This document shows positions 1 through 64,000 of a stretch of DNA of 64,000 bases, one piece after another. The notes beneath the pieces were generated by a model. That model was not told the DNA's origin, did no database searches, and saw only the letters and a list, made by a program, of their open reading frames with translations. Made by a program: the position numbers and the translations under genes. Source of the DNA: Flavobacterium ammonificans (GTDB lineage: Bacteria > Bacteroidota > Bacteroidia > Flavobacteriales > Flavobacteriaceae); the NCBI RefSeq assembly GCF_020885975.1, contig NZ_AP025183.1, forward strand, positions 868,001 through 932,000, in the 5' to 3' direction. Each line of letters opens with the position of its first letter. Position 1 is the stretch's first letter.

Positions 1-997
1 ACACAATAAATCCTCCTGAACCCAACATTGATCCAGTTGCAAAACCTCCGTCCGACAAACTTTCGTAAGTCATCAATCGGTCTTCACCATTAGCAGTTTT
101 GTAAATCAGATTAGCTGGTAAAATTGGCACTGAACTTCCTCCTGGAACAAAGGCTTTCAAAGGTCGGTCAGAGCTCATTCCTCCTAAATATTCATCAGAA
201 TTCATGAATTCATAGACGCTTAATCCCAATTCAATTTCGTAAACCCCTGGATTTTTAATATTTCCTGAAGCTGAAATTAATTTAGTCCCGGTAGAACGAC
301 CTACTCCAATAGCGGCATAATCAGCTCCTGAATTGTTGACAACCCAAGGCACAGCAGCAATAGTTTCCACATTGTTTACAACCGTTGGGTTTGCCCAAAG
401 TCCTGATACCGCAGGGAAAGGCGGCTTAATACGTGGATTACCACGTTTTCCTTCTAATGATTCAATTAATGCGGTCTCTTCACCACAGATGTAAGCACCT
501 GCACCACAATGAACGTAAAGTTCTAAGTCGTAACCTGTATCTAATATATTTTTACCCAACCAACCAGCAGCTTTTGCTTCGGCGATGGCTCTTTCTAAAA
601 TTTTATACACCCACATGTACTCTCCACGAATGTATATGTACGAGCGGTTGGCACCCAAGGCATAGCTTGAAGTAATCATTCCTTCAATCAACAAGTGCGG
701 AATGTATTCCATCAAGAAACGGTCTTTGAAAGTTCCCGGTTCTGATTCGTCAGCATTACATACTAAATGTCTTGGTTTTCCTGATTTTTTATCAATAAAA
801 CTCCATTTCATTCCTGCAGGGAAACCGGCACCACCACGACCACGTAATCCTGAAGTTTTTACTTCTTCAACTACTTCGTCAGGAGTTAATGTTTTTAGGG
901 CTTTCTCCACTGATGCATACCCACCATTTTGACGGTATACTTCGTAGGTTTTAATCCCTGGAATATTGATTTTGTCTAATAATATTTTTTGTGACAT
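1..997 (-). CDS. nuoF: NADH-quinone oxidoreductase subunit F (partial, C-terminus outside window)
   Basis: This is the NADH- and FMN-binding subunit of respiratory complex I. It passes electrons from NADH to FMN and then into the iron-sulfur chain on the cytoplasmic arm. About 332 residues are visible. They include the glycine-rich GRGGAGFP nucleotide-binding stretch near residues 53-60 and the ICGEETALIESLEG region in the middle. The C-terminal part that would carry the 4Fe-4S cysteines lies beyond base 1. The start (MSQKILLDKI) is one base after the nuoE stop, so the two genes are tightly coupled in one operon. The reading frame is open throughout, and family identity is clear. Confidence 0.95.
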   Translation of the reverse strand, partial: MSQKILLDKINIPGIKTYEVYRQNGGYASVEKALKTLTPDEVVEEVKTSGLRGRGGAGFPAGMKWSFIDKKSGKPRHLVCNADESEPGTFKDRFLMEYIPHLLIEGMITSSYALGANRSYIYIRGEYMWVYKILERAIAEAKAAGWLGKNILDTGYDLELYVHCGAGAYICGEETALIESLEGKRGNPRIKPPFPAVSGLWANPTVVNNVETIAAVPWVVNNSGADYAAIGVGRSTGTKLISASGNIKNPGVYEIELGLSVYEFMNSDEYLGGMSSDRPLKAFVPGGSSVPILPANLIYKTANGEDRLMTYESLSDGGFATGSMLGSGGFIV

Positions 998-998
998 C

Positions 999-1529
999 TT
1001 ATTTATCGTGTAAGATTATTTTACCCGCTCTTGCCTCTTCAATAATTTGATCGATCTTTTGTTCGTTCAAATGTTCTTTATAGAAATCGCCTAATTGCAT
1101 CATTGGGGCATACCCACAAGCGCCTAAGCATTCTACACCGCGAACTTCAAAAAGACCGTCAGAAGTGATTTCGCCCACTTTTACGCCTAATTTATTACAA
1201 GTGTAATCCATTAGATTTTCAACTCCATTCAAACAACAAGGAGACGTTTGACAAAACTCAAACATGTATTTACCAATAGGCTTTAAGTTGAACATGGTGT
1301 AAAAAGTAGCTACTTCGTATACTTCAACAGGTTTAATATGAAGTATTTCGGCTACTTTATCCATTAATTCAATACTCAACCAGTTTTGGTGTGCATCTTG
1401 TACTTCGTGCAAAACAGGAATCAAGGCTGATTTTCTGTTCTCTTCAGGATAATGACCAATCAATTCGTTGATGCGATTCATCAACGTTTCGGTCATATTT
1501 ATTTCTTGTTTGTGTATTGTACGTTCCAT
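999..1529 (-). CDS. nuoE: NADH-quinone oxidoreductase subunit E
   Basis: This is the thioredoxin-fold 2Fe-2S subunit of the complex I NADH-input module. It binds the N1a cluster beside NuoF. The four expected cysteines are present: C93 and C98 (CxxxxC), then C134 and C138 (CLGAC). At 176 residues it has normal length. The start at 1529 lies four bases after the nuoD stop. A second in-frame methionine at residue 12 could also serve, but the first fits the operon spacing. It sits between nuoD and nuoF in the usual order. Confidence 0.96.
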   Translation of the reverse strand: MERTIHKQEINMTETLMNRINELIGHYPEENRKSALIPVLHEVQDAHQNWLSIELMDKVAEILHIKPVEVYEVATFYTMFNLKPIGKYMFEFCQTSPCCLNGVENLMDYTCNKLGVKVGEITSDGLFEVRGVECLGACGYAPMMQLGDFYKEHLNEQKIDQIIEEARAGKIILHDK

Positions 1530-1532
1530 AAT

Positions 1533-2768
1533 TTATGCGTCTAATTCTCCGGCAATAACATTTAAACTTGATAAAATTACAATGGCATCCGAAAGCATGG
1601 CACCTTTTATCATTTCTGGATAAGCTTGGTAATAGATAAAACAAGGTCTGCGGAAATGCAATCTATAAGGAGTACGACTTCCATCAGTTACTAAATAGAA
1701 TCCAATTTCTCCATTTCCACCTTCCACAGGATGGTATATTTCAGCTACTGGAACTGGAACTTCACCCATTACAATTTTGAAGTGGTAAATCAAAGATTCC
1801 ATATTATGGTATACATCCTCTTTTGGAGGCAAGTAGTATTCTGGAACATCAGCGTGGTATGGTCCTTCAGGCAATTTCGCCAAAGCTTGACGAATAATGC
1901 TTAAACTTTCCCATACTTCGGCATTACGAACGCAAAAACGATCGTAGGTGTCTCCTGATTTCCCAACCGGAACAATAAAGTCAAAATCTTCGTAAGAACT
2001 GTACGGTTGTGCAACGCGAACGTCATAATCAACACCTGCAGCACGCAAGTTAGGTCCAGTAAATCCATAAGCCATAGCTTGTTCAGCTGAAATAGCTCCT
2101 ACATTTACGGTTCTATCAATAAAAATTCTATTTCTTTCGAATAAGTTTTCAAACTCTTTCCAAGCTACTGGAAACTCTTCTAAAAACACTTCTAATTTAC
2201 GGAAAGCTTCTGGTGACCAATCTCTTTCGAAACCACCTATTCTTCCCATATTAGTTGTTAAACGAGCACCACAAATTTCTTCGTAGATTTCGTATACTTT
2301 TTCTCTGAATTGAAAAACATACAAGAAACCAGTATACGCTCCAGTATCTACACCTAAGATGGAATTACAAATCAAGTGATCTGTAATACGAGCTAATTCC
2401 ATTACGATAACACGTAAATATTGCGCTCTCTTTGGTACTTCAATATCCAATAGTTTTTCTAATGTCATCCACCATCCCATATTGTTAATAGGAGAGGAGC
2501 AATAGTTCATTCTATCAGTAAGTGGTGTAATTTGGTAAAAAGGACGGTTTTCCGCAATTTTTTCAAAAGCTCTGTGGATGTATCCAATAGTAGGTTCAGC
2601 TTCTAAAATTTTCTCGCCATCCATTAACAAGATATTTTGAAAAATACCGTGTGTTGCTGGGTGAGTTGGCCCCAAATTCAGAATAGAAAGTTCACTCCCG
2701 TCTTCATTTTGGCGCTCTTTGATTATTTTAGCATAACGATGCTCTGGTGGTAATAATAGTTCTGACAT
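1533..2768 (-). CDS. nuoD: NADH-quinone oxidoreductase subunit D
   Basis: This is the 49-kDa type subunit of complex I, related to the large subunit of NiFe hydrogenases. It helps form the quinone-reduction site on the membrane-facing side of the peripheral arm. It is 411 residues long, and the GPTHPATHG motif near residues 33-41 is intact. NuoC and NuoD are separate proteins here, unlike the fused NuoCD of E. coli. The gene lies 32 bases after nuoC and 3 bases before nuoE in the same operon. Confidence 0.97.
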   Translation of the reverse strand: MSELLLPPEHRYAKIIKERQNEDGSELSILNLGPTHPATHGIFQNILLMDGEKILEAEPTIGYIHRAFEKIAENRPFYQITPLTDRMNYCSSPINNMGWWMTLEKLLDIEVPKRAQYLRVIVMELARITDHLICNSILGVDTGAYTGFLYVFQFREKVYEIYEEICGARLTTNMGRIGGFERDWSPEAFRKLEVFLEEFPVAWKEFENLFERNRIFIDRTVNVGAISAEQAMAYGFTGPNLRAAGVDYDVRVAQPYSSYEDFDFIVPVGKSGDTYDRFCVRNAEVWESLSIIRQALAKLPEGPYHADVPEYYLPPKEDVYHNMESLIYHFKIVMGEVPVPVAEIYHPVEGGNGEIGFYLVTDGSRTPYRLHFRRPCFIYYQAYPEMIKGAMLSDAIVILSSLNVIAGELDA

Positions 2769-2800
2769 TTAATGAATGTGAAAAATTATATGTTGTTGTT

Positions 2801-3322
2801 TTAGCAATTTGCTGTTGTTCTTCCGAAGAATCTATCGTCTTTGTCTGTTCTTCCGCTGTCTTCCATCGGGAATTCTTTTCGCATTGGAAAAGAAACCATT
2901 TCATCCATATTCAAAATACGTTTCAACTGTGGATGACCAATGAAATTGATACCGTAGAAATCGTAAGCTTCTCTTTCCATCCAGTTTGAACTTAAGAAAA
3001 TAGTTGATATCGTTTTAATTTCAGGATTGTTTCCGCTGATGAACGCTTTGATTTTAATTCTCTTGTTTTCGTACCAATTGTGCATATGGTATACCACTGC
3101 AAACTGTCTTGTTTCTTCATTATCTGGATAATGTACTCCACATAAATCAGTCAAGAAGTGAAAACGTAAAACAGGATCGTTTTTTAAAAAAAGGATAACG
3201 GCTGTGATTTTGTCAGCGGCTACTTCAAATGAAAAAATATCTTTCTCTTGATTGAATTGAAAAACATCGGAACCAAAAGTGGCTACTAATTTTTCTTGTA
3301 TTTCGTTTGTTTCTAAAGCCAT
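2801..3322 (-). CDS. nuoC: NADH-quinone oxidoreductase subunit C
   Basis: This is the 30-kDa type subunit of complex I, a structural partner of NuoD in the connecting arm. It has 173 residues. The family signature EREAYDFYGI lies at about residues 116-125 and is followed by the H-P-x-L-x-R-I-L pattern. The start follows the nuoB stop by four bases. The C-terminus runs a short way past the conserved core into a polar tail ending in Cys. Confidence 0.95.
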   Translation of the reverse strand: MALETNEIQEKLVATFGSDVFQFNQEKDIFSFEVAADKITAVILFLKNDPVLRFHFLTDLCGVHYPDNEETRQFAVVYHMHNWYENKRIKIKAFISGNNPEIKTISTIFLSSNWMEREAYDFYGINFIGHPQLKRILNMDEMVSFPMRKEFPMEDSGRTDKDDRFFGRTTANC

Positions 3323-3326
3323 CTTG

Positions 3327-3875
3327 TTATTTGATATTATAAGAAGCTAATAATTCTTGGTACTCAGGAGAACTTCTTCTTCTAACCGATTCGTTTTTTA
3401 CGATTTCTTGTAATTTCATTACACCGTCTACGATTTGTTCTGGTCTTGGAGGACAACCTGGAACGTATACGTCAACAGGAATTACTTTGTCAATTCCTTG
3501 CAAAACAGAGTAGGTGTCAAAAACACCTCCTGAAGAAGCGCAAGCTCCTACAGCAATTACCCAACGAGGTTCTGACATTTGTTCGTATACTTGACGCAAG
3601 ATTGGAGCCATTTTTTTAGAAATAGTTCCCATTACCATTAGCATATCGGCTTGACGAGGAGAGAAACTCACACGCTCAGAACCAAAACGCGCTAAATCGT
3701 AATGCGAAGCCATTGTGGCCATAAATTCAATTCCGCAACATGAAGTTGCAAAAGGCAAAGGCCAAAGTGAATTGGCACGAGCCAAACCTACTACATCATT
3801 TAGCTTTGTAGCGAAGAAACCTTCTCCTACAACTCCTTCCGGTGGCGCTACCATTGTTGTTTTTGAATCACTCAT
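3327..3875 (-). CDS. nuoB: NADH-quinone oxidoreductase subunit B
   Basis: This is the PSST-type subunit that carries the terminal N2 4Fe-4S cluster next to the quinone site. The ligands are visible: adjacent cysteines C46-C47 in ATSCCGIEF, C112 in GACASSGG and C141 in VPGCPPRPE. The length (182 residues) is normal. It is the second gene of the operon, 39 bases after nuoA, and the protein keeps all features of an active subunit. Confidence 0.97.
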   Translation of the reverse strand: MSDSKTTMVAPPEGVVGEGFFATKLNDVVGLARANSLWPLPFATSCCGIEFMATMASHYDLARFGSERVSFSPRQADMLMVMGTISKKMAPILRQVYEQMSEPRWVIAVGACASSGGVFDTYSVLQGIDKVIPVDVYVPGCPPRPEQIVDGVMKLQEIVKNESVRRRSSPEYQELLASYNIK

Positions 3876-3914
3876 TTCGAATTCGTAATTTTTGAATTTA
3901 TAATTTTGAATTAA

Positions 3915-4280
3915 TTATTCCCAGTCTAATGCTTTTTTCTTGATGATATAGAAAAACCCAACCAACAACAAAAGCATGAAGATGACCATCTTGATCATTC
4001 CTTCGATTCCTAATTCTCTAAAGTTAATAGCCCAAGGATATAAGAAAATAACCTCTACGTCGAATAAAACGAATAGGATAGCAACCACAAAATATTTAAC
4101 TGAGAAAGGGATACGTGCGTTACCCACGGATTCAATACCGCACTCGAAGTTTTTATCTTTGGATTGTGAATTTCTTTTCGGACCTAATTTTCCAGAAGCA
4201 AAAATGGTTCCTGCTACAAAACCAACAGCTAAAAGTAGCTGCATGAAAATTGGAATATAATTCAATTGTTCTGATTGCAT
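3915..4280 (-). CDS. nuoA: NADH-quinone oxidoreductase subunit A
   Basis: This is a small membrane subunit of complex I with three predicted transmembrane helices. It is 121 residues from the start MQSEQLNYIP. The conserved ECG segment falls at residues 46-48 and FDVEVIFLYPW at 73-83. A longer in-frame start at 4316 is rejected because it lies inside the promoter -7 box (4314-4321), so transcription would begin downstream of it. This is the first gene of the nuo operon. Confidence 0.94.
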   Translation of the reverse strand: MQSEQLNYIPIFMQLLLAVGFVAGTIFASGKLGPKRNSQSKDKNFECGIESVGNARIPFSVKYFVVAILFVLFDVEVIFLYPWAINFRELGIEGMIKMVIFMLLLLVGFFYIIKKKALDWE

Positions 4281-4313
4281 AATAAATTTGATGTTTTTAA
4301 TGAAAATCAGGCA

Positions 4314-4344
4314 CAAAGATAACTTTCAAGTATTTAAAACACAA
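4314..4344 (-). promoter_or_regulatory. promoter of the nuo operon
   Basis: On the minus strand there is a TTG (4344-4342), a 20-base spacer and TATCTTTG (4321-4314). This matches the Bacteroidota primary sigma consensus TTG, 17-23 bases, TAnnTTTG. It lies about 35 bases upstream of the nuoA ATG. The assignment is from motif only. Confidence 0.7.
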
Positions 4345-4452
4345 GTGTAAAACTGAATTTAATGTTAATATAAAACTAAATTATACCTTATTTTTATTAA
4401 TTATAAATAAAGAGATAATTTAAAACGTGTTTAATAAATTAAAAAAAACTAT

Positions 4453-4490
4453 AAACAAAAAAAACGTCCCGATATTAATCGGGACGTTTT
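4453..4490 (-). terminator. rho-independent terminator of the cold-shock gene
   Basis: A perfect 13-base stem (AAAACGTCCCGAT and its complement) closes a 4-base loop at 4461-4490. Read on the minus strand it is followed by eight T residues. It lies 33 bases past the stop of the cold-shock gene. Confidence 0.88.
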
Positions 4491-4523
4491 GACCATTCTC
4501 AGGCTAAAAAAATATTTTCTAGC

Positions 4524-4718
4524 TTAGATAACTGCTACTTGTGCAGCTACTTTTCCTTTTCTTCCTTCTTCTTCTTCGTAGCTCACTCTGTCACCTTCGC
4601 GTAATTCTTCCGCTGTGATTCCTGATGCATGAACGAAGATGTCTTTTCCTGTTTCTTCGTCCGTAATGAATCCATAACCTTTTGATTCATTAAAAAATTT
4701 AACTGTACCTGTACGCAT
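4524..4718 (-). CDS. cold-shock domain protein
   Basis: This is a 64-residue single cold-shock domain, an RNA chaperone that melts mRNA secondary structure. RNP1 (KGYGFI, residues 13-18) and RNP2 (DIFVHAS, 26-32) are intact. The C-terminus is rich in Glu, Lys and Gly. A -7 box TACATTTG lies on the minus strand at 4755-4748, about 30 bases before the ATG, so the leader is short, unlike the long leader of E. coli cspA. The gene has its own strong terminator and follows aspS in the same direction, probably as its own unit. Confidence 0.93.
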   Translation of the reverse strand: MRTGTVKFFNESKGYGFITDEETGKDIFVHASGITAEELREGDRVSYEEEEGRKGKVAAQVAVI

Positions 4719-4843
4719 TGTAATAGTAATAATAATTTATAATAGAACAAATGTAGTATTAAATACAATACGAAATGCGTTTTCGATTTTTATTTTGCAA
4801 AAATATTGATTTTCAACGCATTCGGTATATAATAATTGCCGAA

Positions 4844-6598
4844 TTACGCTTTCAAATCCAATTGAATATGTAATTCTTTCAATTGTGCTTCATCAATCGT
4901 TGAAGGTGCATCAATCATTACATCGCGACCCGAATTATTTTTTGGGAAGGCAATAAAATCTCGAATCGTTTCTTGCCCACCTAAAATAGCAACTAATCGA
5001 TCCAATCCAAATGCTAATCCACCATGAGGGGGTGCGCCAAATAGGAAAGCATCCATTAAGAAACCAAATTGTGCTTTTGCTTCTTCGGGAGTGAATCCTA
5101 AATATTTAAACATCAATTCTTGTGTAGCTTTATCGTGAATACGAATAGAACCTCCGCCAATTTCGTTTCCGTTCAACACCATATCGTAGGCATTGGCACG
5201 AACTTTTCCTGGATCAGTTGCAAGTAAATTAATGTCTTCTGGTTTTGGCGATGTAAACGGATGGTGCATGGCATGGTAACGACCACTTTCCTCATCTAAT
5301 TCTAATAATGGGAAATCGACTACCCATAAAGGAGCAAATTCGTCTGGTTTTCTCAAACCTAAACGAGTAGCTAATTCCATACGTAATGCCGAAAGTTGTG
5401 CCCTAGTTTTATTTGCAGGTCCTGACAAAACAAAAATCATATCGCCTGCTTTTGCTTGTGTCGCTTTTGCCCATTGAGTCAAATCCTCTTGATCGTAAAA
5501 TTTATCTACTGATGATTTGTAAGTTCCATCTTCATTACATTTTACATACACCATTCCCGAAGCCCCTACTTGTGGACGTTTTACCCAATCAATCAAAGCA
5601 TCAATCTCTTTTCGAGTGTAATTTCCTGCGCCTGGAACGGCAATTCCTACTACTAATTCAGCGGTATTAAAAACTGGAAAATCTTTATGTTGTGCTACGG
5701 TATTTAATTCGCCAAATTCCATTCCGAAACGGATGTCCGGCTTATCATTTCCGTAGGTTTTCATAGCGTAGTCGTAGGTAATTCTTGGGAATTTTGCTAC
5801 TTCAACGCCTTTAATTTCTTTTAATAAATGACGAGTAAGTCCTTCAAAAACATTCAAAATATCTTCCTGTTCTACAAAGGCCATTTCGCAGTCAATTTGA
5901 GTAAACTCAGGTTGTCTGTCGGCACGTAAATCTTCGTCACGGAAACATTTCACAATTTGGAAATACTTATCCATTCCACCCACCATCAATAATTGTTTGA
6001 AGGTTTGTGGCGATTGTGGTAAGGCATAAAATTGTCCTTCGTTCATTCGCGAAGGCACCACAAAATCACGAGCTCCCTCAGGAGTTGATTTGATTAAATA
6101 AGGCGTTTCCACTTCGCAAAAATCCAAATCAGAAAGGTATTTGCGTACTTCCATGGCTACTTTATGACGGAAAAGCAAACTGTTTTTTACTGGATTTCTT
6201 CGAATATCCAAATAACGGTATTTCATTCGAATGTCTTCACCACCATCTGTTTCGTCTTCAATCGTGAAAGGTGGGGTTAAGGCAGCATTCAAGATGGTCA
6301 TTTCTGAAACCAAAATCTCAATTTCTCCGGTAGTCATTGCAGCATTTTTAGACTCACGCTCAATTACAGTCCCTTTTACTTGAATTACAAATTCACGTCC
6401 AAGAGTTTTGGCCAATTCAAAAACCGATTTTTCGGTGCGACTTTCGTCAAAAATCAATTGCGTAATTCCATAACGGTCTCGTAAATCGACCCAATTCATA
6501 AATCCTTTATCGCGCGATTTTTGAACCCAACCGGATAGTGTAACTTCTGTATTGATATGTGAGGCGTTCAATTCGCCGCAGTTATGACTTCTGTACAT
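4844..6598 (-). CDS. aspS: aspartate-tRNA ligase
   Basis: This class II aminoacyl-tRNA synthetase charges tRNA-Asp. At 584 residues it is the bacterial long form. An N-terminal OB-fold anticodon-binding domain leads into the catalytic core. Class II motif 2 is seen as FRDEDLRAD near residue 217, and motif 3 as [10 protein letters not shown] near 525-535. The GAD insertion typical of bacterial AspRS lies between. A -7 element TAAATTTG is at 6625-6618 on the minus strand, just upstream of the ATG. A tRNA-Asp gene lies elsewhere in this window, at 51871. Confidence 0.96.
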
Positions 6599-6664
6599 GA
6601 TTAAAAATATTTGTGTGCAAATTTAGGACTAATTATGAATATATGCAGAATAAAATTGTGGGAA

Positions 6665-6698
6665 TAAAAAAACCTGCAAATTGTACTTTGCAGGTTTT
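6665..6698 (-). terminator. terminator of the RND efflux operon
   Basis: The inverted repeat AAAAACCTGCAAA / TTTGCAGGTTTTT has a 6-base loop and is followed by a 7-T run on the minus strand. It lies just past the stop of the RND pump and before aspS. The A/T flanks would let it work in both directions. Confidence 0.85.
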
Positions 6699-6720
6699 TC
6701 ATTTTCGCTATTATATTTCT

Positions 6721-9700
6721 TTATTCTACTATTGTATCTTGATTTCTACGGTCACGTAACCAGTATTTAGTTCGTTTCACTAAATAGAACATTACAGGTA
6801 CCATTATTAAAGTTAAAACAGTTGCGTAAGTCAATCCGAAGATAATGGTCCAAGCCAAAGGTCCCCAGAACATTACGTTATCTCCACCCATAAAGAAATG
6901 TGGGTTGAAATCGGTTACCAAAGTAAAAAAGTCAAAGTTCAATCCGATAGCCAAAGGAATTAATCCTAAGATGGCGGTTAAAGCAGTTAACAGTACTGGA
7001 CGTAATCTTGATTTACCTGATTCGATAATCACTTCTTTAATTTCTTCTAAACTTAAATCATCGTGGCTTTCTAATTGTTTATCGGCAACTTTTTTGTCCA
7101 ATAATAAAACGAAGAAATCCATTAATACGATTCCGTTTTTCACTACAACTCCAGCCAATGAGATGATTCCCATCATAGTCATTAGGATTACAAAATCCAT
7201 ATTAGCAATTACATAACCATAGAATACGCCACTAAAGCTTAATAACACGGTAAACATAATTATCATCGTTTTTGAAACTGAATTAAATTGCAACACAATT
7301 ATAATAGTAATACCCGCTAAGGCTAAAAATAACGCGTACATCAAGAAACTTTGGTTTTTACCTTGTTCTTCTTGAACTCCTGAGAAAGAATAACTTACAC
7401 TTTTTGGAAGATTATAACTGTTAAGTTCTTCTTTAATTTGTTTCGTTATTTCATCTCCATTATATCCTGTAAGTACATTCGAATAAATGGTCATTATTCG
7501 TTTGTAATTCTTTCTTTTAATCTGATTGTACGTATTGGTTTTTTCAGTATTAGAAACAGCAGAAATAGGGACTTGCATAATTTGTCCATTATTTGGGTTT
7601 CTGAACGTCATCGATTGGTTGAAAAGGATGTTTTCGTTTTTACGTTGATCGTCTTGCATACGCATCACGATATTGTAATCATCATCTCCTTCTTTATAAG
7701 TCGAAATCTCTTGTCCATACACCGAGCGTCTTAGGTTGAAACCTAATTGTCCAGTAGAAATACCCATACTTCCTGCATTGGCACGATCTACTTTTACTTC
7801 TAATTCTGGGCTTTCTTTGTTGATGTCGATACTTAATTTTTCGATACCAGGAATGTTCTTAGAATCGATAAAAGCAATCATTCTATCGGCTTCTTTCAAC
7901 ATTTGTTCGTAATCGGCACCGGTTAATTGAATACTAATTGGATACCCTGCAGGCGGACCATTAGCATCTTTTTCAACGGTTACAGTAGCGCCAGCAATTC
8001 CAGTTACTTTAGCTCTAATTTCTTCTAAAATCACCGAAGTGTTGATGCCTTTTCTGAATTTAAATTCGGAGAAACTCACTGTCACTTTTCCTTTGAATGG
8101 CGTTTCAGAGGCTGAACCAGCATCTACATTTGGATTTCCAGCACCAACCCCTACTTGCGAAATAATTGATTCCGCCATAAAGTTTTGGTTCGTACCAGGT
8201 TCAACATATTTCTCTAATATCTGGATGATTTGTTTCTCCACAAATAAAGTAGCTTTATTCGTCTTTTCGATTGAAGTTCCTTGAGGATATTCAATGTAAG
8301 TAATCACTTGATTTGGAATATTGTCAGGAAAGAACAATACTTTTCTTGGGAAAATTCCTAAAAGCACAAATGAAAAAATTAATAAGACAATAATTCCGCC
8401 GAAGGCTTTCCAAGCGACTTTTCCAGATAAAATTTTTGCCAAGAAGATTTTGTATTTTTCTTCCATTTTTGGGAAAAAGCTGTACTGAAAATCTTGGGTC
8501 CATTGGAAAATTTTCCAATAATACAACCACATCAATCCTACCGAAATTAGCAATAAATGTCCTAGACCTCTTAATAGTTTGCTGTCATATATATTTCCAG
8601 GAACGGCAAATAGAATTCCTAAAGCAATGAATAGTATGGTGTAAAAACGCAAGCTTTTTTTCTTGATGTTTTTATCTTCTAACGCCATAGACCCTCCCGT
8701 CATAGCAGCGTTGATTACCATTGCTACAAATAAAGATCCTGTTAAAGTTACTGTCAATGTTATTGGGAAATATTTCATAAACTTACCCATTGTCCCTGGC
8801 CAAAGGGCAAAAGGTAAAAAGGCCATCAATGTGGTAGCTGTTGACGAAATTACCGGCCAAGCAATTTCTCCAATTCCTACTTTAGAAGCCTGAATTCGAG
8901 TCATTCCTTTTTGCATATTGGCATACACATTATCTACAACCACAATACCGTCATCCACTAACATTCCTAATCCCATTACTAAGCCAAAAAGCACCATAGT
9001 GTTTAGGGTTAAACCAAACATAGACAAAATGGCAAAAGCAATCATCATAGATAATGGAATGGCAGCACCAACAAATAAAGAGTTACGTAATCCCATAGTA
9101 AACATCAACACAATCATTACGAGAATGATTCCAAAAATGATATGGTTTGACAATTCATCTACTTGGTGTTCTACTCGAGACGATTGGTCGCTAGTTAATT
9201 CTACTTTTAAGTTTTTAGGCAAATAAGTTTCTTGTGCCAAAGCTACTTTTTCTTTTACCTGATCAATAGCTGAAATCATGTTTTGATTGGAACGTTTTTT
9301 AACGTTCAACATCACTACTTCCGTTCCTTTTTCACGAGCGTAGGTTGTTTTTTCTTTTTCTTTGAAATTAATTTTTGCAATATCCTTAAGATAAACAGTT
9401 CCGCCGAAGGATTTTACAATGATGTTTTCTAACTCTTTTGGGTTTTTAAATTCTCCTACAATTCGAATGTTATTACGTGATCCTTGCGAAGTTAAATTTC
9501 CACCCGAAAGTGTCATATTTTCATATTTCACTGCGTTTTGAATATCGTCAAAAGTAACTTGAGCGGCAGTCATTTTAAAGATATCCACGGCGATTTCTAC
9601 TTCTTTATCGTCAACACCTAAAATGTCTACTTTTTTGATTTCTGAAATTTCTTCGATATCATCCTGTAATAATTCACCATATTTTTTTAACTGTTGCGTG

Positions 9701-10185
9701 GTGTAATTACCCTGCAAATTGATGTTCAAAATAGGCACTTCCTCAGAAATGTTTAATTCAAAAACATTAGGCTCCACCTTGCTACCATTGTCCATATTTG
9801 GCCAATCGGTATCTGCTTTGGCATTATCTACTTTGTCTTTAATTTTTTGTTTGGCTTGTTCTACCGAAACATCATCAGAAAACTCAGCGATAATCATTCC
9901 GTAATCTTGAAATGAACTGGAAGTGACTTTATCAACTCCACTGATGTTTTTGATTTGTTTTTCAAGCGGTTTAATCACCAATTTCTCTACATCCTCAGCT
10001 GAGTTTCCTGGAAAAACGGATGAGATGTAAATTTTGTTTTCGATGATTTCAGGAAAATCTTCTCGAGGCATGTTAATGTATGCGGTCAAACCTGCAATGA
10101 CAATTATAAAAGTCAAGATATAGACCGTGACACGATTGTCAACTGCCCAACTTGAAATGCCGAATTCTTTATTTTGATGACTCAT
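6721..10185 (-). CDS. RND-family efflux pump, inner-membrane transporter
   Basis: This is a proton-driven transporter of the AcrB/MdtB type, 1154 residues, that exports small molecules through a tripartite channel. The layout is an N-terminal transmembrane helix (about residues 18-36), a large periplasmic porter domain, a block of six helices, an internal duplication of this pattern, and a polar C-terminus. The TM4 acidic pair is seen in LVDDGIVVVDNV around residue 410, which points to a proton-coupled pump. The block of helices after the first half is longer than in E. coli AcrB, with an extra hydrophobic stretch near residues 520-560. The gene belongs to the tetR-tolC-mfp operon, but a four-helix-bundle cassette separates it from the fusion protein gene. 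The substrate cannot be told from sequence. Confidence 0.92.
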   Translation of the reverse strand: MSHQNKEFGISSWAVDNRVTVYILTFIIVIAGLTAYINMPREDFPEIIENKIYISSVFPGNSAEDVEKLVIKPLEKQIKNISGVDKVTSSSFQDYGMIIAEFSDDVSVEQAKQKIKDKVDNAKADTDWPNMDNGSKVEPNVFELNISEEVPILNINLQGNYTTQQLKKYGELLQDDIEEISEIKKVDILGVDDKEVEIAVDIFKMTAAQVTFDDIQNAVKYENMTLSGGNLTSQGSRNNIRIVGEFKNPKELENIIVKSFGGTVYLKDIAKINFKEKEKTTYAREKGTEVVMLNVKKRSNQNMISAIDQVKEKVALAQETYLPKNLKVELTSDQSSRVEHQVDELSNHIIFGIILVMIVLMFTMGLRNSLFVGAAIPLSMMIAFAILSMFGLTLNTMVLFGLVMGLGMLVDDGIVVVDNVYANMQKGMTRIQASKVGIGEIAWPVISSTATTLMAFLPFALWPGTMGKFMKYFPITLTVTLTGSLFVAMVINAAMTGGSMALEDKNIKKKSLRFYTILFIALGILFAVPGNIYDSKLLRGLGHLLLISVGLMWLYYWKIFQWTQDFQYSFFPKMEEKYKIFLAKILSGKVAWKAFGGIIVLLIFSFVLLGIFPRKVLFFPDNIPNQVITYIEYPQGTSIEKTNKATLFVEKQIIQILEKYVEPGTNQNFMAESIISQVGVGAGNPNVDAGSASETPFKGKVTVSFSEFKFRKGINTSVILEEIRAKVTGIAGATVTVEKDANGPPAGYPISIQLTGADYEQMLKEADRMIAFIDSKNIPGIEKLSIDINKESPELEVKVDRANAGSMGISTGQLGFNLRRSVYGQEISTYKEGDDDYNIVMRMQDDQRKNENILFNQSMTFRNPNNGQIMQVPISAVSNTEKTNTYNQIKRKNYKRIMTIYSNVLTGYNGDEITKQIKEELNSYNLPKSVSYSFSGVQEEQGKNQSFLMYALFLALAGITIIIVLQFNSVSKTMIIMFTVLLSFSGVFYGYVIANMDFVILMTMMGIISLAGVVVKNGIVLMDFFVLLLDKKVADKQLESHDDLSLEEIKEVIIESGKSRLRPVLLTALTAILGLIPLAIGLNFDFFTLVTDFNPHFFMGGDNVMFWGPLAWTIIFGLTYATVLTLIMVPVMFYLVKRTKYWLRDRRNQDTIVE

Positions 10186-10189
10186 AATT

Positions 10190-10226
10190 TAGGTTATTAG
10201 TTTATTTGATTATAAGGTTTATAAGC
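10190..10226. repeat. left inverted repeat of a four-helix-bundle cassette
   Basis: This is one arm of an imperfect inverted repeat. Its partner is 10599-10634. When the right arm is reversed and complemented, 28 of 36 aligned bases match with one gap; the ends TAG and GTTTATAAGC/GTTTAAAAGC match best. The arm lies four bases from the RND pump start codon. Both arms are AT-rich, so chance contributes to the match, but the two arms bracket the four-helix gene exactly. Confidence 0.55.
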
Positions 10227-10229
10227 AAA

Positions 10230-10592
10230 TTATTTAGGTAATTGCGACTTATATAATCCATTAATTAGTACAGTTACCTCTGTTATTTTTTCTCTAATTT
10301 CAATATATTTTTGTTCTTCTATGTACTCAAAATCAAATGATAAAATCAATTGGTTTAACAATTCTAAAGCTGATCCATATGCAATTTCAGTAAACCTTGC
10401 TTTGTCTTTCATAGAATTTCTTCCAGAACCTTCTGCCAAATTTGAAGCAACTGAAACGGAACATCTTCTCATTTGACTCGTTATGCCAAAAAGCTCGTCT
10501 TTTGGGAAAAGCTTTGTGATTTTATAAATTTCCAAAGCTAATTCTCTAGCTTTTTGCCAAGCAATAAGTTTTTCAAAACTAAATATTTTCAT
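10230..10592 (-). CDS. four-helix-bundle protein (23S rRNA intervening-sequence / bAvd family)
   Basis: This 120-residue protein begins MKIFSFEKLIAWQKARELA and contains the SQMRRCSVSVASNLAEGSGR segment typical of the four-helix-bundle family. The family was first named from genes inside 23S rRNA intervening sequences and is related to the Avd accessory protein of diversity-generating retroelements. Members pack as a pentamer with a basic surface and are thought to bind nucleic acid; no enzyme activity is known. The gene lies inside the efflux operon between the fusion protein and pump genes, in the same direction, and is flanked by imperfect inverted repeats. No reverse transcriptase is nearby. 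A second, divergent member sits at 53410. Confidence 0.9.
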   Translation of the reverse strand: MKIFSFEKLIAWQKARELALEIYKITKLFPKDELFGITSQMRRCSVSVASNLAEGSGRNSMKDKARFTEIAYGSALELLNQLILSFDFEYIEEQKYIEIREKITEVTVLINGLYKSQLPK

Positions 10593-10598
10593 TTGGGG

Positions 10599-10634
10599 GC
10601 TTTTAAACTTTTAAACAATTGAACTTTTAAACTA
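10599..10634. repeat. right inverted repeat of a four-helix-bundle cassette
   Basis: This is the partner of 10190-10226. The arm reaches exactly to the stop codon of the membrane fusion protein (10632-10634), so the cassette fills the whole junction between that gene and the pump. It contains the repeated motif TTTTAAAC three times. Confidence 0.55.
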
Positions 10635-11774
10635 AAAGTTCAATTTCATTCCTTCAGAAATAGTATTTACTCCCTCGATTACAATGATATCGTTAGCGGA
10701 TAAACCGCTTATTATTTCAGTTACATTATCAGATGACTTTCCTGTAGTTACCATTGCTTTTTTAGCAGTTGCGGTTTTACCATTACTATTAGATGCTACG
10801 AAAACAAATTGATTTCCTTTTCCATCTTCTTGAATAACATTTGATGGCACTACAATTGCATTTTTAACTGTGTAATCAATTACTTTTAGTTTCGCTACTT
10901 GGTTTGGGCGCAATAGATTTTCTGGGTTTGGGATACTCACTTCAATTCCGAAACTTCTGTTGTTTGGGTTGATGAAATTTCCTATTTGACGTACTTTTCC
11001 TTTGTAATTTTTATTTAATGAAGTTAAGAAAACATCCACTTGAGTACCTACTTTTAGTTTGCCAATGTAGCTTTCTGGAACCGAAGTAGAAACATACATA
11101 TTATTCAAGTTCACAATTCGCATTAAGCCTTGAGGACTTGCCGAAACAACTTGTCCTTTTTCAACAAAAACTTCATCAATTGTTCCTGAAAAAGGCGCGC
11201 GAATTTCTGTTTTAGACAACATTGCTTTAGCTTGAGCCACAGAACGTTGTAAACTTAACATTTGCGTTTGCGCTTGTAAATACTGAATTTCAGAACCGAT
11301 TTTTTGACTCCAAAGATTTTTTTGTCTTTCAAAGGTAGTTTTAGCCAATTGGTATTGTGTTTCTAAACTAGCAACTTGTTGGCTAGACCCACCATCATCC
11401 ACACGTGCTAAAAGTTGTCCTTTGCTAACACGTTGTCCTGCTTTTACATTGAGTGCTATTAAAGTTCCAGGCATTTCAGGTTGAATCAAAATATTCTCTT
11501 TAGTGTTCACACTACCTTGAATGTCCAAATAGTGATTGAACACAGTATCTTTCAATGTTAATACAGAAACTAAAGCTTCTTCTTTTCTTACATTTAGTGT
11601 AGCGAGTGCAGCATCAATTTTAGCTAAATCTGCTTGAATTACTACTTTTCTAGCTTGTAATTCTTTATTGTTTTTTGCAGCAATCAGTTGGTCAACAGTT
11701 TGATCATTTTGTTTATCACCACAAGAGACTATAAGCGATGTGGCTACCAGTAGAGGGAATATTAATTTTGTCAT
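10632..11774 (-). CDS. RND efflux periplasmic adaptor (membrane fusion protein), lipoprotein
   Basis: This adaptor links the inner-membrane pump to the outer-membrane channel. It has about 380 residues from MTKLIFPLLV. A lipobox (SLIVSC) places the lipid-modified cysteine at residue 18. A coiled-coil hairpin rich in Gln, Ala and Lys is followed by a lipoyl/barrel-sandwich domain (LVKAGQRVSKGQLLARVDD-like) and beta-barrel and membrane-proximal domains. An upstream methionine seven residues earlier is possible, but the chosen start gives a normal lipoprotein signal. It is the third gene of the tetR-led operon. Confidence 0.92.
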   Translation of the reverse strand: MTKLIFPLLVATSLIVSCGDKQNDQTVDQLIAAKNNKELQARKVVIQADLAKIDAALATLNVRKEEALVSVLTLKDTVFNHYLDIQGSVNTKENILIQPEMPGTLIALNVKAGQRVSKGQLLARVDDGGSSQQVASLETQYQLAKTTFERQKNLWSQKIGSEIQYLQAQTQMLSLQRSVAQAKAMLSKTEIRAPFSGTIDEVFVEKGQVVSASPQGLMRIVNLNNMYVSTSVPESYIGKLKVGTQVDVFLTSLNKNYKGKVRQIGNFINPNNRSFGIEVSIPNPENLLRPNQVAKLKVIDYTVKNAIVVPSNVIQEDGKGNQFVFVASNSNGKTATAKKAMVTTGKSSDNVTEIISGLSANDIIVIEGVNTISEGMKLNF

Positions 11775-11806
11775 TGGTGTTCTATTATATTTCATATTGT
11801 TAAGAT

Positions 11807-13153
11807 TTAGTTCTTGGTTATAATTTTTTCGAGACTTGCTTTTTTGTTGATTACGTCAAGCATAGCTTGTAAATAATTTTGTTGTGTAGCATATAATTGG
11901 CGCTGTGCTTCGCTCAAATCAAAGCTAGAAGACAAACCTTCTTTTAATTTGATTTGTTGTTTATTTTCAATTCGTTCAGCAAGAGTCAAGCTGCTTTTAG
12001 TAGTGTTCAATTGTTCTAAACTGTATTCGTAATCGCTTTTTGCTTTCTCAAATTGCAGTTTTAAACTTTGCTCTACTTGTGTCATTTGTGTTTTGGCTTG
12101 TTCTAAGGCAATTTTGGCTTGTTGTGTTCGAGCGCTTCTACCTAAACTACTAAAGATAGGGACGTTTAAACTTAATCCTACATTAGAAAAATTAAGCCAT
12201 CGCTGATTGTTAGTGAAAAATTGAAATTGGTTTCCGAAGGCATTGTATCCAAAATTATAAGCAGCAGCTAGAGAAGGGAGTGCGTTACTTTTTTCTAACA
12301 AAAGCAATAGTTTTTTACTTTGAACAAGATTCTCCTGAATTTTGAAATCAATCGAATTTTCAACTTGAAATGGAGTAGTGCTTAATTCAAAATTGATATT
12401 GTTTAAGGCAAGACTATTTAGATTTTCAGTTAGAATCAATTCTTTTTCTATAGTAATTCCAAGAATTAATTTCAACATATTGGTAGCAATAACCTTTTGT
12501 CTTTTGATGTTTTCTTGCGCACTTTTGATTGTAGTTAATGTAATCTGAAGTTGTTCTACATTTTCTTCTTCGATCAAACCATTTTTGAAAATTTGACTAG
12601 TCTCATTTAATGTTTTCTCCAAATTGGTTTTATTTTTTTCTAAAATAGCAATGCTTTCATTAGCCAATAAAACATTTCCATAAGCATTAACTACCATTTC
12701 GCGAATCTCTTGGTTGGTTTTGATTTTGGCATTTTCTGAGATTTGCAAATACACTTTAGCCGACTGAAGCCCTACAATATAGGAACCATTAAAAATTAAT
12801 TGGCTAACTGTTGCGTTTCCAATCATATTGTGTCGGGTTCCAAAAGCTACTTCTGCAAACTCTCCTGGTTGTCCTCCAAAAAATTCAGCAGGTATTAAAG
12901 ATCGTTGTAATTCAATGTTATTTTGGTATCCAAGTGACGCATTTATTTGAGGAAGCCCTATGGTAGTGGTTTCCCATTTTTTCTTTTTTGCGGCATCAAT
13001 GTCACGCGCAGCATTGATAGCGTTGTAATTGTTTTTTAGTGCATGCTCTATAGCTTCGTTTAAGCTAAAAGAATAGGATTCTTTTGTGAGATTAGTTTGT
13101 GCATGAATCACAAAGCTAATAGTTAAAAGGACAATTAATTGAATTTTCTTCAT
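11807..13153 (-). CDS. TolC-family outer-membrane efflux channel
   Basis: This 448-residue outer-membrane factor forms the exit duct of the efflux system. A Sec signal peptide (MKKIQLIVLLTISFVIHAQ) is followed by two repeats of long amphipathic helices rich in Ala, Gln, Glu and Leu, as in TolC. It lies between the tetR gene (7 bases upstream) and the adaptor (about 30 bases downstream). The four genes clearly form one transcription unit. Confidence 0.93.
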   Translation of the reverse strand: MKKIQLIVLLTISFVIHAQTNLTKESYSFSLNEAIEHALKNNYNAINAARDIDAAKKKKWETTTIGLPQINASLGYQNNIELQRSLIPAEFFGGQPGEFAEVAFGTRHNMIGNATVSQLIFNGSYIVGLQSAKVYLQISENAKIKTNQEIREMVVNAYGNVLLANESIAILEKNKTNLEKTLNETSQIFKNGLIEEENVEQLQITLTTIKSAQENIKRQKVIATNMLKLILGITIEKELILTENLNSLALNNINFELSTTPFQVENSIDFKIQENLVQSKKLLLLLEKSNALPSLAAAYNFGYNAFGNQFQFFTNNQRWLNFSNVGLSLNVPIFSSLGRSARTQQAKIALEQAKTQMTQVEQSLKLQFEKAKSDYEYSLEQLNTTKSSLTLAERIENKQQIKLKEGLSSSFDLSEAQRQLYATQQNYLQAMLDVINKKASLEKIITKN

Positions 13154-13160
13154 TGTATGA

Positions 13161-13757
13161 TTAAGATTGATTTGAATTTAAATAGTTGTTTAATTCTGAA
13201 ATTCCTTTTGTAGTAGCCATAGCTCTGATATGGTATTCTAAAGCTTCTAGTTCCAATTTTTTAGCTTCTTTTTCGGAGCTAATATTTTCATTAATGGTGA
13301 AAATAAGTGCATAATAAAAATAAACATAAGATTCTACATTAATATTATTTCGATATAGCCCTTCACTTATTCCTTTTTCAATGTTTTGTTTGAATAATGA
13401 ATTACATTCTAACTGCAATTTTTCAGTCAATTTTTCATGAATTTCAGGATAATGTTTTTTAAGTTGATAGGATGGAGATGTTTCTATAGAGACAAACATT
13501 TCTTTAATCATCTTAACGATTTCAAAATTTTCTTGTATGGCATTATAATTTTTAGCTACTATTTCATTTATAGTGGAATAAATGGTATTAGTCATAATGT
13601 AGGTAGACTCAGCAACTAGTATTTCTTTATTGCAAAAATATTTATAGATTGTTTTTTTTGAAATACACATTTCATTAGCAATGTCGTCCATAGTAACGCT
13701 TTTGAAACCAAGTTTCAAAAAGAGTTGGGTCGCTTTTGCAATAATTTTTTCTTTCAT
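13161..13757 (-). CDS. TetR-family transcriptional regulator of the efflux operon
   Basis: This 198-residue repressor has an N-terminal helix-turn-helix at about residues 21-49 (SVTMDDIANEMCISKKTIYKYF), the usual TetR pattern, followed by an all-helical ligand-binding domain. It is the first gene of the efflux operon and lies directly after a promoter that overlaps a palindrome (13787-13814). This arrangement suggests autoregulation and induction by a pump substrate. The ligand is unknown. Confidence 0.93.
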   Translation of the reverse strand: MKEKIIAKATQLFLKLGFKSVTMDDIANEMCISKKTIYKYFCNKEILVAESTYIMTNTIYSTINEIVAKNYNAIQENFEIVKMIKEMFVSIETSPSYQLKKHYPEIHEKLTEKLQLECNSLFKQNIEKGISEGLYRNNINVESYVYFYYALIFTINENISSEKEAKKLELEALEYHIRAMATTKGISELNNYLNSNQS

Positions 13758-13774
13758 GTTTATTTTAGGAGGTG

Positions 13775-13814
13775 CAAATATAAGGCGGAAACTTGGAATA
13801 CCAAAAAAGTTTCC
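13775..13814 (-). promoter_or_regulatory. efflux operon promoter with overlapping palindromic operator candidate
   Basis: On the minus strand there is a TTTG at 13805-13802, a 19-base spacer and TATATTTG at 13782-13775, a near-perfect Bacteroidota promoter. The -33 box lies inside a perfect inverted repeat, GGAAACTT (13787-13794) and AAGTTTCC (13807-13814), with 12 bases between arms. The size and position suit a TetR-family dimer that blocks RNA polymerase. TetR control is inferred from position. Confidence 0.65.
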
Positions 13815-13935
13815 ATTGTTTTTTCTGATAGTGTGATTGAGAAGTTGTATTTGTAAAATCTCGGGCTTTTTTGGCAGTAATTATTCCGATTCTAATTGTA
13901 TCTTTGGAGCTTTGTTAACCAGAATAAAAGTAGCT

Positions 13936-14910
13936 ATGCATTCTATTCAACAGTATCAAGAATTTGTTTTGGAGTTTCTAAATGCACAACAGCAGGAGCG
14001 GGAACCTAAAAATTTGTATGAGCCTATTCAATACATTTTAGGACTTGGCGGCAAAAAAATGCGTCCAGTACTTACTTTAATGAGTGCTGAAATTTTTGAT
14101 GCTGATTATGTAAAAGCACTACCAGCAGCTTTAGCAGTTGAGGTTTTCCATAATTTTTCTTTAGTTCACGATGATATTATGGACGACGCTCCTTTGCGAA
14201 GAGGGAACATAACAGTACATGAAAAATGGAATATCAATACTGGAATTCTTTCTGGGGATGCGATGTTAATTTTGGCCTACCAATATTTTGAGCAGTACGA
14301 ACCATTTATTTTTAGAGAATTAGCCAAGTTGTTTAGTAAAACAGCATTGGAAGTTTGCGAAGGGCAGCAATGGGATGTTGATTTTGAAACTCGTTCAGAT
14401 GTTACCATTCCAGAGTATTTAAAAATGATCGAATACAAAACCGCAGTTCTAGTGGCGGCAGCTATGAAAATGGGTGCTATTGTAGCAGAAACTTCGGCTG
14501 AAAATGGCGATTTAATTTATGATTTCGGACTGAACTTAGGTTTGGCTTTCCAATTACAAGATGATTATTTAGATGCTTTTGGTAATCCTGCTACTTTCGG
14601 AAAACAAATTGGTGGAGATATTATTGAGAATAAAAAAACCTATTTGTATTTAAAAGCAATTGAGTTTGCTTCTGCCGAAGAGAAAGCTAAATTATTACAA
14701 TTGTTTTCGGTATCACTAGAAGAAAATGCCACTAAAATAGAGGAAGTTAAAACTATTTTTAATGCTACTGGCGCTACTAAGGCTACACAACAAGCTATAC
14801 AAGATTATACATTAATGGCTTTTGCAACCTTAGATAAAATGAATGTTAGCTCAGAAAAGAAATCGATGTTGAGGTCTTTTGGGGAGAATTTAATGAATCG
14901 CAATGTCTAG
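13936..14910 (+). CDS. polyprenyl diphosphate synthase (trans-isoprenyl)
   Basis: This enzyme condenses isopentenyl diphosphate with an allylic diphosphate to build a polyprenyl chain, probably for menaquinone or lipid carriers. It has 324 residues from MHSIQQYQEF. The first aspartate-rich motif is DDIMD at residues 79-83, and the second is DDYLD at about 209-213. Basic residues GGKKMRP near 39-44 bind the isoprenyl diphosphate. A -7 box TATCTTTG lies at 13899-13906, so a longer in-frame start at 13837 is ruled out. The chain length made cannot be judged with confidence. The next gene overlaps its end by 8 bases. Confidence 0.92.
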   Translation: MHSIQQYQEFVLEFLNAQQQEREPKNLYEPIQYILGLGGKKMRPVLTLMSAEIFDADYVKALPAALAVEVFHNFSLVHDDIMDDAPLRRGNITVHEKWNINTGILSGDAMLILAYQYFEQYEPFIFRELAKLFSKTALEVCEGQQWDVDFETRSDVTIPEYLKMIEYKTAVLVAAAMKMGAIVAETSAENGDLIYDFGLNLGLAFQLQDDYLDAFGNPATFGKQIGGDIIENKKTYLYLKAIEFASAEEKAKLLQLFSVSLEENATKIEEVKTIFNATGATKATQQAIQDYTLMAFATLDKMNVSSEKKSMLRSFGENLMNRNV

Positions 14911-15262
14911 TTCTTTCGTCGCCCCATTAAATACGGATGTATTGCTTACCGAAGCTAGTAACGAAAATTTGTACTTCAACTTAATTGAGCAAATTAATAA
15001 AGATTTCAATTTAGCCAACGAATCCATTGATTTACCTCAGGACATTCAACCCGAAGAATTAAAGTCGGCTTTACACGAAAAAATCTATCGATTGATTCAG
15101 TATAAGTTCGCCGAATACTTGAACTTACTTTACATTGTTGATGTTCCAGAAGATCAAGTAAAGAAATTAGATGGATCTGATATTGCAGAATTATCCAAAC
15201 AGGTTGCTTTTTTAGTCTTAAAACGAGAATGGATGAAAGTCTGGTTTCGAAATAAATACTAA
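14903..15262 (+). CDS. conserved hypothetical protein coupled to polyprenyl synthase
   Basis: This 119-residue acidic, mostly helical protein has no signal peptide or membrane segment. I do not recognise a characterised family. It overlaps the polyprenyl synthase by 8 bases, so translation is probably coupled. The C-terminus is basic (KREWMKVWFRNKY). It ends one base before the stop of the convergent phosphatase gene, leaving no room for a terminator between them. Confidence 0.75.
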   Translation: MSSSFVAPLNTDVLLTEASNENLYFNLIEQINKDFNLANESIDLPQDIQPEELKSALHEKIYRLIQYKFAEYLNLLYIVDVPEDQVKKLDGSDIAELSKQVAFLVLKREWMKVWFRNKY

Positions 15263-15263
15263 G

Positions 15264-16598
15264 TTATTCTAATTCTGATTTTAAGATTGTTTTGTTCCAC
15301 AATTCAGCGCCGTCTTTATCAAATAAACTCATTTTCATTTGGCGGGTTTCTTTTTCGCCAGAAAAAGACAAAGTCCCAAAAACATGTTGCGCAAATAAGC
15401 TGCCAGGCACTCTATTAGTGTTAGGTTCTTTAGTTATTCTTTCAACGTTTCCATGCCCAGAGGTTAAAGGTGAAACAGTCCAATCGTACAATGGATAGGT
15501 GTTAGGTCTTTTTAAGGTGGACAATTCTGTAAAATGCCTGTCTCCAGAAATAAATACAACTCCTTTTATTTGGTTCGCCAAAATCTCGCTTAACAAAAAG
15601 TCTTTTTCAGATTTGTAGTTTTCATAGTTTTCAAAAACAGCTTCGGTATTTAAAACTTGTCCGCCAATAACTATAATTTTAAAACTCGCTTTTGAATAGG
15701 TTAAGGCGTCAATTAGCCATTGGATTTGTGCTGATCCAAGCATAGTTTTTTCTCCAGTTTGACGTTTGTTTGGCGATTTGAAAAAACGATTATCTAACAA
15801 AAAAAGTTCGGCATCACTCCAATTATAGCTGGAGAAAATGCCTTCTTTTTGCTCGGCATCCATCCCGTAAGATTTATTGGCCCAAAAATCTTTGAATGCT
15901 TGTTGGGTAGTGTATTTGTTGTAAAAACTACGATCACTATCATCTGGTCCAAAATCGTGGTCGTCCCAAATGGCTATATTTTGTGTGCTTGCAAGCAAAG
16001 GTTGCATTTCTTTTAATGCTCTTGAATGTGTGTAACGGTGATAAATTCCGGATTTACTATCCCAGTCCGCTTCTCGTAAATACACATTGTCTCCTCCCCA
16101 TAGCATTATGTCTGGATTTATTTTAGCAATGCTTTCAAAAATCGAATAGTTAGAACCATAAGGTTTTCCTGGTCTATCTAATGCTTCTTCACTAATATAA
16201 GAGCAACTTCCTAAAGCAATCGTAAAATCAGGCGCTTTTTCCCGCCATTGCCATAATTTTTTTGATGAAAATGAAGTGTCATAAGGCAACGCGATTTTTT
16301 GATTATTAATCAATAAATCGTAATGGTATTCTTTGCCTTGTTGCAATTGCGTTAGTACAATATGATTGGTAAAATAATTATTCTCTGATGATTTATACGT
16401 CTTCGAAGAAAAAACTTCTGCCGGTTTGTCTTTTGCATAATAATCTACACGAACAGAAGCTTCTTTTGTAGTTTGCGCCCAAATAACGGCTTCAGTCATT
16501 TCACAATAACCTACCATAGGACCGGACTGCAAAAGTGTTTTTTGAGAATATCCAAAGAAAGAGCAGCTAATTAAAAGGGAAAGAAAGATATTTTTCAT
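15264..16598 (-). CDS. PhoD-type alkaline phosphatase / phosphodiesterase, exported
   Basis: This is a metallophosphoesterase of the PhoD family, about 444 residues. A signal peptide (MKNIFLSLLISCSFFGYSQ) sends it to the periplasm or surface. Metal-binding motifs are in order: GSCSYI, WGGDNVY, IWDDHDFG and SGDRHFTEL. The longer in-frame start at 16739 is rejected because it would remove the signal peptide from the N-terminus and overlap the next gene. Such enzymes release phosphate from esters or diesters. No Pho-box was looked for with confidence. Confidence 0.88.
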   Translation of the reverse strand: MKNIFLSLLISCSFFGYSQKTLLQSGPMVGYCEMTEAVIWAQTTKEASVRVDYYAKDKPAEVFSSKTYKSSENNYFTNHIVLTQLQQGKEYHYDLLINNQKIALPYDTSFSSKKLWQWREKAPDFTIALGSCSYISEEALDRPGKPYGSNYSIFESIAKINPDIMLWGGDNVYLREADWDSKSGIYHRYTHSRALKEMQPLLASTQNIAIWDDHDFGPDDSDRSFYNKYTTQQAFKDFWANKSYGMDAEQKEGIFSSYNWSDAELFLLDNRFFKSPNKRQTGEKTMLGSAQIQWLIDALTYSKASFKIIVIGGQVLNTEAVFENYENYKSEKDFLLSEILANQIKGVVFISGDRHFTELSTLKRPNTYPLYDWTVSPLTSGHGNVERITKEPNTNRVPGSLFAQHVFGTLSFSGEKETRQMKMSLFDKDGAELWNKTILKSELE

Positions 16599-16653
16599 AA
16601 TGTATTTATTGAGTGCTAAAGTAGTATTTACGGGATAAAAAAAGGTAATTAAT

Positions 16654-17202
16654 TTAAAAATAAAAACGAATAAATGGCATAAGCGCATCGCTGTATGTAC
16701 TTTCATTTTTGTCAAATAATAAGTTGTATCGAGCTCCAAGGGTTACATTTCCATTGCGATATCCAGCTCCAACATACAGACCAGTATTCCAATATTTTCT
16801 TGACACTTGATTTGAAATAAATGATGATGTTGTATTGACTCTAATTTGTTCCAGCTCAAGAGAAAGTTGAATTTTTTCAATTGGATTAAATAAACTAATT
16901 GCACTCACGCCATAAATAGAAGAACTGTATTGATTCTTTAGTCGGGTATAACTTCCAATTAGCCCAGAACCAACACTTATATAACGGTTTAAAGGATAAA
17001 TTGCGCTTGGAGCAATAGCTATTTCCGTGTAACCTGATCCTAAATTCAATCCAAAACCACCGCCAAACTGGACTTTTTCCCAGAACATAGTAGGAGTTTT
17101 ATTCGCAATCGTTTGCGAGTAGCCATTATCAAATCCGATTAAAACAAACAAAATTACAATTGAATTTAATTTGATAACCTGGTTAAAATTAATTTTGCGC
17201 AT
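16654..17202 (-). CDS. small outer-membrane beta-barrel protein
   Basis: This 182-residue protein starts at MRKINFNQVI; a start eight residues earlier at 17226 is possible. It has a signal peptide ending near GYSQ, then repeated amphipathic strands rich in Gly, Tyr, Ser and Asn, and ends IRFYF, a C-terminal aromatic as in outer-membrane barrels. It resembles small OmpW/PorT-like barrels, but I cannot name the family. It is expressed in the same direction as the phosphatase, 55 bases upstream of it. Confidence 0.75.
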   Translation of the reverse strand: MRKINFNQVIKLNSIVILFVLIGFDNGYSQTIANKTPTMFWEKVQFGGGFGLNLGSGYTEIAIAPSAIYPLNRYISVGSGLIGSYTRLKNQYSSSIYGVSAISLFNPIEKIQLSLELEQIRVNTTSSFISNQVSRKYWNTGLYVGAGYRNGNVTLGARYNLLFDKNESTYSDALMPFIRFYF

Positions 17203-17322
17203 AATTTTTTTCGGTATTTTTAACAAAATTTAACGTAAAAGTAGATAAATAATAGGATTAAATAGATTGGTTTATTGTACTTTTGTCAACAAATTAAACA
17301 AAAAGCATATTAATCAATAATT

Positions 17323-20094
17323 ATGGATAGGTTTTCCTTTTTAAACGCAGCTCATACCGAATTTTTCGCTCAATTATACGACCAATATTTAGATAACCCT
17401 GATAGTGTTGAACCAAGTTGGAGAAGTTTTTTCCAAGGTTTTGATTTTGGAATGGCAACCTATAATGAGGAAAATGTCATTGATCAAATGACTTCTTTCG
17501 CTTCTAATTCTGTTTCTAATGGAACCGTTTCTGAGAAAGTACTGAAAGAATTCAACGTAATTAAATTAATTGACGGATATCGAACTCGTGGGCATTTGTT
17601 TACTAAAACAAATCCTGTTCGTGATAGAAGAACCTATTCTCCTAATTTAGATATTGAAAATTTTGGATTGGTTGCAGCCGATTTAGAAACGGTGTTTGAT
17701 GCAGCTAAAATTTTAGGAAAACAACCTACTTCGCTTAAAGAAATTATTCGTCATCTCCAAAATATTTATTGTCAATCTATTGGTGTGGAATACATGTACA
17801 TTCGTAAACCAGAAGTAGTACAATGGATTCAAGATCGATTGAATGTCAATGAAAACTTACCCAATTTTAATGTTGAACAAAAGAAAAATATTCTAGATAA
17901 ACTTAATGAAGCAGTTTCTTTTGAAAACTTTTTACATACTAAATATGTAGGTCAAAAACGTTTCTCGTTAGAAGGAGGAGAAAGTATAATTCCAGCTTTA
18001 GATGCTTTAATTGAAGCTGCTGCCGAAAAAGGAGTAGAGCAATTTGTAATGGGTATGGCACACCGTGGAAGGTTAAATATCTTAGCCAATATCTTTGGCA
18101 AAGCCACTCAAGACATCTTCTCTGAATTTGACGGAAAAGATTACGATCAAGAATATTTTGACGGTGACGTTAAATACCATTTAGGATTAACTTCTGAAAG
18201 GAAAACGAAATCAGGCAAATCAATCAATATTAATTTAGCGCCAAACCCGTCTCACTTAGAGACTGTTGGAGCGGTTATTGAAGGGATTACACGTGCCAAA
18301 CAAGATAAATATTTCCCCGACGATTTCTCAAAAGTATTGCCAATTGCCGTTCACGGAGATGCTGCAGTAGCAGGACAAGGAATTGTGTACGAAATTATTC
18401 AAATGGCACAACTAGACGGTTACAAAACAGGGGGTACTATTCATTTAGTGATAAATAACCAAGTTGGTTTTACCACCAATTACCAAGATGCACGTTCATC
18501 GACTTATTGTACGGATGTGGCTAAAGTTACTCTGTCGCCAGTTTTGCACGTAAATGCAGATGATACAGAGGCGGTTGTTCACGCCATGTTATTTGCGTTA
18601 GATTATAGAATGACTTTTGGAGGAGATGTATTCATCGACCTATTAGGATATAGAAAATACGGGCATAACGAAGGCGATGAGCCTCGTTTTACCCAACCCG
18701 TTTTATACAAAATTATTGCGCGTCATAAAAACCCAAGAGATATTTATGCTGAAAAATTGATTGTTGATGGCATTATTGACCAAGCGTATGTAAATAAAAT
18801 CGAAAGTGATTATAAAGCGAAATTAGACGAAAATTTACAAGAATCGCGCAAAAGAGATTTGACGATTATTAAGCCATTCATGCAAGATGAGTGGCAAGGA
18901 TTTGTTCAAGTGTCTGACGATGTTATGCTTCAAAAAGTAGATACTACTTATGATAAGAAAAAATTAGACGGTATTTTAGAAACAATTTCCACATTACCAT
19001 CGGATAAAAAATTCATCAACAAAATTTCTAAGATTGTAACCGATAGAAAAACAATGTACGACAACAATCAAATCGATTGGGGTACTGCCGAAGCTTTGGC
19101 TTATGGTTCGTTGTTACAAGAAGGATACGATGTTCGTTTGTCAGGGCAAGACGTAGAAAGAGGAACGTTCTCTCACCGTCATGCTGTGGTAAAAGTAGAA
19201 GATAGCGAAGAAGAAGTAGTTCTTTTAAATTCAGTGAAAGATAAAAAAGGACAGTTCAATGCCTTTAACTCGTTCCTTTCAGAATATGGTGTTTTAGGTT
19301 TTGATTATGGTTATGCTTTGGCTAATCCAAATGCCTTAACGATTTGGGAAGCACAATTTGGAGATTTCTCTAATGGATGCCAAATCATGATTGACCAATA
19401 CATTTCTTGTGGAGAAGATAAATGGAACAACCAAAATGGTATCGTACTATTATTGCCACACGGTTACGAAGGACAAGGTGCTGAGCACTCTTCGGCAAGA
19501 ATGGAACGTTATTTACAACTTTGTGCTCGTCATAATATGTATGTAGCTGATTGTACTACACCAGCCAACTTCTTCCACTTGATGAGAAGACAAATGAAAA
19601 CGAAATTCCGTAAACCTTTGGTAGTTTTTTCACCTAAGAGTTTATTGCGTCATCCATTGTGTATTTCTACTCAAGAGGAATTAGCAAACGGAAGTTTCCA
19701 AGAGACAATTGACGATAATTCAGTAGATAAATCAAAAGTAAAAACAGTAGTTTTCTGTACAGGTAAATTTTACTATGATATATTAGCTGAAAGAGAAAAA
19801 CTAGAACGAAATGATGTAGCTTTGGTTCGAATAGAGCAATTATTTCCATTGCCAACAGAACAATTGAAAGCGATTATTGCTAGCTATCCAAATGCAGATG
19901 ATTACGTTTGGGCACAAGAAGAACCAAAAAACATGGGAGCATACAGTTATATGTTAGTGAATTTTGATTTGGTTCCTTGGCGTTTAGCCTCATTGAAAAA
20001 TTATGCAGCACCGGCTTCAGGAAGTCATACTAGAGATAGAAGACGTCATGCTGATGCCATTAGAATGGTTTTTGACAAGAATTTATTTAGATAA
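17323..20094 (+). CDS. sucA: 2-oxoglutarate dehydrogenase E1 component
   Basis: This is the thiamine-diphosphate-dependent decarboxylase of the TCA cycle OGDH complex, 923 residues. The N-terminal segment (SFLNAAHTEFFAQLYDQYL) is the short helix typical of OGDH E1. The GMAHRGRLNIL stretch near residue 243 and the GDAAVAGQG...NNQ segment form the cofactor site. A -7 box TACTTTTG lies at 17278-17285. It is followed by a DUF4160/DUF2442 pair and then sucB, so E1 and E2 are still in one orientation but no longer adjacent. The E3 gene is not in this window. Confidence 0.97.
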   Translation: MDRFSFLNAAHTEFFAQLYDQYLDNPDSVEPSWRSFFQGFDFGMATYNEENVIDQMTSFASNSVSNGTVSEKVLKEFNVIKLIDGYRTRGHLFTKTNPVRDRRTYSPNLDIENFGLVAADLETVFDAAKILGKQPTSLKEIIRHLQNIYCQSIGVEYMYIRKPEVVQWIQDRLNVNENLPNFNVEQKKNILDKLNEAVSFENFLHTKYVGQKRFSLEGGESIIPALDALIEAAAEKGVEQFVMGMAHRGRLNILANIFGKATQDIFSEFDGKDYDQEYFDGDVKYHLGLTSERKTKSGKSININLAPNPSHLETVGAVIEGITRAKQDKYFPDDFSKVLPIAVHGDAAVAGQGIVYEIIQMAQLDGYKTGGTIHLVINNQVGFTTNYQDARSSTYCTDVAKVTLSPVLHVNADDTEAVVHAMLFALDYRMTFGGDVFIDLLGYRKYGHNEGDEPRFTQPVLYKIIARHKNPRDIYAEKLIVDGIIDQAYVNKIESDYKAKLDENLQESRKRDLTIIKPFMQDEWQGFVQVSDDVMLQKVDTTYDKKKLDGILETISTLPSDKKFINKISKIVTDRKTMYDNNQIDWGTAEALAYGSLLQEGYDVRLSGQDVERGTFSHRHAVVKVEDSEEEVVLLNSVKDKKGQFNAFNSFLSEYGVLGFDYGYALANPNALTIWEAQFGDFSNGCQIMIDQYISCGEDKWNNQNGIVLLLPHGYEGQGAEHSSARMERYLQLCARHNMYVADCTTPANFFHLMRRQMKTKFRKPLVVFSPKSLLRHPLCISTQEELANGSFQETIDDNSVDKSKVKTVVFCTGKFYYDILAEREKLERNDVALVRIEQLFPLPTEQLKAIIASYPNADDYVWAQEEPKNMGAYSYMLVNFDLVPWRLASLKNYAAPASGSHTRDRRRHADAIRMVFDKNLFR

Positions 20095-20095
20095 A

Positions 20096-20328
20096 ATGCC
20101 AACTGTTTATTACATAAACGGATTTAGATTTTTCTTTTATAGTAATGAACATTTGCCAAAACACATTCATATTGAAAATAGAGATAAAACAGCAAAGTTT
20201 TATCTTAAAATGCTGAATTAGTAAAGTCTTTTGGATTTAATCCAAATGAATTAAAGCAAATACGTATTTTAGTCGAAGAAAATCAAGAACTATTAATTCA
20301 AAAATGGGATGAGTATTTTAACAATTAA
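20096..20328 (+). pseudogene. DUF4160 protein, frameshifted
   Basis: This small gene begins one base after the sucA stop. It reads MPTVYYINGFRFFFYSNEHL... as in DUF4160 proteins, but hits a TAG at 20219-20221. The other half of the family sequence (NAELVKSFGFNP... ending KWDEYFNN at 20328) continues in a different frame. The shift can be explained by loss of one A in the run of four at 20207-20210; five As would restore the frame. It is a pseudogene, unless the base is a sequencing error. The end of the restored frame overlaps the DUF2442 start by 20 bases, a normal arrangement for this pair. The family is often paired with DUF2442; its role is not established. Confidence 0.85.
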
Positions 20329-20545
20329 CAAGTCAAAAAACGCAGTTGATATAGCTTTTGAAGATTCAAAAATGATTGTTTTTTTAGAAGACGGAAGAGA
20401 ATTGTCAATACCTCTTGAATGGTTTCCAAGATTAAGAAAAGCTACTTCTGAACAATTAAGTAAATGGAGGCTTATTGGAAAAGGAGAAGGAATTCATTGG
20501 TCGGAAATTGATGAAGACATTTCAGTAGAAAATTTATTAGAATAA
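20309..20545 (+). CDS. DUF2442 domain protein
   Basis: This 78-residue protein reads MSILTINKSKNAVDIAFEDS and ends with the WRLIGKGEGIHWSEIDEDISVENLL segment that marks DUF2442. It is usually found directly after a DUF4160 gene, as here, and the pair has been suggested to be toxin-antitoxin-like. That is not established. The partner DUF4160 is frameshifted, so this member may remain alone. It lies between sucA and sucB and is intact. Confidence 0.85.
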   Translation: MSILTINKSKNAVDIAFEDSKMIVFLEDGRELSIPLEWFPRLRKATSEQLSKWRLIGKGEGIHWSEIDEDISVENLLE

Positions 20546-20578
20546 TATTAGAACAATAACAATATAAAGTTACAAACG

Positions 20579-21799
20579 ATGATTTTAGAAATGAAAGTCC
20601 CTTCACCTGGGGAATCAATCAAAGAAGTAGAAATCGCAACTTGGTTAGTAAAAGATGGCGATTATGTAGAAAAAGACCAAGCCATTGCTGAAGTAGATTC
20701 AGACAAAGCAACTTTAGAATTGCCAGCAGAAGCTAGTGGTGTCATTACACTTAAAGCGGAAGAAGGTGATGCAGTTGCTGTAGGTGCGGTAGTTTGTTTG
20801 ATTGATACGGCTGCAGCAAAACCATCTGGTTCAGCTCCAGCTCCAGTTACAGAAGCTCCAAAGGCTGAAGAAAAGAAAGTAGAAGCTCCAAAAGCAGCTC
20901 CAGCTCCAGTAGCAACCTATGCTGCTCAAGCGCCTTCGCCAGCGGCACGTAAAATATTAGACGAAAAAAACATCCAACCTTCAGACATTGTTGGAACAGG
21001 AAAAGATGGACGTATCACTAAAGAAGATGCTGTGAACGCAGTACCTTCAATGGGAACTCCAACAGGAGGTTCTCGTGGTACTGAAAGAATTAAATTATCG
21101 ATGTTGCGTCGTAAAGTAGCGGAACGTTTAGTAGCTGCTAAAAATGACACGGCTATGTTGACTACTTTCAATGAAGTGAACATGACACCAATAAATAATT
21201 TGCGTAACGAATACAAAGATGAATTCAAAGCAAAACACGCTGGTGTTGGTTTAGGATATATGTCTTTCTTTACAAAAGCAGTTACAAGAGCGTTACAATT
21301 GTATCCAGATGTAAACTCTATGATGGATGGAGATTATAAAGTGGCTTATGATTTCTGTGATATTTCTATCGCAGTTTCAGGACCAAAAGGATTAATGGTA
21401 CCGGTAGTTCGTAATGCAGAAAACTTGACTTTCCGTGGAGTAGAAGCTGAAATCAAACGTTTGGCAATCAAAGCTCGTGACGGACAAATTACAGTTGACG
21501 ATATGACAGGAGGAACATTCACTATTACTAATGGAGGTGTTTTTGGAAGTATGTTGTCTACGCCAATTATCAACCCACCACAATCAGGAATTTTAGGAAT
21601 GCACAACATTATTGAGCGTCCAATTGCTGTAAATGGTAAAGTAGAGATTCACCCAATGATGTATGTGGCACTTTCATATGACCACAGAATTATTGATGGT
21701 CGTGAGTCTGTTGGATTCTTAGTAGCAGTAAAAGAAGCGCTTGAAAATCCAGTAGAATTGCTTTGCGATAACAATCCTAAAAAAGCATTCGAATTGTAA
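20579..21799 (+). CDS. sucB: dihydrolipoyl succinyltransferase, OGDH E2 component
   Basis: This transfers the succinyl group from lipoamide to CoA in the 2-oxoglutarate dehydrogenase complex. It has 406 residues. The lipoyl domain has the modified lysine K43 in [12 protein letters not shown]. An Ala/Pro/Glu-rich linker leads to an E3-binding domain (about residues 116-157) and the catalytic core, where the active-site motif [11 protein letters not shown] lies near residue 370. It is separated from sucA by 484 bases that hold the DUF4160/DUF2442 pair. A hairpin series follows the gene. Confidence 0.96.
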
Positions 21800-21853
21800 G
21801 ACTTCGACAAGATCAGTCTAAATAATTGTCATTCTGAACTTGTTTCAGAATCT

Positions 21854-21887
21854 AAATCCTAAACTCTCTAAAGAGTTTAGGATTTTT
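21854..21887 (+). terminator. terminator downstream of sucB
   Basis: A 14-base stem (AAATCCTAAACTCT and its complement) closes a CTAA loop and runs into TTTTT. Two further hairpins stand just before it: AGACT...AGTCT at about 21799-21819 and ATTCTGAA...TTCAGAAT near 21832-21852. Confidence 0.8.
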
Positions 21888-21917
21888 CGTTTATTTGCCA
21901 AACCTAAAAATCAAACT

Positions 21918-23132
21918 ATGTCATTCAATAAAAAGTCGGCCGCAATAGAGTTTATCTTCATTACCATGTTAATCGATATTACGGGTTGGGGAATCATTAT
22001 CCCAGTTATCCCTAAATTGATCAAAGAATTGATTCATGGTGATATTAGTGAAGCAGCCAAAATTGGAGGTTGGTTGACATTTGCTTATGCGATAACTCAG
22101 TTTTTGTTTGCGCCATTAGTAGGTAATTTGAGTGATAAATTTGGGCGAAGACCTATCATTTTGATTTCGCTGTTTGCGTTTTCATTGGATTATTTGTTAT
22201 TGGCTTTTGCGCCAACAATTGAATGGTTATTTGTAGGGCGAATTATTGCCGGACTAACAGGAGCAAGTATTTCAACTGCAACTGCTTATATTGCCGATGT
22301 GAGCACACCTGAAAACAGAGCTAAAAACTTTGGGATGATAGGTGCGGCATTTGGATTGGGATTTATTATTGGACCTGTTATTGGGGGTTTGTTAGGACAA
22401 TTTGGCGCCAGGGTTCCGTTTTATGCTGCAGCAGGTCTTTGTTTATTAAACTTTTTGTACGGTTACTTTATTTTACCTGAATCATTGGCTAAAGAAAATA
22501 GAAGAGAATTTGATATCAAAAGAGCCAATCCTATTGGTGCTTTATTGCATTTAAAAAAATACCCTAAGTTAATTGGTTTAGTAATAGCTACTTTCTTATT
22601 GTATGTAGCGTCTCACGCAGTGCATAGTAATTGGAGTTTCTTTACCATGTACCAATTCAATTGGGACGAAAAAATGGTAGGAATATCGTTAGGTGTAATT
22701 GGACTGTTAGTAGGGCTAGTTCAAGGTGGTCTGATACGCTGGATTAATCCAAAATTAGGAAATGAAAAGAGTATTTATGTAGGGATGGCTTTATATACTA
22801 TAGGTATGTTTTTATTTGCCACTGCTACAGAAAGCTGGATGATGTTTGTCTTTTTAATTCCGTATTGTTTAGGAGGAATTGCTGGGCCTGCTATGCAAGC
22901 CGTTATTTCAGAACAAGTTCCTGCTAATGAGCAAGGCGAAATCCAAGGAACAATGTCGAGTTTGATGAGTGCTTCGGCAATTATTGGCCCCCCAATGATG
23001 TCTACTGTTTTTTATTTCTTCACTCATAATGAAGCTCCATTTAAATTTCCTGGAGCGCCATTTGTTTTAGCAAGTATTTTGATGTTATTGAGTACAATTA
23101 TTGCCTATTTATCTTTTAAAAAGCGCGTCTAA
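21918..23132 (+). CDS. MFS transporter, TetA/TCR-like drug:proton antiporter
   Basis: This 12-helix major facilitator has about 404 residues from [10 protein letters not shown]. Motif A ([11 protein letters not shown], residues 69-79) follows TM2. The first helix [13 protein letters not shown] and later [13 protein letters not shown] fit the DHA1 family that includes TetA. An upstream in-frame start at 21840 falls inside the sucB terminator and is rejected. Its substrate is unknown; similar genes are common in flavobacteria and are not by themselves proof of tetracycline resistance. Confidence 0.88.
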
Positions 23133-23151
23133 ATTTTATAAATTCCAATTC

Positions 23152-23919
23152 ATGATTATTACCGATACGCATACGCATTTGTGTTCAGAAGAATTTGACC
23201 AAGACAGAACTGAGATGATTCAGCGAGCAATTGCTGTTGGAGTTTCTCGTTTTTTTATACCGTCAATTGATAGTTCTGGAACGCAAAAAATGTATGATTT
23301 GGAAGCGCAATTTCCAGACAATGTGCGTCTGATGATTGGTTTGCATCCTTGTTATGTAAAAGATAATTATTTGGACGAATTGGCTCATGTAGAAGCACAA
23401 TTAGCCCTTCATAAATTCTATGCTATTGGCGAAATTGGGATTGACTTGTACTGGGACAAAACAACTTTAGCTATTCAAAAAACCGCTTTTCAACGCCAAA
23501 TCCAATTGGCAAAACAACATAAATTAGCCATTAATATTCATTGTAGAGATGCTTTTGACGAAGTTTTCGAAGTGTTGGAATTAGAGAAATCTCCTGAATT
23601 ATTTGGAATTTTTCATTGTTTCTCGGGCGATTTGGAACAAGCCAAAAGAGCCATTTCGTTTGGATTAAAATTAGGAATTGGAGGCGTTGCGACATTCAAA
23701 AATGGTAAAATTGATCAGTTTTTAAATCAAATCGAATTAGAACACATAGTACTTGAAACGGATTCACCTTATTTAGCTCCTGTACCGCATCGAGGCAAAC
23801 GAAATGAAAGTAGTTATGCTGTTTTGGTCGCTCAAAAATTAGCAGAATTATACAACATGCCGTTATCAGAAATTGCACGTATCACGACTGAAAATTCCAA
23901 AGCTATTTTTGGGATTTAA
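23152..23919 (+). CDS. TatD-family metal-dependent DNase / hydrolase
   Basis: This amidohydrolase-fold nuclease has 255 residues from MIITDTHTHL. Metal ligands are visible: D5, H7 and H9 in DTHTHL, E in EIGIDLYWD, H in IHCRDAFDE, H in FHCFSG, and the final acid in ETDSPYLAP. TatD proteins cut 3' ends of DNA and are linked to repair and quality control. It follows the MFS gene by 19 bases and may be cotranscribed. Confidence 0.92.
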   Translation: MIITDTHTHLCSEEFDQDRTEMIQRAIAVGVSRFFIPSIDSSGTQKMYDLEAQFPDNVRLMIGLHPCYVKDNYLDELAHVEAQLALHKFYAIGEIGIDLYWDKTTLAIQKTAFQRQIQLAKQHKLAINIHCRDAFDEVFEVLELEKSPELFGIFHCFSGDLEQAKRAISFGLKLGIGGVATFKNGKIDQFLNQIELEHIVLETDSPYLAPVPHRGKRNESSYAVLVAQKLAELYNMPLSEIARITTENSKAIFGI

Positions 23920-23982
23920 CTCAGAATCAGACTTAGTTTGATATTTTTTTTGTTCTTTTGTTCTCAATAAAATGATTTCAAA

Positions 23983-25119
23983 ATGCAAAAGTTTGACGCA
24001 ATACGCCCTTTTTATGAAACTGAAGTAAATGAGGCATTACAAAGTGTAATTCCCCATCCGATGATGAAGGCGTTGATGAATTTTACTTTCCCTGATGTGG
24101 AGGATGAGGTATGGAAAGAGCAATTGAAAAAAACCCATTCCATACGAGATTTTCAGTGTAATTTTATTTATCAAACAGTTCAAAAAATTCTTGAAAATAG
24201 TTCTGACGGACTTACTACTTCTGGATTTGAGCATTTAGAAAAAAACAATTCCTATTTGTTTATTTCGAATCATCGAGACATTCTTTTAGATACTACACTG
24301 TTAAACGCCTCTTTGTTTCAAAATGGACATTTGATGACGGCCTCAGCCATTGGAGATAATTTAGTTAAGAAATCATTTATCAAAACGTTGGCGCGATTGA
24401 ATCGCAACTTTTTAGTTTTAAGAGGTTTGTCGCCAAGAGAGATGTTGCAGAGTTCTAAATTATTGTCAGAATACATGGGTCAGTTGTTATTGCACGAAAA
24501 TCGTTCGGTTTGGATTGCGCAGCGAGAAGGTCGAACAAAAGATGGAAATGACGAAACCAACCCAGGAGTTTTAAAAATGATTGGAATGGCATCAGACGAA
24601 GCCGATGTAATGCAGTACTTCAAAAAAATTAAAATTGTTCCTGTTTCTATTTCTTACGAATACGACCCAACAGACGTTTTAAAAATGCCTCAACTTTTGG
24701 CGGAAGCCAATAATGAAGTCTATGTGAAATCTAAAAACGAAGATTTTAATACAATTATGAGTGGTGTTATGGGCCAAAAGAAGCATATTCATTTGCATAT
24801 TGGAAAAGTATTGGATACTGAAATTGACCGAATTGTAGCTGAAAATGATTCGTCAAACAAACAAATTCAGGCACTAGCACAAGAAATTGATGATGCTATT
24901 TTGAGTAATTATAAGTTGTGGCCCACTAATTTTATTGCTTACGATATTGTCAATAAATCAAATGCCTTTTCTCATTTGTACACGGAATCTGAGAAATCTC
25001 TTTTTGAGCGCCGTTTAGAAATGCGAATTGGAACCGACAATCAAGTTGCAATAGATGGATTTTTAGCAATGTATGCGAATCCGGTTGTTAATAAATTAAA
25101 ATATACCAATGCTTTCTAA
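23983..25119 (+). CDS. lysophospholipid / glycerol-phosphate acyltransferase family protein
   Basis: This 378-residue protein has the acyltransferase core motif NHRDILLD and a second motif REGRTKDG, as in PlsB/PlsC-like enzymes. They move acyl chains onto glycerol phosphate or lysophosphatidic acid in membrane lipid synthesis. No clear membrane span is seen, so it may be peripheral. It overlaps the next gene (asparaginase) by 11 bases. The exact acyl acceptor cannot be told. Confidence 0.8.
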   Translation: MQKFDAIRPFYETEVNEALQSVIPHPMMKALMNFTFPDVEDEVWKEQLKKTHSIRDFQCNFIYQTVQKILENSSDGLTTSGFEHLEKNNSYLFISNHRDILLDTTLLNASLFQNGHLMTASAIGDNLVKKSFIKTLARLNRNFLVLRGLSPREMLQSSKLLSEYMGQLLLHENRSVWIAQREGRTKDGNDETNPGVLKMIGMASDEADVMQYFKKIKIVPVSISYEYDPTDVLKMPQLLAEANNEVYVKSKNEDFNTIMSGVMGQKKHIHLHIGKVLDTEIDRIVAENDSSNKQIQALAQEIDDAILSNYKLWPTNFIAYDIVNKSNAFSHLYTESEKSLFERRLEMRIGTDNQVAIDGFLAMYANPVVNKLKYTNAF

Positions 25120-26140
25120 AGCAAAAATACTATTGATTTATACCGGAGGGACTATCGGTATGAAAAAGGACTTTGTAACAGGTTCTTTAAAAGCGTTCAA
25201 TTTTAGTAAATTGTTGCAACGCATTCCTGAGCTTAAATTATTAGACTGCGAAATCGAAACTATTTCTTTTGAAAATCCAATTGATTCTTCCAATATGAAT
25301 CCGGAGAAATGGGTGAAACTCGCTACTATTATAGAAGAAAATTATAATTCATTTGATGGGTTTGTAGTGCTACACGGATCAGATACGATGTCTTATAGCG
25401 CCTCGGCTTTAAGTTTTATGATGGAAAATTTGGGCAAGCCAATTATTTTTACTGGGTCTCAATTGCCAATAGGAGATTTGCGAACCGACGCTAAAGAAAA
25501 TTTAATTACCGCTATTCAAATTGCCTCTTTGCGGGAAAATGGTGAAGCAGTAGTGAAAGAGGTATGTTTGTATTTTGAATACAAATTGTATCGTGGCAAT
25601 AGAACTACTAAAATTAATGCCGAACATTTCAAAGCATTCACTTCGCCCAATTATCCTTTTTTAATTGAATCAGGTGTGCATCTCAATATTAATTCGGACT
25701 TGTTTTTGCCTTTAAATGTGGATACGAGATTGCAGGTTCATAAAGAATTAGACACCAATGTTATTATTCTAAAATTGTTTCCTGGAATCAGCGAACAATT
25801 AATTGATGCTGTGGTGGCAATTCCTAATTTAAGAGGAATCGTTTTGGAAACCTATGGGTCTGGTAATGCTCCTACTGACGAATGGTTTTTATTAGTTTTG
25901 AAAAAAGCAATTCTGAATGGAATCCATATAATTAATATAACGCAATGTTCAGGAGGAAGTGTTAGAATGGGACAATATGAAACCAGTGCCGCTTTACTTG
26001 AAATTGGCGTTATTTCAGGGAAAGACATGACTACTGAAGCGGCTATTACAAAATTGATGTATTTATTAGGACAAAATACACCACCGTCTAATTTCAGAAA
26101 TAGATTTGAAACACCATTGCGTGGTGAAATTCAAGAATAG
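25109..26140 (+). CDS. ansA: type I L-asparaginase
   Basis: This hydrolyses L-asparagine to aspartate and ammonia. It is 343 residues with the two catalytic threonine motifs: YTGGTIGM (residues 11-18) and LHGSDTMSYSA (near residue 88). No signal peptide is present, so it is the cytoplasmic, type I form. The start overlaps the acyltransferase end, and the two are translated as a coupled pair. Confidence 0.93.
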   Translation: MLSKAKILLIYTGGTIGMKKDFVTGSLKAFNFSKLLQRIPELKLLDCEIETISFENPIDSSNMNPEKWVKLATIIEENYNSFDGFVVLHGSDTMSYSASALSFMMENLGKPIIFTGSQLPIGDLRTDAKENLITAIQIASLRENGEAVVKEVCLYFEYKLYRGNRTTKINAEHFKAFTSPNYPFLIESGVHLNINSDLFLPLNVDTRLQVHKELDTNVIILKLFPGISEQLIDAVVAIPNLRGIVLETYGSGNAPTDEWFLLVLKKAILNGIHIINITQCSGGSVRMGQYETSAALLEIGVISGKDMTTEAAITKLMYLLGQNTPPSNFRNRFETPLRGEIQE

Positions 26141-26193
26141 TCTAGTTTCATTTTTATACCTCATTTTTTTTTAAGTTATTTGCAATCCCAATT

Positions 26194-26280
26194 AGAGAGG
26201 TGTCCGAGTGGTTGAAGGAGCAAGCCTGGAAAGTTTGTATATGGGTAACTGTATCGTGGGTTCGAATCCCATCCTCTCTG
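26194..26280 (+). tRNA. tRNA-Ser (GGA)
   Basis: This class II tRNA of 87 bases has acceptor stem AGAGAGG/CCTCTCT, anticodon loop CTGGAAA (anticodon GGA), an extended variable arm (TATATGGGTAACTGTAT region) and T-loop GGGTTCGAATCCC. The CCA end is not encoded, as usual in Bacteroidota. No clear -33/-7 pair was found just upstream. Confidence 0.95.
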
Positions 26281-26288
26281 CAAAATTA

Positions 26289-26316
26289 AAACTCAAGAGC
26301 GATCTTGGGTTTTTTT
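26289..26316 (+). terminator. terminator after tRNA-Ser
   Basis: AAACTCAAGA pairs with TCTTGGGTTT around a GCGA loop and runs into a T tract. Confidence 0.8.
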
Positions 26317-26386
26317 GTTTTAATTTAGATAATTTTCAACCTTCAAAACGGTATCTTTGTTATTAGTAATAATTAATACAATCCCT

Positions 26387-27112
26387 ATGAAAGAAATGAA
26401 TAGCTATGTAAAATCGATTTTGGTTTTCCAATTATTTATACTGTATTGTATTCCTATTTTTGGTCAGGAGAATCAAAAATCAGAAATCATCTCTGAAACT
26501 AAAATCGATTCGTTGTACCGAGAAGATCAGTTTTTTATTGGTGTTACTTATAATCTTTTTAACAAAACACCTGTTGGTTTTTCAAATGACAAATTTGCTG
26601 CCGGTTTAACTGCCGGATTTTTGAGAGACATGCCAATAAACACAAAAAGAAATTTAGCGATTGCACCAGGATTAGGACTGACTTTTAATAATTACAATCA
26701 AAATATTGGCATATCAACTAGTAACGGTATACCCTCTTATTCTTTATTGAGTGATCCGTCAAAATATTCTAACAATAAGTTTTCACAATTATTTTTAGAT
26801 GTCCCTATAGAGTTGAGATGGAGGGGTTCTACTTTTCAAAATCATACTTTTTTTCGCATTCATGCAGGACTAAAACTAAGTTATTTGGTATTTGACAGGT
26901 CTGTATTTACTAGTAATTTGGGTGATGTAGCCATTAATAACAATCCTGACTTCAACAAAATCCAGTACGGATTATTTGCTGCAGCAGGATACGGTAGTGC
27001 TAATTTATACATTCACTACGGTTTAAATTCTTTGTTTAAAACAGCTCAAATTGCAGGCAATCCAATTAATGCAAGGTCATTAAATATAGGGTTGGTCTTT
27101 TATATTTTATAG
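26387..27112 (+). CDS. PorT-like outer-membrane beta-barrel protein
   Basis: This 241-residue protein begins MKEMNSYVKSILVF and has a signal peptide ending near FGQ. It continues with strands rich in Gly, Tyr, Asn and Phe and ends in NIGLVFYIL, typical of outer-membrane barrels of the PorT family. PorT itself belongs to the type IX secretion system, but this protein lacks any feature that proves that role. A -7 box TATCTTTG lies at 26352-26359, so a longer in-frame start at 26357 is unlikely. Confidence 0.75.
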   Translation: MKEMNSYVKSILVFQLFILYCIPIFGQENQKSEIISETKIDSLYREDQFFIGVTYNLFNKTPVGFSNDKFAAGLTAGFLRDMPINTKRNLAIAPGLGLTFNNYNQNIGISTSNGIPSYSLLSDPSKYSNNKFSQLFLDVPIELRWRGSTFQNHTFFRIHAGLKLSYLVFDRSVFTSNLGDVAINNNPDFNKIQYGLFAAAGYGSANLYIHYGLNSLFKTAQIAGNPINARSLNIGLVFYIL

Positions 27113-27181
27113 TATAAAGCTCGAATTCGAAAAGAAGTACTATTTTTGATTCACTAAGACCTGAGTTTCTTAATTTGATAC

Positions 27182-29626
27182 ATGAAAATATCCATCCAAA
27201 ATAGCATTTCAAATCTCAATGCCCAATTCATTGGAGATTGTAGTGATTACACGATTGATTCTATATCGATAGACAGTCGGTCATTGCAAAATAGCGCTAC
27301 AAGTTTGTTTTTTGCACTTGTAGGGCCAAATAACGATGCTCATCATTACATTGAGGATTTGATTCGTCAAGGAGTTCGTTATTTTGTAGTCAATCACATT
27401 CCTGAAAATTGCCTTGGTAAAGCTAACTTTTTAGTAGTCAAGGATACTTTAATCGCCTTACAACAATTAGCAATTAGCTATCGAAGTCAATATAATTTTC
27501 CAATAATTGGCATCACTGGAAGTAACGGAAAAACGATAGTTAAAGAATGGCTTAACTTTCTATTAAGCCCAGATTTTAATATCATAAGAAGTCCCAAAAG
27601 TTATAATTCTCAAATTGGAGTTCCGCTCTCAATTTTAGGGATTAATAGCCAGCACAATTTAGGGATTTTTGAAGCAGGTATTTCCACAGTAGCGGAAATG
27701 GAAAAGTTACAAGATATTATTCGTCCAACGATTGGTATCTTAACTAATATAGGATCTGCACATGATGAGGGATTTGCTTCCATAGGAGAAAAAATTAAAG
27801 AGAAGCTTAGATTGTTTAGTAATTGTAACACATTAATATATAATAAAAACAAAACAATTGATGCTTTCTTAAATTCTAGGTTGAATACTTTTTCTTGGAG
27901 TTTTAATGATAAAGAAGCAGACGTTTTTATCCAAAAAATTAGTGGAATCGAAAACACCCAATTTCAGGTAAAGTATAAATTAAACAGTTTCGACTTTACC
28001 ATACCTTTTCAAGATAATGCTTCTATTGAGAATGCGATTCACTGCGTGATGGTATTGTTATATTTTAACTATGATCCTTTAATTATTGAGAGTAGAATAC
28101 GATTGCTTTATCCTGTAGAAATGCGACTTAAACTGAAGAATGGAATTAACGGAACTACCCTTATTGATGATAGTTATAGTTCCGATTTTCAGTCTTTAAA
28201 AATAGCTTTAGATTTTTTAGAAAGTCAAAAGCATCACAAAAAAAAGACAGTTATACTTTCCGATATTTTTCAGAGCGGATTGTCAAATGAGGAGTTGTAT
28301 TCTAAAGTGTCACAATTAATTATTGCTAACAAAATAAATAGGGTAATCGGAATTGGCAAAACGATTTCGGAGTTTAAACACAAGTTTGTTAATTGCTCAA
28401 CTTATGCCACCACTCATGAGTTTATTGAACAATTTGATAGTGATAATTTACGAAATGAAACGATTCTGATAAAAGGGGCTAGAAGTTTCCATTTTGAAGA
28501 AATTGTTACTGCTTTTGAAGAAAAAACGCATGAGACGGTACTTGAAGTGAATTTGAATGCGATTAGCAATAATTTAAGTTTTTATAAATCAAAATTGAAG
28601 CCAGAAACCAAAATGATGGTAATGGTAAAGGCTTTTAGTTATGGCAATGGCGGAGTAGAGATAGCTAAATTATTAGAGCATCATTGTGTTGATTATTTGG
28701 GAGTTGCATTTGCAGACGAGGGCATTGCATTAAAAAATGCAGGAATTCAATTGCCAATTATGGTTTTGAATCCAGAAACAACCAGTTTTGAGGCAATCAT
28801 TCAATATCAATTAGAACCAGAAATATACAGTTTGAAGGGGCTTAATGCTTTTCTTAAACTTGCAGAACAAAAAAACTTAAGACATTTTCCTATTCATATC
28901 AAGTTGGATACAGGCATGCATCGTTTGGGCTTTGAATCCAACACTATAGAAGAGTTAATTGCTGCCTTGAAAGGAAATCAACATGTAATTGTCAAAAGTA
29001 TTTTATCGCACATGGCCACGAGTGATGCAGTCGAACACCTTGATTTTTCATTACATCAAATTAAGTTATTTGAAATCTTATCTCAACAATTGATGGTTGA
29101 ATTAGATATTCAACCTATTCGTCATATTCTAAACACTTCTGGGATAAGTAATTTTACTCACGGGCAATATGATATGGTGCGGTTAGGGATTGGATTGTAC
29201 GGAATTTCTAACGATCAGGAAGAACAAAAACAGTTGGAAAATGTTAGTACTTTAAAATCAGTCATTTCACAGATTAGAACAATTTCAGAAGGTGAAAGTG
29301 TAGGGTACGGAAGGAGATTTGTTGCAAAGTGCTCAACAGATGTAGCCACGATCCCTATTGGATATGCTGATGGAATCTCCAGGTTATGGGGAAATGAAGT
29401 AGGCTATGTTTCGATAAACAAACAAAAAGCAGCAATTATAGGTAGTATATGTATGGACATGTTGATGGTTAATGTTACTGGAATTAATTGTGTTGAAGGT
29501 GATCCGGTTATTATTTTTGGAGATTCTCCAACGGTAATTGAGATAGCACAAAAAACACATACGATTCCGTATGAAATTTTAACCAGTATTTCTCAACGTG
29601 TGAAACGTATTTTTTATAGAGAATAA
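27182..29626 (+). CDS. fused MurF ligase / alanine racemase
   Basis: This 814-residue protein joins two cell-wall enzymes. Residues 1 to about 450 are a MurF-type ligase that adds D-Ala-D-Ala to the UDP-MurNAc-tripeptide; the ATP-binding GITGSNGKT lies at 110-118. Residues from about 455 are an alanine racemase: the PLP lysine K483 lies in VMVKAFSYGNG and the catalytic region includes SVGYGRRF. Supplying D-Ala and joining the dipeptide in one chain is a known Bacteroidota arrangement. A -7 box TATTTTTG is at 27141-27148. The two halves keep their motifs, so both activities are probably live. Confidence 0.95.
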   Translation: MKISIQNSISNLNAQFIGDCSDYTIDSISIDSRSLQNSATSLFFALVGPNNDAHHYIEDLIRQGVRYFVVNHIPENCLGKANFLVVKDTLIALQQLAISYRSQYNFPIIGITGSNGKTIVKEWLNFLLSPDFNIIRSPKSYNSQIGVPLSILGINSQHNLGIFEAGISTVAEMEKLQDIIRPTIGILTNIGSAHDEGFASIGEKIKEKLRLFSNCNTLIYNKNKTIDAFLNSRLNTFSWSFNDKEADVFIQKISGIENTQFQVKYKLNSFDFTIPFQDNASIENAIHCVMVLLYFNYDPLIIESRIRLLYPVEMRLKLKNGINGTTLIDDSYSSDFQSLKIALDFLESQKHHKKKTVILSDIFQSGLSNEELYSKVSQLIIANKINRVIGIGKTISEFKHKFVNCSTYATTHEFIEQFDSDNLRNETILIKGARSFHFEEIVTAFEEKTHETVLEVNLNAISNNLSFYKSKLKPETKMMVMVKAFSYGNGGVEIAKLLEHHCVDYLGVAFADEGIALKNAGIQLPIMVLNPETTSFEAIIQYQLEPEIYSLKGLNAFLKLAEQKNLRHFPIHIKLDTGMHRLGFESNTIEELIAALKGNQHVIVKSILSHMATSDAVEHLDFSLHQIKLFEILSQQLMVELDIQPIRHILNTSGISNFTHGQYDMVRLGIGLYGISNDQEEQKQLENVSTLKSVISQIRTISEGESVGYGRRFVAKCSTDVATIPIGYADGISRLWGNEVGYVSINKQKAAIIGSICMDMLMVNVTGINCVEGDPVIIFGDSPTVIEIAQKTHTIPYEILTSISQRVKRIFYRE

Positions 29627-29645
29627 GATTTTATAGTAATTATTT

Positions 29646-30083
29646 ATGGGATTTTTTACAGATTTTAAAGCCTTTTTAATGAAAGGCGAAATAGTTAATC
29701 TAGCCACTGCGGTAATTGTTGGAGGTGCTTTTGGGAAAATAGTTACCTCATTTACAAATGATGTTTTAATGCCTCCTATCGGGCTGCTTTTAGGAAAGGT
29801 AGATTTCAAGAATTTAAAATTAGTACTTCAAGACGGTGTTCCTGAGGTAACGGAGAATGGTATTCAAAAAACGGCTGCTATTGCTGAGGTGACTCTTAAT
29901 TACGGAGCTTTTATACAAACTGTTTTTGATTTCGTAATTATCGGTTTTTGTATTTTTATAGTTTTAAAAACCTACGAAAAAGCCCAACAAAAAATCATTA
30001 AAAATGAAGTTCCTAAAGAGACAAGCGGCCCTACGCAAGAACAATTACTTACTGAAATCCGCGATTTGTTGAAAAACAAATAA
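29646..30083 (+). CDS. mscL: large-conductance mechanosensitive channel
   Basis: This 145-residue pentameric channel opens under membrane tension to release solutes after osmotic downshock. The N-terminal amphipathic helix, TM1 (IVNLATAVIVGGAFGKIV) and TM2 (VFDFVIIGFCIFIVLK) are clear, followed by a charged C-terminal helix. It lies 19 bases after the murF-alr gene and may share its transcript. Confidence 0.96.
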   Translation: MGFFTDFKAFLMKGEIVNLATAVIVGGAFGKIVTSFTNDVLMPPIGLLLGKVDFKNLKLVLQDGVPEVTENGIQKTAAIAEVTLNYGAFIQTVFDFVIIGFCIFIVLKTYEKAQQKIIKNEVPKETSGPTQEQLLTEIRDLLKNK

Positions 30084-30126
30084 AAATGTTATAAATTTAA
30101 CAATTTGTTATTTTTTGTGAACACAC

Positions 30127-30156
30127 TTGTTCCAAACTCTTTATTGGTTATTTTTG
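30127..30156 (+). promoter_or_regulatory. promoter of asd
   Basis: TTG at 30127-30129, a 19-base spacer and TATTTTTG at 30149-30156 match the Bacteroidota consensus. The start codon lies 36 bases downstream. Confidence 0.6.
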
Positions 30157-30192
30157 TCCAATAAAATTACAATTCAACTCTAATTATATACA

Positions 30193-31182
30193 ATGAGAAT
30201 AGCAGTAGTAGGAGCTACCGGAATGGTTGGCGAAATAATGTTAAAAGTTTTAGCAGAAAGAAATTTTCCGGTATCGGAGTTAATTCCTGTGGCTTCTGAA
30301 AAATCAGTGGGTAAAGAAATTGATTTCAAAGGAACTAAGTACAAAGTAGTGGGTTTACAAACAGCGGTTGATATGAAAGCAGATATTGCTTTATTTTCTG
30401 CTGGTGGAAGCACGTCGTTAGAATGGGCTCCAAAATTTGCTGCTGTAGGAACTACCGTGATTGATAATTCATCGGCTTGGAGAATGGATCCTACTAAGAA
30501 ATTAGTTGTGCCTGAAATCAATGCAGGAGAATTAACAGCTGAAGATAAAATTATTGCTAATCCCAATTGTTCAACAATCCAGATGGTATTGGCTTTAGCA
30601 CCTTTACATAAAAAATACAATATCAAACGTATCATTGTTTCAACGTATCAATCCATTACAGGAACGGGAGTAAAAGCCGTACAACAATTCGAAAATGAAT
30701 GTGCTGGTATCGAGGGAGATATGGTATACAAATATAAAATCAACCGAAATTGTATTCCACAGTGTGATAGTTTTGAGAACAATGGATACACTAAAGAGGA
30801 AATGAAATTAGTGAACGAAACGAAGAAAATCTTAAGTGATAATTCTATAGCTGTGACTGCAACCGCTGTTCGTGTTCCAGTTGTTGGGGGGCACAGTGAA
30901 GCTTTAAATGTTGAGTTTACTAACGATTTTGATGTAAGTGAAGTGCGAACTATTTTGAGTCAAACAGATGGTGTAGTGGTTCAAGATAATTTGGATACGT
31001 TTACTTATCCAATGCCACGTTATGCCGAAGGTAAAAACGAAGTTTTTGTAGGTAGAATTCGTCGTGACGAAAGCCAACCTAACACAATAAATATGTGGGT
31101 TGTAGCAGATAATTTAAGAAAAGGAGCTGCTACAAATACCATTCAAATCGCAGAGTATTTGATTGCAGCTAAACTAGTATAG
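30193..31182 (+). CDS. asd: aspartate-semialdehyde dehydrogenase
   Basis: This reduces aspartyl phosphate to the semialdehyde, the branch point to lysine/diaminopimelate, threonine and methionine. It has 329 residues. The NADP-binding loop is GATGMVGE (residues 7-14), the catalytic cysteine is C126 in NPNCSTIQ, and the catalytic histidine is H234 in GGHSEAL. It has its own promoter and terminator, so it is monocistronic. Confidence 0.97.
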   Translation: MRIAVVGATGMVGEIMLKVLAERNFPVSELIPVASEKSVGKEIDFKGTKYKVVGLQTAVDMKADIALFSAGGSTSLEWAPKFAAVGTTVIDNSSAWRMDPTKKLVVPEINAGELTAEDKIIANPNCSTIQMVLALAPLHKKYNIKRIIVSTYQSITGTGVKAVQQFENECAGIEGDMVYKYKINRNCIPQCDSFENNGYTKEEMKLVNETKKILSDNSIAVTATAVRVPVVGGHSEALNVEFTNDFDVSEVRTILSQTDGVVVQDNLDTFTYPMPRYAEGKNEVFVGRIRRDESQPNTINMWVVADNLRKGAATNTIQIAEYLIAAKLV

Positions 31183-31200
31183 TATAATTTATATTTATTA

Positions 31201-31238
31201 AAAAGCCATTTACTCATTGAAAGTAAATGGCTTTTTTT
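31201..31238 (+). terminator. terminator of asd
   Basis: A 14-base stem AAAAGCCATTTACT with a 7-base loop is followed by seven Ts. Confidence 0.9.
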
Positions 31239-31320
31239 ATGTTTCTCTCTTAATTTTAGTAATTATTGCTCTCATTTTTATAGTTTTACAGAACCACAAT
31301 AACTATTATTTTATACCAAT

Positions 31321-31824
31321 ATGAAGAAATATATATTCTTAGGATTATTGAATTTTTATTCTTTATCTTTTTTTGCTCAAAATGAATCACAAAATAATGA
31401 TGTTAACCAATTAGTGGATTTATGGCACAAAGCAGCTTCAGAAGCTAATTTCAAACAATACTTTGATGTAATGGCAGATGATGCAATTTTTATTGGGACT
31501 GACGCTACTGAATATTGGAATAAACAAGAATTTGAAAACTATGCCAAACCTCATTTTGATAAAGGAAAGGCATGGTCTTTTACTGCTTTAGAGAGACATA
31601 TTTATTTTGATTCAACAGGAAATACCGCTTGGTTTGATGAATTATTGGATACACAAATGAAAATTTGTAGAGGTTCAGGAGTACTTGTTAAAACAGGAGG
31701 GCGATGGAAAATTAAACATTATGTTTTATCAATGACTATACCAAATGAGACTAGTAAATCAGTAATAACAATTAAGTCTCCTATTGAACAGCCCATAATA
31801 ACACGTCTTCGATCTAAATCATAA
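31321..31824 (+). CDS. exported NTF2-like / SnoaL-like protein
   Basis: This 167-residue protein has a signal peptide (MKKYIFLGLLNFYSLSFFAQ) and an NTF2-like alpha+beta barrel: a helix with ADDAIFIGTDATEYW and strands with TAWFDELLD and GGRWKIKHYVLS. Members are mostly small binding proteins or simple lyases; the substrate is unknown. It stands alone between two terminated units. Confidence 0.8.
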   Translation: MKKYIFLGLLNFYSLSFFAQNESQNNDVNQLVDLWHKAASEANFKQYFDVMADDAIFIGTDATEYWNKQEFENYAKPHFDKGKAWSFTALERHIYFDSTGNTAWFDELLDTQMKICRGSGVLVKTGGRWKIKHYVLSMTIPNETSKSVITIKSPIEQPIITRLRSKS

Positions 31825-31916
31825 CATTTTAAACTATCTTTTCTCTAAGATAATTCTAATGAAGCCTACTTTTATCCTATATATTTCCTTAATTTTGCCA
31901 AAATATTTTAAATAAA

Positions 31917-32591
31917 GTGGGAAGTAAAAACAAATTAAAAAGGTTCAAGGAAAACGAGACGTTTAACAATGTTTTTCAGCCAACAAGAGAAGAAGTTGTA
32001 GGTGATTTATTTCCGTTAAAGGGCAAATGGAATTCAGATTTTTTTAAAAATGACAATCCGATCGTTTTAGAGTTGGGCTGTGGAAAAGGAGAATACTCTG
32101 TAGGTCTAGCCGAAAGATATCCAAATAAAAATTTTATTGGAATTGACATTAAAGGCGCGCGTTTTTGGCGTGGGGCTAAAACAGCTGTTGAAACGGGGAT
32201 GCATAATGTTGCTTTTATTCGAACTCAAATCGAACTGATTAATCATATTTTTGCTGAAAATGAAGTAGATGAAATTTGGATTACGTTCCCTGATCCACAA
32301 ATAAAATACAAACGCACGAAGCACCGAATGACTAATTCAGAGTTTTTGAAGTTGTATAAAAAAATATTGAAGAAAGACGGTGTGATGAACTTAAAAACTG
32401 ACAGTGAATTCATGCACGGATACACCCTTGGATTATTGCATGGAGAAGGTCATGAAGTGGTATACGCTAATCATAACGTGTATACAAATGAAGGAAGTCC
32501 AGAAGAGGTTACTGCTTTTCAAACATTTTATGAGAAACAATATTTAGAAATTAACAAAGCAATTACGTATATTAGATTTAAAATTAAATAG
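31917..32591 (+). CDS. trmB: tRNA (guanine-N7)-methyltransferase
   Basis: This methylates G46 of tRNA with S-adenosylmethionine. It has 224 residues and starts with GTG at 31917. The SAM site is LELGCGKGEYSV, and the family pattern ITFPDPQIKYKRTKHR is intact. A -7 box TAATTTTG lies at 31890-31897. It may be cotranscribed with the downstream LysE-type gene. Confidence 0.94.
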   Translation: MGSKNKLKRFKENETFNNVFQPTREEVVGDLFPLKGKWNSDFFKNDNPIVLELGCGKGEYSVGLAERYPNKNFIGIDIKGARFWRGAKTAVETGMHNVAFIRTQIELINHIFAENEVDEIWITFPDPQIKYKRTKHRMTNSEFLKLYKKILKKDGVMNLKTDSEFMHGYTLGLLHGEGHEVVYANHNVYTNEGSPEEVTAFQTFYEKQYLEINKAITYIRFKIK

Positions 32592-32652
32592 TGTCGTTTC
32601 AGTTTCAGGATTTGGAGTAAAAGCAACACATTGGTACTGAAACAAAGGCTAT

Positions 32653-33288
32653 ATGACTATAATTTCCACTTTATTTTTTGGGTTTATTAGTGCGGTAATA
32701 GGGATTCTTCCACCTGGATTAATCAATATGACTGTGGCTAAAGTCAATAGTAAAGAAGGTAAGAATGCTGCTCTTTGGTTTGTTTTTGGAGCAGTAATTG
32801 TAATTTTTGTCCAAGTTTCACTTGCAATTTTATTTGCTCAATTTATTGGAGCCCGTCCAGAAGTTGGTCTTTTGTTTAGAGAAATAGGCGCTGTTATTTT
32901 TTCAATTTTAGCGGTCTACTTTCTTTGGATTGCTTCGCCACCGAAAAAAATAAAAGGTAAGGTGATTAAACAACGAACTTCTACTCGTTTTTTTTTAGGG
33001 ATGTTGCTATCGGCATTGAATTTTTTTCCAATCCCATATTATGTTGTAGTAAGTCTTTGGCTAGCTTCTTTAAATTGGTTTATTTTTGAACCTCTTTCCA
33101 TACTAATTTTTGTTTTTGGTGCAATTCTTGGATCTATTCTAGTTTTTTACAGCTACATTTTGTTTTTTGTAAAAATTGAAACAAAAACTGATTTTTTCAT
33201 GAAAAACATGAATAAAATTATCGGAAGTATAACAGCTGTAGTTGCAATTATAGCATTATTCAATATTGTTCAATATTATTGGACTTAA
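32653..33288 (+). CDS. LysE-family transporter
   Basis: This 211-residue membrane protein has six predicted helices. The N-terminal pattern FGFISAVIGILPPGLINMTV fits the LysE/RhtB export superfamily. Members export amino acids or other small metabolites; the substrate here is unknown. It begins 61 bases after trmB and ends 7 bases before the next gene. Confidence 0.85.
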   Translation: MTIISTLFFGFISAVIGILPPGLINMTVAKVNSKEGKNAALWFVFGAVIVIFVQVSLAILFAQFIGARPEVGLLFREIGAVIFSILAVYFLWIASPPKKIKGKVIKQRTSTRFFLGMLLSALNFFPIPYYVVVSLWLASLNWFIFEPLSILIFVFGAILGSILVFYSYILFFVKIETKTDFFMKNMNKIIGSITAVVAIIALFNIVQYYWT

Positions 33289-33295
33289 CTAGTGT

Positions 33296-33646
33296 ATGAC
33301 TAAGTCAAACGATAATTTTTTCCAACGCGTTTACGATATTGTAAGGCAAATCCCTTATGGGAAAGTAACTTCTTATGGAGCCATTGCTAAAGCTTTAGGC
33401 ACAGCCCGTTCTGCTCGTATGGTTGGTTGGGCTATGAATGCATCGCACCATTTAGATGATGTTCCAGCCCATCGTGTTGTAAATAGAAAAGGATTGCTCA
33501 CAGGTAAATTACATTTTGACGGAACCAATTTAATGCAGCAATTACTCGAAAATGAAGGAATTCAAATTAAAGACAATCAAATTGTTGATTTTGAAAGTCA
33601 TTTCTGGGAGCCAATAACCGATAATTCTTCTGATTTTACTATTTAA
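33296..33646 (+). CDS. alkyltransferase-like protein (ATL), DNA-binding
   Basis: This 116-residue protein matches the DNA-binding domain of O6-alkylguanine alkyltransferase: PYGKVTSYGAIAKALG is the helix-turn-helix and SARMVGWAM carries the arginine finger. The alkyl-acceptor cysteine of the PCHRV motif is replaced, as it reads PAHRVV (A58). It therefore cannot accept alkyl groups. ATL proteins flip and mark alkylated guanines for nucleotide excision repair. It follows the LysE-type gene with a 7-base gap. Confidence 0.88.
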   Translation: MTKSNDNFFQRVYDIVRQIPYGKVTSYGAIAKALGTARSARMVGWAMNASHHLDDVPAHRVVNRKGLLTGKLHFDGTNLMQQLLENEGIQIKDNQIVDFESHFWEPITDNSSDFTI

Positions 33647-33800
33647 AATCAAATAAAAAGTATTGATTTTCATATCAATAAATCCAATCTAAAAACACGG
33701 AATTACGAATAGAATCTGCTATATTTGCAATTCATATTCAGTTTAAATAAAAGGAACATAACCCATTTGCTAAGACGAAGTATTTTTAATAAAAAAGAAA

Positions 33801-34928
33801 ATGAAATTAGATAGAAAAGAGATCCTAAAAGCATTAGAAACTATTTCAATTGCTGGAGAAGGGAAAAATATGGTGGAAAGTGGTGCAGTAGCTAATGTAA
33901 TTACTTTTGGCGATGAAGTGGTGGTAGATTTAGTTTTGCACACCCCAGCAATGCACATTAAAAAAAGAGCTGAAGACGATATCAAAAAAACAATTCATGA
34001 TTTGATTTCCCCTGACGCTAAGGTGAAGGTGAATAGTAAAGTAGAAGTAGCGGATAAACCTGAAATAAAAGGCAAAGCGATTCCTGGAATTAAAAATATT
34101 ATTGCAGTCGCTTCTGGCAAAGGAGGTGTAGGAAAGTCTACAACTACAGCTAATTTAGCTGTTTCTTTAGCTAGAATGGGATTTTCAGTTGGGGTTTTAG
34201 ATGCCGATATTTATGGCCCATCTATGCCAATTATGTTTGATGTAGAAAATGAGAAACCAATTTCTATTGAGGTAGATGGTAAATCTAAGATGAAACCAAT
34301 TGAGAGTTATGAAGTAAAAATCTTATCAATAGGATTTTTCACCTCTCCAAGTCAAGCAGTTATTTGGCGTGGGCCAATGGCAGCTAAAGCATTGAATCAA
34401 ATGATTTTTGATGCTAATTGGGGTGAATTAGACTTCCTTTTAATTGATTTACCTCCTGGAACAGGTGATATTCACCTCTCCATCATGCAATCGCTTCCAA
34501 TTACAGGTGCTGTTGTTGTAAGTACGCCTCAAGCTGTAGCTTTGGCGGATGCCAAAAAAGGAGTTTCCATGTTTTTATCAGAAGCAATCAATGTTCCAGT
34601 TTTAGGAATTATCGAAAACATGGCCTATTTCACACCGGAGGAATTACCTAATAATAAATATTATATTTTTGGACAAGAAGGAGCTAAAAACTTAGCTGCA
34701 GACTTGAATGTTCCTTTCCTTGGCGAAGTGCCAATTGTTCAATCTATTCGTGAAGCAGGAGACTATGGTCGCCCTGCCGCGATGCAAGAGGGTTCAGTGA
34801 TCGAAGCAGTTTTCCAAGAAATTACTCGCAATGTTGTGCAACAAACGGTTGCTAGAAACGAAAGTTTACCAGCGACTGAAGCAATAAAAATTACAACTAT
34901 GGCAGGTTGTTCAGCAGTTAAAAAATAA
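33801..34928 (+). CDS. Mrp/NBP35-family ATP-binding Fe-S carrier
   Basis: This 375-residue P-loop protein acts as an Fe-S cluster carrier or scaffold. An N-terminal MIP18-like domain (residues 1-85) is followed by the P-loop GKGGVGKS at 106-113 and the Mrp signature. A -7 box TATATTTG lies at 33720-33727. It heads a three-gene group with an Nfu-type protein (9 bases later) and a ferredoxin, which fits a role in Fe-S cluster delivery. Confidence 0.94.
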   Translation: MKLDRKEILKALETISIAGEGKNMVESGAVANVITFGDEVVVDLVLHTPAMHIKKRAEDDIKKTIHDLISPDAKVKVNSKVEVADKPEIKGKAIPGIKNIIAVASGKGGVGKSTTTANLAVSLARMGFSVGVLDADIYGPSMPIMFDVENEKPISIEVDGKSKMKPIESYEVKILSIGFFTSPSQAVIWRGPMAAKALNQMIFDANWGELDFLLIDLPPGTGDIHLSIMQSLPITGAVVVSTPQAVALADAKKGVSMFLSEAINVPVLGIIENMAYFTPEELPNNKYYIFGQEGAKNLAADLNVPFLGEVPIVQSIREAGDYGRPAAMQEGSVIEAVFQEITRNVVQQTVARNESLPATEAIKITTMAGCSAVKK

Positions 34929-34937
34929 TTTAAAGAT

Positions 34938-35177
34938 ATGACAAAAGAAGAAGTATTGTCGAATGTGCTAAAAGCCCTAGAGGAAATTAGACCTTTTTTG
35001 AATTCGGATGGTGGAGACATTTCATTGGTAGAAATTAAAGATGATAAGCATGTAAAAGTTCGTCTTGAAGGGGCGTGTACAAGCTGTAGTGTCAATCAGA
35101 TGACTTTAAAAGCGGGTGTTGAAACTACAATAAAAAAATACGCGCCTCAAATTGAAACAGTCATAAATGTACTTTAG
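34938..35177 (+). CDS. NifU C-terminal-domain (Nfu) Fe-S carrier
   Basis: This 79-residue protein is a stand-alone Nfu domain with the CxxC pair C47-C50 (GACTSCS). Such domains hold and pass on a 4Fe-4S cluster. It lies between Mrp and a ferredoxin. Confidence 0.93.
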   Translation: MTKEEVLSNVLKALEEIRPFLNSDGGDISLVEIKDDKHVKVRLEGACTSCSVNQMTLKAGVETTIKKYAPQIETVINVL

Positions 35178-35223
35178 CTTGCTTTTATGATAACAATAAA
35201 TACAATTAAAGAATAAATTACAA

Positions 35224-35541
35224 ATGGACGTTTTAATTAAAATTAAAGATAGAGAAGGAGTGGTCCATGAATTGCAGGCGCCAACAGATATGGCTATGAA
35301 TATCATGGAATTGTGTAAAGCCTATGAGCTTCCAGTTGAAGGAACTTGTGGCGGAATGGCGATGTGTGCTTCTTGTCAATGTTATGTGCTAAACGATGTG
35401 TCTTTGCCAGAAAAAGGAGATGATGAAGAAGCTATGTTATCAGAAGCTTTTTATGTAAAGTCAAATAGTCGTTTAGGATGTCAAATACCCATAACCGAAG
35501 ATTTAGATGGATTAGAATTAGAATTAGCTCCTGAAAATTAA
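35224..35541 (+). CDS. 2Fe-2S ferredoxin
   Basis: This 105-residue adrenodoxin-type ferredoxin has the ligand set C42, C48, C51 and C86 (CX5CX2C, then a distant Cys). An extra cysteine, C53, lies beside the third ligand. It carries electrons for Fe-S assembly or other redox partners. The group ends with a strong terminator. Confidence 0.93.
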   Translation: MDVLIKIKDREGVVHELQAPTDMAMNIMELCKAYELPVEGTCGGMAMCASCQCYVLNDVSLPEKGDDEEAMLSEAFYVKSNSRLGCQIPITEDLDGLELELAPEN

Positions 35542-35543
35542 TA

Positions 35544-35573
35544 AAAAAAGCGAGAATTTTTTCTCGCTTTTTT
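35544..35573. terminator. bidirectional terminator between ferredoxin and DUF3050 genes
   Basis: The stem AAAAAAGCGAGAA / TTCTCGCTTTTTT with a 4-base loop has A runs on one side and T runs on the other. It serves both convergent genes. Confidence 0.9.
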
Positions 35574-35593
35574 GTGTTTTGAAAATTTCTAAA

Positions 35594-36376
35594 TTAGGCC
35601 ATTTCAGTTTTTAGTGATAAACTTTCTTCAATAGCATCCCAAAGGCCGATGCGTTTTTCTAGAGCTAATATGGAAATCTTTTCTACTTCATCCCATTTTT
35701 TAGCATCATTGCCACACAATTCAGTTACCATTCCCATAGCCATAGGTCCATGTTCATCAGCATCTAATTCAATATGTCGTTCAAAATAGTAAATTAGTTT
35801 TTTCAAATCAGTTTCAGGAAAATTCGCTTGAAAGTTTTTCAAAATAGCAGTAAACATACTCGGAATTAAATCTTCTCTTCCAAATGTGAATGCTGCTGCG
35901 ATTTCATGAGCTTTACCTTCTTCAATAACTCTGAATGTAAAATCTAAAAACGCTTTTATATTAGGATGTAAATTACTTGTTTTAATGGCAACAAAAATAT
36001 TGTTTAAGGAACTGAGATTAGTTAAAAAATCTTCAATTTCTTTAGTATTCGCTCCGCAATCTTGCATAGCTTCTAAGTACATTTCAAAATGACTTTGGCG
36101 ACGGCCATCTAAAGTTAAATCACTCTCTTCGGCTACCACAATTTCATTAATCAAATAACGAATTTGGGTGTTGGCTGTTGGAAACCATGGAGTTGTTGTG
36201 CAAGTTAACTTAGATTGTAAGGCTTTCAATAAAGACATAAAATCCCATACGGCATACACATGATTTTCTAAAAAATGATGTAAATCCTCTAGAGTTTGTA
36301 CTTTATTGTAGAGAGAGTGTTGAAGTAAAGTTTCTTTTTGAGACTGAATGCTATTGTTTATAGTTTCAATATTCAT
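35594..36376 (-). CDS. DUF3050 protein (haem-oxygenase-like fold)
   Basis: This 260-residue protein matches DUF3050, with the region LHHFLENHVYAVWDFMSLLK near residues 32-51. Conserved His and Glu residues (FERHIELDADEHG near residue 203) could bind metal, as in the haem-oxygenase-like superfamily. The function is unknown. It is transcribed away from glutaryl-CoA dehydrogenase. Confidence 0.85.
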   Translation of the reverse strand: MNIETINNSIQSQKETLLQHSLYNKVQTLEDLHHFLENHVYAVWDFMSLLKALQSKLTCTTTPWFPTANTQIRYLINEIVVAEESDLTLDGRRQSHFEMYLEAMQDCGANTKEIEDFLTNLSSLNNIFVAIKTSNLHPNIKAFLDFTFRVIEEGKAHEIAAAFTFGREDLIPSMFTAILKNFQANFPETDLKKLIYYFERHIELDADEHGPMAMGMVTELCGNDAKKWDEVEKISILALEKRIGLWDAIEESLSLKTEMA

Positions 36377-36401
36377 TTTTCTAATTTTTTGTAAAAGTAA
36401 G

Positions 36402-36427
36402 AAAGCTTCTTATTTACAAGAAGCTTT
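36402..36427 (-). terminator. probable terminator of glutaryl-CoA dehydrogenase gene
   Basis: The perfect 10-base stem AAAGCTTCTT with a 6-base loop stands past the stop on the minus strand. The T-run after it is interrupted, so it is a moderate call. Confidence 0.6.
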
Positions 36428-36466
36428 AACTATCGATTTTATGAATACTTTAATAACTGTTTGTTC

Positions 36467-37645
36467 TTATTTGAATGCTGAAATTCCTGTAATATCCATT
36501 CCTGTAATTAGTAAATGAATATCGTGTGTGCCTTCATAGGTAACAACCGATTCCAAGTTCATCATGTGACGCATTATAGAATATTCGCCTGTGATTCCCA
36601 TTCCACCTAGCATTTGTCGCGCATCGCGCGCAATTTGAATAGCCATTTCAACATTATTCCTTTTTGCCATTGAAATCTGAGCGGTAGTAGCTTTTCCTTC
36701 GTTTTTTAAGACACCTAAACGCCAGGTTAGCAACTGAGCTTTAGTGATTTCTGTAATCATTTCGGCTAATTTTTTTTGTTGTAATTGAGTTCCGGCAATT
36801 GGTTTGTCAAACTGAATTCTTTCTTTAGCATATCGCAAAGCTGTATCATAACAATCCATTGCAGCTCCAATAGCTCCCCATGCGATTCCATAACGAGCAG
36901 AATCTAAACAGCCAAGCGGAGCTCCCAATCCTGATTTATTAGGCAGTAGGTTCTCTTTAGGAACTTTTACGTTGTCAAAAATCAATTCACCAGTAGAAGA
37001 TGCACGAAGAGACCATTTGTTGTGTGTTTCAGGAGTAGTAAAACCTTCCATACCACGTTCAACAATTAACCCATGAATACGACCTTCTTCATTTTTAGCC
37101 CAAACCACCGCAATATCTGCAAACGGAGCATTAGAAATCCACATTTTGGCACCATTTAGTAGGTAGTGATCTCCATTGTCTTTAAAATTAGTAGTCATTC
37201 CGCCAGGATTTGAACCATGGTCGGGTTCAGTCAAACCAAAACATCCCATTAATTCTCCAGTGGCTAATTTTGGTAAATATTTTTGACGTTGTTCTTCGTT
37301 TCCGTATTTCCAAATAGGGTACATCACTAATGACGACTGCACTGATGAAGTGGAACGAACTCCAGAGTCACCGCGTTCTATTTCTTGCATGATGAGTCCA
37401 TAAGAGATTTGGTCTAAACCGGCTCCACCATATTCTTCAGGAATATAAGGGCCAAATCCACCAATTTCTCCTAGACCTTTAATGATTTGTTTTGGAAATT
37501 CTGCACGTTGTGCAAAATCCTCAATAATTGGGGAAACTTCTCGTTTTACCCATGCTCTAGCAGAGTCACGAACTAATTTGTGTTCCTCAGTCAATAAATC
37601 ATCTAAATTGTAATAATCAGGTGCTTGAAATAAGTCTGGCTTCAT
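36467..37645 (-). CDS. glutaryl-CoA dehydrogenase-like acyl-CoA dehydrogenase
   Basis: This FAD enzyme of 392 residues oxidises an acyl-CoA. The C-terminal YEGTHDIHLL carries the catalytic glutamate (E371), with the same context as human and bacterial glutaryl-CoA dehydrogenase. The N-terminal PDLFQAPDYYNLDDLL and the ATP-free FAD site are normal. It would convert glutaryl-CoA to crotonyl-CoA in lysine and tryptophan breakdown. A saccharopine reductase homologue lies at 57246, which fits lysine degradation, though the two are far apart. Confidence 0.9.
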   Translation of the reverse strand: MKPDLFQAPDYYNLDDLLTEEHKLVRDSARAWVKREVSPIIEDFAQRAEFPKQIIKGLGEIGGFGPYIPEEYGGAGLDQISYGLIMQEIERGDSGVRSTSSVQSSLVMYPIWKYGNEEQRQKYLPKLATGELMGCFGLTEPDHGSNPGGMTTNFKDNGDHYLLNGAKMWISNAPFADIAVVWAKNEEGRIHGLIVERGMEGFTTPETHNKWSLRASSTGELIFDNVKVPKENLLPNKSGLGAPLGCLDSARYGIAWGAIGAAMDCYDTALRYAKERIQFDKPIAGTQLQQKKLAEMITEITKAQLLTWRLGVLKNEGKATTAQISMAKRNNVEMAIQIARDARQMLGGMGITGEYSIMRHMMNLESVVTYEGTHDIHLLITGMDITGISAFK

Positions 37646-37723
37646 TATATTCGGTTTTTATGAAAACAAATTTACACAAAGTAATATAACAAAATAAAAA
37701 TAAAATGTTATAATTTCACGAAA

Positions 37724-38437
37724 CTACATTTTTAAATAAAACTCTTTTGTCAGTTCGATGTATTCTGGGGTGTATTGATGGCGGGCTGTTTCGATGATTA
37801 ACTCGTCTGAGTGTAAAGTAGGTAATTCAAAACGTTTAAAAGCCAATAAACTACGTTTGATTTCAGTAGTTGGGGTTCCTTTAACGCGTGTGATTTTTAT
37901 TGGATACAATTCAAATTCCTTGGCGATAGCTAAAAATCGTTCTTCTTCTTTATAAGGTATAATAACGGCCAAAATTCCGTTTTCGGATAATAATAAATCA
38001 GCGACTTCAATTAAATCCTCGAAAGGAAGTGCGTCTTGAAAGCGCGCTAAATCACGTTGTTCGTCATTTGTTTTATAATCTTCAGCATAAAACGGCGGAT
38101 TAGATACAATTAAATCATACTCGTCTTCCGGCTCTTCCATGAATTCGTCTAAGCCTGCATGAAAACAAAATAAGCGATCGTTCCAAGGCGAATTTTCAAA
38201 ATTATCTGTGGCTTGTTCGTATGCATTTTCTTCTATTTCTAAAGCGTCAATTTGGGCTGCATTAGAGCGTTGTGCTAGCATCAAAGCAATAATTCCAGTT
38301 CCAGTTCCAATGTCTAAAATGCTATATGGGTTGTGTAAAATCGGAGCCCAAGCGCCTAGTAATACACCATCAGTGCCAATTTTCATAGCGCATTGATCTT
38401 GCTCGAGTGAGAATTGTTTGAATTGGAATTTAGACAT
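37724..38437 (-). CDS. trmN6: tRNA1(Val) adenine-37 N6-methyltransferase
   Basis: This 237-residue Rossmann-fold methylase has the SAM motif LDIGTGTGI (residues 41-49) and the N6-adenine motif NPPF at 113-116. Both fit the YfiC/TrmN6 family, which methylates A37 of tRNA-Val. It lies downstream of rimM on the same strand. Confidence 0.88.
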   Translation of the reverse strand: MSKFQFKQFSLEQDQCAMKIGTDGVLLGAWAPILHNPYSILDIGTGTGIIALMLAQRSNAAQIDALEIEENAYEQATDNFENSPWNDRLFCFHAGLDEFMEEPEDEYDLIVSNPPFYAEDYKTNDEQRDLARFQDALPFEDLIEVADLLLSENGILAVIIPYKEEERFLAIAKEFELYPIKITRVKGTPTTEIKRSLLAFKRFELPTLHSDELIIETARHQYTPEYIELTKEFYLKM

Positions 38438-38519
38438 AAAGATTGCGGATTACAGATTAACGAATGATGATTTCTGATTTTTTCGAATAACCGAATAAAC
38501 AAATCTCCGAATAACCTAT

Positions 38520-39044
38520 CTAAAGGTACATCTCAATCAAACCTTCTGGCAAATTCATTACGACTTTTTTATTTTCGCGATCAATTTTCACCAAGAAATG
38601 GTCAATCATTGGAATTAAAATTTCAACAGCACCGTTGAGTACTTCAAAAAGAGGTTGTGCAGTTGAATCGTTAACGGATTGAATTTTTCCAACTACACCA
38701 AGGCGTTGGTCTTCTACTTCAAAACCTATTACTTCGTGAAAATAAAATTTATTACCACTTAATTTAGGTAACATACTTAATGGGAGGTATAGGTCATTGC
38801 CTAAAAGGGCTTCGGCCTCTTCTTCTGTAGTTACATCTTCAAAACGAACTCTAAGAAAGTCGTTTTTATGTAGGGAGGAGGTTTCAATAAAAAAAGGAAC
38901 CAAGTGTTTGTTGCATTCAACAAACACTGATTCCAGATTTTCGTATAACTCGGGTTCGTCTGTGTCTAAATAGGCTAAGACTTCCCCCTTGAAACTAAAT
39001 TTTTTAGCGATTTTACCTAAATAGAAACAATCTTCTTTACGCAT
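38520..39044 (-). CDS. rimM: ribosome maturation factor RimM
   Basis: This 174-residue factor helps 30S subunit assembly by acting near S19 and the 16S rRNA 3' domain. An N-terminal RimM domain (KKFSFKGEVLAYLD) is followed by a PRC-barrel (GVVGKIQSVND). It follows rpsP by 15 bases in the usual order. Confidence 0.95.
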   Translation of the reverse strand: MRKEDCFYLGKIAKKFSFKGEVLAYLDTDEPELYENLESVFVECNKHLVPFFIETSSLHKNDFLRVRFEDVTTEEEAEALLGNDLYLPLSMLPKLSGNKFYFHEVIGFEVEDQRLGVVGKIQSVNDSTAQPLFEVLNGAVEILIPMIDHFLVKIDRENKKVVMNLPEGLIEMYL

Positions 39045-39059
39045 TGTCGCTTAGAGAAT

Positions 39060-39704
39060 TTATGCTTCAGTTGTTTCGTTATTTTCTTCTTCAACAGCAG
39101 GAGTTTCAACAACTTCTTCGGCAACAGCTTCAACAGCTACTTCCTCAGCAGGAGCTTCAACAACTTCTTCAGCAGCAGCCTCAACAGCTACTTCCTCTTC
39201 AGCAACAACTTCTTCTTCAACAGCAGGAGTTGCAGCAGCAATAGCATCAGCTTCAGCTTGAGCCGCTGCAGCTAAACGTTTTGCATTTACTTCTTTTTCT
39301 GCTTTCAAAGCTTTTGCTTTAGCATCCGCCTGCGCTTTTGATAAACCATCTTTTTTAGCATTTACTTTACCAGCTTTTGCTTCTAACCAAGCAGCTAATT
39401 TTGCATCAGCTTGTTCTTGAGTTAAAGCTCCTTTACGAATACCTCCATCAAGGTGGTGTTTCAATAAAGCACCTTTGTAAGAAAGAATTGCTTTTGCAGT
39501 ATCTGTTGGTTGTGCACCATTGTGCAACCATTTTACAGCGCTATCCAAGTTTAATTCGATAGTTGCAGGGTTAGTGTTTGGATTGTAAGTACCGATTTTC
39601 TCTAAGTATTTACCATCTCTTTTTGAGCGAGCATCAGCTGCTACTACCCAGTAAAACGGTTTTTGTTTTTTACCGTGTCTTTGTAATCTAATTTTTACTG
39701 ACAT
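39060..39704 (-). CDS. rpsP: 30S ribosomal protein S16 with long acidic C-terminal tail
   Basis: The first 75 residues (MSVKIRLQRHGKKQKPFYWVVAADARSKR...) are ordinary S16. The protein then continues to 214 residues, far beyond the 80-90 of E. coli. Part of this is a Lys/Ala-rich helix (residues 100-145); the last 60 are low-complexity acidic repeats of the type EEVAVEA, EEVVEAP and EEVVETP. Long S16 tails are seen in Bacteroidota; their role is unknown. A -7 box TATCTTTG lies at 39761-39754 and a small hairpin, GAGGT...ACCTC, is in the leader at 39724-39738. The gene heads an operon with rimM. Confidence 0.94.
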   Translation of the reverse strand: MSVKIRLQRHGKKQKPFYWVVAADARSKRDGKYLEKIGTYNPNTNPATIELNLDSAVKWLHNGAQPTDTAKAILSYKGALLKHHLDGGIRKGALTQEQADAKLAAWLEAKAGKVNAKKDGLSKAQADAKAKALKAEKEVNAKRLAAAAQAEADAIAAATPAVEEEVVAEEEVAVEAAAEEVVEAPAEEVAVEAVAEEVVETPAVEEENNETTEA

Positions 39705-39944
39705 AATCTTATGATTAAATTTTGAGGTACTCGACCTCGGTTAATTAAGGGTGCAAAGATACATTTTTTATTTAAAAATGCTAATTCGAATTCTATTTTA
39801 TTAATTTATAAATGTGGTAGCTGTTTTTAGGTCTAATTCATTGACCTTAAGGATGTTTTTTGATAATTATATCATAAATAAGTGCAATCATAGTAGATTA
39901 GGATATATTAAGACTACATTTGTCGCTTAATTAAACAAGTTTAT

Positions 39945-40292
39945 ATGAACATTTTTGTGGGAAGTCTTCCATTCAGTATTGAGGAAGCAGATTTAAGAGA
40001 GTCTTTCGAGGCTTACGGAGCAGTAGATTCAGTAAAAATTATTACTGATAAGTTTACTGGTAGAAGTAAAGGTTTTGGTTTTGTTGAAATGCCAAGCGAT
40101 GAGGAAGCTCAAAAAGCAATTGACGAATTGAATGGTGCTACTGTTCAAGGACGTTCAATCGTAGTAAACAAATCTGAGCCGAAACCAGAAGGCGAAAGAA
40201 GAAGTTTTAACAACAACCGTGGTGGAGATTCACGCGGAGGTTACGGAAATAACCGTGGCGGTGGAGACCGTGGAGGTAGAGGAGGATATTAA
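39945..40292 (+). CDS. RRM-type RNA-binding protein with Gly/Arg-rich tail
   Basis: This 115-residue protein has one RRM domain: RNP2 is IFVGSL (residues 3-8) and RNP1 is KGFGFVEM (about 43-50). The C-terminus is rich in Gly, Arg and Asn (GGDSRGGYGNNRGG). Such small RNA-binding proteins act as RNA chaperones or cold-shock factors. A -7 box TACATTTG is at 39915-39922. Confidence 0.93.
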   Translation: MNIFVGSLPFSIEEADLRESFEAYGAVDSVKIITDKFTGRSKGFGFVEMPSDEEAQKAIDELNGATVQGRSIVVNKSEPKPEGERRSFNNNRGGDSRGGYGNNRGGGDRGGRGGY

Positions 40293-40310
40293 TATTTTTT
40301 CTTTATATAT

Positions 40311-40342
40311 AAAAAGGTGTCAATGAAAATTGACACCTTTTT
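40311..40342. terminator. bidirectional terminator between RRM gene and leuB
   Basis: The 14-base stem AAAAAGGTGTCAAT with loop GAAA is followed by T on the plus strand and by the A/T run in the other direction. It serves both convergent genes. Confidence 0.9.
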
Positions 40343-40363
40343 TATTTTAAATCGGATTGTGAA

Positions 40364-41425
40364 TTACAAATTCAACACTAACCAATCACCTACTTCACTT
40401 GTTTTGTATGCTTTTGATCCTTTTGAAGCTAAATCCTCCGTTACAACTCCTTGTTCTAATGATTTGTTGACTACGTTTCTGATCGCTTCTGCTTCCGCTT
40501 TTAATCCGAAAGCATCTTCAAACATCATCGCTGCTGATAAAATAGTAGCCAATGGATTAGCAATATTCAATCCGGTAGCTTGTGGATACGATCCGTGAAT
40601 GGGTTCATATAAAGAAGTATGTTCTCCCACAGATGCCGACGGCATTAATCCCATTGATCCTGAAATTACAGATGCTTCATCCGTTAAAATGTCTCCAAAT
40701 AAGTTTTCAGTAATTAATACGTCATACGAATTAGGCCATTGTACTAATCGCATCGCAACAGCATCTACAAATTCATACGATACTTCTACTTCTGGATAGT
40801 CTTTTTCCATTGCTTGAACGGTTTCTCTCCACAAACGAGACGTTTCTAATACGTTGGCTTTGTCCACACAACATAATTTTTTAGAACGCGTCATAGCTAA
40901 TTCAAAACCTTTTTTAGCCAAACGTTGTACTTCGGCTCTAGTGTAAACACAGTTGTCAAAAGCAGTGTCTCCGTTGTCTTTTCTTCCTTTTTCACCAAAG
41001 TAAATTCCGCCCGTTAATTCTCTTAAGAAAACTAAATCAGTGCCTTCAATACGCTCTCTTTTTAAAGGAGAATTGTCAATTAAAGAAGGGAAAGTAAAGG
41101 TTGGTCGCACATTAGCAAACAAACCTAATTTTTTACGCATCAACAACAATCCTTGTTCTGGACGTACTTTTGCCGATGGATCGTTATCGTATTTTGGATG
41201 TCCAATAGCACCAAATAAAACTGCATCGGCTTTCATACAAATTTCGTGTGTTTCATCTGGATAAGGAACGCCAACAGCAGCGATAGCGCAAGCACCTGTT
41301 AATGCTGGCGTCCAGTCAATTTCGTGATTGAATTTTTTTGCAATAGCATCCGAAACTTTTACAGCTTCATTAATTACTTCTGGTCCTATTCCGTCTCCGG
41401 CTAAAAGAGCAATATTGAATTTCAT
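40364..41425 (-). CDS. leuB: 3-isopropylmalate dehydrogenase
   Basis: This oxidatively decarboxylates 3-isopropylmalate in leucine synthesis. It has 353 residues. The N-terminal ALLAGDGIGPEVINE is the isocitrate/isopropylmalate-dehydrogenase pattern, and the substrate-binding region runs from the SPLKRERIEGTDLVFLRELTGGIYFGEKG stretch. The family aspartates lie in LFGDILTDEASVISGS. It is the last gene of the leuC-D-A-B block, 36 bases after the synthase. Confidence 0.96.
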   Translation of the reverse strand: MKFNIALLAGDGIGPEVINEAVKVSDAIAKKFNHEIDWTPALTGACAIAAVGVPYPDETHEICMKADAVLFGAIGHPKYDNDPSAKVRPEQGLLLMRKKLGLFANVRPTFTFPSLIDNSPLKRERIEGTDLVFLRELTGGIYFGEKGRKDNGDTAFDNCVYTRAEVQRLAKKGFELAMTRSKKLCCVDKANVLETSRLWRETVQAMEKDYPEVEVSYEFVDAVAMRLVQWPNSYDVLITENLFGDILTDEASVISGSMGLMPSASVGEHTSLYEPIHGSYPQATGLNIANPLATILSAAMMFEDAFGLKAEAEAIRNVVNKSLEQGVVTEDLASKGSKAYKTSEVGDWLVLNL

Positions 41426-41461
41426 TGAGTATTTTTTTGTTATAATTTTTAATTTGTTGCT

Positions 41462-42985
41462 TTATACGCTTACGACATTCAGCATTTTTTGAGTCGCTAC
41501 AATTGCGGCTACAGTTTGATCTGAATCCAATCCGCGGGTTTTGAATTCTTTTCCGCTATTGGTCCAAGTGATGATGGTTTCACACAATGCATCAGAGCTA
41601 CTTCCAGGAGGAATTCGCACAGCGTAGTCTACTAATTTGGGCAAACTCATTTTTTTGCTTTTGTAAATTTTAGCTAACGCATTCATAAAAGCATCAAACT
41701 GTCCGTCACCTTGTGCATTTTCTTCGATAACTTCCCCGTCAATTTTTAAACAAAGTGTTGTCGAAGGGCGAATACCTTTCGCGTGAACTAATACGTAAGA
41801 TTCCACAGTAATACGTTCTTCATAGCTTTGGCTATCCAAAACATCCGATATAATATAGGGTAAATCTTCTTTGGTAACGGTTTGTTTTTTGTCGCCCAAT
41901 TCAATAATTCTTTGGGTAACCAATTTTAAATCGTCTTGATTGAGCTGTAACCCTAATTCTTGAAGATTCTTTTCGATGTTGGCTTTTCCTGAAGTTTTTC
42001 CTAGGGCATATTTTCTTTTCCTTCCAAAACGTTCTGGAAGTAAATCGTTGAAATATAAATTATTTTTATTGTCACCGTCAGCGTGAATTCCTGCGGTTTG
42101 CGTGAAAACGTTGTCGCCTACAATCGGTTTATTGGCTGGAATTCTGTAGCCTGTAAAAGTTTCAACCAATTTGCTCACGGAGTACAGAGACGATTCTTTA
42201 ACATTGATATCCACGTCATGCATAAAATCATTGATTACCGCAACGGTGCTTTCAAGTGGTGCATTTCCTGCTCTTTCTCCCATTCCGTTTACGGTAACAT
42301 GTAAGCCATGAATACCCGCTTTAACTGCTTCGATTGCGTTAGCAACACTTAAATCGTAATCGTTGTGAGCATGAAAATCAAAATGGGTGTTAGGGTATTT
42401 TGCCGTAATGGTTGAAACAAAATCAAATACTTCTGACGGAATCAATACTCCTAAAGTATCCGGTAACAGGATTCTTTTAACTGGTTGTTGTGTCAAAAAA
42501 TCCAAGTATTGAAAAACATAGTCAGGAGAATTGCGCATTCCGTTGCTCCAATCTTCTAAATAGACGTTGGTTTCAATATTATTTTCTTTTGCCAAAGCGA
42601 TTGCTTGTGCAATTTCATTAAAATGTTGTTCGGGTGTTTTCTTTAATTGGTATGTCAAATGGTTGAGCGAACCTTTGGTTAATAAATTTTGGACTTTTGC
42701 TCCCGCTTTTTTCATCCATTCAATTGAAATGCCATTATCTACAAAAGATAAAACTTCAATTTTATCTGTGTATCCTTTATTAGCAGCCCACTCCATGATG
42801 CCTTTCACTCCTTGAAATTCTCCTTCGCTCACGCGCGCCGAAGCAATTTCGATACGATCAATATGAAGTTCTTCAAGCAACAATTGTGCAATGGTTAATT
42901 TTTCTGCAGCAGAAAATGATACTCCCGATGTTTGTTCTCCATCGCGAAGTGTCGTGTCCATTATTTCAATTTTTCTTTTCCCCAT
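41462..42985 (-). CDS. leuA: 2-isopropylmalate synthase (possibly citramalate synthase)
   Basis: This acyl-CoA:oxoacid condensing enzyme has 507 residues. The N-terminal DTTLRDGEQTSG, the metal site HAHNDYD and NGMGERAGNAPLE are the shared TIM-barrel motifs. A C-terminal LeuA-type regulatory domain follows (residues about 370-507). The setting between leuD and leuB argues for isopropylmalate synthase. The sequence is of the LeuA2/CimA-like branch, where pyruvate-using citramalate synthases occur. The specificity is therefore open. Confidence 0.85.
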   Translation of the reverse strand: MGKRKIEIMDTTLRDGEQTSGVSFSAAEKLTIAQLLLEELHIDRIEIASARVSEGEFQGVKGIMEWAANKGYTDKIEVLSFVDNGISIEWMKKAGAKVQNLLTKGSLNHLTYQLKKTPEQHFNEIAQAIALAKENNIETNVYLEDWSNGMRNSPDYVFQYLDFLTQQPVKRILLPDTLGVLIPSEVFDFVSTITAKYPNTHFDFHAHNDYDLSVANAIEAVKAGIHGLHVTVNGMGERAGNAPLESTVAVINDFMHDVDINVKESSLYSVSKLVETFTGYRIPANKPIVGDNVFTQTAGIHADGDNKNNLYFNDLLPERFGRKRKYALGKTSGKANIEKNLQELGLQLNQDDLKLVTQRIIELGDKKQTVTKEDLPYIISDVLDSQSYEERITVESYVLVHAKGIRPSTTLCLKIDGEVIEENAQGDGQFDAFMNALAKIYKSKKMSLPKLVDYAVRIPPGSSSDALCETIITWTNSGKEFKTRGLDSDQTVAAIVATQKMLNVVSV

Positions 42986-43063
42986 TTTTCATTTGAATTG
43001 GAAAGCAATTTATTTCAAATTAAAGAGCCATCCAGAAACCTAAATTTTATTCTGAATTTATTT

Positions 43064-43660
43064 TTAGTAAGGCAATTGGTTGGCAAACTCAACAATTTCT
43101 TCCTTCATACTTTGTAAGTAATCAATATCATCAAAACCATTGATCATATTGTTCTTTTTGTATCCATTGATATCAAAAGACTCACTTTGACCTGTAGCCA
43201 ATAACGTAATTGTTTGTGCTGGTAAATTGATTTCCAATTCCGTGTTGGGATCCGCTTCAATTGCACTAAATATAGTAGCGGCAAATTCTGGACTTACTTG
43301 AACAGGAAGTACTCCGATATTCAAACAATTTCCTTTGAAAATATCTGCAAAGAAACTCGATACTACCGCTCTGAATCCGTAATCGTAAACTGCCCAAGCA
43401 GCGTGTTCTCTTGAAGAACCTGAACCGAAGTTTTTTCCACCCACAAGGATTTTCCCGCTGTACGTTGGATTGTTTAAAACGAAATCTGTTTTTGGAGTAT
43501 CATCCCCATTGTATCTCCAGTCTCTGAAAAGATTATCACCAAAACCTTCGCGTTTGGTTGCTTTCAAGAAACGTGCTGGTATAATTTGATCAGTATCTAC
43601 GTTTTCTATAGGTAGTGGCACCGCACTACTTCTTAGAACATTAAATTTATCGTATGCCAT
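43064..43660 (-). CDS. leuD: 3-isopropylmalate dehydratase small subunit
   Basis: This small subunit of isopropylmalate isomerase has 198 residues from [10 protein letters not shown]. The conserved [13 protein letters not shown] and [14 protein letters not shown] are present. A start eleven codons upstream falls in the inverted-repeat element and is less likely. It pairs with LeuC, which is 107 bases upstream in the same direction. Confidence 0.95.
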
Positions 43661-43673
43661 TTGATTTTTGATT

Positions 43674-43768
43674 AGCCCCCCAACCCCCAAAGGGGGAGTT
43701 GCAGGAGGACGTATGTTTTTATATTTTTTTCTATTTCGTTTGTTCCCCCTTTTTGGGGTTAGGGGGCT
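43674..43768. repeat. GC-rich inverted repeat filling the leuC-leuD junction
   Basis: The left arm (43674-43697) begins AGCCCCCCAACCCCCAAA, and the right arm (43744-43768) is its imperfect complement. 22 of 24 aligned bases match, with one gap. Each arm also folds alone (CCCCC-AAA-GGGGG). The element begins at the leuC stop and ends 13 bases before the leuD ATG. The GC content is far above its surroundings. It looks like a REP/BIME-like or miniature mobile repeat. Confidence 0.75.
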
Positions 43769-45162
43769 TATAACAACTCTCTAGGATCAGTCAATTTACC
43801 TGTAACTGCAGCTGCAGCAGCCATAATTGGACTTGCCAATAAAGTTCTTGAGCCAGGACCTTGACGACCTTCAAAGTTTCTGTTGGATGTGCTTACTGCA
43901 TATTTTCCAGCAGGTACTTTGTCATCATTCATTGCCAAACAAGCTGAACAACCTGGCTGACGCAATACAAATCCTGCTTCGGTAAGAATATCTAACAATC
44001 CTTCTTCTTTGATTTGTGCTTCTACAACGTGGGAACCTGGAACTAACCAAGCCGTAACGTTGTCTGCTTTTTTTCTTCCTTTTACAATTTCGGTAAAAGC
44101 TCTAAAATCTTCAATGCGACCATTTGTACAACTTCCTAAGAAAACGTAATCGATGGGTTTTCCAATCATCATATCATTTTCTTCGAAGCCCATGTAGGCT
44201 AGTGATTTTTTGTAGGTTTCCGCGCCACCTTCTACTTGGTTAGCATTCGGAATATGTTTAGAAATACCAATTCCCATTCCAGGATTAGTACCATAGGTAA
44301 TCATTGGTTCAATGTCAGCTGCGTTAATGTTCAATTCAGCATCAAAAACCGCATCCGCATCTGTTTTTAATGTTTTCCAATAGGCTACCGCTTTGTTCCA
44401 AGCTTCACCTTTTGGAGCGTGTAATCTTCCTTCTAAGAAATCAAAAGTAGTTTGGTCTGGAGCAATCATACCGCCACGAGCACCCATTTCGATACTTAAG
44501 TTACACACGGTCATACGGCCTTCCATAGTCATGTTTTCAAAAACATCACCAGCATATTCTACAAAATATCCTGTACCACCAGAAGTAGTTAATTGGGCAA
44601 TAATATAAAGTGCTACGTCTTTTGGACCAACACCCTTGCTTAATTGACCGTTTACGTTAATACGCATTTTCTTTGGTTTGGGCTGCATAATACATTGCGT
44701 AGACAATACCATTTCTACCTCAGATGTTCCGATACCAAAAGCAATGGCACCAAATGCTCCGTGAGTAGAAGTGTGAGAATCTCCACAAACAATGGTAGCA
44801 CCCGGTAAAGTAATCCCGTTTTCGGGACCTACTACGTGAACAATTCCATTTTTTTGGTGACCCAATCCCCAGTGAGAAATCCCATATTCTTTGGCATTGT
44901 CTTCTAAAGCTTTCAATTGATTAGCAGAAAGCGGGTCTTCAACAGGTAGGTGTTGATTTATTGTTGGTGTGTTGTGATCAGCAGTTGCAAAAGTGCGTTC
45001 TGGATACAAAACCGAAACACCTCTTGATTTTAAACCTAAAAAAGCTACGGGACTAGTAACTTCATGGATGAAATGACGGTCAATAAAAAACACGTCCGGT
45101 CCATCTTCAATTTTACGCACAACGTGCGAATCCCATACTTTGTCAAATAATGTTTTACTCAT
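43768..45162 (-). CDS. leuC: 3-isopropylmalate dehydratase large subunit
   Basis: This aconitase-type large subunit binds the 4Fe-4S cluster. It has 464 residues from [10 protein letters not shown]. The cluster cysteines are in FLGSCTNGR and PGCSAC. A longer in-frame start (45234, leucine-rich) is rejected because a -7 box TAATTTTG lies on top of it at 45239-45232, so transcription begins inside that stretch. Confidence 0.95.
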
Positions 45163-45792
45163 TGTAACTTTTTTTAATGTATTTCTCTGTATTACAGTTG
45201 GTTTATTAGATAACAATTGTAATAATAGTAGCAAAATTAGAAAAAGAAATTAAGTAGACTTAGTAGTACTTATGCTATATACGATACCCAAATTAACTTT
45301 TGCTTTTAAAATCAAATATTACTTTACGCTAATTGAAAACTATTTTCTTAAATTTTAAAAAATGGGGTTCTTATTTACCTCTTTTCAGGAGCGCTTTTTT
45401 GTTTTTAAGATTTGAAAATTTTAGAATAATTTCGCTAATAATTCGTCAATTTTAAACAAAAACACCCCATTATGCAGTAAAAAACAATAAAAAAGGCAAA
45501 AAAAGGTCAAATTATAATTTACATTTTATGCCTTGCTTAAGGTTATTTTTTTATGAGCTTGCTTGAAAAACAATAGTTGATTTTATGAATTCATTTTACG
45601 ACATCCAAAAAATCACAACTTTACTTTTTTGTTAATAACTTCCCTCATTTTTTAGACCAAAAAAAACTAAATTTGAAACTCATTTTTTGTGAGTTTTTCT
45701 AATTTTAAAATGTTTACAACCAGTTAAATAAACTATCAAAATCGATGTGATTTTGGTTCCCGAATACTGTTTTCGGGCTGGAACGATGAAAT
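45163..45792. other. long divergent intergenic region between leuC and dnaE
   Basis: This 630-base, very AT-rich region holds no convincing gene. It contains the leuC -7 box on the minus strand (TAATTTTG, 45239-45232) and a candidate -7 box for dnaE (TAAATTTG, 45668-45675). Downstream of the latter stand two hairpins: AAACTCA/TGAGTTT (about 45676-45697) and CCCGAA/TTCGGG within a longer imperfect stem (about 45755-45785), the second ending just before the dnaE ATG. A small repeat GCTTGCTT occurs near 45534 and 45559. No clear -33 box was found for either side. Confidence 0.5.
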
Positions 45793-48700
45793 ATGTATTT
45801 AATATTTGATACCGAAACCACAGGTTTACCAAAGCGTTGGGACGCACCAATCACCGATACTAACAACTGGCCACGTTGTATACAAATTGCTTGGCAGTTG
45901 CACGATGATATGGGAAAACTCATCGAGCATCAAGATTATTTGGTCAAACCAGAAGGCTTTAATATTCCTTATGATGCGGAACGAATTCACGGTATTTCAA
46001 CGGAGTTAGCAGAAGCGGAAGGAATTCCTTTGGCTGAGGTTTTAGAAAAATTCAATAGTTCTTTGGCGAAAGCCAAGTTCATTGTAGGTCAGAATTTAGG
46101 TTTTGACGTCAATATTATGGGATGTGAATTCCATCGAATGAGCATGGAATCGCCAATGGCATCATTACCGGTTTTAGATACCTGTACTGAAGTAACGGCT
46201 TCCCTTTTAAAATTACCCGGCGGTCGTGGAGGGAAATTCAAATTACCTACCCTGACCGAATTGCATAGTTATCTTTTTAATCAGCCATTTGCAGAGGCCC
46301 ACAATGCCACTGCCGATGTGGAGGCTACAACACGATGTTTTTTAGAATTAATTCGACGCGAAATATTTACTAAGGAAGAATTAGATGTACCCGCTTCCTA
46401 TTTCCAAGATTTCCAAAATAGAAACCCGAGAACGATTGAACTAATTGGTTTACAACACATCAATTTAAAAGAAGCTTCGGATCGAATTCGTCAACAGTTC
46501 GGAGAGAAACAAGCACCTACGGTTTCGAAACAAACACTTTCAGACAATAAAAAAGTATTAATTGATGCTGATTTTGTGCACCTTCATAATCATACTCAGT
46601 TTTCGGTTTTGCAATCTACCATAAGTGTTGCTGCATTAGTAAAAGCTGCAGCTAAACATAAAATGCCTGCTGTGGCAATGACAGATCACGCCAATTTAAT
46701 GGGAGCGTTTCATTTTGTTCGCGATATTTTAGCCCATAATAAATCAGTTGCAACCAAAAACAAAGAAGCGGTTGAAAAAGGAGAAGAACCAACAGAGGTT
46801 CCTATGAAACCCATTGTAGGTTGTGAGTTTTTTGTTTGCGACAATCATAAAGACAAGTCTCGTAAAGACAATGGGTACCAAATTGTTCTTTTGGCAAAAA
46901 CCAAAAAGGGCTATCATAATTTGGCTAAAATGTCTTCGATTGCGCATACCGAAGGCTTTTATTATGTACCTAGAATTGATAAAAAAGTAATTCAAGAGTA
47001 CAAAGAAGATATTATTGTTTTATCAGGTAATCTTTATGGCGAAATCCCAAACAAAGTTTTGAACTTGGGTGAAAACCAAGCCGAAGAAGCCTTGCTTTGG
47101 TGGAAAAATGAATTCCAAAACGATTTTTATATTGAGGTTATGCGCCACAATCAAGAAGATGAAAATCGGGTGAATACCGCTTTGATTGCTTTGGCTAGAA
47201 AGCACCAAGTGAAGCTGGTTGCGACCAATAATATTTTTTATATCGATAAAGAAAATGCCAATGCCCACGATATTTTATTGTGTGTGCGCGATGGTGAAAA
47301 ACAAACTACACCAATAGGCCGAGGTCGTGGTTACCGTTACGGTTTGCCTAATCAAGAATATTATTTCAAGTCGGGCGATGAGATGAAACAACTTTTCAAC
47401 GACTTGCCTGAAGCGATTTCCAATATTGCTGAAATTGTAGATAAAATTGAAATTTATGATTTAGCCCGTGACGTTTTATTGCCAAAGTTCGAAATTCCAT
47501 CGGAGTTTTTAGTTCCAGAAGATGAGGCAGACGGTGGAAAACGAGGTGAAAATAAGTATTTGCGTTACCTTACTTTTGAAGGAGCCAAAAAACGCTACCC
47601 TGAGATTACTCCCGAAATACAAGAGCGTTTGGACTTTGAGTTGATGACAATTGAAAACTCAGGTTATCCAGGTTACTTTTTGATTGTGCAAGATTTCATT
47701 GCTGAAGCAAGAAATATGGGCGTGTCTGTCGGTCCAGGAAGGGGTTCGGCAGCAGGATCAGTAGTGGCGTATTGTTTGAAAATTACGAATATTGATCCAC
47801 TAAAATACAACTTGCTTTTTGAGCGTTTCTTGAATCCCGATCGTGTGTCTTTACCCGATATTGATATTGATTTTGATGATGAAGGGCGAAGCAGTGTGAT
47901 GGACTATGTGATTCGAAAATATGGTTCCAAACAAGTAGCTCAGATTATTACCTATGGTAAAATGGCAACGAAATCGGCTATTCGTGATACAGCACGTGTA
48001 TTGGATTTACCCTTATTTGAGGCCGATAAAATTGCGAAGTTAATTCCTGGCATGATGCCCTCGAAATGGAATTTGGCTCGTTTTTTAAACGAAGACGATG
48101 CTTTGATCAAGAAAACAGTTCGTCCAGAAGAATACGATAAAATCAAAGAATTAATTGCCTTAGCTGGTGGAACAGATTTAGGAGGACAAACCATACAACA
48201 AGCTAAAGTTTTAGAGGGAAATCTTCGAAACACAGGAATTCACGCTTGCGGTGTGATTATTACCCCTGATGACATTACAAATTTTGTACCGGTTGCAACT
48301 GCCAAAGATTCGGATTTGTACGTGACCCAATTTGATAACTCGGTGGTAGAAAGTGCCGGTTTATTAAAGATGGACTTCTTGGGGTTGAAAACCCTAACCT
48401 TAATTAAAGATACGGTTAAATTAGTGAAATACAGATCTGGAATCGATTTAAATCCAGATGAATTTCCTATTGACGATTTAAAAACATATGAACTTTTTCA
48501 ACGTGGTGAGACAGTAGGGATTTTCCAATATGAGAGTCCTGGGATGCAGAAATACATGAAGGAATTAAAGCCGACGGTTTTTCCTGATTTGATTGCCATG
48601 AACGCCTTGTATCGTCCAGGTCCAATTGCTTATATCCCGAGTTTTATTAAACGTAAAAATGGAGAAGAGCCTATTGTGTATGACTTAGATGATTGCGAAG

Positions 48701-50334
48701 AGTTGTTGAAAGACACCTACGGAATTACGGTTTACCAAGAGCAGGTAATGCTTTTGTCGCAAAAATTAGCTGATTTCTCAAAAGGGGATGCCGACGTTTT
48801 GCGAAAAGCAATGGGGAAAAAGATGATTGATGTCTTGGCTAAAATGGAACCGAAATTCATTGAGCAAGCCATGGCAAAAGGACACGCCAAAGACAAATTA
48901 GAGAAAATTTGGAACGACTGGAAGGCTTTTGCCGAATATGCGTTTAATAAATCGCACTCTACTTGTTACGCTTGGATTGCCTATCAAACCGCTTATTTGA
49001 AAGCTAATTATCCTGCTGAATATATGGCTGCGGTACTTTCAAACAATATGAGCGATATCAAACAAGTGTCGTTTTTTATGGAAGAATGTAAGCGAATGGG
49101 ATTGCAGGTTTTAGGTCCAGACGTAAATGAGTCGTTTTATAAATTTACGGTAAACGATGATTATGCTGTTCGTTTTGGAATGGGAGCGATAAAAGGAGTA
49201 GGGTCTGGTGCTGTAGCAACTATTGTCGAGAACAGAAAAGACGGAAAATACAAGTCGATTTTTGATTTGACTAAACGTATTGATTTGCGTGCCGCGAATA
49301 AAAAAGCATTAGAGAATCTAGCTTTAGCCGGAGGATTTGATTCGTTTGAAGGTACGACTCGTGCACAATATTTTCATGATGATGGCGACGGAATTACTTT
49401 TTATGAAAAAGCAATGCGTTACGGGGCCAAGTTCCAAGAAAACGAAAATTCATCACAAGTGAGTTTGTTTGGAGAAAGTAGCGATGTGCAAATCGCCGAG
49501 CCTGTGGTGCCGCCCTGTGAGGATTGGAGTACCATGGAAAAATTAGCCAAGGAGAAAGAAGTCGTTGGAATTTATATTTCTGGACATCCTTTGGATGATT
49601 ATAAATTTGAGATGAAACACTTTTGCAATGCCAAATTGGAAGCGCTGAAACATTTAGAGCATTATGTAGGGAAAACGCTTTCTTTTGGAGGAATTATCAA
49701 TAACGTGCAGCACAGAGTGGCTAAAAACGGTAAAGGTTGGGCTTCTTTTTTTCTGGAAGGCTATGACGAAAGCTACGAGTTTAGAATCTTTGGAGAAGAG
49801 TATTTGAAATTTCGTCACTTTTTGATTCAGAACAATTTTACTTATATGCGTGTTTTGGTAAAAGAAGGATGGGCAGATAAAGAAACCGGTAAAAAAGGAG
49901 AACCTCGATTGCAATTTACATTAATCCAATATTTACAAGATGTTTTACCGTCATTTGCTAAAAAATTAGTTTTGTTATTGAACATCAACGATATTCAAAC
50001 TGATTTTATCCAGCAATTGAACCAACTTTTTCAAGAGAACAAAGGAGATAACACGGTTACTTTTGAAATAATGGAATTGGAAAAAATCACAAAAATTGTA
50101 GAAACCACCTCTGAAATTTCGGATACTGAAGAAGAAATTTTTGTAGAAGAAACCGATGGCGATGAGGTAGATGTTCCATTAATGGAAGCGCAAAAAATCA
50201 GCTCAACAACTGAAGTGGAAGAAATCAATGTGGTAACTAAATTAAGTATGCCAAGTCGCAAATTGAAAGTCAAAATATCCAATGAATTGCTTTTTGAATT
50301 GGAAAAAAGACAAATTAATTTTAAATTGAATTAG
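45793..50334 (+). CDS. dnaE: DNA polymerase III alpha subunit with fused N-terminal 3'-5' exonuclease
   Basis: This 1513-residue replicative polymerase is about 350 residues longer than E. coli DnaE. The extra N-terminal domain (1 to about 200) is a DEDDh proofreading exonuclease: FDTETTG gives D6 and E8, GFDV gives D105, and H170/D175 form HxxxxD. Then come a PHP domain (HLHNHT near residue 263), the polymerase palm with DIDIDFDDE near 690, and a C-terminal OB-fold (about 1290-1350). A highly acidic stretch lies near residue 1440. The exonuclease and polymerase in one chain would replace the separate epsilon subunit for proofreading. Start and end are clear. Confidence 0.95.
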   Translation: MYLIFDTETTGLPKRWDAPITDTNNWPRCIQIAWQLHDDMGKLIEHQDYLVKPEGFNIPYDAERIHGISTELAEAEGIPLAEVLEKFNSSLAKAKFIVGQNLGFDVNIMGCEFHRMSMESPMASLPVLDTCTEVTASLLKLPGGRGGKFKLPTLTELHSYLFNQPFAEAHNATADVEATTRCFLELIRREIFTKEELDVPASYFQDFQNRNPRTIELIGLQHINLKEASDRIRQQFGEKQAPTVSKQTLSDNKKVLIDADFVHLHNHTQFSVLQSTISVAALVKAAAKHKMPAVAMTDHANLMGAFHFVRDILAHNKSVATKNKEAVEKGEEPTEVPMKPIVGCEFFVCDNHKDKSRKDNGYQIVLLAKTKKGYHNLAKMSSIAHTEGFYYVPRIDKKVIQEYKEDIIVLSGNLYGEIPNKVLNLGENQAEEALLWWKNEFQNDFYIEVMRHNQEDENRVNTALIALARKHQVKLVATNNIFYIDKENANAHDILLCVRDGEKQTTPIGRGRGYRYGLPNQEYYFKSGDEMKQLFNDLPEAISNIAEIVDKIEIYDLARDVLLPKFEIPSEFLVPEDEADGGKRGENKYLRYLTFEGAKKRYPEITPEIQERLDFELMTIENSGYPGYFLIVQDFIAEARNMGVSVGPGRGSAAGSVVAYCLKITNIDPLKYNLLFERFLNPDRVSLPDIDIDFDDEGRSSVMDYVIRKYGSKQVAQIITYGKMATKSAIRDTARVLDLPLFEADKIAKLIPGMMPSKWNLARFLNEDDALIKKTVRPEEYDKIKELIALAGGTDLGGQTIQQAKVLEGNLRNTGIHACGVIITPDDITNFVPVATAKDSDLYVTQFDNSVVESAGLLKMDFLGLKTLTLIKDTVKLVKYRSGIDLNPDEFPIDDLKTYELFQRGETVGIFQYESPGMQKYMKELKPTVFPDLIAMNALYRPGPIAYIPSFIKRKNGEEPIVYDLDDCEELLKDTYGITVYQEQVMLLSQKLADFSKGDADVLRKAMGKKMIDVLAKMEPKFIEQAMAKGHAKDKLEKIWNDWKAFAEYAFNKSHSTCYAWIAYQTAYLKANYPAEYMAAVLSNNMSDIKQVSFFMEECKRMGLQVLGPDVNESFYKFTVNDDYAVRFGMGAIKGVGSGAVATIVENRKDGKYKSIFDLTKRIDLRAANKKALENLALAGGFDSFEGTTRAQYFHDDGDGITFYEKAMRYGAKFQENENSSQVSLFGESSDVQIAEPVVPPCEDWSTMEKLAKEKEVVGIYISGHPLDDYKFEMKHFCNAKLEALKHLEHYVGKTLSFGGIINNVQHRVAKNGKGWASFFLEGYDESYEFRIFGEEYLKFRHFLIQNNFTYMRVLVKEGWADKETGKKGEPRLQFTLIQYLQDVLPSFAKKLVLLLNINDIQTDFIQQLNQLFQENKGDNTVTFEIMELEKITKIVETTSEISDTEEEIFVEETDGDEVDVPLMEAQKISSTTEVEEINVVTKLSMPSRKLKVKISNELLFELEKRQINFKLN

Positions 50335-50448
50335 TAAATAAACAATGGCAATACTTTCATAACCAAAACTAATTTGGGAATGATAAGAAAATGATTTTTA
50401 ATTAATAGATTTGCAGAACATTAATAAACAAACAAAAACATAGATATT

Positions 50449-50766
50449 ATGGCATTAGCAATAACAGATGCTACTTTTGACGAAGTAGTTTTAAAATCAG
50501 ACAAACCGGTTTTAGTAGATTTTTGGGCGGCTTGGTGTGGACCATGTAGAATGGTTGGACCAATCGTTGATGAATTGAGTAATGAATACGAAGGCAAAGT
50601 AGTTGTTGGGAAAGTGGATGTAGATGCTAACCAAGAATTTGCTGCAAAATACGGTGTTAGAAACATTCCTACAGTTTTGATTTTCAAAAATGGAGAAGTA
50701 GTAGGTAAGCAAGTTGGAGTTGCTCCAAAACAAACCTATGCAGATAGTTTAGACGCATTGTTGTAA
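50449..50766 (+). CDS. trxA: thioredoxin
   Basis: This 105-residue protein is an ordinary thioredoxin that reduces protein disulfides. The redox pair is C30-G-P-C33 in [11 protein letters not shown], and the cis-proline segment NIPTVLIF is present. It follows dnaE by 114 bases and has its own terminator. Confidence 0.97.
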
Positions 50767-50786
50767 TCAACTGATTGCATTATTTT

Positions 50787-50818
50787 AAAAAAGGGTTGGC
50801 GAAAGTCAATCCTTTTTT
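50787..50818 (+). terminator. terminator of trxA
   Basis: AAAAAAGGGTTGGC and GTCAATCCTTTTTT pair around a GAAA loop (two G-T wobbles) and run into Ts. Confidence 0.85.
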
Positions 50819-50858
50819 ATTGTATATAAAGTACCAATCGTTTTCCTATATTTGAATT

Positions 50859-51785
50859 ATGAAAGTTGAATCGCAAAGAGATATTGTTTCTAGTTTTCAG
50901 AATTTGGAGTTATTGGCTCATCAAGTGGTGGAAGGATTTATTTCAGGGATGCACAAGAGTCCTTTTCATGGTTTTTCTGCAGAATTTGCAGAGCATAAAT
51001 TGTACAATTCTGGAGAAAGTACCAAACACATCGACTGGAAATTATTTGCCAAAACCGATAGGCTGTATACCAAGCAATATGAAGAAGAAACTAATTTGCG
51101 TTGCCACTTAATTATAGATAATTCTTCTTCCATGCATTATCCTAATTTAAATGATGGGCAGTTTTTTTATGAAAATAAAATTGGATTTTCAGTACTTGCT
51201 TCAGCTGTATTGATGAACGTTTTAAAAAAGCAACGTGATGCAGTGGGATTAAGTGTTTTTTCAGATCAATACGAATACTATGCGCCAGAGAAAGGGAGTG
51301 ATCGCCACCATCGAATGCTTTTGAATACATTAGAAAGTCTTTTGGAACGCCCCAAAGTAACCAAAACTACTGATACGATTACGTATTTGCATCAAATTGC
51401 GGAGAAGATTCATCGCCGTTCTATGATTATTTTGTTTACCGATATGTTTCAATCAGAAAATGAAGCGGCTTTGTTTAGTGCCTTACAACATTTGAAGCAC
51501 AACAAACACAAAGTTGTTATATTTCATGTTTATGATGCTAAATCAGAGTTGGATTTAGATTTTGATAATAGACCCCGAAAGTTTGTGGATATTGAAACAG
51601 GTGAAGAAGTTCCTGTTTTTGCTGATTCAGTTCAGAAAGAGTATGAAAATTCAGTTTCAAACTATTTCAAAAAATTAGCATTATCATGTGCTCAAAATAG
51701 AATTCAATATGTTCCAGTGGAAGTAGGGCAAAATTTTAAAAAAATATTACTTACCTATTTCGTTGAGAAACAAAACTTTGGTTAA
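50859..51785 (+). CDS. DUF58 domain protein (VWA-like)
   Basis: This 308-residue protein belongs to DUF58, usually found near MoxR-type AAA ATPases. A VWA-type MIDAS pattern DNSSSM sits near residue 88. The usual partner ATPase is not in this window. The -7 box TATATTTG at 50847-50854 is only four bases from the ATG, so the mRNA may have no leader. The start is supported by conserved family residues (SSFQNLELLAHQVVEGFISGMHKSPFHG). The function is not known. Confidence 0.88.
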   Translation: MKVESQRDIVSSFQNLELLAHQVVEGFISGMHKSPFHGFSAEFAEHKLYNSGESTKHIDWKLFAKTDRLYTKQYEEETNLRCHLIIDNSSSMHYPNLNDGQFFYENKIGFSVLASAVLMNVLKKQRDAVGLSVFSDQYEYYAPEKGSDRHHRMLLNTLESLLERPKVTKTTDTITYLHQIAEKIHRRSMIILFTDMFQSENEAALFSALQHLKHNKHKVVIFHVYDAKSELDLDFDNRPRKFVDIETGEEVPVFADSVQKEYENSVSNYFKKLALSCAQNRIQYVPVEVGQNFKKILLTYFVEKQNFG

Positions 51786-51822
51786 TTCTAGTTTAGAATA
51801 TTTAATTTTTTTATCAAAACAC

Positions 51823-51852
51823 TTGTATAAAAGGAAATCTGTTGTATATTTG
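51823..51852 (+). promoter_or_regulatory. promoter of tRNA-Asp
   Basis: TTG at 51823-51825, a 19-base spacer and TATATTTG at 51845-51852 match the Bacteroidota consensus, 18 bases before the tRNA 5' end. Confidence 0.75.
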
Positions 51853-51870
51853 CAACCGCAATTAAGCAGA

Positions 51871-51944
51871 GGTTTGGTAGTTCAGTTGGTTAGAATACAT
51901 GCCTGTCACGCATGGGGTCGCGGGTTCGAGTCCCGTCCAGACCG
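51871..51944 (+). tRNA. tRNA-Asp (GTC)
   Basis: This 74-base tRNA has acceptor stem GGTTTGG/CCAGACC (one G-T pair), anticodon stem-loop CATGC-CTGTCAC-GCATG (anticodon GTC) and T-arm CGGGTTCGAGTCCCG. The CCA end is not encoded. Confidence 0.96.
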
Positions 51945-51949
51945 CTAAA

Positions 51950-51989
51950 TTGGGAAAAGCACTTCGTAATGAAGTGCTTTTTTGCCCAA
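51950..51989 (+). terminator. terminator after tRNA-Asp
   Basis: AAAAGCACTTC/GAAGTGCTTTT with a 5-base loop, extended by TTGGG...CCCAA outside, forms a long hairpin with a T-run. Confidence 0.85.
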
Positions 51990-52019
51990 AAACGGTATCT
52001 AAAGCTAGTTGTGTTGTTT

Positions 52020-52110
52020 GGTCGGCCTTGTAAGCTGACCTGGTTTAGTAGTTAGACCGATGAAAAGCTTTCCAGAAATTCTGATTTTCAGAACTAAGGA
52101 TAGCTTTTTT
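52020..52110 (+). ncRNA. candidate small RNA with three stem-loops and terminator
   Basis: No ORF covers this stretch. Stem 1 (52020-52040) is GGTCGGC/GCTGACC with a 7-base loop; one pair is G-T. Stem 2 (52042-52058) is GGTTTA paired with TAGACC around a 5-base loop, with one G-T pair. Stem 3 (52063-52108) has a 7-base base AAAAGCT/AGCTTTT, a short bulge, CC/GG and an inner TTCTGA/TCAGAA hairpin; six Ts end it. A TTTG (51981) and a one-mismatch -7 (TAGTTGTG, 52006-52013) with 21 bases between would start transcription at about 52020. This is inference from sequence only. Confidence 0.4.
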
Positions 52111-52307
52111 GATTTAAGACTGTACTAAAACGATATAGTGGTTTTATTTTACTCTTCAATATTAGTTTTTCAGAAATCCATTCTAAAAGAAAACCAACTT
52201 TACTTTCCTTTTTTTTATTCTTTCTATCAAGATTTGGTGCTTAATAAAGCTACTCAAAAAAATAATTGTATTTTTATAAAAAATTAGTTCTATTCAAAAC
52301 CTTTACA

Positions 52308-52784
52308 TTGAAACATTTTTTTCTTTTTTTAGTAGTCCTATTGTTCAATTCATGTCAGTATTTTGATAGGCTTGTGCCTTCTGAAAAGGAATTATTGGCA
52401 AAAGAATTGAAAGAAATCAACTGGAAAGAAGTAGATGAATTTCCTTCGGTTGCAGATTGCGAAAAAATCGATGATAAAACTCAACGACAACAATGTTTTT
52501 TCGAAATACTAACCCAGTTAATTCAAGAGAAATTGAGTGTTGATACTTTATCAGTTCTTTACCCAGAATTAGATACTATTGAGGTGAAAGTAACTGTTTT
52601 TCCTAATTCAACGATGCAATTTGAACCGCAATTTCCTAAAGATTCAGTGGCGTATGATACGATCAAAATTGACAGTATTTTAAAAGCACGTCTAGTGGAT
52701 TTTCCAAAAGTGAATCCAGCAATTAAACGCGGCATTCCTGTCAAAACACAATTTGTACTTCCTGTTATACTAAAAGTCGAGTAG
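52308..52784 (+). CDS. hypothetical lipoprotein
   Basis: This protein reads as a lipoprotein from a TTG start at 52308: (L/M)KHFFLFLVVLLFNSC, with a clear lipobox (LFNSC, Cys about residue 16). The remaining 140 residues are acidic and helical and have no recognised domain. No ATG or GTG is available in frame nearby, so TTG is the likely start. It ends at 52784, and the next gene (ruvC) follows 24 bases later. Confidence 0.7.
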   Translation: MKHFFLFLVVLLFNSCQYFDRLVPSEKELLAKELKEINWKEVDEFPSVADCEKIDDKTQRQQCFFEILTQLIQEKLSVDTLSVLYPELDTIEVKVTVFPNSTMQFEPQFPKDSVAYDTIKIDSILKARLVDFPKVNPAIKRGIPVKTQFVLPVILKVE

Positions 52785-52808
52785 TTGCTACCCTTAAACA
52801 AAACTCAA

Positions 52809-53363
52809 TTGGCAAACGAACGCATCATATTAGGAATTGACCCTGGAACCACTATTATGGGTTTTGGATTGATAAAAGTCGTCAATAAAAAGATGGAATT
52901 CTTACAACTGAATGAACTACAATTATCCAAATACGATAATCATTATCAAAAGCTAAAAATCATTTTTGAACGCACTATTGAGCTCATCGAAACACATCAT
53001 CCAGATGAAATAGCAATTGAAGCGCCATTCTTTGGAAAGAACGTGCAATCGATGTTGAAACTAGGTCGCGCTCAAGGAGTAGCAATGGCAGCTGGACTTT
53101 CTCGCGGAATTCCCATTACAGAATACGAACCAAAAAAAATAAAAATGGCCATCACTGGAAACGGTAATGCCAGTAAAGAGCAGGTAGCCAAAATGCTCCA
53201 ACAACTGTTAGGTCTTAAAACATTACCGAAAAACTTAGATTCAACCGATGGTTTAGCTGCCGCAGTTTGTCACTTCTTTAATTCTGGCCGACTAGAAATC
53301 GGAAAAAGTTATTCGGGTTGGGATGCTTTTGTGAAACAAAACGAAGAACGAATTAAGAAATAG
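52809..53363 (+). CDS. ruvC: crossover junction endodeoxyribonuclease RuvC
   Basis: This cuts Holliday junctions during recombination. It has 184 residues from a TTG start (52809), giving MANERIILGIDPG as in other RuvC proteins. The catalytic acids are seen as D10 (LGIDPG), E in IAIEAPFFGKN and the DSTDGLAAAVCH region. An in-frame TTG 24 bases earlier adds eight residues but does not fit the family N-terminus. The gene ends exactly where an inverted repeat begins. Confidence 0.92.
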   Translation: MANERIILGIDPGTTIMGFGLIKVVNKKMEFLQLNELQLSKYDNHYQKLKIIFERTIELIETHHPDEIAIEAPFFGKNVQSMLKLGRAQGVAMAAGLSRGIPITEYEPKKIKMAITGNGNASKEQVAKMLQQLLGLKTLPKNLDSTDGLAAAVCHFFNSGRLEIGKSYSGWDAFVKQNEERIKK

Positions 53364-53393
53364 TGTTCAGTGTGCAGGTTTTAGTGTTCAGTC
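53363..53393. repeat. left inverted repeat of second four-helix-bundle cassette
   Basis: This 31-base arm begins at the last base of the ruvC stop codon. The reverse complement of the right arm (53800-53830) matches at 25 of 31 bases without gaps. The arms read GTGTTCAGTGTGCAG... and its imperfect complement. Confidence 0.7.
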
Positions 53394-53409
53394 AAACTAA
53401 TTTTATTCT

Positions 53410-53784
53410 ATGAGATTTCAAGATTTATTAGCCTACAAAAAAGGATTTATTGTTGCGATGGAAATTTTTGAATTAACGAAAAATTTCCCAAAAGAGGAAA
53501 TCTATTCTTTAACGGATCAAATTCGTAGAAGTTCTAGAAGTGTTACAATAACTATAGCTGAAGCATATAGAAAAAGAGAGTATCCAAAATATTTTCATAG
53601 TAAATTAACTGACGCTGATTCAGAAAATTCAGAGACGCAGGGTTGGTTAGAATACGCTTTAGCTTGTAAATATATTTCACAAGAAATTCACGATTCTATT
53701 CTTGAAAAGTCAAAAGAAGTTGGTAAGCTTATCAATTTTATGATATTAAATCCAGGTAAATTTGGTTCTAAATCTGAAAACTAA
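53410..53784 (+). CDS. four-helix-bundle protein (23S rRNA intervening-sequence / bAvd family), second copy
   Basis: This 124-residue protein begins MRFQDLLAYKKGFIVAMEIFELT and contains DQIRRSSRSVTITIAEAYRKRE, the signature region of the four-helix-bundle family. It differs strongly from the copy at 10230, so it is not a recent duplicate. It lies between ruvC and hemW in the same direction as both, and inverted repeats flank it. The family binds nucleic acid in its best-known settings; no role here is known. Confidence 0.9.
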   Translation: MRFQDLLAYKKGFIVAMEIFELTKNFPKEEIYSLTDQIRRSSRSVTITIAEAYRKREYPKYFHSKLTDADSENSETQGWLEYALACKYISQEIHDSILEKSKEVGKLINFMILNPGKFGSKSEN

Positions 53785-53799
53785 TATTTTCTTAATCTC

Positions 53800-53830
53800 G
53801 TCTGACCACTAAAATCTGACCACTGACCAC
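53800..53830. repeat. right inverted repeat of second four-helix-bundle cassette
   Basis: This is the partner of 53363-53393. It contains a tandem of CTGACCAC and ends 7 bases before the hemW ATG. Confidence 0.7.
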
Positions 53831-53837
53831 TTTAAAA

Positions 53838-55001
53838 ATGAGCGGAATCTACATCCACATACCCTTTTGCAAACAAGCTTGTCATTACTGCGATTTTCAT
53901 TTTTCGACTTCAATGAAGAAAAAAGAGGAAATGGTTTTAGCTTTGGCCAAGGAACTACAATTGCGTAAGAGTGAGTTTGAAAACGAATCAGTTGCAACCA
54001 TCTATTTTGGAGGAGGTACGCCGAGTAGATTGACCATTGCGGATTTAAAATTGTTGATTGCTACGATTTATGAACAGTATACGGTTGTAGAAAAACCAGA
54101 AATTACTCTCGAAGCCAATCCTGATGACTTGTCAGAATCCTATTTATCCGATCTTAAAACTATTGGAGTTAATCGCTTGTCTATTGGAATTCAGTCTTTT
54201 TTTGAGGAGGATTTGCAATTGATGAACCGCGCACATAATTCGGTAGAAGCTAAAAAGTGTTTGGAAATAGCTACCCGTTATTTTGATAATATTTCATTGG
54301 ATTTAATTTACGGAATTCCTGACCTGAGCCAGAATGGCGAACAGACGAAGCAAATGTCGAACGAAAGATGGCAGCAGAATATTGAAACGGCACTATCTTT
54401 TGGAATACCGCACATTTCCAGTTATGCCTTGACAGTGGAACCTAAAACGGCTTTGAACAAACTGATTCAAACCGGAAAAATAGCTTCACCGAATGATGAA
54501 GTTGCCCAAGAACATTTTATGATTTTGGTCGAAACCCTTGAAAAAAACGGATTTGTTCATTATGAATTGTCCAACTTTGGTAAAGAAAATTATTTTTCTC
54601 AAAACAATTCGGCCTATTGGTTGGGCAAAAAATACATAGGAATTGGCCCTTCAGCACATAGTTATGATGGTATTTCGAGGAGTTGGAATGTTGCAAATAA
54701 CGCCTTGTATCTGAAAGCGCTCCAGAATGATGAATTACCCAATGAAGTCGAAAAATTAACTTTGGAAGATCGGTATAATGAATATATTATGACAGGTTTA
54801 CGAACGATTTGGGGGGTTTCTTTGGTTCGAATTGAGCAGGAATTTGGCATAGATTTTTTAAATTATTTAGAAAAACAATCGCGAAAATTCATTGACGATG
54901 GGTTGCTTTCTATCACTGACGACATTTTGAAGCCAACATTAAAAGGCAAATTTTTAACGGATGGAATAGCAAGTGATTTGTTTTACTTAAATTTGGAATA
55001 A
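53838..55001 (+). CDS. hemW: HemW-type radical SAM haem chaperone
   Basis: This 387-residue radical-SAM protein has the cluster motif CxxxCxxC (C11, C15, C18). It matches HemW, the haem-inserting chaperone, rather than the coproporphyrinogen dehydrogenase HemN, which has a fourth cysteine. The GGGTPS motif near residue 58 and the NPDD segment are family hallmarks. It is separated from ruvC by the four-helix-bundle cassette. Confidence 0.9.
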   Translation: MSGIYIHIPFCKQACHYCDFHFSTSMKKKEEMVLALAKELQLRKSEFENESVATIYFGGGTPSRLTIADLKLLIATIYEQYTVVEKPEITLEANPDDLSESYLSDLKTIGVNRLSIGIQSFFEEDLQLMNRAHNSVEAKKCLEIATRYFDNISLDLIYGIPDLSQNGEQTKQMSNERWQQNIETALSFGIPHISSYALTVEPKTALNKLIQTGKIASPNDEVAQEHFMILVETLEKNGFVHYELSNFGKENYFSQNNSAYWLGKKYIGIGPSAHSYDGISRSWNVANNALYLKALQNDELPNEVEKLTLEDRYNEYIMTGLRTIWGVSLVRIEQEFGIDFLNYLEKQSRKFIDDGLLSITDDILKPTLKGKFLTDGIASDLFYLNLE

Positions 55002-55002
55002 T

Positions 55003-55087
55003 TCTTAACCATTAAGAACACGAAGAAGGCACAAAGAAGCACATAACTTTGTGAACTTAGTGAAAACCTTGCGCCCTTTGCGGTTAA
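55003..55087. repeat. palindromic repeat between hemW and cyclase gene
   Basis: This begins two bases after the hemW stop. The outer TTAACC (55005-55010) and GGTTAA (55082-55087) are complementary. Inside are the perfect hairpins TTCTTAA/TTAAGAA (55003-55019) and CACAAAG/CTTTGTG (55030-55053). The region carries repeated CACAAAG-like words and fits the miniature repeats common in Bacteroidota. There is no ORF. Confidence 0.6.
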
Positions 55088-55093
55088 ATAATT

Positions 55094-55864
55094 ATGATAA
55101 CAAAAATCCATAATTTCGAAATAGATTTATCAAAACCCATTGATATCTCGATTCCTATAACGAATGACGAGCAAAATCCTATTGCTTGGTACCAAAATGC
55201 GCCAGAAATTAATCCTGTCGTTATGGGAGATTGGATTGGGAAAGTATCAGAGGGTAAATCGTCAACCAATTTCAATAACCTGTTTTTTAATCCACATGCC
55301 CACGGAACACATACCGAGTGTTTGGGACATATCACGAAGGAATTCTATAGCATTAATCAATGTTTGAAACAGTTTTTCTTTTGGGCGACACTAATTTCGG
55401 TTCAACCAGAAAAAGTGGGAGAGGATTTAGTCATTTCTAAATCGCAGATTGAGAAGGCGTTGCAATCTGTTCAAAATTCAGAAATTAAATCTGAAGCGAT
55501 TGTAATTCGGACGTTGCCCAATGAGGCTTCTAAAAAATCATTAAAGTATTCGAATACCAATCCGCCTTTTTTATCTGAAGAAGCGGCATTGTTTTTTCGC
55601 GAAAGCGGAATACAACATTTATTAATTGATTTGCCTAGTGTCGATAAAGAGAGAGATGAAGGGAAATTAGTAGCGCACAAGGCGTTTTGGAATGTTACTG
55701 ACGTGAACCATTTGAACGTGGACGCAAGACTAAATTCTACAATAACTGAGATGATTTTTGTTCCCAATGAAGTTCATGACGGAAATTATATGTTGAATTT
55801 ACAAATTGCTTCTTTCGAAAATGATGCGAGTCCCAGTAAGCCTATTTTGTACTCGATACAATAA
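55094..55864 (+). CDS. cyclase-family protein (arylformamidase / KynB-like fold)
   Basis: This 256-residue protein has the zinc motif HAHGTHTE near residues 73-80. In KynB it is HxGTHxD, so the last acid is Glu here. Further His and Asp residues in the middle complete a metal site. Members hydrolyse formylkynurenine or similar amides; the substrate here is unknown. It lies just after the hemW repeat. Confidence 0.78.
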   Translation: MITKIHNFEIDLSKPIDISIPITNDEQNPIAWYQNAPEINPVVMGDWIGKVSEGKSSTNFNNLFFNPHAHGTHTECLGHITKEFYSINQCLKQFFFWATLISVQPEKVGEDLVISKSQIEKALQSVQNSEIKSEAIVIRTLPNEASKKSLKYSNTNPPFLSEEAALFFRESGIQHLLIDLPSVDKERDEGKLVAHKAFWNVTDVNHLNVDARLNSTITEMIFVPNEVHDGNYMLNLQIASFENDASPSKPILYSIQ

Positions 55865-55947
55865 TAGAACAGTTTCAAAGTTATTTTATAAACAACACAA
55901 ATTAGGTAGTATCTTTACTTAAATTAATATTCCCAAACAAAGTTATT

Positions 55948-56598
55948 ATGAATGAGCAGCTTAAAAAGTTTTTAAACGAAGAACAAGATCCTAAAGCCAT
56001 CGAAAAAGTCATGTCAAAATTGAGTGATTTATTGATGAAAAATGAAGAGATTGGTTATATAGCCGTACAGAAAAAACCAGCTATTACCGTTTTGCCAGAT
56101 AGTATCGTAGTGACGAATAAGCGAATCATTATTTGCCAACCAAAGAATTTAGGACTTTCAATGAACTTTACTGATTATTCTTGGGACGAAATCGAAAGTA
56201 CGGTTGTTAAAGAAGGGATTTTGGGTTCTGATTTTTCATTTGTAACCAAAACATCTCTTTCGGTTACAATAGAATATATTCCAAAAGTTCAAGCGAGAAA
56301 AATGTACGCTTTTGCAAAAGAACAAATCGATTTGTTAAAAGGAGTTTCAGGGTCTACTACCAACTTGGCAGTAGAAGAAGTCGATACGGAAGAAGTTACT
56401 TCATTTGCAGAGATTATGCCTACACAATCCACTTCGTTTTCTGAATTCAGCTCTATGGATGCAGATAAACCACTTAACGAATTGTCATCAGACGAGCTTT
56501 TTGAAAAATTGCAGAACTATAAAAAGTTACTCGATAACGGCTTGATTCTCCAAGGGGAATACGATGCCTTGAAAAAGGAAATTCTGAGTTATATGTAA
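55948..56598 (+). CDS. PH-domain protein with C-terminal SHOCT domain
   Basis: This 216-residue protein has a bacterial PH-like domain (residues 40-125, VTNKRIIICQPKNLGL) and a SHOCT domain at its end (FEKLQNYKKLLDNGLILQGEYDALKKEIL). SHOCT domains often aid oligomer or ligand contact. The function is unknown. The gene ends at the edge of a palindromic element. Confidence 0.85.
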   Translation: MNEQLKKFLNEEQDPKAIEKVMSKLSDLLMKNEEIGYIAVQKKPAITVLPDSIVVTNKRIIICQPKNLGLSMNFTDYSWDEIESTVVKEGILGSDFSFVTKTSLSVTIEYIPKVQARKMYAFAKEQIDLLKGVSGSTTNLAVEEVDTEEVTSFAEIMPTQSTSFSEFSSMDADKPLNELSSDELFEKLQNYKKLLDNGLILQGEYDALKKEILSYM

Positions 56599-56600
56599 TG

Positions 56601-56725
56601 ATAAGTATGTCATAAAAGTCTTGTCTAACTGAACTCGTTTCAGTTTCTATAAATAATTTTATGCTATTTTATAGATTCCGAAATAAATTCGGAATGACAA
56701 AACACTTGCTTTTGGACATACTTAT
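56601..56725. repeat. composite palindromic element between convergent genes
   Basis: The outer arms ATAAGTATGTC (56601-56611) and GACATACTTAT (56715-56725) are perfectly complementary over 11 bases; AAAAG and CTTTT extend the stem after a small internal loop. Inside lie two hairpins (56619-56653 and 56668-56702) that are themselves imperfect inverted copies of each other, 24 of 35 bases matching. T residues follow on the plus side. The 125-base element fills the junction between the PH-SHOCT and DUF423 genes. It could be a miniature transposable element, a terminator, or both. Confidence 0.65.
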
Positions 56726-56728
56726 TTT

Positions 56729-57115
56729 TTATTTTCTTGTTTTTAAAATCGAATATCCGAGTATTCCCCAGGCTACTATAAGCAATAATCCACCTATAGG
56801 AGTGATGAATCCGATAGGTTTAAAATCAATCCCAGTAATCCCAGTCGTGGACAACAGATAAATTGATCCTGAAAAATAAACTATTCCAAATAGATTTAGT
56901 CTGTATATTATTTTTTTAGTTTTCTCCTGAATATCATTTTGTGTTGCCAGAAAAAACAAAAAAAAGGCTTGATACATTTGGTAACGCACTCCCGTTTCAA
57001 AACTAATCAATTGTTCTGGAGTGAGTACTTTTTTTAAAGCATGTGCTCCAAATGCTCCTAAAATAATAGCAATCATTCCAATGCAAGCCGCGGTGATTGA
57101 GATCTTTTTATCCAT
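56729..57115 (-). CDS. DUF423 membrane protein
   Basis: This 128-residue protein has four predicted helices and the DUF423 signature (ITAACIGMIAIILGAFGAHALKK; SFETGVRYQMYQ). Function unknown. It is convergent to the PH-SHOCT gene across the palindromic element. Confidence 0.9.
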   Translation of the reverse strand: MDKKISITAACIGMIAIILGAFGAHALKKVLTPEQLISFETGVRYQMYQAFFLFFLATQNDIQEKTKKIIYRLNLFGIVYFSGSIYLLSTTGITGIDFKPIGFITPIGGLLLIVAWGILGYSILKTRK

Positions 57116-57197
57116 ATCTTTTTTTACAAAAATATTCTAAATGGATTGATTAAAAAACTAAATTTCAAATAAGTTGAGGTATTAATTAGCAATATAA

Positions 57198-57228
57198 TTG
57201 TTATAAATCAAACAAAAACATATATTTG
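57198..57228 (+). promoter_or_regulatory. promoter of saccharopine reductase homologue
   Basis: TTG at 57198-57200, a 20-base spacer and TATATTTG at 57221-57228 match the Bacteroidota consensus. The start codon is 17 bases downstream. Confidence 0.7.
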
Positions 57229-57245
57229 TGTTATAATATATACAA

Positions 57246-58616
57246 ATGAGAACAGTTTTAATTTTTGGCGCAGGTAGATCTGCTTCTTCATTGATTCAAT
57301 ACCTTTTAGCAAAATCAGCAGAAGAACAATTGCATTTAGTGATTGCTGATTTATCTATGGAGTTGGCTCAAAAGAAAACGAATAATCATCCTAATGCAAC
57401 TCCAATTGCTTTGGATATTTTAAATGAATTGGAACGGCAAAAGGCAATTCAACAGGCTGATATTGTGATTTCGATGTTGCCTGCGCATTTGCATATTGAG
57501 ATTGCAAAAGATTGTATTTTGTACAAAAAAAATATGGTTACAGCCTCGTACATCAGTGACGAAATGCAAGCATTGGACACTGTAGTAAAGGAAAATGGAT
57601 TACTATTCATGAATGAAGTAGGATTAGATCCAGGGATTGACCATATGAGTGCGATGAAAGTGATTGACGAAATCAAGGAGAAAGGTGGGAAGATGTTGTT
57701 GTTTGAATCCTTTTGTGGTGGTCTTGTAGCGCCAGAAAACGATACTAATTTATGGAATTATAAATTCACTTGGGCACCCCGGAATGTGGTGCTTGCAGGT
57801 CAAGGTGGTGCGGCTAAATTTATTCAGGAAGGAACTTATAAGTACATTCCATATTGTAATGTGTTTCGCAGAACAGAGTTTTTAGAGGTAGAAGGATTCG
57901 GAAGATTTGAAGCCTATTCGAATAGAGATTCGTTAAAATATAGAACTGTATACGGATTAGAAGATGTGTTAACTTTGTATCGAGGGACAATTCGTAGAGT
58001 TGGATTTTCAAAAGCTTGGAATATGTTTGTTCAATTAGGAATGACAGACGACTCTTATACTATGGATGGATCAGAAACGATGTCTTACCGTCAGTTTACC
58101 AATTCATTTTTACCGTATCACCCAACAGATTCAGTAGAGATTAAAACGCGTTTGATTCTTAAAATTGACCAAGATGATATCATGTGGGATAAATTGGTGG
58201 AGTTAGATCTATTCAATCCCAATAAAATTGTCGGATTAAAAGAAGCTACCCCAGCTCAAATACTACAAAAAATCCTTTCGGACAGTTGGACACTACAAGA
58301 GCAGGATAAAGATATGATTGTGATGTATCACAAATTTGGGTTTGAATTAAATGGAATTAAATCTCAAATTGATTCAAAAATGGTGAGCATAGGCGAAAAT
58401 CAAACGTATACCGCCATGTCAAAAACAGTCGGTTTGCCAGTAGCTATGACTACTCTGTTAATTTTAAACGGCAAGATTAATAGTAAAGGAGTGCAGCTCC
58501 CAATAATGAAAGAAGTATACCAACCCATTCTAAAAGAACTAGAGGAATATGGTATTGTATTTAAAGAAGACAATGTTCCTTATTTAGGATATAATATAGA
58601 TCAAGAATCTGTATAA
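57246..58616 (+). CDS. saccharopine dehydrogenase-like protein (saccharopine reductase)
   Basis: This 456-residue protein has a Rossmann fold (LIFGAGRSASSL, residues 5-16) and a saccharopine dehydrogenase C-terminal domain. It is closest to Lys9-type saccharopine reductases. In lysine degradation these split saccharopine to glutamate and aminoadipate semialdehyde; in some organisms they run the reverse. The NEVGLDPGIDHM segment is typical. Bacteria use the DAP route for lysine synthesis (asd is present here), so a catabolic role is more likely. Confidence 0.87.
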   Translation: MRTVLIFGAGRSASSLIQYLLAKSAEEQLHLVIADLSMELAQKKTNNHPNATPIALDILNELERQKAIQQADIVISMLPAHLHIEIAKDCILYKKNMVTASYISDEMQALDTVVKENGLLFMNEVGLDPGIDHMSAMKVIDEIKEKGGKMLLFESFCGGLVAPENDTNLWNYKFTWAPRNVVLAGQGGAAKFIQEGTYKYIPYCNVFRRTEFLEVEGFGRFEAYSNRDSLKYRTVYGLEDVLTLYRGTIRRVGFSKAWNMFVQLGMTDDSYTMDGSETMSYRQFTNSFLPYHPTDSVEIKTRLILKIDQDDIMWDKLVELDLFNPNKIVGLKEATPAQILQKILSDSWTLQEQDKDMIVMYHKFGFELNGIKSQIDSKMVSIGENQTYTAMSKTVGLPVAMTTLLILNGKINSKGVQLPIMKEVYQPILKELEEYGIVFKEDNVPYLGYNIDQESV

Positions 58617-58629
58617 TATTATTTAAAAA

Positions 58630-58656
58630 AACCGCTTCGTTTAACTTGAAGCGGTT
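58630..58656 (-). terminator. terminator of the M20 dipeptidase gene
   Basis: AACCGCTTC/GAAGCGGTT closes a 9-base loop. Seven Ts follow on the minus strand, 5 bases past the dipeptidase stop. Confidence 0.85.
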
Positions 58657-58661
58657 ATGTT

Positions 58662-60050
58662 TTATTTACTCATTTCAACAAAGTATTTATAGAATAATGG
58701 AATAGTCTCGATTCCTTTTAAGTAGTTGAAAATTCCAAAGTGTTCATTTGGCGAGTGAATGGCATCGCTGTCCAATCCAAATCCCATTAAGATGGTTTTG
58801 CTTTTCAATTCTTTTTCGAATAAGGCTACAATTGGAATACTTCCGCCAGAACGAACTGGAATAGCTGGAACGCCAAAAGTTTCGGTGTAGGCTTTATTTG
58901 CAGCGCGATAACCAATGCTGTCAATTGGAGTGACGTAGCCTTGTCCGCCATGGTGAGGTTTAACTTTTACTGTTACTCCTGCTGGAGCAATACTCAAGAA
59001 ATGTTGGGTAAACAATTTTGTGATTTCCTCCCAATCTTGATTTGGAACTAAACGCATTGAAATTTTGGCGAAAGCCTTACTTGCAATAACGGTTTTGGCA
59101 CCCTCGCCAGTGTAACCACCCCAAATTCCGTTCACGTCTAGTGTAGGGCGAATCGAGTTTCTTTCGTTAGTTACATAGCCTGTTTCACCATAAACAGCAT
59201 CAATGTCTAAGGCTTTTTTGTAGTTCTCTAAACTAAAAGGCGCTTTGGCCATTTCAGCTCTTTCGGCAGCAGATAGTTCTTCTACTTTATCATAAAATCC
59301 AGGAATGGTAATATGATTGTTTTCGTCATGTAATGAAGCAATCATTTTGCTCAATACATTAATTGGATTAGCTACAGCGCCACCATACAGTCCAGAATGT
59401 AAATCCCTGTTAGGTCCTGTAACTTCCACTTCTACATAACTCAAACCACGAAGTCCTGTCGTAATAGAGGGTTGTTGGTTGGAAATCATTCCAGTATCCG
59501 AAATTAAAATCACATCATTTTTTAGTTTTTCCTGGTTGCGTTCTACAAACCAACTCAAACTTTTGGACCCAATTTCTTCTTCGCCTTCAATCATGAATTT
59601 TACATTACAAGGCAAACAATTGTTGTTAATCATGTATTCGAATGCTTTAACATGCATGTACATTTGTCCTTTGTCATCGCATGCACCACGAGCGAAAATA
59701 GCTCCCTCTGGATGAATTTCGGTAGTTTTGATTACAGGTTCAAATGGAGGAGAAGTCCATAATTCCATTGGATCTGGTGGTTGTACATCATAATGTCCAT
59801 ACACCAATACGGTCGGTAAATTTGGATCGATTATTTTTTCGCCATAGACAATTGGATAGCCGGGAGTATCGCAAATTTCGACTAGATCACAACCTGCCTT
59901 TTCTAAACTTGCTTTTACGGCATCGGCGGTATCGAATACATCTTGAGAGTAAGCAGTATCAGCACTGACAGATGGTATTTTTAATAATTCAATTAATTCA
60001 TTAATGAAACGTTCTTTATTTTCCTGAACGTAAGAAGTTATATTTTCCAT
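58662..60050 (-). CDS. M20-family dipeptidase
   Basis: This 462-residue zinc dipeptidase cuts small peptides. The motifs YGHYDVQPP (H86, D88), GACDDKGQ and EGEEEIGS hold the co-catalytic zinc ligands and catalytic Glu. No signal peptide is seen, so it acts in the cytoplasm. It stands alone with its own terminator. Confidence 0.93.
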   Translation of the reverse strand: MENITSYVQENKERFINELIELLKIPSVSADTAYSQDVFDTADAVKASLEKAGCDLVEICDTPGYPIVYGEKIIDPNLPTVLVYGHYDVQPPDPMELWTSPPFEPVIKTTEIHPEGAIFARGACDDKGQMYMHVKAFEYMINNNCLPCNVKFMIEGEEEIGSKSLSWFVERNQEKLKNDVILISDTGMISNQQPSITTGLRGLSYVEVEVTGPNRDLHSGLYGGAVANPINVLSKMIASLHDENNHITIPGFYDKVEELSAAERAEMAKAPFSLENYKKALDIDAVYGETGYVTNERNSIRPTLDVNGIWGGYTGEGAKTVIASKAFAKISMRLVPNQDWEEITKLFTQHFLSIAPAGVTVKVKPHHGGQGYVTPIDSIGYRAANKAYTETFGVPAIPVRSGGSIPIVALFEKELKSKTILMGFGLDSDAIHSPNEHFGIFNYLKGIETIPLFYKYFVEMSK

Positions 60051-60116
60051 AATTAGGTTTCAAATTATAGAATCAAAAATACGAAAAAGGACTGAAATAT
60101 TTTTTGTTTAATTTAC

Positions 60117-60146
60117 TTTGAAAATTAGAACTTATGTGTATATTTG
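60117..60146 (+). promoter_or_regulatory. promoter of tRNA-Leu
   Basis: TTTG at 60117-60120, an 18-base spacer and TATATTTG at 60139-60146 match the full consensus, 13 bases before the tRNA. Confidence 0.8.
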
Positions 60147-60159
60147 CACCCACAATTAC

Positions 60160-60241
60160 GCGGATATGGTGAAATTGGTAGACATGCCAGACTTAGGATC
60201 TGGTGCCGCAAGGCGTGTAGGTTCGAGTCCTATTATCCGCA
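60160..60241 (+). tRNA. tRNA-Leu (TAG)
   Basis: This 82-base class II tRNA has acceptor stem GCGGATA/TATCCGC, anticodon loop CTTAGGA (anticodon TAG) and a variable arm TGCCGCAAGGCG. CCA is not encoded. Confidence 0.96.
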
Positions 60242-60242
60242 C

Positions 60243-60283
60243 AAAAAACCTTAAAAGTGATTAACATTTTTAAGGTTTTTTTT
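60243..60283 (+). terminator. terminator after tRNA-Leu
   Basis: AAAAAACCTTAAAA and TTTTAAGGTTTTTT form a stem with a T-run after it. Confidence 0.85.
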
Positions 60284-60333
60284 ATTTTATATACTATCTT
60301 TCCCTTAAATTTACTTTTTTAAAAACCCATCAC

Positions 60334-62475
60334 ATGATACAAAAAACTTTATTTGTTTGCTTGGCTATCGGGAGTATGCTAACTACAAATGCACAAGAAA
60401 TGACTACTATGAATCCATTTTTTCAGTCGTACAACACCCCATTTAACGTTCCTCCTTTTGAGCAAATTAAAAACGAACATTTTAAACCTGCTATTTTAGA
60501 AGGAATTAAAAGAAATGCTGCCGAGATTGATGCGATTGCAAACAATACAGCCGCACCTACTTTTGAGAACACCATTTTAGCCATGGAAAATGCGGGAGAA
60601 TTACTGTCTAATGTAAATACGGTTTTCTCTAATTTGAATTCGGCTCACACCAATAAAGAAATTCAAACCATTGCTAAAGAAGTTTCGCCTAATTTATCAG
60701 CGCACCGCGATAACATTTATTTGAATGAAAAATTATTTGCAAGAGTTAAAGCACTTTGGGACAAAAAAGAAACCTTAGGATTGAACTTGGAACAAGCTAA
60801 AATTTTAGAGAATGCATACAAAGACTTTGTTCGTTCAGGTGCTAATTTGTCTTCTTCAGAGAAAGAAACGCTTCGAAAAATTAACGGCGATTTATCGTTA
60901 TTGAGTTTGAAATACGGTCAAAATATTTTGGCAGAGACCAATAAATACCAATTAGTAATTACCGATAAAAAGGATTTAGTAGGACTTCCTCAAAGTGTCA
61001 TTGATGCTGCTGCTGCAGATGCAAAAGCAAAAGGAAAAGCCGGAAGCTGGGTGTTTACTCTAGCCAATTCAAGCGTGATGCCTTTCTTGCAATACAGTGC
61101 TAACAGAAAATTGCGTCAAGAGATTTGGAACGCCTATCAAACTCGTGCCAATCACGATGATGAAATGGATAATAAAGCCAATGCTATTCAGTTAGCCAAT
61201 CTTCGTGGACAAAAAGCCCGTTTGTTAGGCTATGCTTCACATTCTAATTACGTTTTGGAAGAATCGATGGCTAAAACACCAGAAAATGTCAATAAATTAT
61301 TGAATGATTTGTGGAAACCTGCTTTAGAAAAAGCGAAGGTGGAAGCTGCCGACATTCAAAAAATGATGGCTAAAGACGGAATCAAAGAAGCAGTACAACC
61401 ATACGATTGGAGGTATTATACCGAAAAAATCAGAAAAGAACGATTCGATTTAGACGAGCAAGAATTGAGTCCCTATTTTAGTTTGGAGAATGTAAGAAAT
61501 GGTGCTTTCCAAGTAGCTCAAAAATTATACGGATTGCAATTTAAAGAATTAAAAGACATTCCAAAGTACCACGAAGCAGTAACTGCTTTTGAAGTTCTTG
61601 AAGCTGACGGAACACATGTTGGTGTACTTTATACTGATTTCCACCCACGCGAATCGAAAAGAGGTGGAGCTTGGATGACGTCATATAGAGCGCAAAAAAC
61701 CGAGAATGGAGTACGTAAAGCACCGGTAATTTCTATCGTATGTAATTTTACTAAACCAACAGAAACAAAACCTGCGTTGTTAACTTTTGACGAGGTAAGT
61801 ACGCTTTTTCATGAGTTTGGACATGCGCTACACGGATTGTTGTCTAATGTAACTTACAAAAGTTTAGCAGGAACAAGTGTGCCAAGAGATTTTGTGGAAT
61901 TGCCTTCGCAAATTATGGAAAACTGGGCTGCAGAAGATGAAGTGTTGAAAATGTTTGCTAAACATTATCAAACGGGAGCAGTCATTCCTGATGCTTTAAT
62001 TGCGAAATTGAAAAAAGCAGGTACGTTTGATCAAGGTTTTGGCACTACTGAATATTTAGCAGCGTCTTTATTGGATTTAGCATACCATTCACAAACTAAA
62101 GATATTACTATTGATGCGAATACTTTCGAGAAACAAGCGATGAACAAAATTGGCTTGATTGAATCGATTATTCCAAGATACAGAAGTACCTATTTCAGTC
62201 ATATTTTCTCAGGCGGATATTCTTCAGGATATTATAGTTATATCTGGTCTGGAGTATTAGATACAGATGCGTTTGAAGCGTTTAAAATCACTTCACTTTT
62301 CAATCCAGAAAAAGCGAAGTCTTTCCGTAGAAATGTTTTGGAAAAAGGAGGTACAGAAGACCCAATGGTATTGTACAAACGTTTCCGTGGTGCTGAGCCA
62401 AGTATAGCGCCTTTATTGAGAAAAAGAGGTTTGGATCAGAAAGAGGAAACGCCTGTTAAAAAGATAAAAGGATAA
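60334..62475 (+). CDS. M3-family zinc peptidase, peptidyl-dipeptidase Dcp type, exported
   Basis: This 713-residue metalloprotease removes C-terminal dipeptides. A signal peptide (MIQKTLFVCLAIGSMLTTNAQ) points to the periplasm. The zinc motif HEFGH lies at residues 493-497, and the third ligand and family regions follow (IPRYRSTYFSHIFSGGYSSGYYSY). Its C-terminus ends in a Lys-rich tail. It likely breaks peptides down for uptake. Confidence 0.93.
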   Translation: MIQKTLFVCLAIGSMLTTNAQEMTTMNPFFQSYNTPFNVPPFEQIKNEHFKPAILEGIKRNAAEIDAIANNTAAPTFENTILAMENAGELLSNVNTVFSNLNSAHTNKEIQTIAKEVSPNLSAHRDNIYLNEKLFARVKALWDKKETLGLNLEQAKILENAYKDFVRSGANLSSSEKETLRKINGDLSLLSLKYGQNILAETNKYQLVITDKKDLVGLPQSVIDAAAADAKAKGKAGSWVFTLANSSVMPFLQYSANRKLRQEIWNAYQTRANHDDEMDNKANAIQLANLRGQKARLLGYASHSNYVLEESMAKTPENVNKLLNDLWKPALEKAKVEAADIQKMMAKDGIKEAVQPYDWRYYTEKIRKERFDLDEQELSPYFSLENVRNGAFQVAQKLYGLQFKELKDIPKYHEAVTAFEVLEADGTHVGVLYTDFHPRESKRGGAWMTSYRAQKTENGVRKAPVISIVCNFTKPTETKPALLTFDEVSTLFHEFGHALHGLLSNVTYKSLAGTSVPRDFVELPSQIMENWAAEDEVLKMFAKHYQTGAVIPDALIAKLKKAGTFDQGFGTTEYLAASLLDLAYHSQTKDITIDANTFEKQAMNKIGLIESIIPRYRSTYFSHIFSGGYSSGYYSYIWSGVLDTDAFEAFKITSLFNPEKAKSFRRNVLEKGGTEDPMVLYKRFRGAEPSIAPLLRKRGLDQKEETPVKKIKG

Positions 62476-62575
62476 TAATCAAAACACGAATTGCACAGAT
62501 TGTCACCAATATTTAATAATCCGTGACTAAAAATTTGACTACTCGAGAGTCCGTTTTTTGATAGTATCTAAAAAC

Positions 62576-62608
62576 AAAAAACCTGCAAATTAATTTGCAG
62601 GTTTTTTT
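62576..62608. terminator. bidirectional terminator between dcp and pseudouridine synthase
   Basis: AAAAAACCTGCAAAT and ATTTGCAGGTTTTTT pair with almost no loop. T runs stand on both sides. The core CCTGCAAA/TTTGCAGG is the same as in the terminator at 6665-6698. Confidence 0.88.
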
Positions 62609-62628
62609 ATGAATTTGATTGGAGCAAC

Positions 62629-63552
62629 TTAAACGTTTTTCAAATTGATAATTTCTTGTTCCGTAAGCATTCTCCAATTACCTCGTGGTAAATTCTTTTT
62701 GGTTAAACCCGCAAAAGCCACACGGTCAATACGCAATACATTGTAATCAAAGTGCTCAAAAATAGAACGTACCACCTTTACATTTGAAGAACGTAATTTT
62801 AGACCGATTTCACTTTTAGGTTCGTTGTCGATATAGCTTACTTCTTCAACAAATACGCGATGTCCATCTAAAACTAAACCCTTGCTAATTTTTTCTAAAT
62901 CTTCGTATTTCAAGTTTTTATCTAAGGAAACTTGGTATATTTTTGATGACTTTTGATTAGGTAAAGTAAACTTTCTAATCATATCGGTATCATTAGTAAA
63001 CAATAATAATCCGGTTGTATTTTTGTCCATTCTACCTACTGCTCCAATTTTTGCAGTCGTTGCCCCGCGAACTAATTCTAGCACATTACGAAACTCTTGA
63101 CCTTCGTCTAAAGCTGTAGTGAAATTTTTAGGTTTGTTCAACAAGATGTATTCTTTTTTCTCAGGAGTCAAAAGCACCCCGTCAAAATTAACTGTATCAG
63201 TAATTTTCACTAAATACCCCATTTCAGTAACAGGAACGCCATTTACTTTTACGTTTCCTGATTGAATGTAAATATCCGCATCACGTCGCGAACAAACGCC
63301 TGAATTGGCAATGTATTTATTCAAACGAATTTCGTCAGCTGCTTTGGCTCTTTTTGGCGCTTGATTTGGTTTTTTAACCACTTTATTAGCTTCCACTTCG
63401 GCTGCTTTGGTATTGATTTTAGCCTTTTTAGGACCCTGCGCACGCTTTTGCATCGCTGGTTTAGCTCCGCTCCGTTCGCCTCTGGCTCGGGTGGGCTTAT
63501 TTGAACTCGGTCTAGAACTATTGGTTCTTCCGCCTCCTCTGGTAGTACTCAT
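62629..63552 (-). CDS. RsuA/RluB-family rRNA pseudouridine synthase
   Basis: This 307-residue enzyme makes pseudouridine in rRNA. An S4 RNA-binding domain (LNKYIANSGVCSRRDAD, residues 77-93) is followed by the catalytic domain with D in GRMDKNTTGLLLF. The first 75 residues are a basic, low-complexity tail rich in Lys, Arg, Gly and Ala. A -7 box TATCTTTG is at 63609-63602. The rRNA position it modifies cannot be read from sequence. Confidence 0.9.
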   Translation of the reverse strand: MSTTRGGGRTNSSRPSSNKPTRARGERSGAKPAMQKRAQGPKKAKINTKAAEVEANKVVKKPNQAPKRAKAADEIRLNKYIANSGVCSRRDADIYIQSGNVKVNGVPVTEMGYLVKITDTVNFDGVLLTPEKKEYILLNKPKNFTTALDEGQEFRNVLELVRGATTAKIGAVGRMDKNTTGLLLFTNDTDMIRKFTLPNQKSSKIYQVSLDKNLKYEDLEKISKGLVLDGHRVFVEEVSYIDNEPKSEIGLKLRSSNVKVVRSIFEHFDYNVLRIDRVAFAGLTKKNLPRGNWRMLTEQEIINLKNV

Positions 63553-63672
63553 AATAATTGTAATTTATTGCTGCATTCGGACTAAGTTGCCCTTGAGACT
63601 GCAAAGATAGTATTTAAATTCTTCAGAAACGATTATAGAATCAAAGAGTTGAAATCACACGATATGCTACTT

Positions 63673-64000
63673 TTATGGGAGTTGTAACAATCGTTTTCCG
63701 TTCCACAGCACTTCAGGATTAATAAGTACAATACAAAAAACGCCTGCTACAATTAAAAATTTAAGTAGGTTGTGCAATTTTAGAAATGCTTCTTTACTGC
63801 TTGCTTTTTGTAAGGATAATAAAAAGAAAATCAAGACGATTAAGCAACCGTAAAAGTAAATATCCATATAACCTACATCATAAATTTCGATTAAAATATA
63901 GACAGGAATCACAGTGCATAATGCCAAAGCTGTAATGATTTTTTTAGCAGTATTTTCTCCGTAAACAATCGGAATGGTTTTGTAATTGTTAGCCAAATCG
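63673..64000 (-). CDS. UbiA-family prenyltransferase (partial, N-terminus outside window)
   Basis: Only the C-terminal 109 residues are visible, starting from the right edge. The reading frame continues leftward as DLANNYKTIPIVYGEN, the second aspartate-motif region of the UbiA family, and then shows three membrane helices. In flavobacteria the neighbour of this pseudouridine synthase is a geranylgeranylglycerol-phosphate geranylgeranyltransferase-like enzyme; that is a likely but unproven name. The start lies beyond base 64000. Confidence 0.8.
   Translation of the reverse strand, partial: DLANNYKTIPIVYGENTAKKIITALALCTVIPVYILIEIYDVGYMDIYFYGCLIVLIFFLLSLQKASSKEAFLKLHNLLKFLIVAGVFCIVLINPEVLWNGKRLLQLP

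Follow-up and report, generated by a model that had tools for sequence, protein, structure and literature searches.

A four-helix-bundle (IVP) gene between inverted arms of seven-nucleotide words at the ruvC–hemW junction of Flavobacterium ammonificans

The cassette between ruvC and hemW

The window analysed here is one whole stretch of 64,000 nucleotides of F. ammonificans DNA (contig NZ_AP025183.1, positions 868,001 to 932,000). Between ruvC and hemW it carries an IVP gene, coding for a four-helix-bundle protein, which is flanked by two inverted arms (Table 1). An earlier note on this DNA had described a cassette of 468 bases with 31-nt arms matching at 25 positions, extending from the ruvC stop codon to 7 nt before hemW; the coordinates and shuffles show this description to be exact. 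The first base of the left arm is the G of the ruvC stop codon TAG (position 53363), and the arms match without gaps. None of 300 shuffles of both gaps reached 25 matches, the highest count being 20. Folded as an RNA duplex with a few flanking bases, the arms have a calculated energy of −35.6 kcal/mol, compared to a mean of −12.4 and a minimum of −22.3 kcal/mol in 500 shuffles. By direct reading, three of the six mismatches fall at heptamer position four, where the left arm has T or similar and the right arm has G; this pattern looks like separate homogenisation of each arm.

Table 1. Features of the ruvC–hemW cassette and the second IVP cassette (window coordinates)
Feature	Position	Strand	Description
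ruvC, upstream neighbour	52785..53363	+	ORF with mechanical TTG start, stop TAG at 53361-53363; PF02075, E 1e-40
Left arm, 31 nt	53363..53393	+	Four heptamers, GTGTTCA GTGTGCA GGTTTTA GTGTTCA, then GTC; 25/31 to right arm
IVP gene	53410..53784	+	ORF of 124 codons, four-helix-bundle protein; PF05635 / TIGR02436
Right arm, 31 nt	53800..53830	-	GTGGTCA GTGGTCA GATTTTA GTGGTCA, then GAC, on the minus strand; 25/31 to left arm
hemW, downstream neighbour	53838..55001	+	ORF, ATG 7 nt past right arm; TIGR00539, E 2.6e-79
Second IVP cassette of the window	10186..10631	-	ORF 10230-10592, between two co-oriented ORFs; arm words of TTTAAAAG type

The cassette DNA is single-copy in the genome, and its inverted pair was not among the output of a generic repeat finder run with default settings. 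Simple scans, which fit Bacteroidota poorly, listed neither a sigma-70-like promoter nor a plus-strand terminator in 53300-53900; the TAnnTTTG motif was likewise absent between the left-arm start and the ORF start, which, from a simple scan, is weak evidence. The window has no rRNA match at Rfam gathering scores, the focal cassette sitting between two protein genes, and neither a phage collection nor PADLOC gave a match. At 43661-43767 the window holds one gene-less stop-to-start inverted repeat, GCCCCCTAACCCC ... GGGGTTGGGGGGC, which is probably a member of a different dispersed repeat family.

The focal protein matches PF05635 (E 1.1e-28, 100 bits against a cut-off of 33.8) and TIGR02436, 'four helix bundle protein' (E 1.4e-25, 89.6 bits against a cut-off of 24). 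The AlphaFold2 model built on a 27-row alignment has a pLDDT of 96.7 and consists of four long helices forming a four-helix bundle; the single-sequence run reached a pLDDT of 52. Its best PDB match is XCC0516 (2gsc; E 4.8e-5, TM 0.87/0.92), and BT_0352 (2rld) matches with an E value of 1.5e-4. Weaker matches were found to Avd of diversity-generating retroelements (4dwl, E 0.013, TM 0.77/0.89; 8ube, E 0.04), and the available text of PMC10053308 likens PF05635 to Avd. The focal protein thus shares the fold of Avd and has a weak match to the bAvd profile NF033474 (E 1.6e-10); unlike Avd, it lies far below the equivalog cut-off (27.8 bits against 80), and its genome has no RVT_1 reverse transcriptase. 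The search for PF00078 covered the whole genome (99.8% complete) and gave no match, whereas the control search was positive in 3 of 14 genomes. A partner reverse transcriptase in the focal genome is therefore unlikely, and its absence is evidence against a close Avd analogy.

Of the 78 pairs among the 13 focal-clade orthologues at ruvC–hemW, 69 had a usable dS; they give a median omega of 0.09, a rough value because dS is high. Comparison of these coding sequences indicates that the IVP gene is under purifying selection, and the protein thus matters, either to the element or to the host.

Copies in the genus and the state of the junction

Seven PF05635 genes are present in the 2.27 Mb of the focal genome, each between other genes, and the seven copies carry seven different arm words. 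The inverted-repeat score exceeds the shuffled 99th percentile in six of the seven; the second cassette of the window has weak arms, its best ungapped match of 18/25 being equalled by one of 300 shuffles. Like MITEs and REP elements, the cassettes bring short inverted repeats that are scattered in gaps between genes; unlike them, their arms share a period and not a sequence, and the loop is an intact gene under purifying selection. An ordinary transposon-like passenger of MITE or IS type, with a transposase recognising the terminal repeats, would account for the terminal inverted repeats around a single gene and for the CAGT words dispersed in 48 of 61 genomes, but seven copies with seven arm sequences leave no common terminal sequence to recognise. 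This excludes a simple IS or MITE and makes any passenger of this general type very improbable.

At least one PF05635 member is present in 60 of the 61 Flavobacterium genomes, the focal one included, with a range of 1 to 16; the exception is G041 (99% complete), which has no member at E 0.001. We parsed 107 Flavobacterium loci without any arm filter, in a sample that leans to strong profile scores; 103 had full N-free flanks and 102 of these were unique. The mean inverted-repeat score of the 102 loci is 22.5 with their own flanks, 12.3 with the flanks of different loci and 11.1 with shuffles. Seventy-four loci lie above the shuffled 99th percentile and 28 below. Among the 99 loci with both flanks, 74 have an inverted-repeat score of at least 15; in these, the left arm begins a median of 3 nt past the upstream stop codon, the right arm ends a median of 8 nt ahead of the downstream ATG, and the median arm length is 38 nt. 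The left arm has more G than C in 62 of them and more C than G in 7.

Both neighbours are co-oriented with the IVP gene in 99 of 106 unique cassettes, compared to 318 of 536 control genes under the same criterion. A cruder gene caller gave 70 of 98 short loci against 411 of 740 control triplets; since it wrongly scored the groES–groEL loci as not co-oriented, we rely on the former comparison. Placement from stop to start in the host direction suggests that the gene is probably expressed from the host transcript. Ten recurrent sites hold at least three loci each (75 loci lie at sites with at least three usable loci); these include ruvC–hemW, groES–groEL (L025) and the gaps before a thiolase gene (L118), a pseudouridine-synthase gene (L003) and a cytidylyltransferase-like gene (L113).

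The earlier note had also called for a comparison of ruvC–hemW junctions with and without the cassette. ruvC was matched 60 times in the 61 genomes, and at the 50 junctions examined the site is polymorphic: 8 hold the IVP cassette, 21 hold a short gene-less gap with an inverted repeat (p ≤0.05), and 11 are bare, with stop and start abutting or overlapping (e.g. TAATG). The others have a short gap without significant hairpin (4), another gene (4), or a gene other than hemW next to ruvC (2). Clean empty sites, the expected counterpart of an inserted element, thus exist in 11 of 50 genomes, but the commonest gene-less junction keeps a short hairpin. Filled and bare junctions differ in both stop codon and spacer; therefore, the cassette ends cannot be set to the base as a search for target-site duplication would demand. 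The gene-less hairpins are built of CAGT words in some species and of ATTAGATAATT-like words in others. At five loci (L062, L066, L143, L147 and L040), a gene that reads as lipoprotein-like directly follows ruvC in place of the hairpin.

Genomes with a gene-less ruvC–hemW hairpin have a median of 6 IVPs, compared to 3 in genomes with a bare junction (Mann-Whitney p 2e-4); phylogenetic contrasts on the ruvC tree gave r 0.48 and p 0.006. The association fits a trans effect of IVPs on hairpins, and also a common cause. In a small sample of random stretches, hairpins were sorted by eye as terminator-like or word-like; no word hairpin was seen in 69 gaps of the IVP-free G041 and G252, nor in 35 gaps of the IVP-rich G036. 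Period-7 arrays, counted under set cut-offs in similarly small random stretches, numbered 0 in the IVP-rich focal genome (G000) and G036, 7 in G058 (4 IVPs) and 4 in G147.

The low omega and the filling of the same ten sites across many species could also be expected if the gene had been domesticated by the host, coding for a small, conserved operon protein with a role in the cell, and the arms were local regulatory decoration. Such a gene would sit poorly with the occupation of ruvC–hemW in only 8 of 50 genomes, with the absence of any member from the nearly complete G041, and with sites that have no function in common, coding sequence and 23S rRNA among them. We regard domestication as decidedly unlikely.

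Period, dispersal and pairing of the arms

The arms of the cassette class are tandem words of 7 nt, sometimes of 8 nt, and the word varies by site. This period, and the class of cassettes that has it, go beyond the single locus of the earlier note. When the 96 Flavobacterium cassettes with gaps long enough were tested singly, 83 had a period of 7 or 8 at p ≤0.01; among 192 control gaps between co-oriented genes, taken from 40 stretches of eight genomes, 13 did. In the lag analysis, which took in 87 loci, the arm regions match themselves at lag 7 with a mean of 0.465, compared to 0.317 after shuffling; the best lag is 7 or 14 in 55 loci and 8 in 21. Low-complexity microsatellites in AT-rich gaps beside a common gene might in principle look alike, as the arms are of low complexity and some other gaps share the period. 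The excess over control gaps, the constancy of own-arm complementarity through letter turnover (see below) and the presence of the pattern in several phyla speak against such a coincidence, which we find scarcely credible; chance arms are ruled out by the 300 shuffles of the focal gaps together with the 83/96 against 13/192.

The same period was seen in a second set of loci, comprising 80 of 157 relatives found, from GTDB genomes; 79 were evaluable. By title the set is mainly Bacteroidota, but several members are metagenome bins whose labels may err; three loci are titled Flavobacterium, one of which (L325) is the same locus as L134. Forty-four of the 79 beat all 100 shuffles, 59 reach p 0.05 and 20 miss it. 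In the 51 loci scoring at least 16, the lag-7 self-match is 0.529 against 0.302, and the best lag is 7 or 14 in 43. Ignavibacteriae, Clostridia, Syntrophales, Omnitrophota, Planctomycetaceae, Deltaproteobacteria and Pontiella each contribute at least one locus above all shuffles. The 20 of 79 together with the 28 of 102 Flavobacterium loci lacking significant arms indicate that the gene can persist armless. A further 20 loci, part of the plasmid records with matches, comprise 19 cyanobacterial loci and one Azospirillum 23S locus. Thirteen beat all shuffles, with a best lag of 7 in eight, 8 in four and 9 in one; seven miss p 0.05, among them L278, whose clear heptamer arms in the annotated gaps lie partly beyond the 150-nt test window.

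Gene and word are loosely coupled. In the focal IVP clade, 23 of 30 left arms, spread over several sites, contain at least two CAGT words; the cassettes outside this clade have them in 0 of 76 left arms and 2 of 76 right arms. The presence of the focal clade at other sites with the same word family is as expected if gene and arms once moved together. CAGT or CAGTGTTCAGTGTTCAG-like words are also dispersed without the gene in 48 of 61 genomes, with up to 132 matches (G040); the reversed-word control gave 0 to 8 per genome, except G016 (46) and G057 (16). Because such words abound in genomes without a focal-clade match in the protein search (132 in G040, 27 in G012 and 34 in G013), they are not tied to an IVP of their own. 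The mobile element suspected by the earlier note is partly supported, in that the focal clade and CAGT words recur together at several sites. At the recurrent sites, however, the gene has the look of an old, inherited one (331 same-site pairs), and the genomes compared gave no sign of a new insertion, an excision or a partner enzyme.

Two further occurrences of words were observed in the focal genome. Near position 349007 of its contig C1 (L228), CAGTGTTCAG words lie in frame inside leuS, without an IVP gene; TIGR00396 matches across the 905-codon open frame, and G007 (L234) is alike there. At positions 1179500-1186000 of the same contig (L258), five similar stretches of AAGTGTTCAGTGTTCAG-like words lie in gaps between genes whose surroundings read as a sugar-nucleotide or O-antigen cluster.

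In 58 of 75 loci at the ten sites, a cassette's own arms score higher than combinations with the arms of other species at that site (mean scores 20.3 vs 16.8; Wilcoxon p 9e-7, with related species not independent and two of the ten sites reversed). We also arranged 331 same-site pairs by IVP identity (0.9-1, 0.75-0.9, 0.6-0.75, 0.45-0.6 and 0.3-0.45; n = 18, 105, 168, 30 and 10). Over these falling classes, left-left similarity is 56.2, 27.6, 19.8, 15.9 and 10.2, and right-right similarity is 39.0, 24.8, 16.4, 11.7 and 10.4; own left-right complementarity is 23.3, 24.6, 20.7, 19.6 and 25.1. Since arm similarity decays to background and own complementarity stays at about 20-25, the letters of both arms change in step, and complementarity is kept as they turn over.

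Selection on RNA pairing should tolerate G-U, so that G-U mismatches would be expected to exceed A-C. The ratio of G-U to A-C is 90:112 in 74 Flavobacterium loci and 94:96 in 51 loci of the second set. This absence of a G-U excess rules out strictly RNA-level selection as the main cause of pairing, which therefore looks kept at the DNA level. The ratio also weighs against a broader alternative in which pairing of the arms takes place in the polycistronic mRNA and selection keeps them as an RNase III excision site, a stabiliser or a stop-start translational coupler. Stop-to-start placement and co-orientation with the neighbours are both in its favour; precedents are the Coxiella 23S intervening sequence (IVS) excised by RNase III in vitro (available text of PMC4990558) and the hupS–hupL heptamer hairpins discussed as stabilisers or couplers (excerpts of PMC2670836). 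Against it stands, in addition to the mismatch counts, that 11 of 50 genomes do without any ruvC–hemW spacer. Taken together, we consider an RNA-level device a somewhat improbable alternative.

Other hosts, related systems and a proposed reading

The resemblance to ORF-bearing 23S rRNA intervening sequences, drawn in the earlier note, holds: the terminal-repeat plan is the same, and Azospirillum lipoferum (L286) has an IVP gene inside its 23S rRNA gene, with the Rfam LSU_rRNA_bacteria match at 283-3345 spanning the gene. Like the 23S IVS with an S23 ORF whose excision by RNase III in Coxiella is described in the available text of PMC4990558, the cassette has the same protein family in a terminal-repeat loop in host-transcript direction, and the Azospirillum case has heptamer arms too (GACGGAT/GACAGAG-like). 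Unlike the IVS, the cassette is hosted by mRNA gaps or coding sequence, and the copies of one genome differ in their arms.

Annotated four-helix-bundle genes of plasmid records lie between cas6 and cas4 in Pseudanabaena and Anabaena 90, between cas10 and a cmr3-family gene in Picosynechococcus, and after a TraM-domain gene in Nostoc C052, the last with GGGAACA repeats in its arms. Three of the cyanobacterial plasmid loci (L278, L280 and L283) place IVP genes within CRISPR-cas operons of the cas6–cas4 and cas10–cmr3-family type, which may explain why a survey of CRISPR-linked proteins names '23S rRNA IVP' in one of its figure legends (PMC10910872, available in part). In 5 of the 19 annotated cyanobacterial plasmid loci (L279, L287, L373, L375 and L381), the IVP gene is not co-oriented with both neighbours.

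At L161, L177 and L186 (genomes G177, G141 and G161), the IVP gene lies within a host ORF whose own, different frame stays open across it (752, 728 and at least 1103 codons, respectively); L161 and L177 have the same insertion position. Host frames were inspected in six loci picked by eye, so the three nested cases are a minimum for the 29 phylum-level loci. At the place where the L161 host has 474 nt, its distant homologues, with some 30% identity, have about 45. The profile search gave no family for the L161 host piece, the N6_N4 methylase family for one homologue and MmeI/N6 methylases for the L186 host.

Tandem heptamers have been described without IVP genes. The available parts of the literature report heptamer hairpins between hupS and hupL and cyanobacterial 7-bp repeats (STRR; PMC2670836, whose references include a 1995 paper titled 'highly variable but structured intergenic regions', on cyanobacteria), GGGAATC heptamers, which include 70 inverted pairs in one Xanthomonas (PMC4692102), and TAACTGA repeats (PMC4679880). 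Like the cassette arms, these are tandem 7-nt words in intergenic gaps, some of them in inverted pairs or just before a start codon; unlike the cassettes, they come without an IVP gene in the portions of the published descriptions available. In the same partial texts, 'helix bundle' and 'S23' are absent from PMC4679880 and 'helix bundle' is absent from PMC4692102. No paper joining IVP genes to heptamer arms is among the open-access matches listed, subscription papers being mostly outside their scope. Neither the seven-nucleotide period of the arms around IVP genes nor the joint change of the two arms appears among the literature matches listed.

The locus stands as described and belongs to a broad class; its mechanism and mobility are what we infer. 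With a probability of about 0.55, the focal cassette is a copy of a widespread class of guest element, in which an IVP gene is looped in an inverted repeat of tandem 7- or 8-nt words. It is best read as an IVS-type element generalised to mRNAs, the ends of which are set by period and complementarity and not by sequence.

The cassette sits in transcribed DNA, mostly from stop to start and in host-gene direction. On this reading, each arm would be homogenised through slippage in 7-nt steps, and the two arms would stay alike because one serves as the template for the other in single-stranded DNA, either through hairpin-templated synthesis or through template switching by a host DNA polymerase. 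The IVP protein, as a structural relative of Avd, might bind the hairpin and might help to maintain, and rarely to spread, hairpin and gene; this role is put forward with more reserve. No reverse transcriptase is needed for it, as the genome is without RVT_1. Where these sites have a short hairpin and no gene, the hairpin would be a non-autonomous product or a remnant, and the IVP-bearing 23S insert of Azospirillum would be the same element in a ribosomal transcript.

A bolder model, which we hold to be unlikely, has IVPs and a host DNA polymerase jointly writing heptamer hairpins into transcribed DNA and maintaining them there; the ends of this class of mobile element would consist of nothing but a 7-nt period and self-complementarity. 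If true, hairpin writing by IVPs would cover those 23S IVSs that bring an IVP gene, the IVP genes found in operons, CRISPR operons included, and part of the dispersed STRR-like heptamers of cyanobacteria and Bacteroidota; the element could also insert in frame within genes, with its own gene in another frame. Two old puzzles, the role of the IVS-encoded S23/IVP proteins and the origin of intergenic heptamers, may be one. Copies in groES–groEL, cas operons, an rRNA gene and methylase-type frames are a measure of what hosts tolerate. Paired arms that turn over with period and pairing kept are hard to derive from known transposition, and they offer a clear experimental handle. If the IVP acts on the repeats, it would represent a new kind of genome-writing activity; if it does not, the arms still document concerted evolution, probably at the DNA level.
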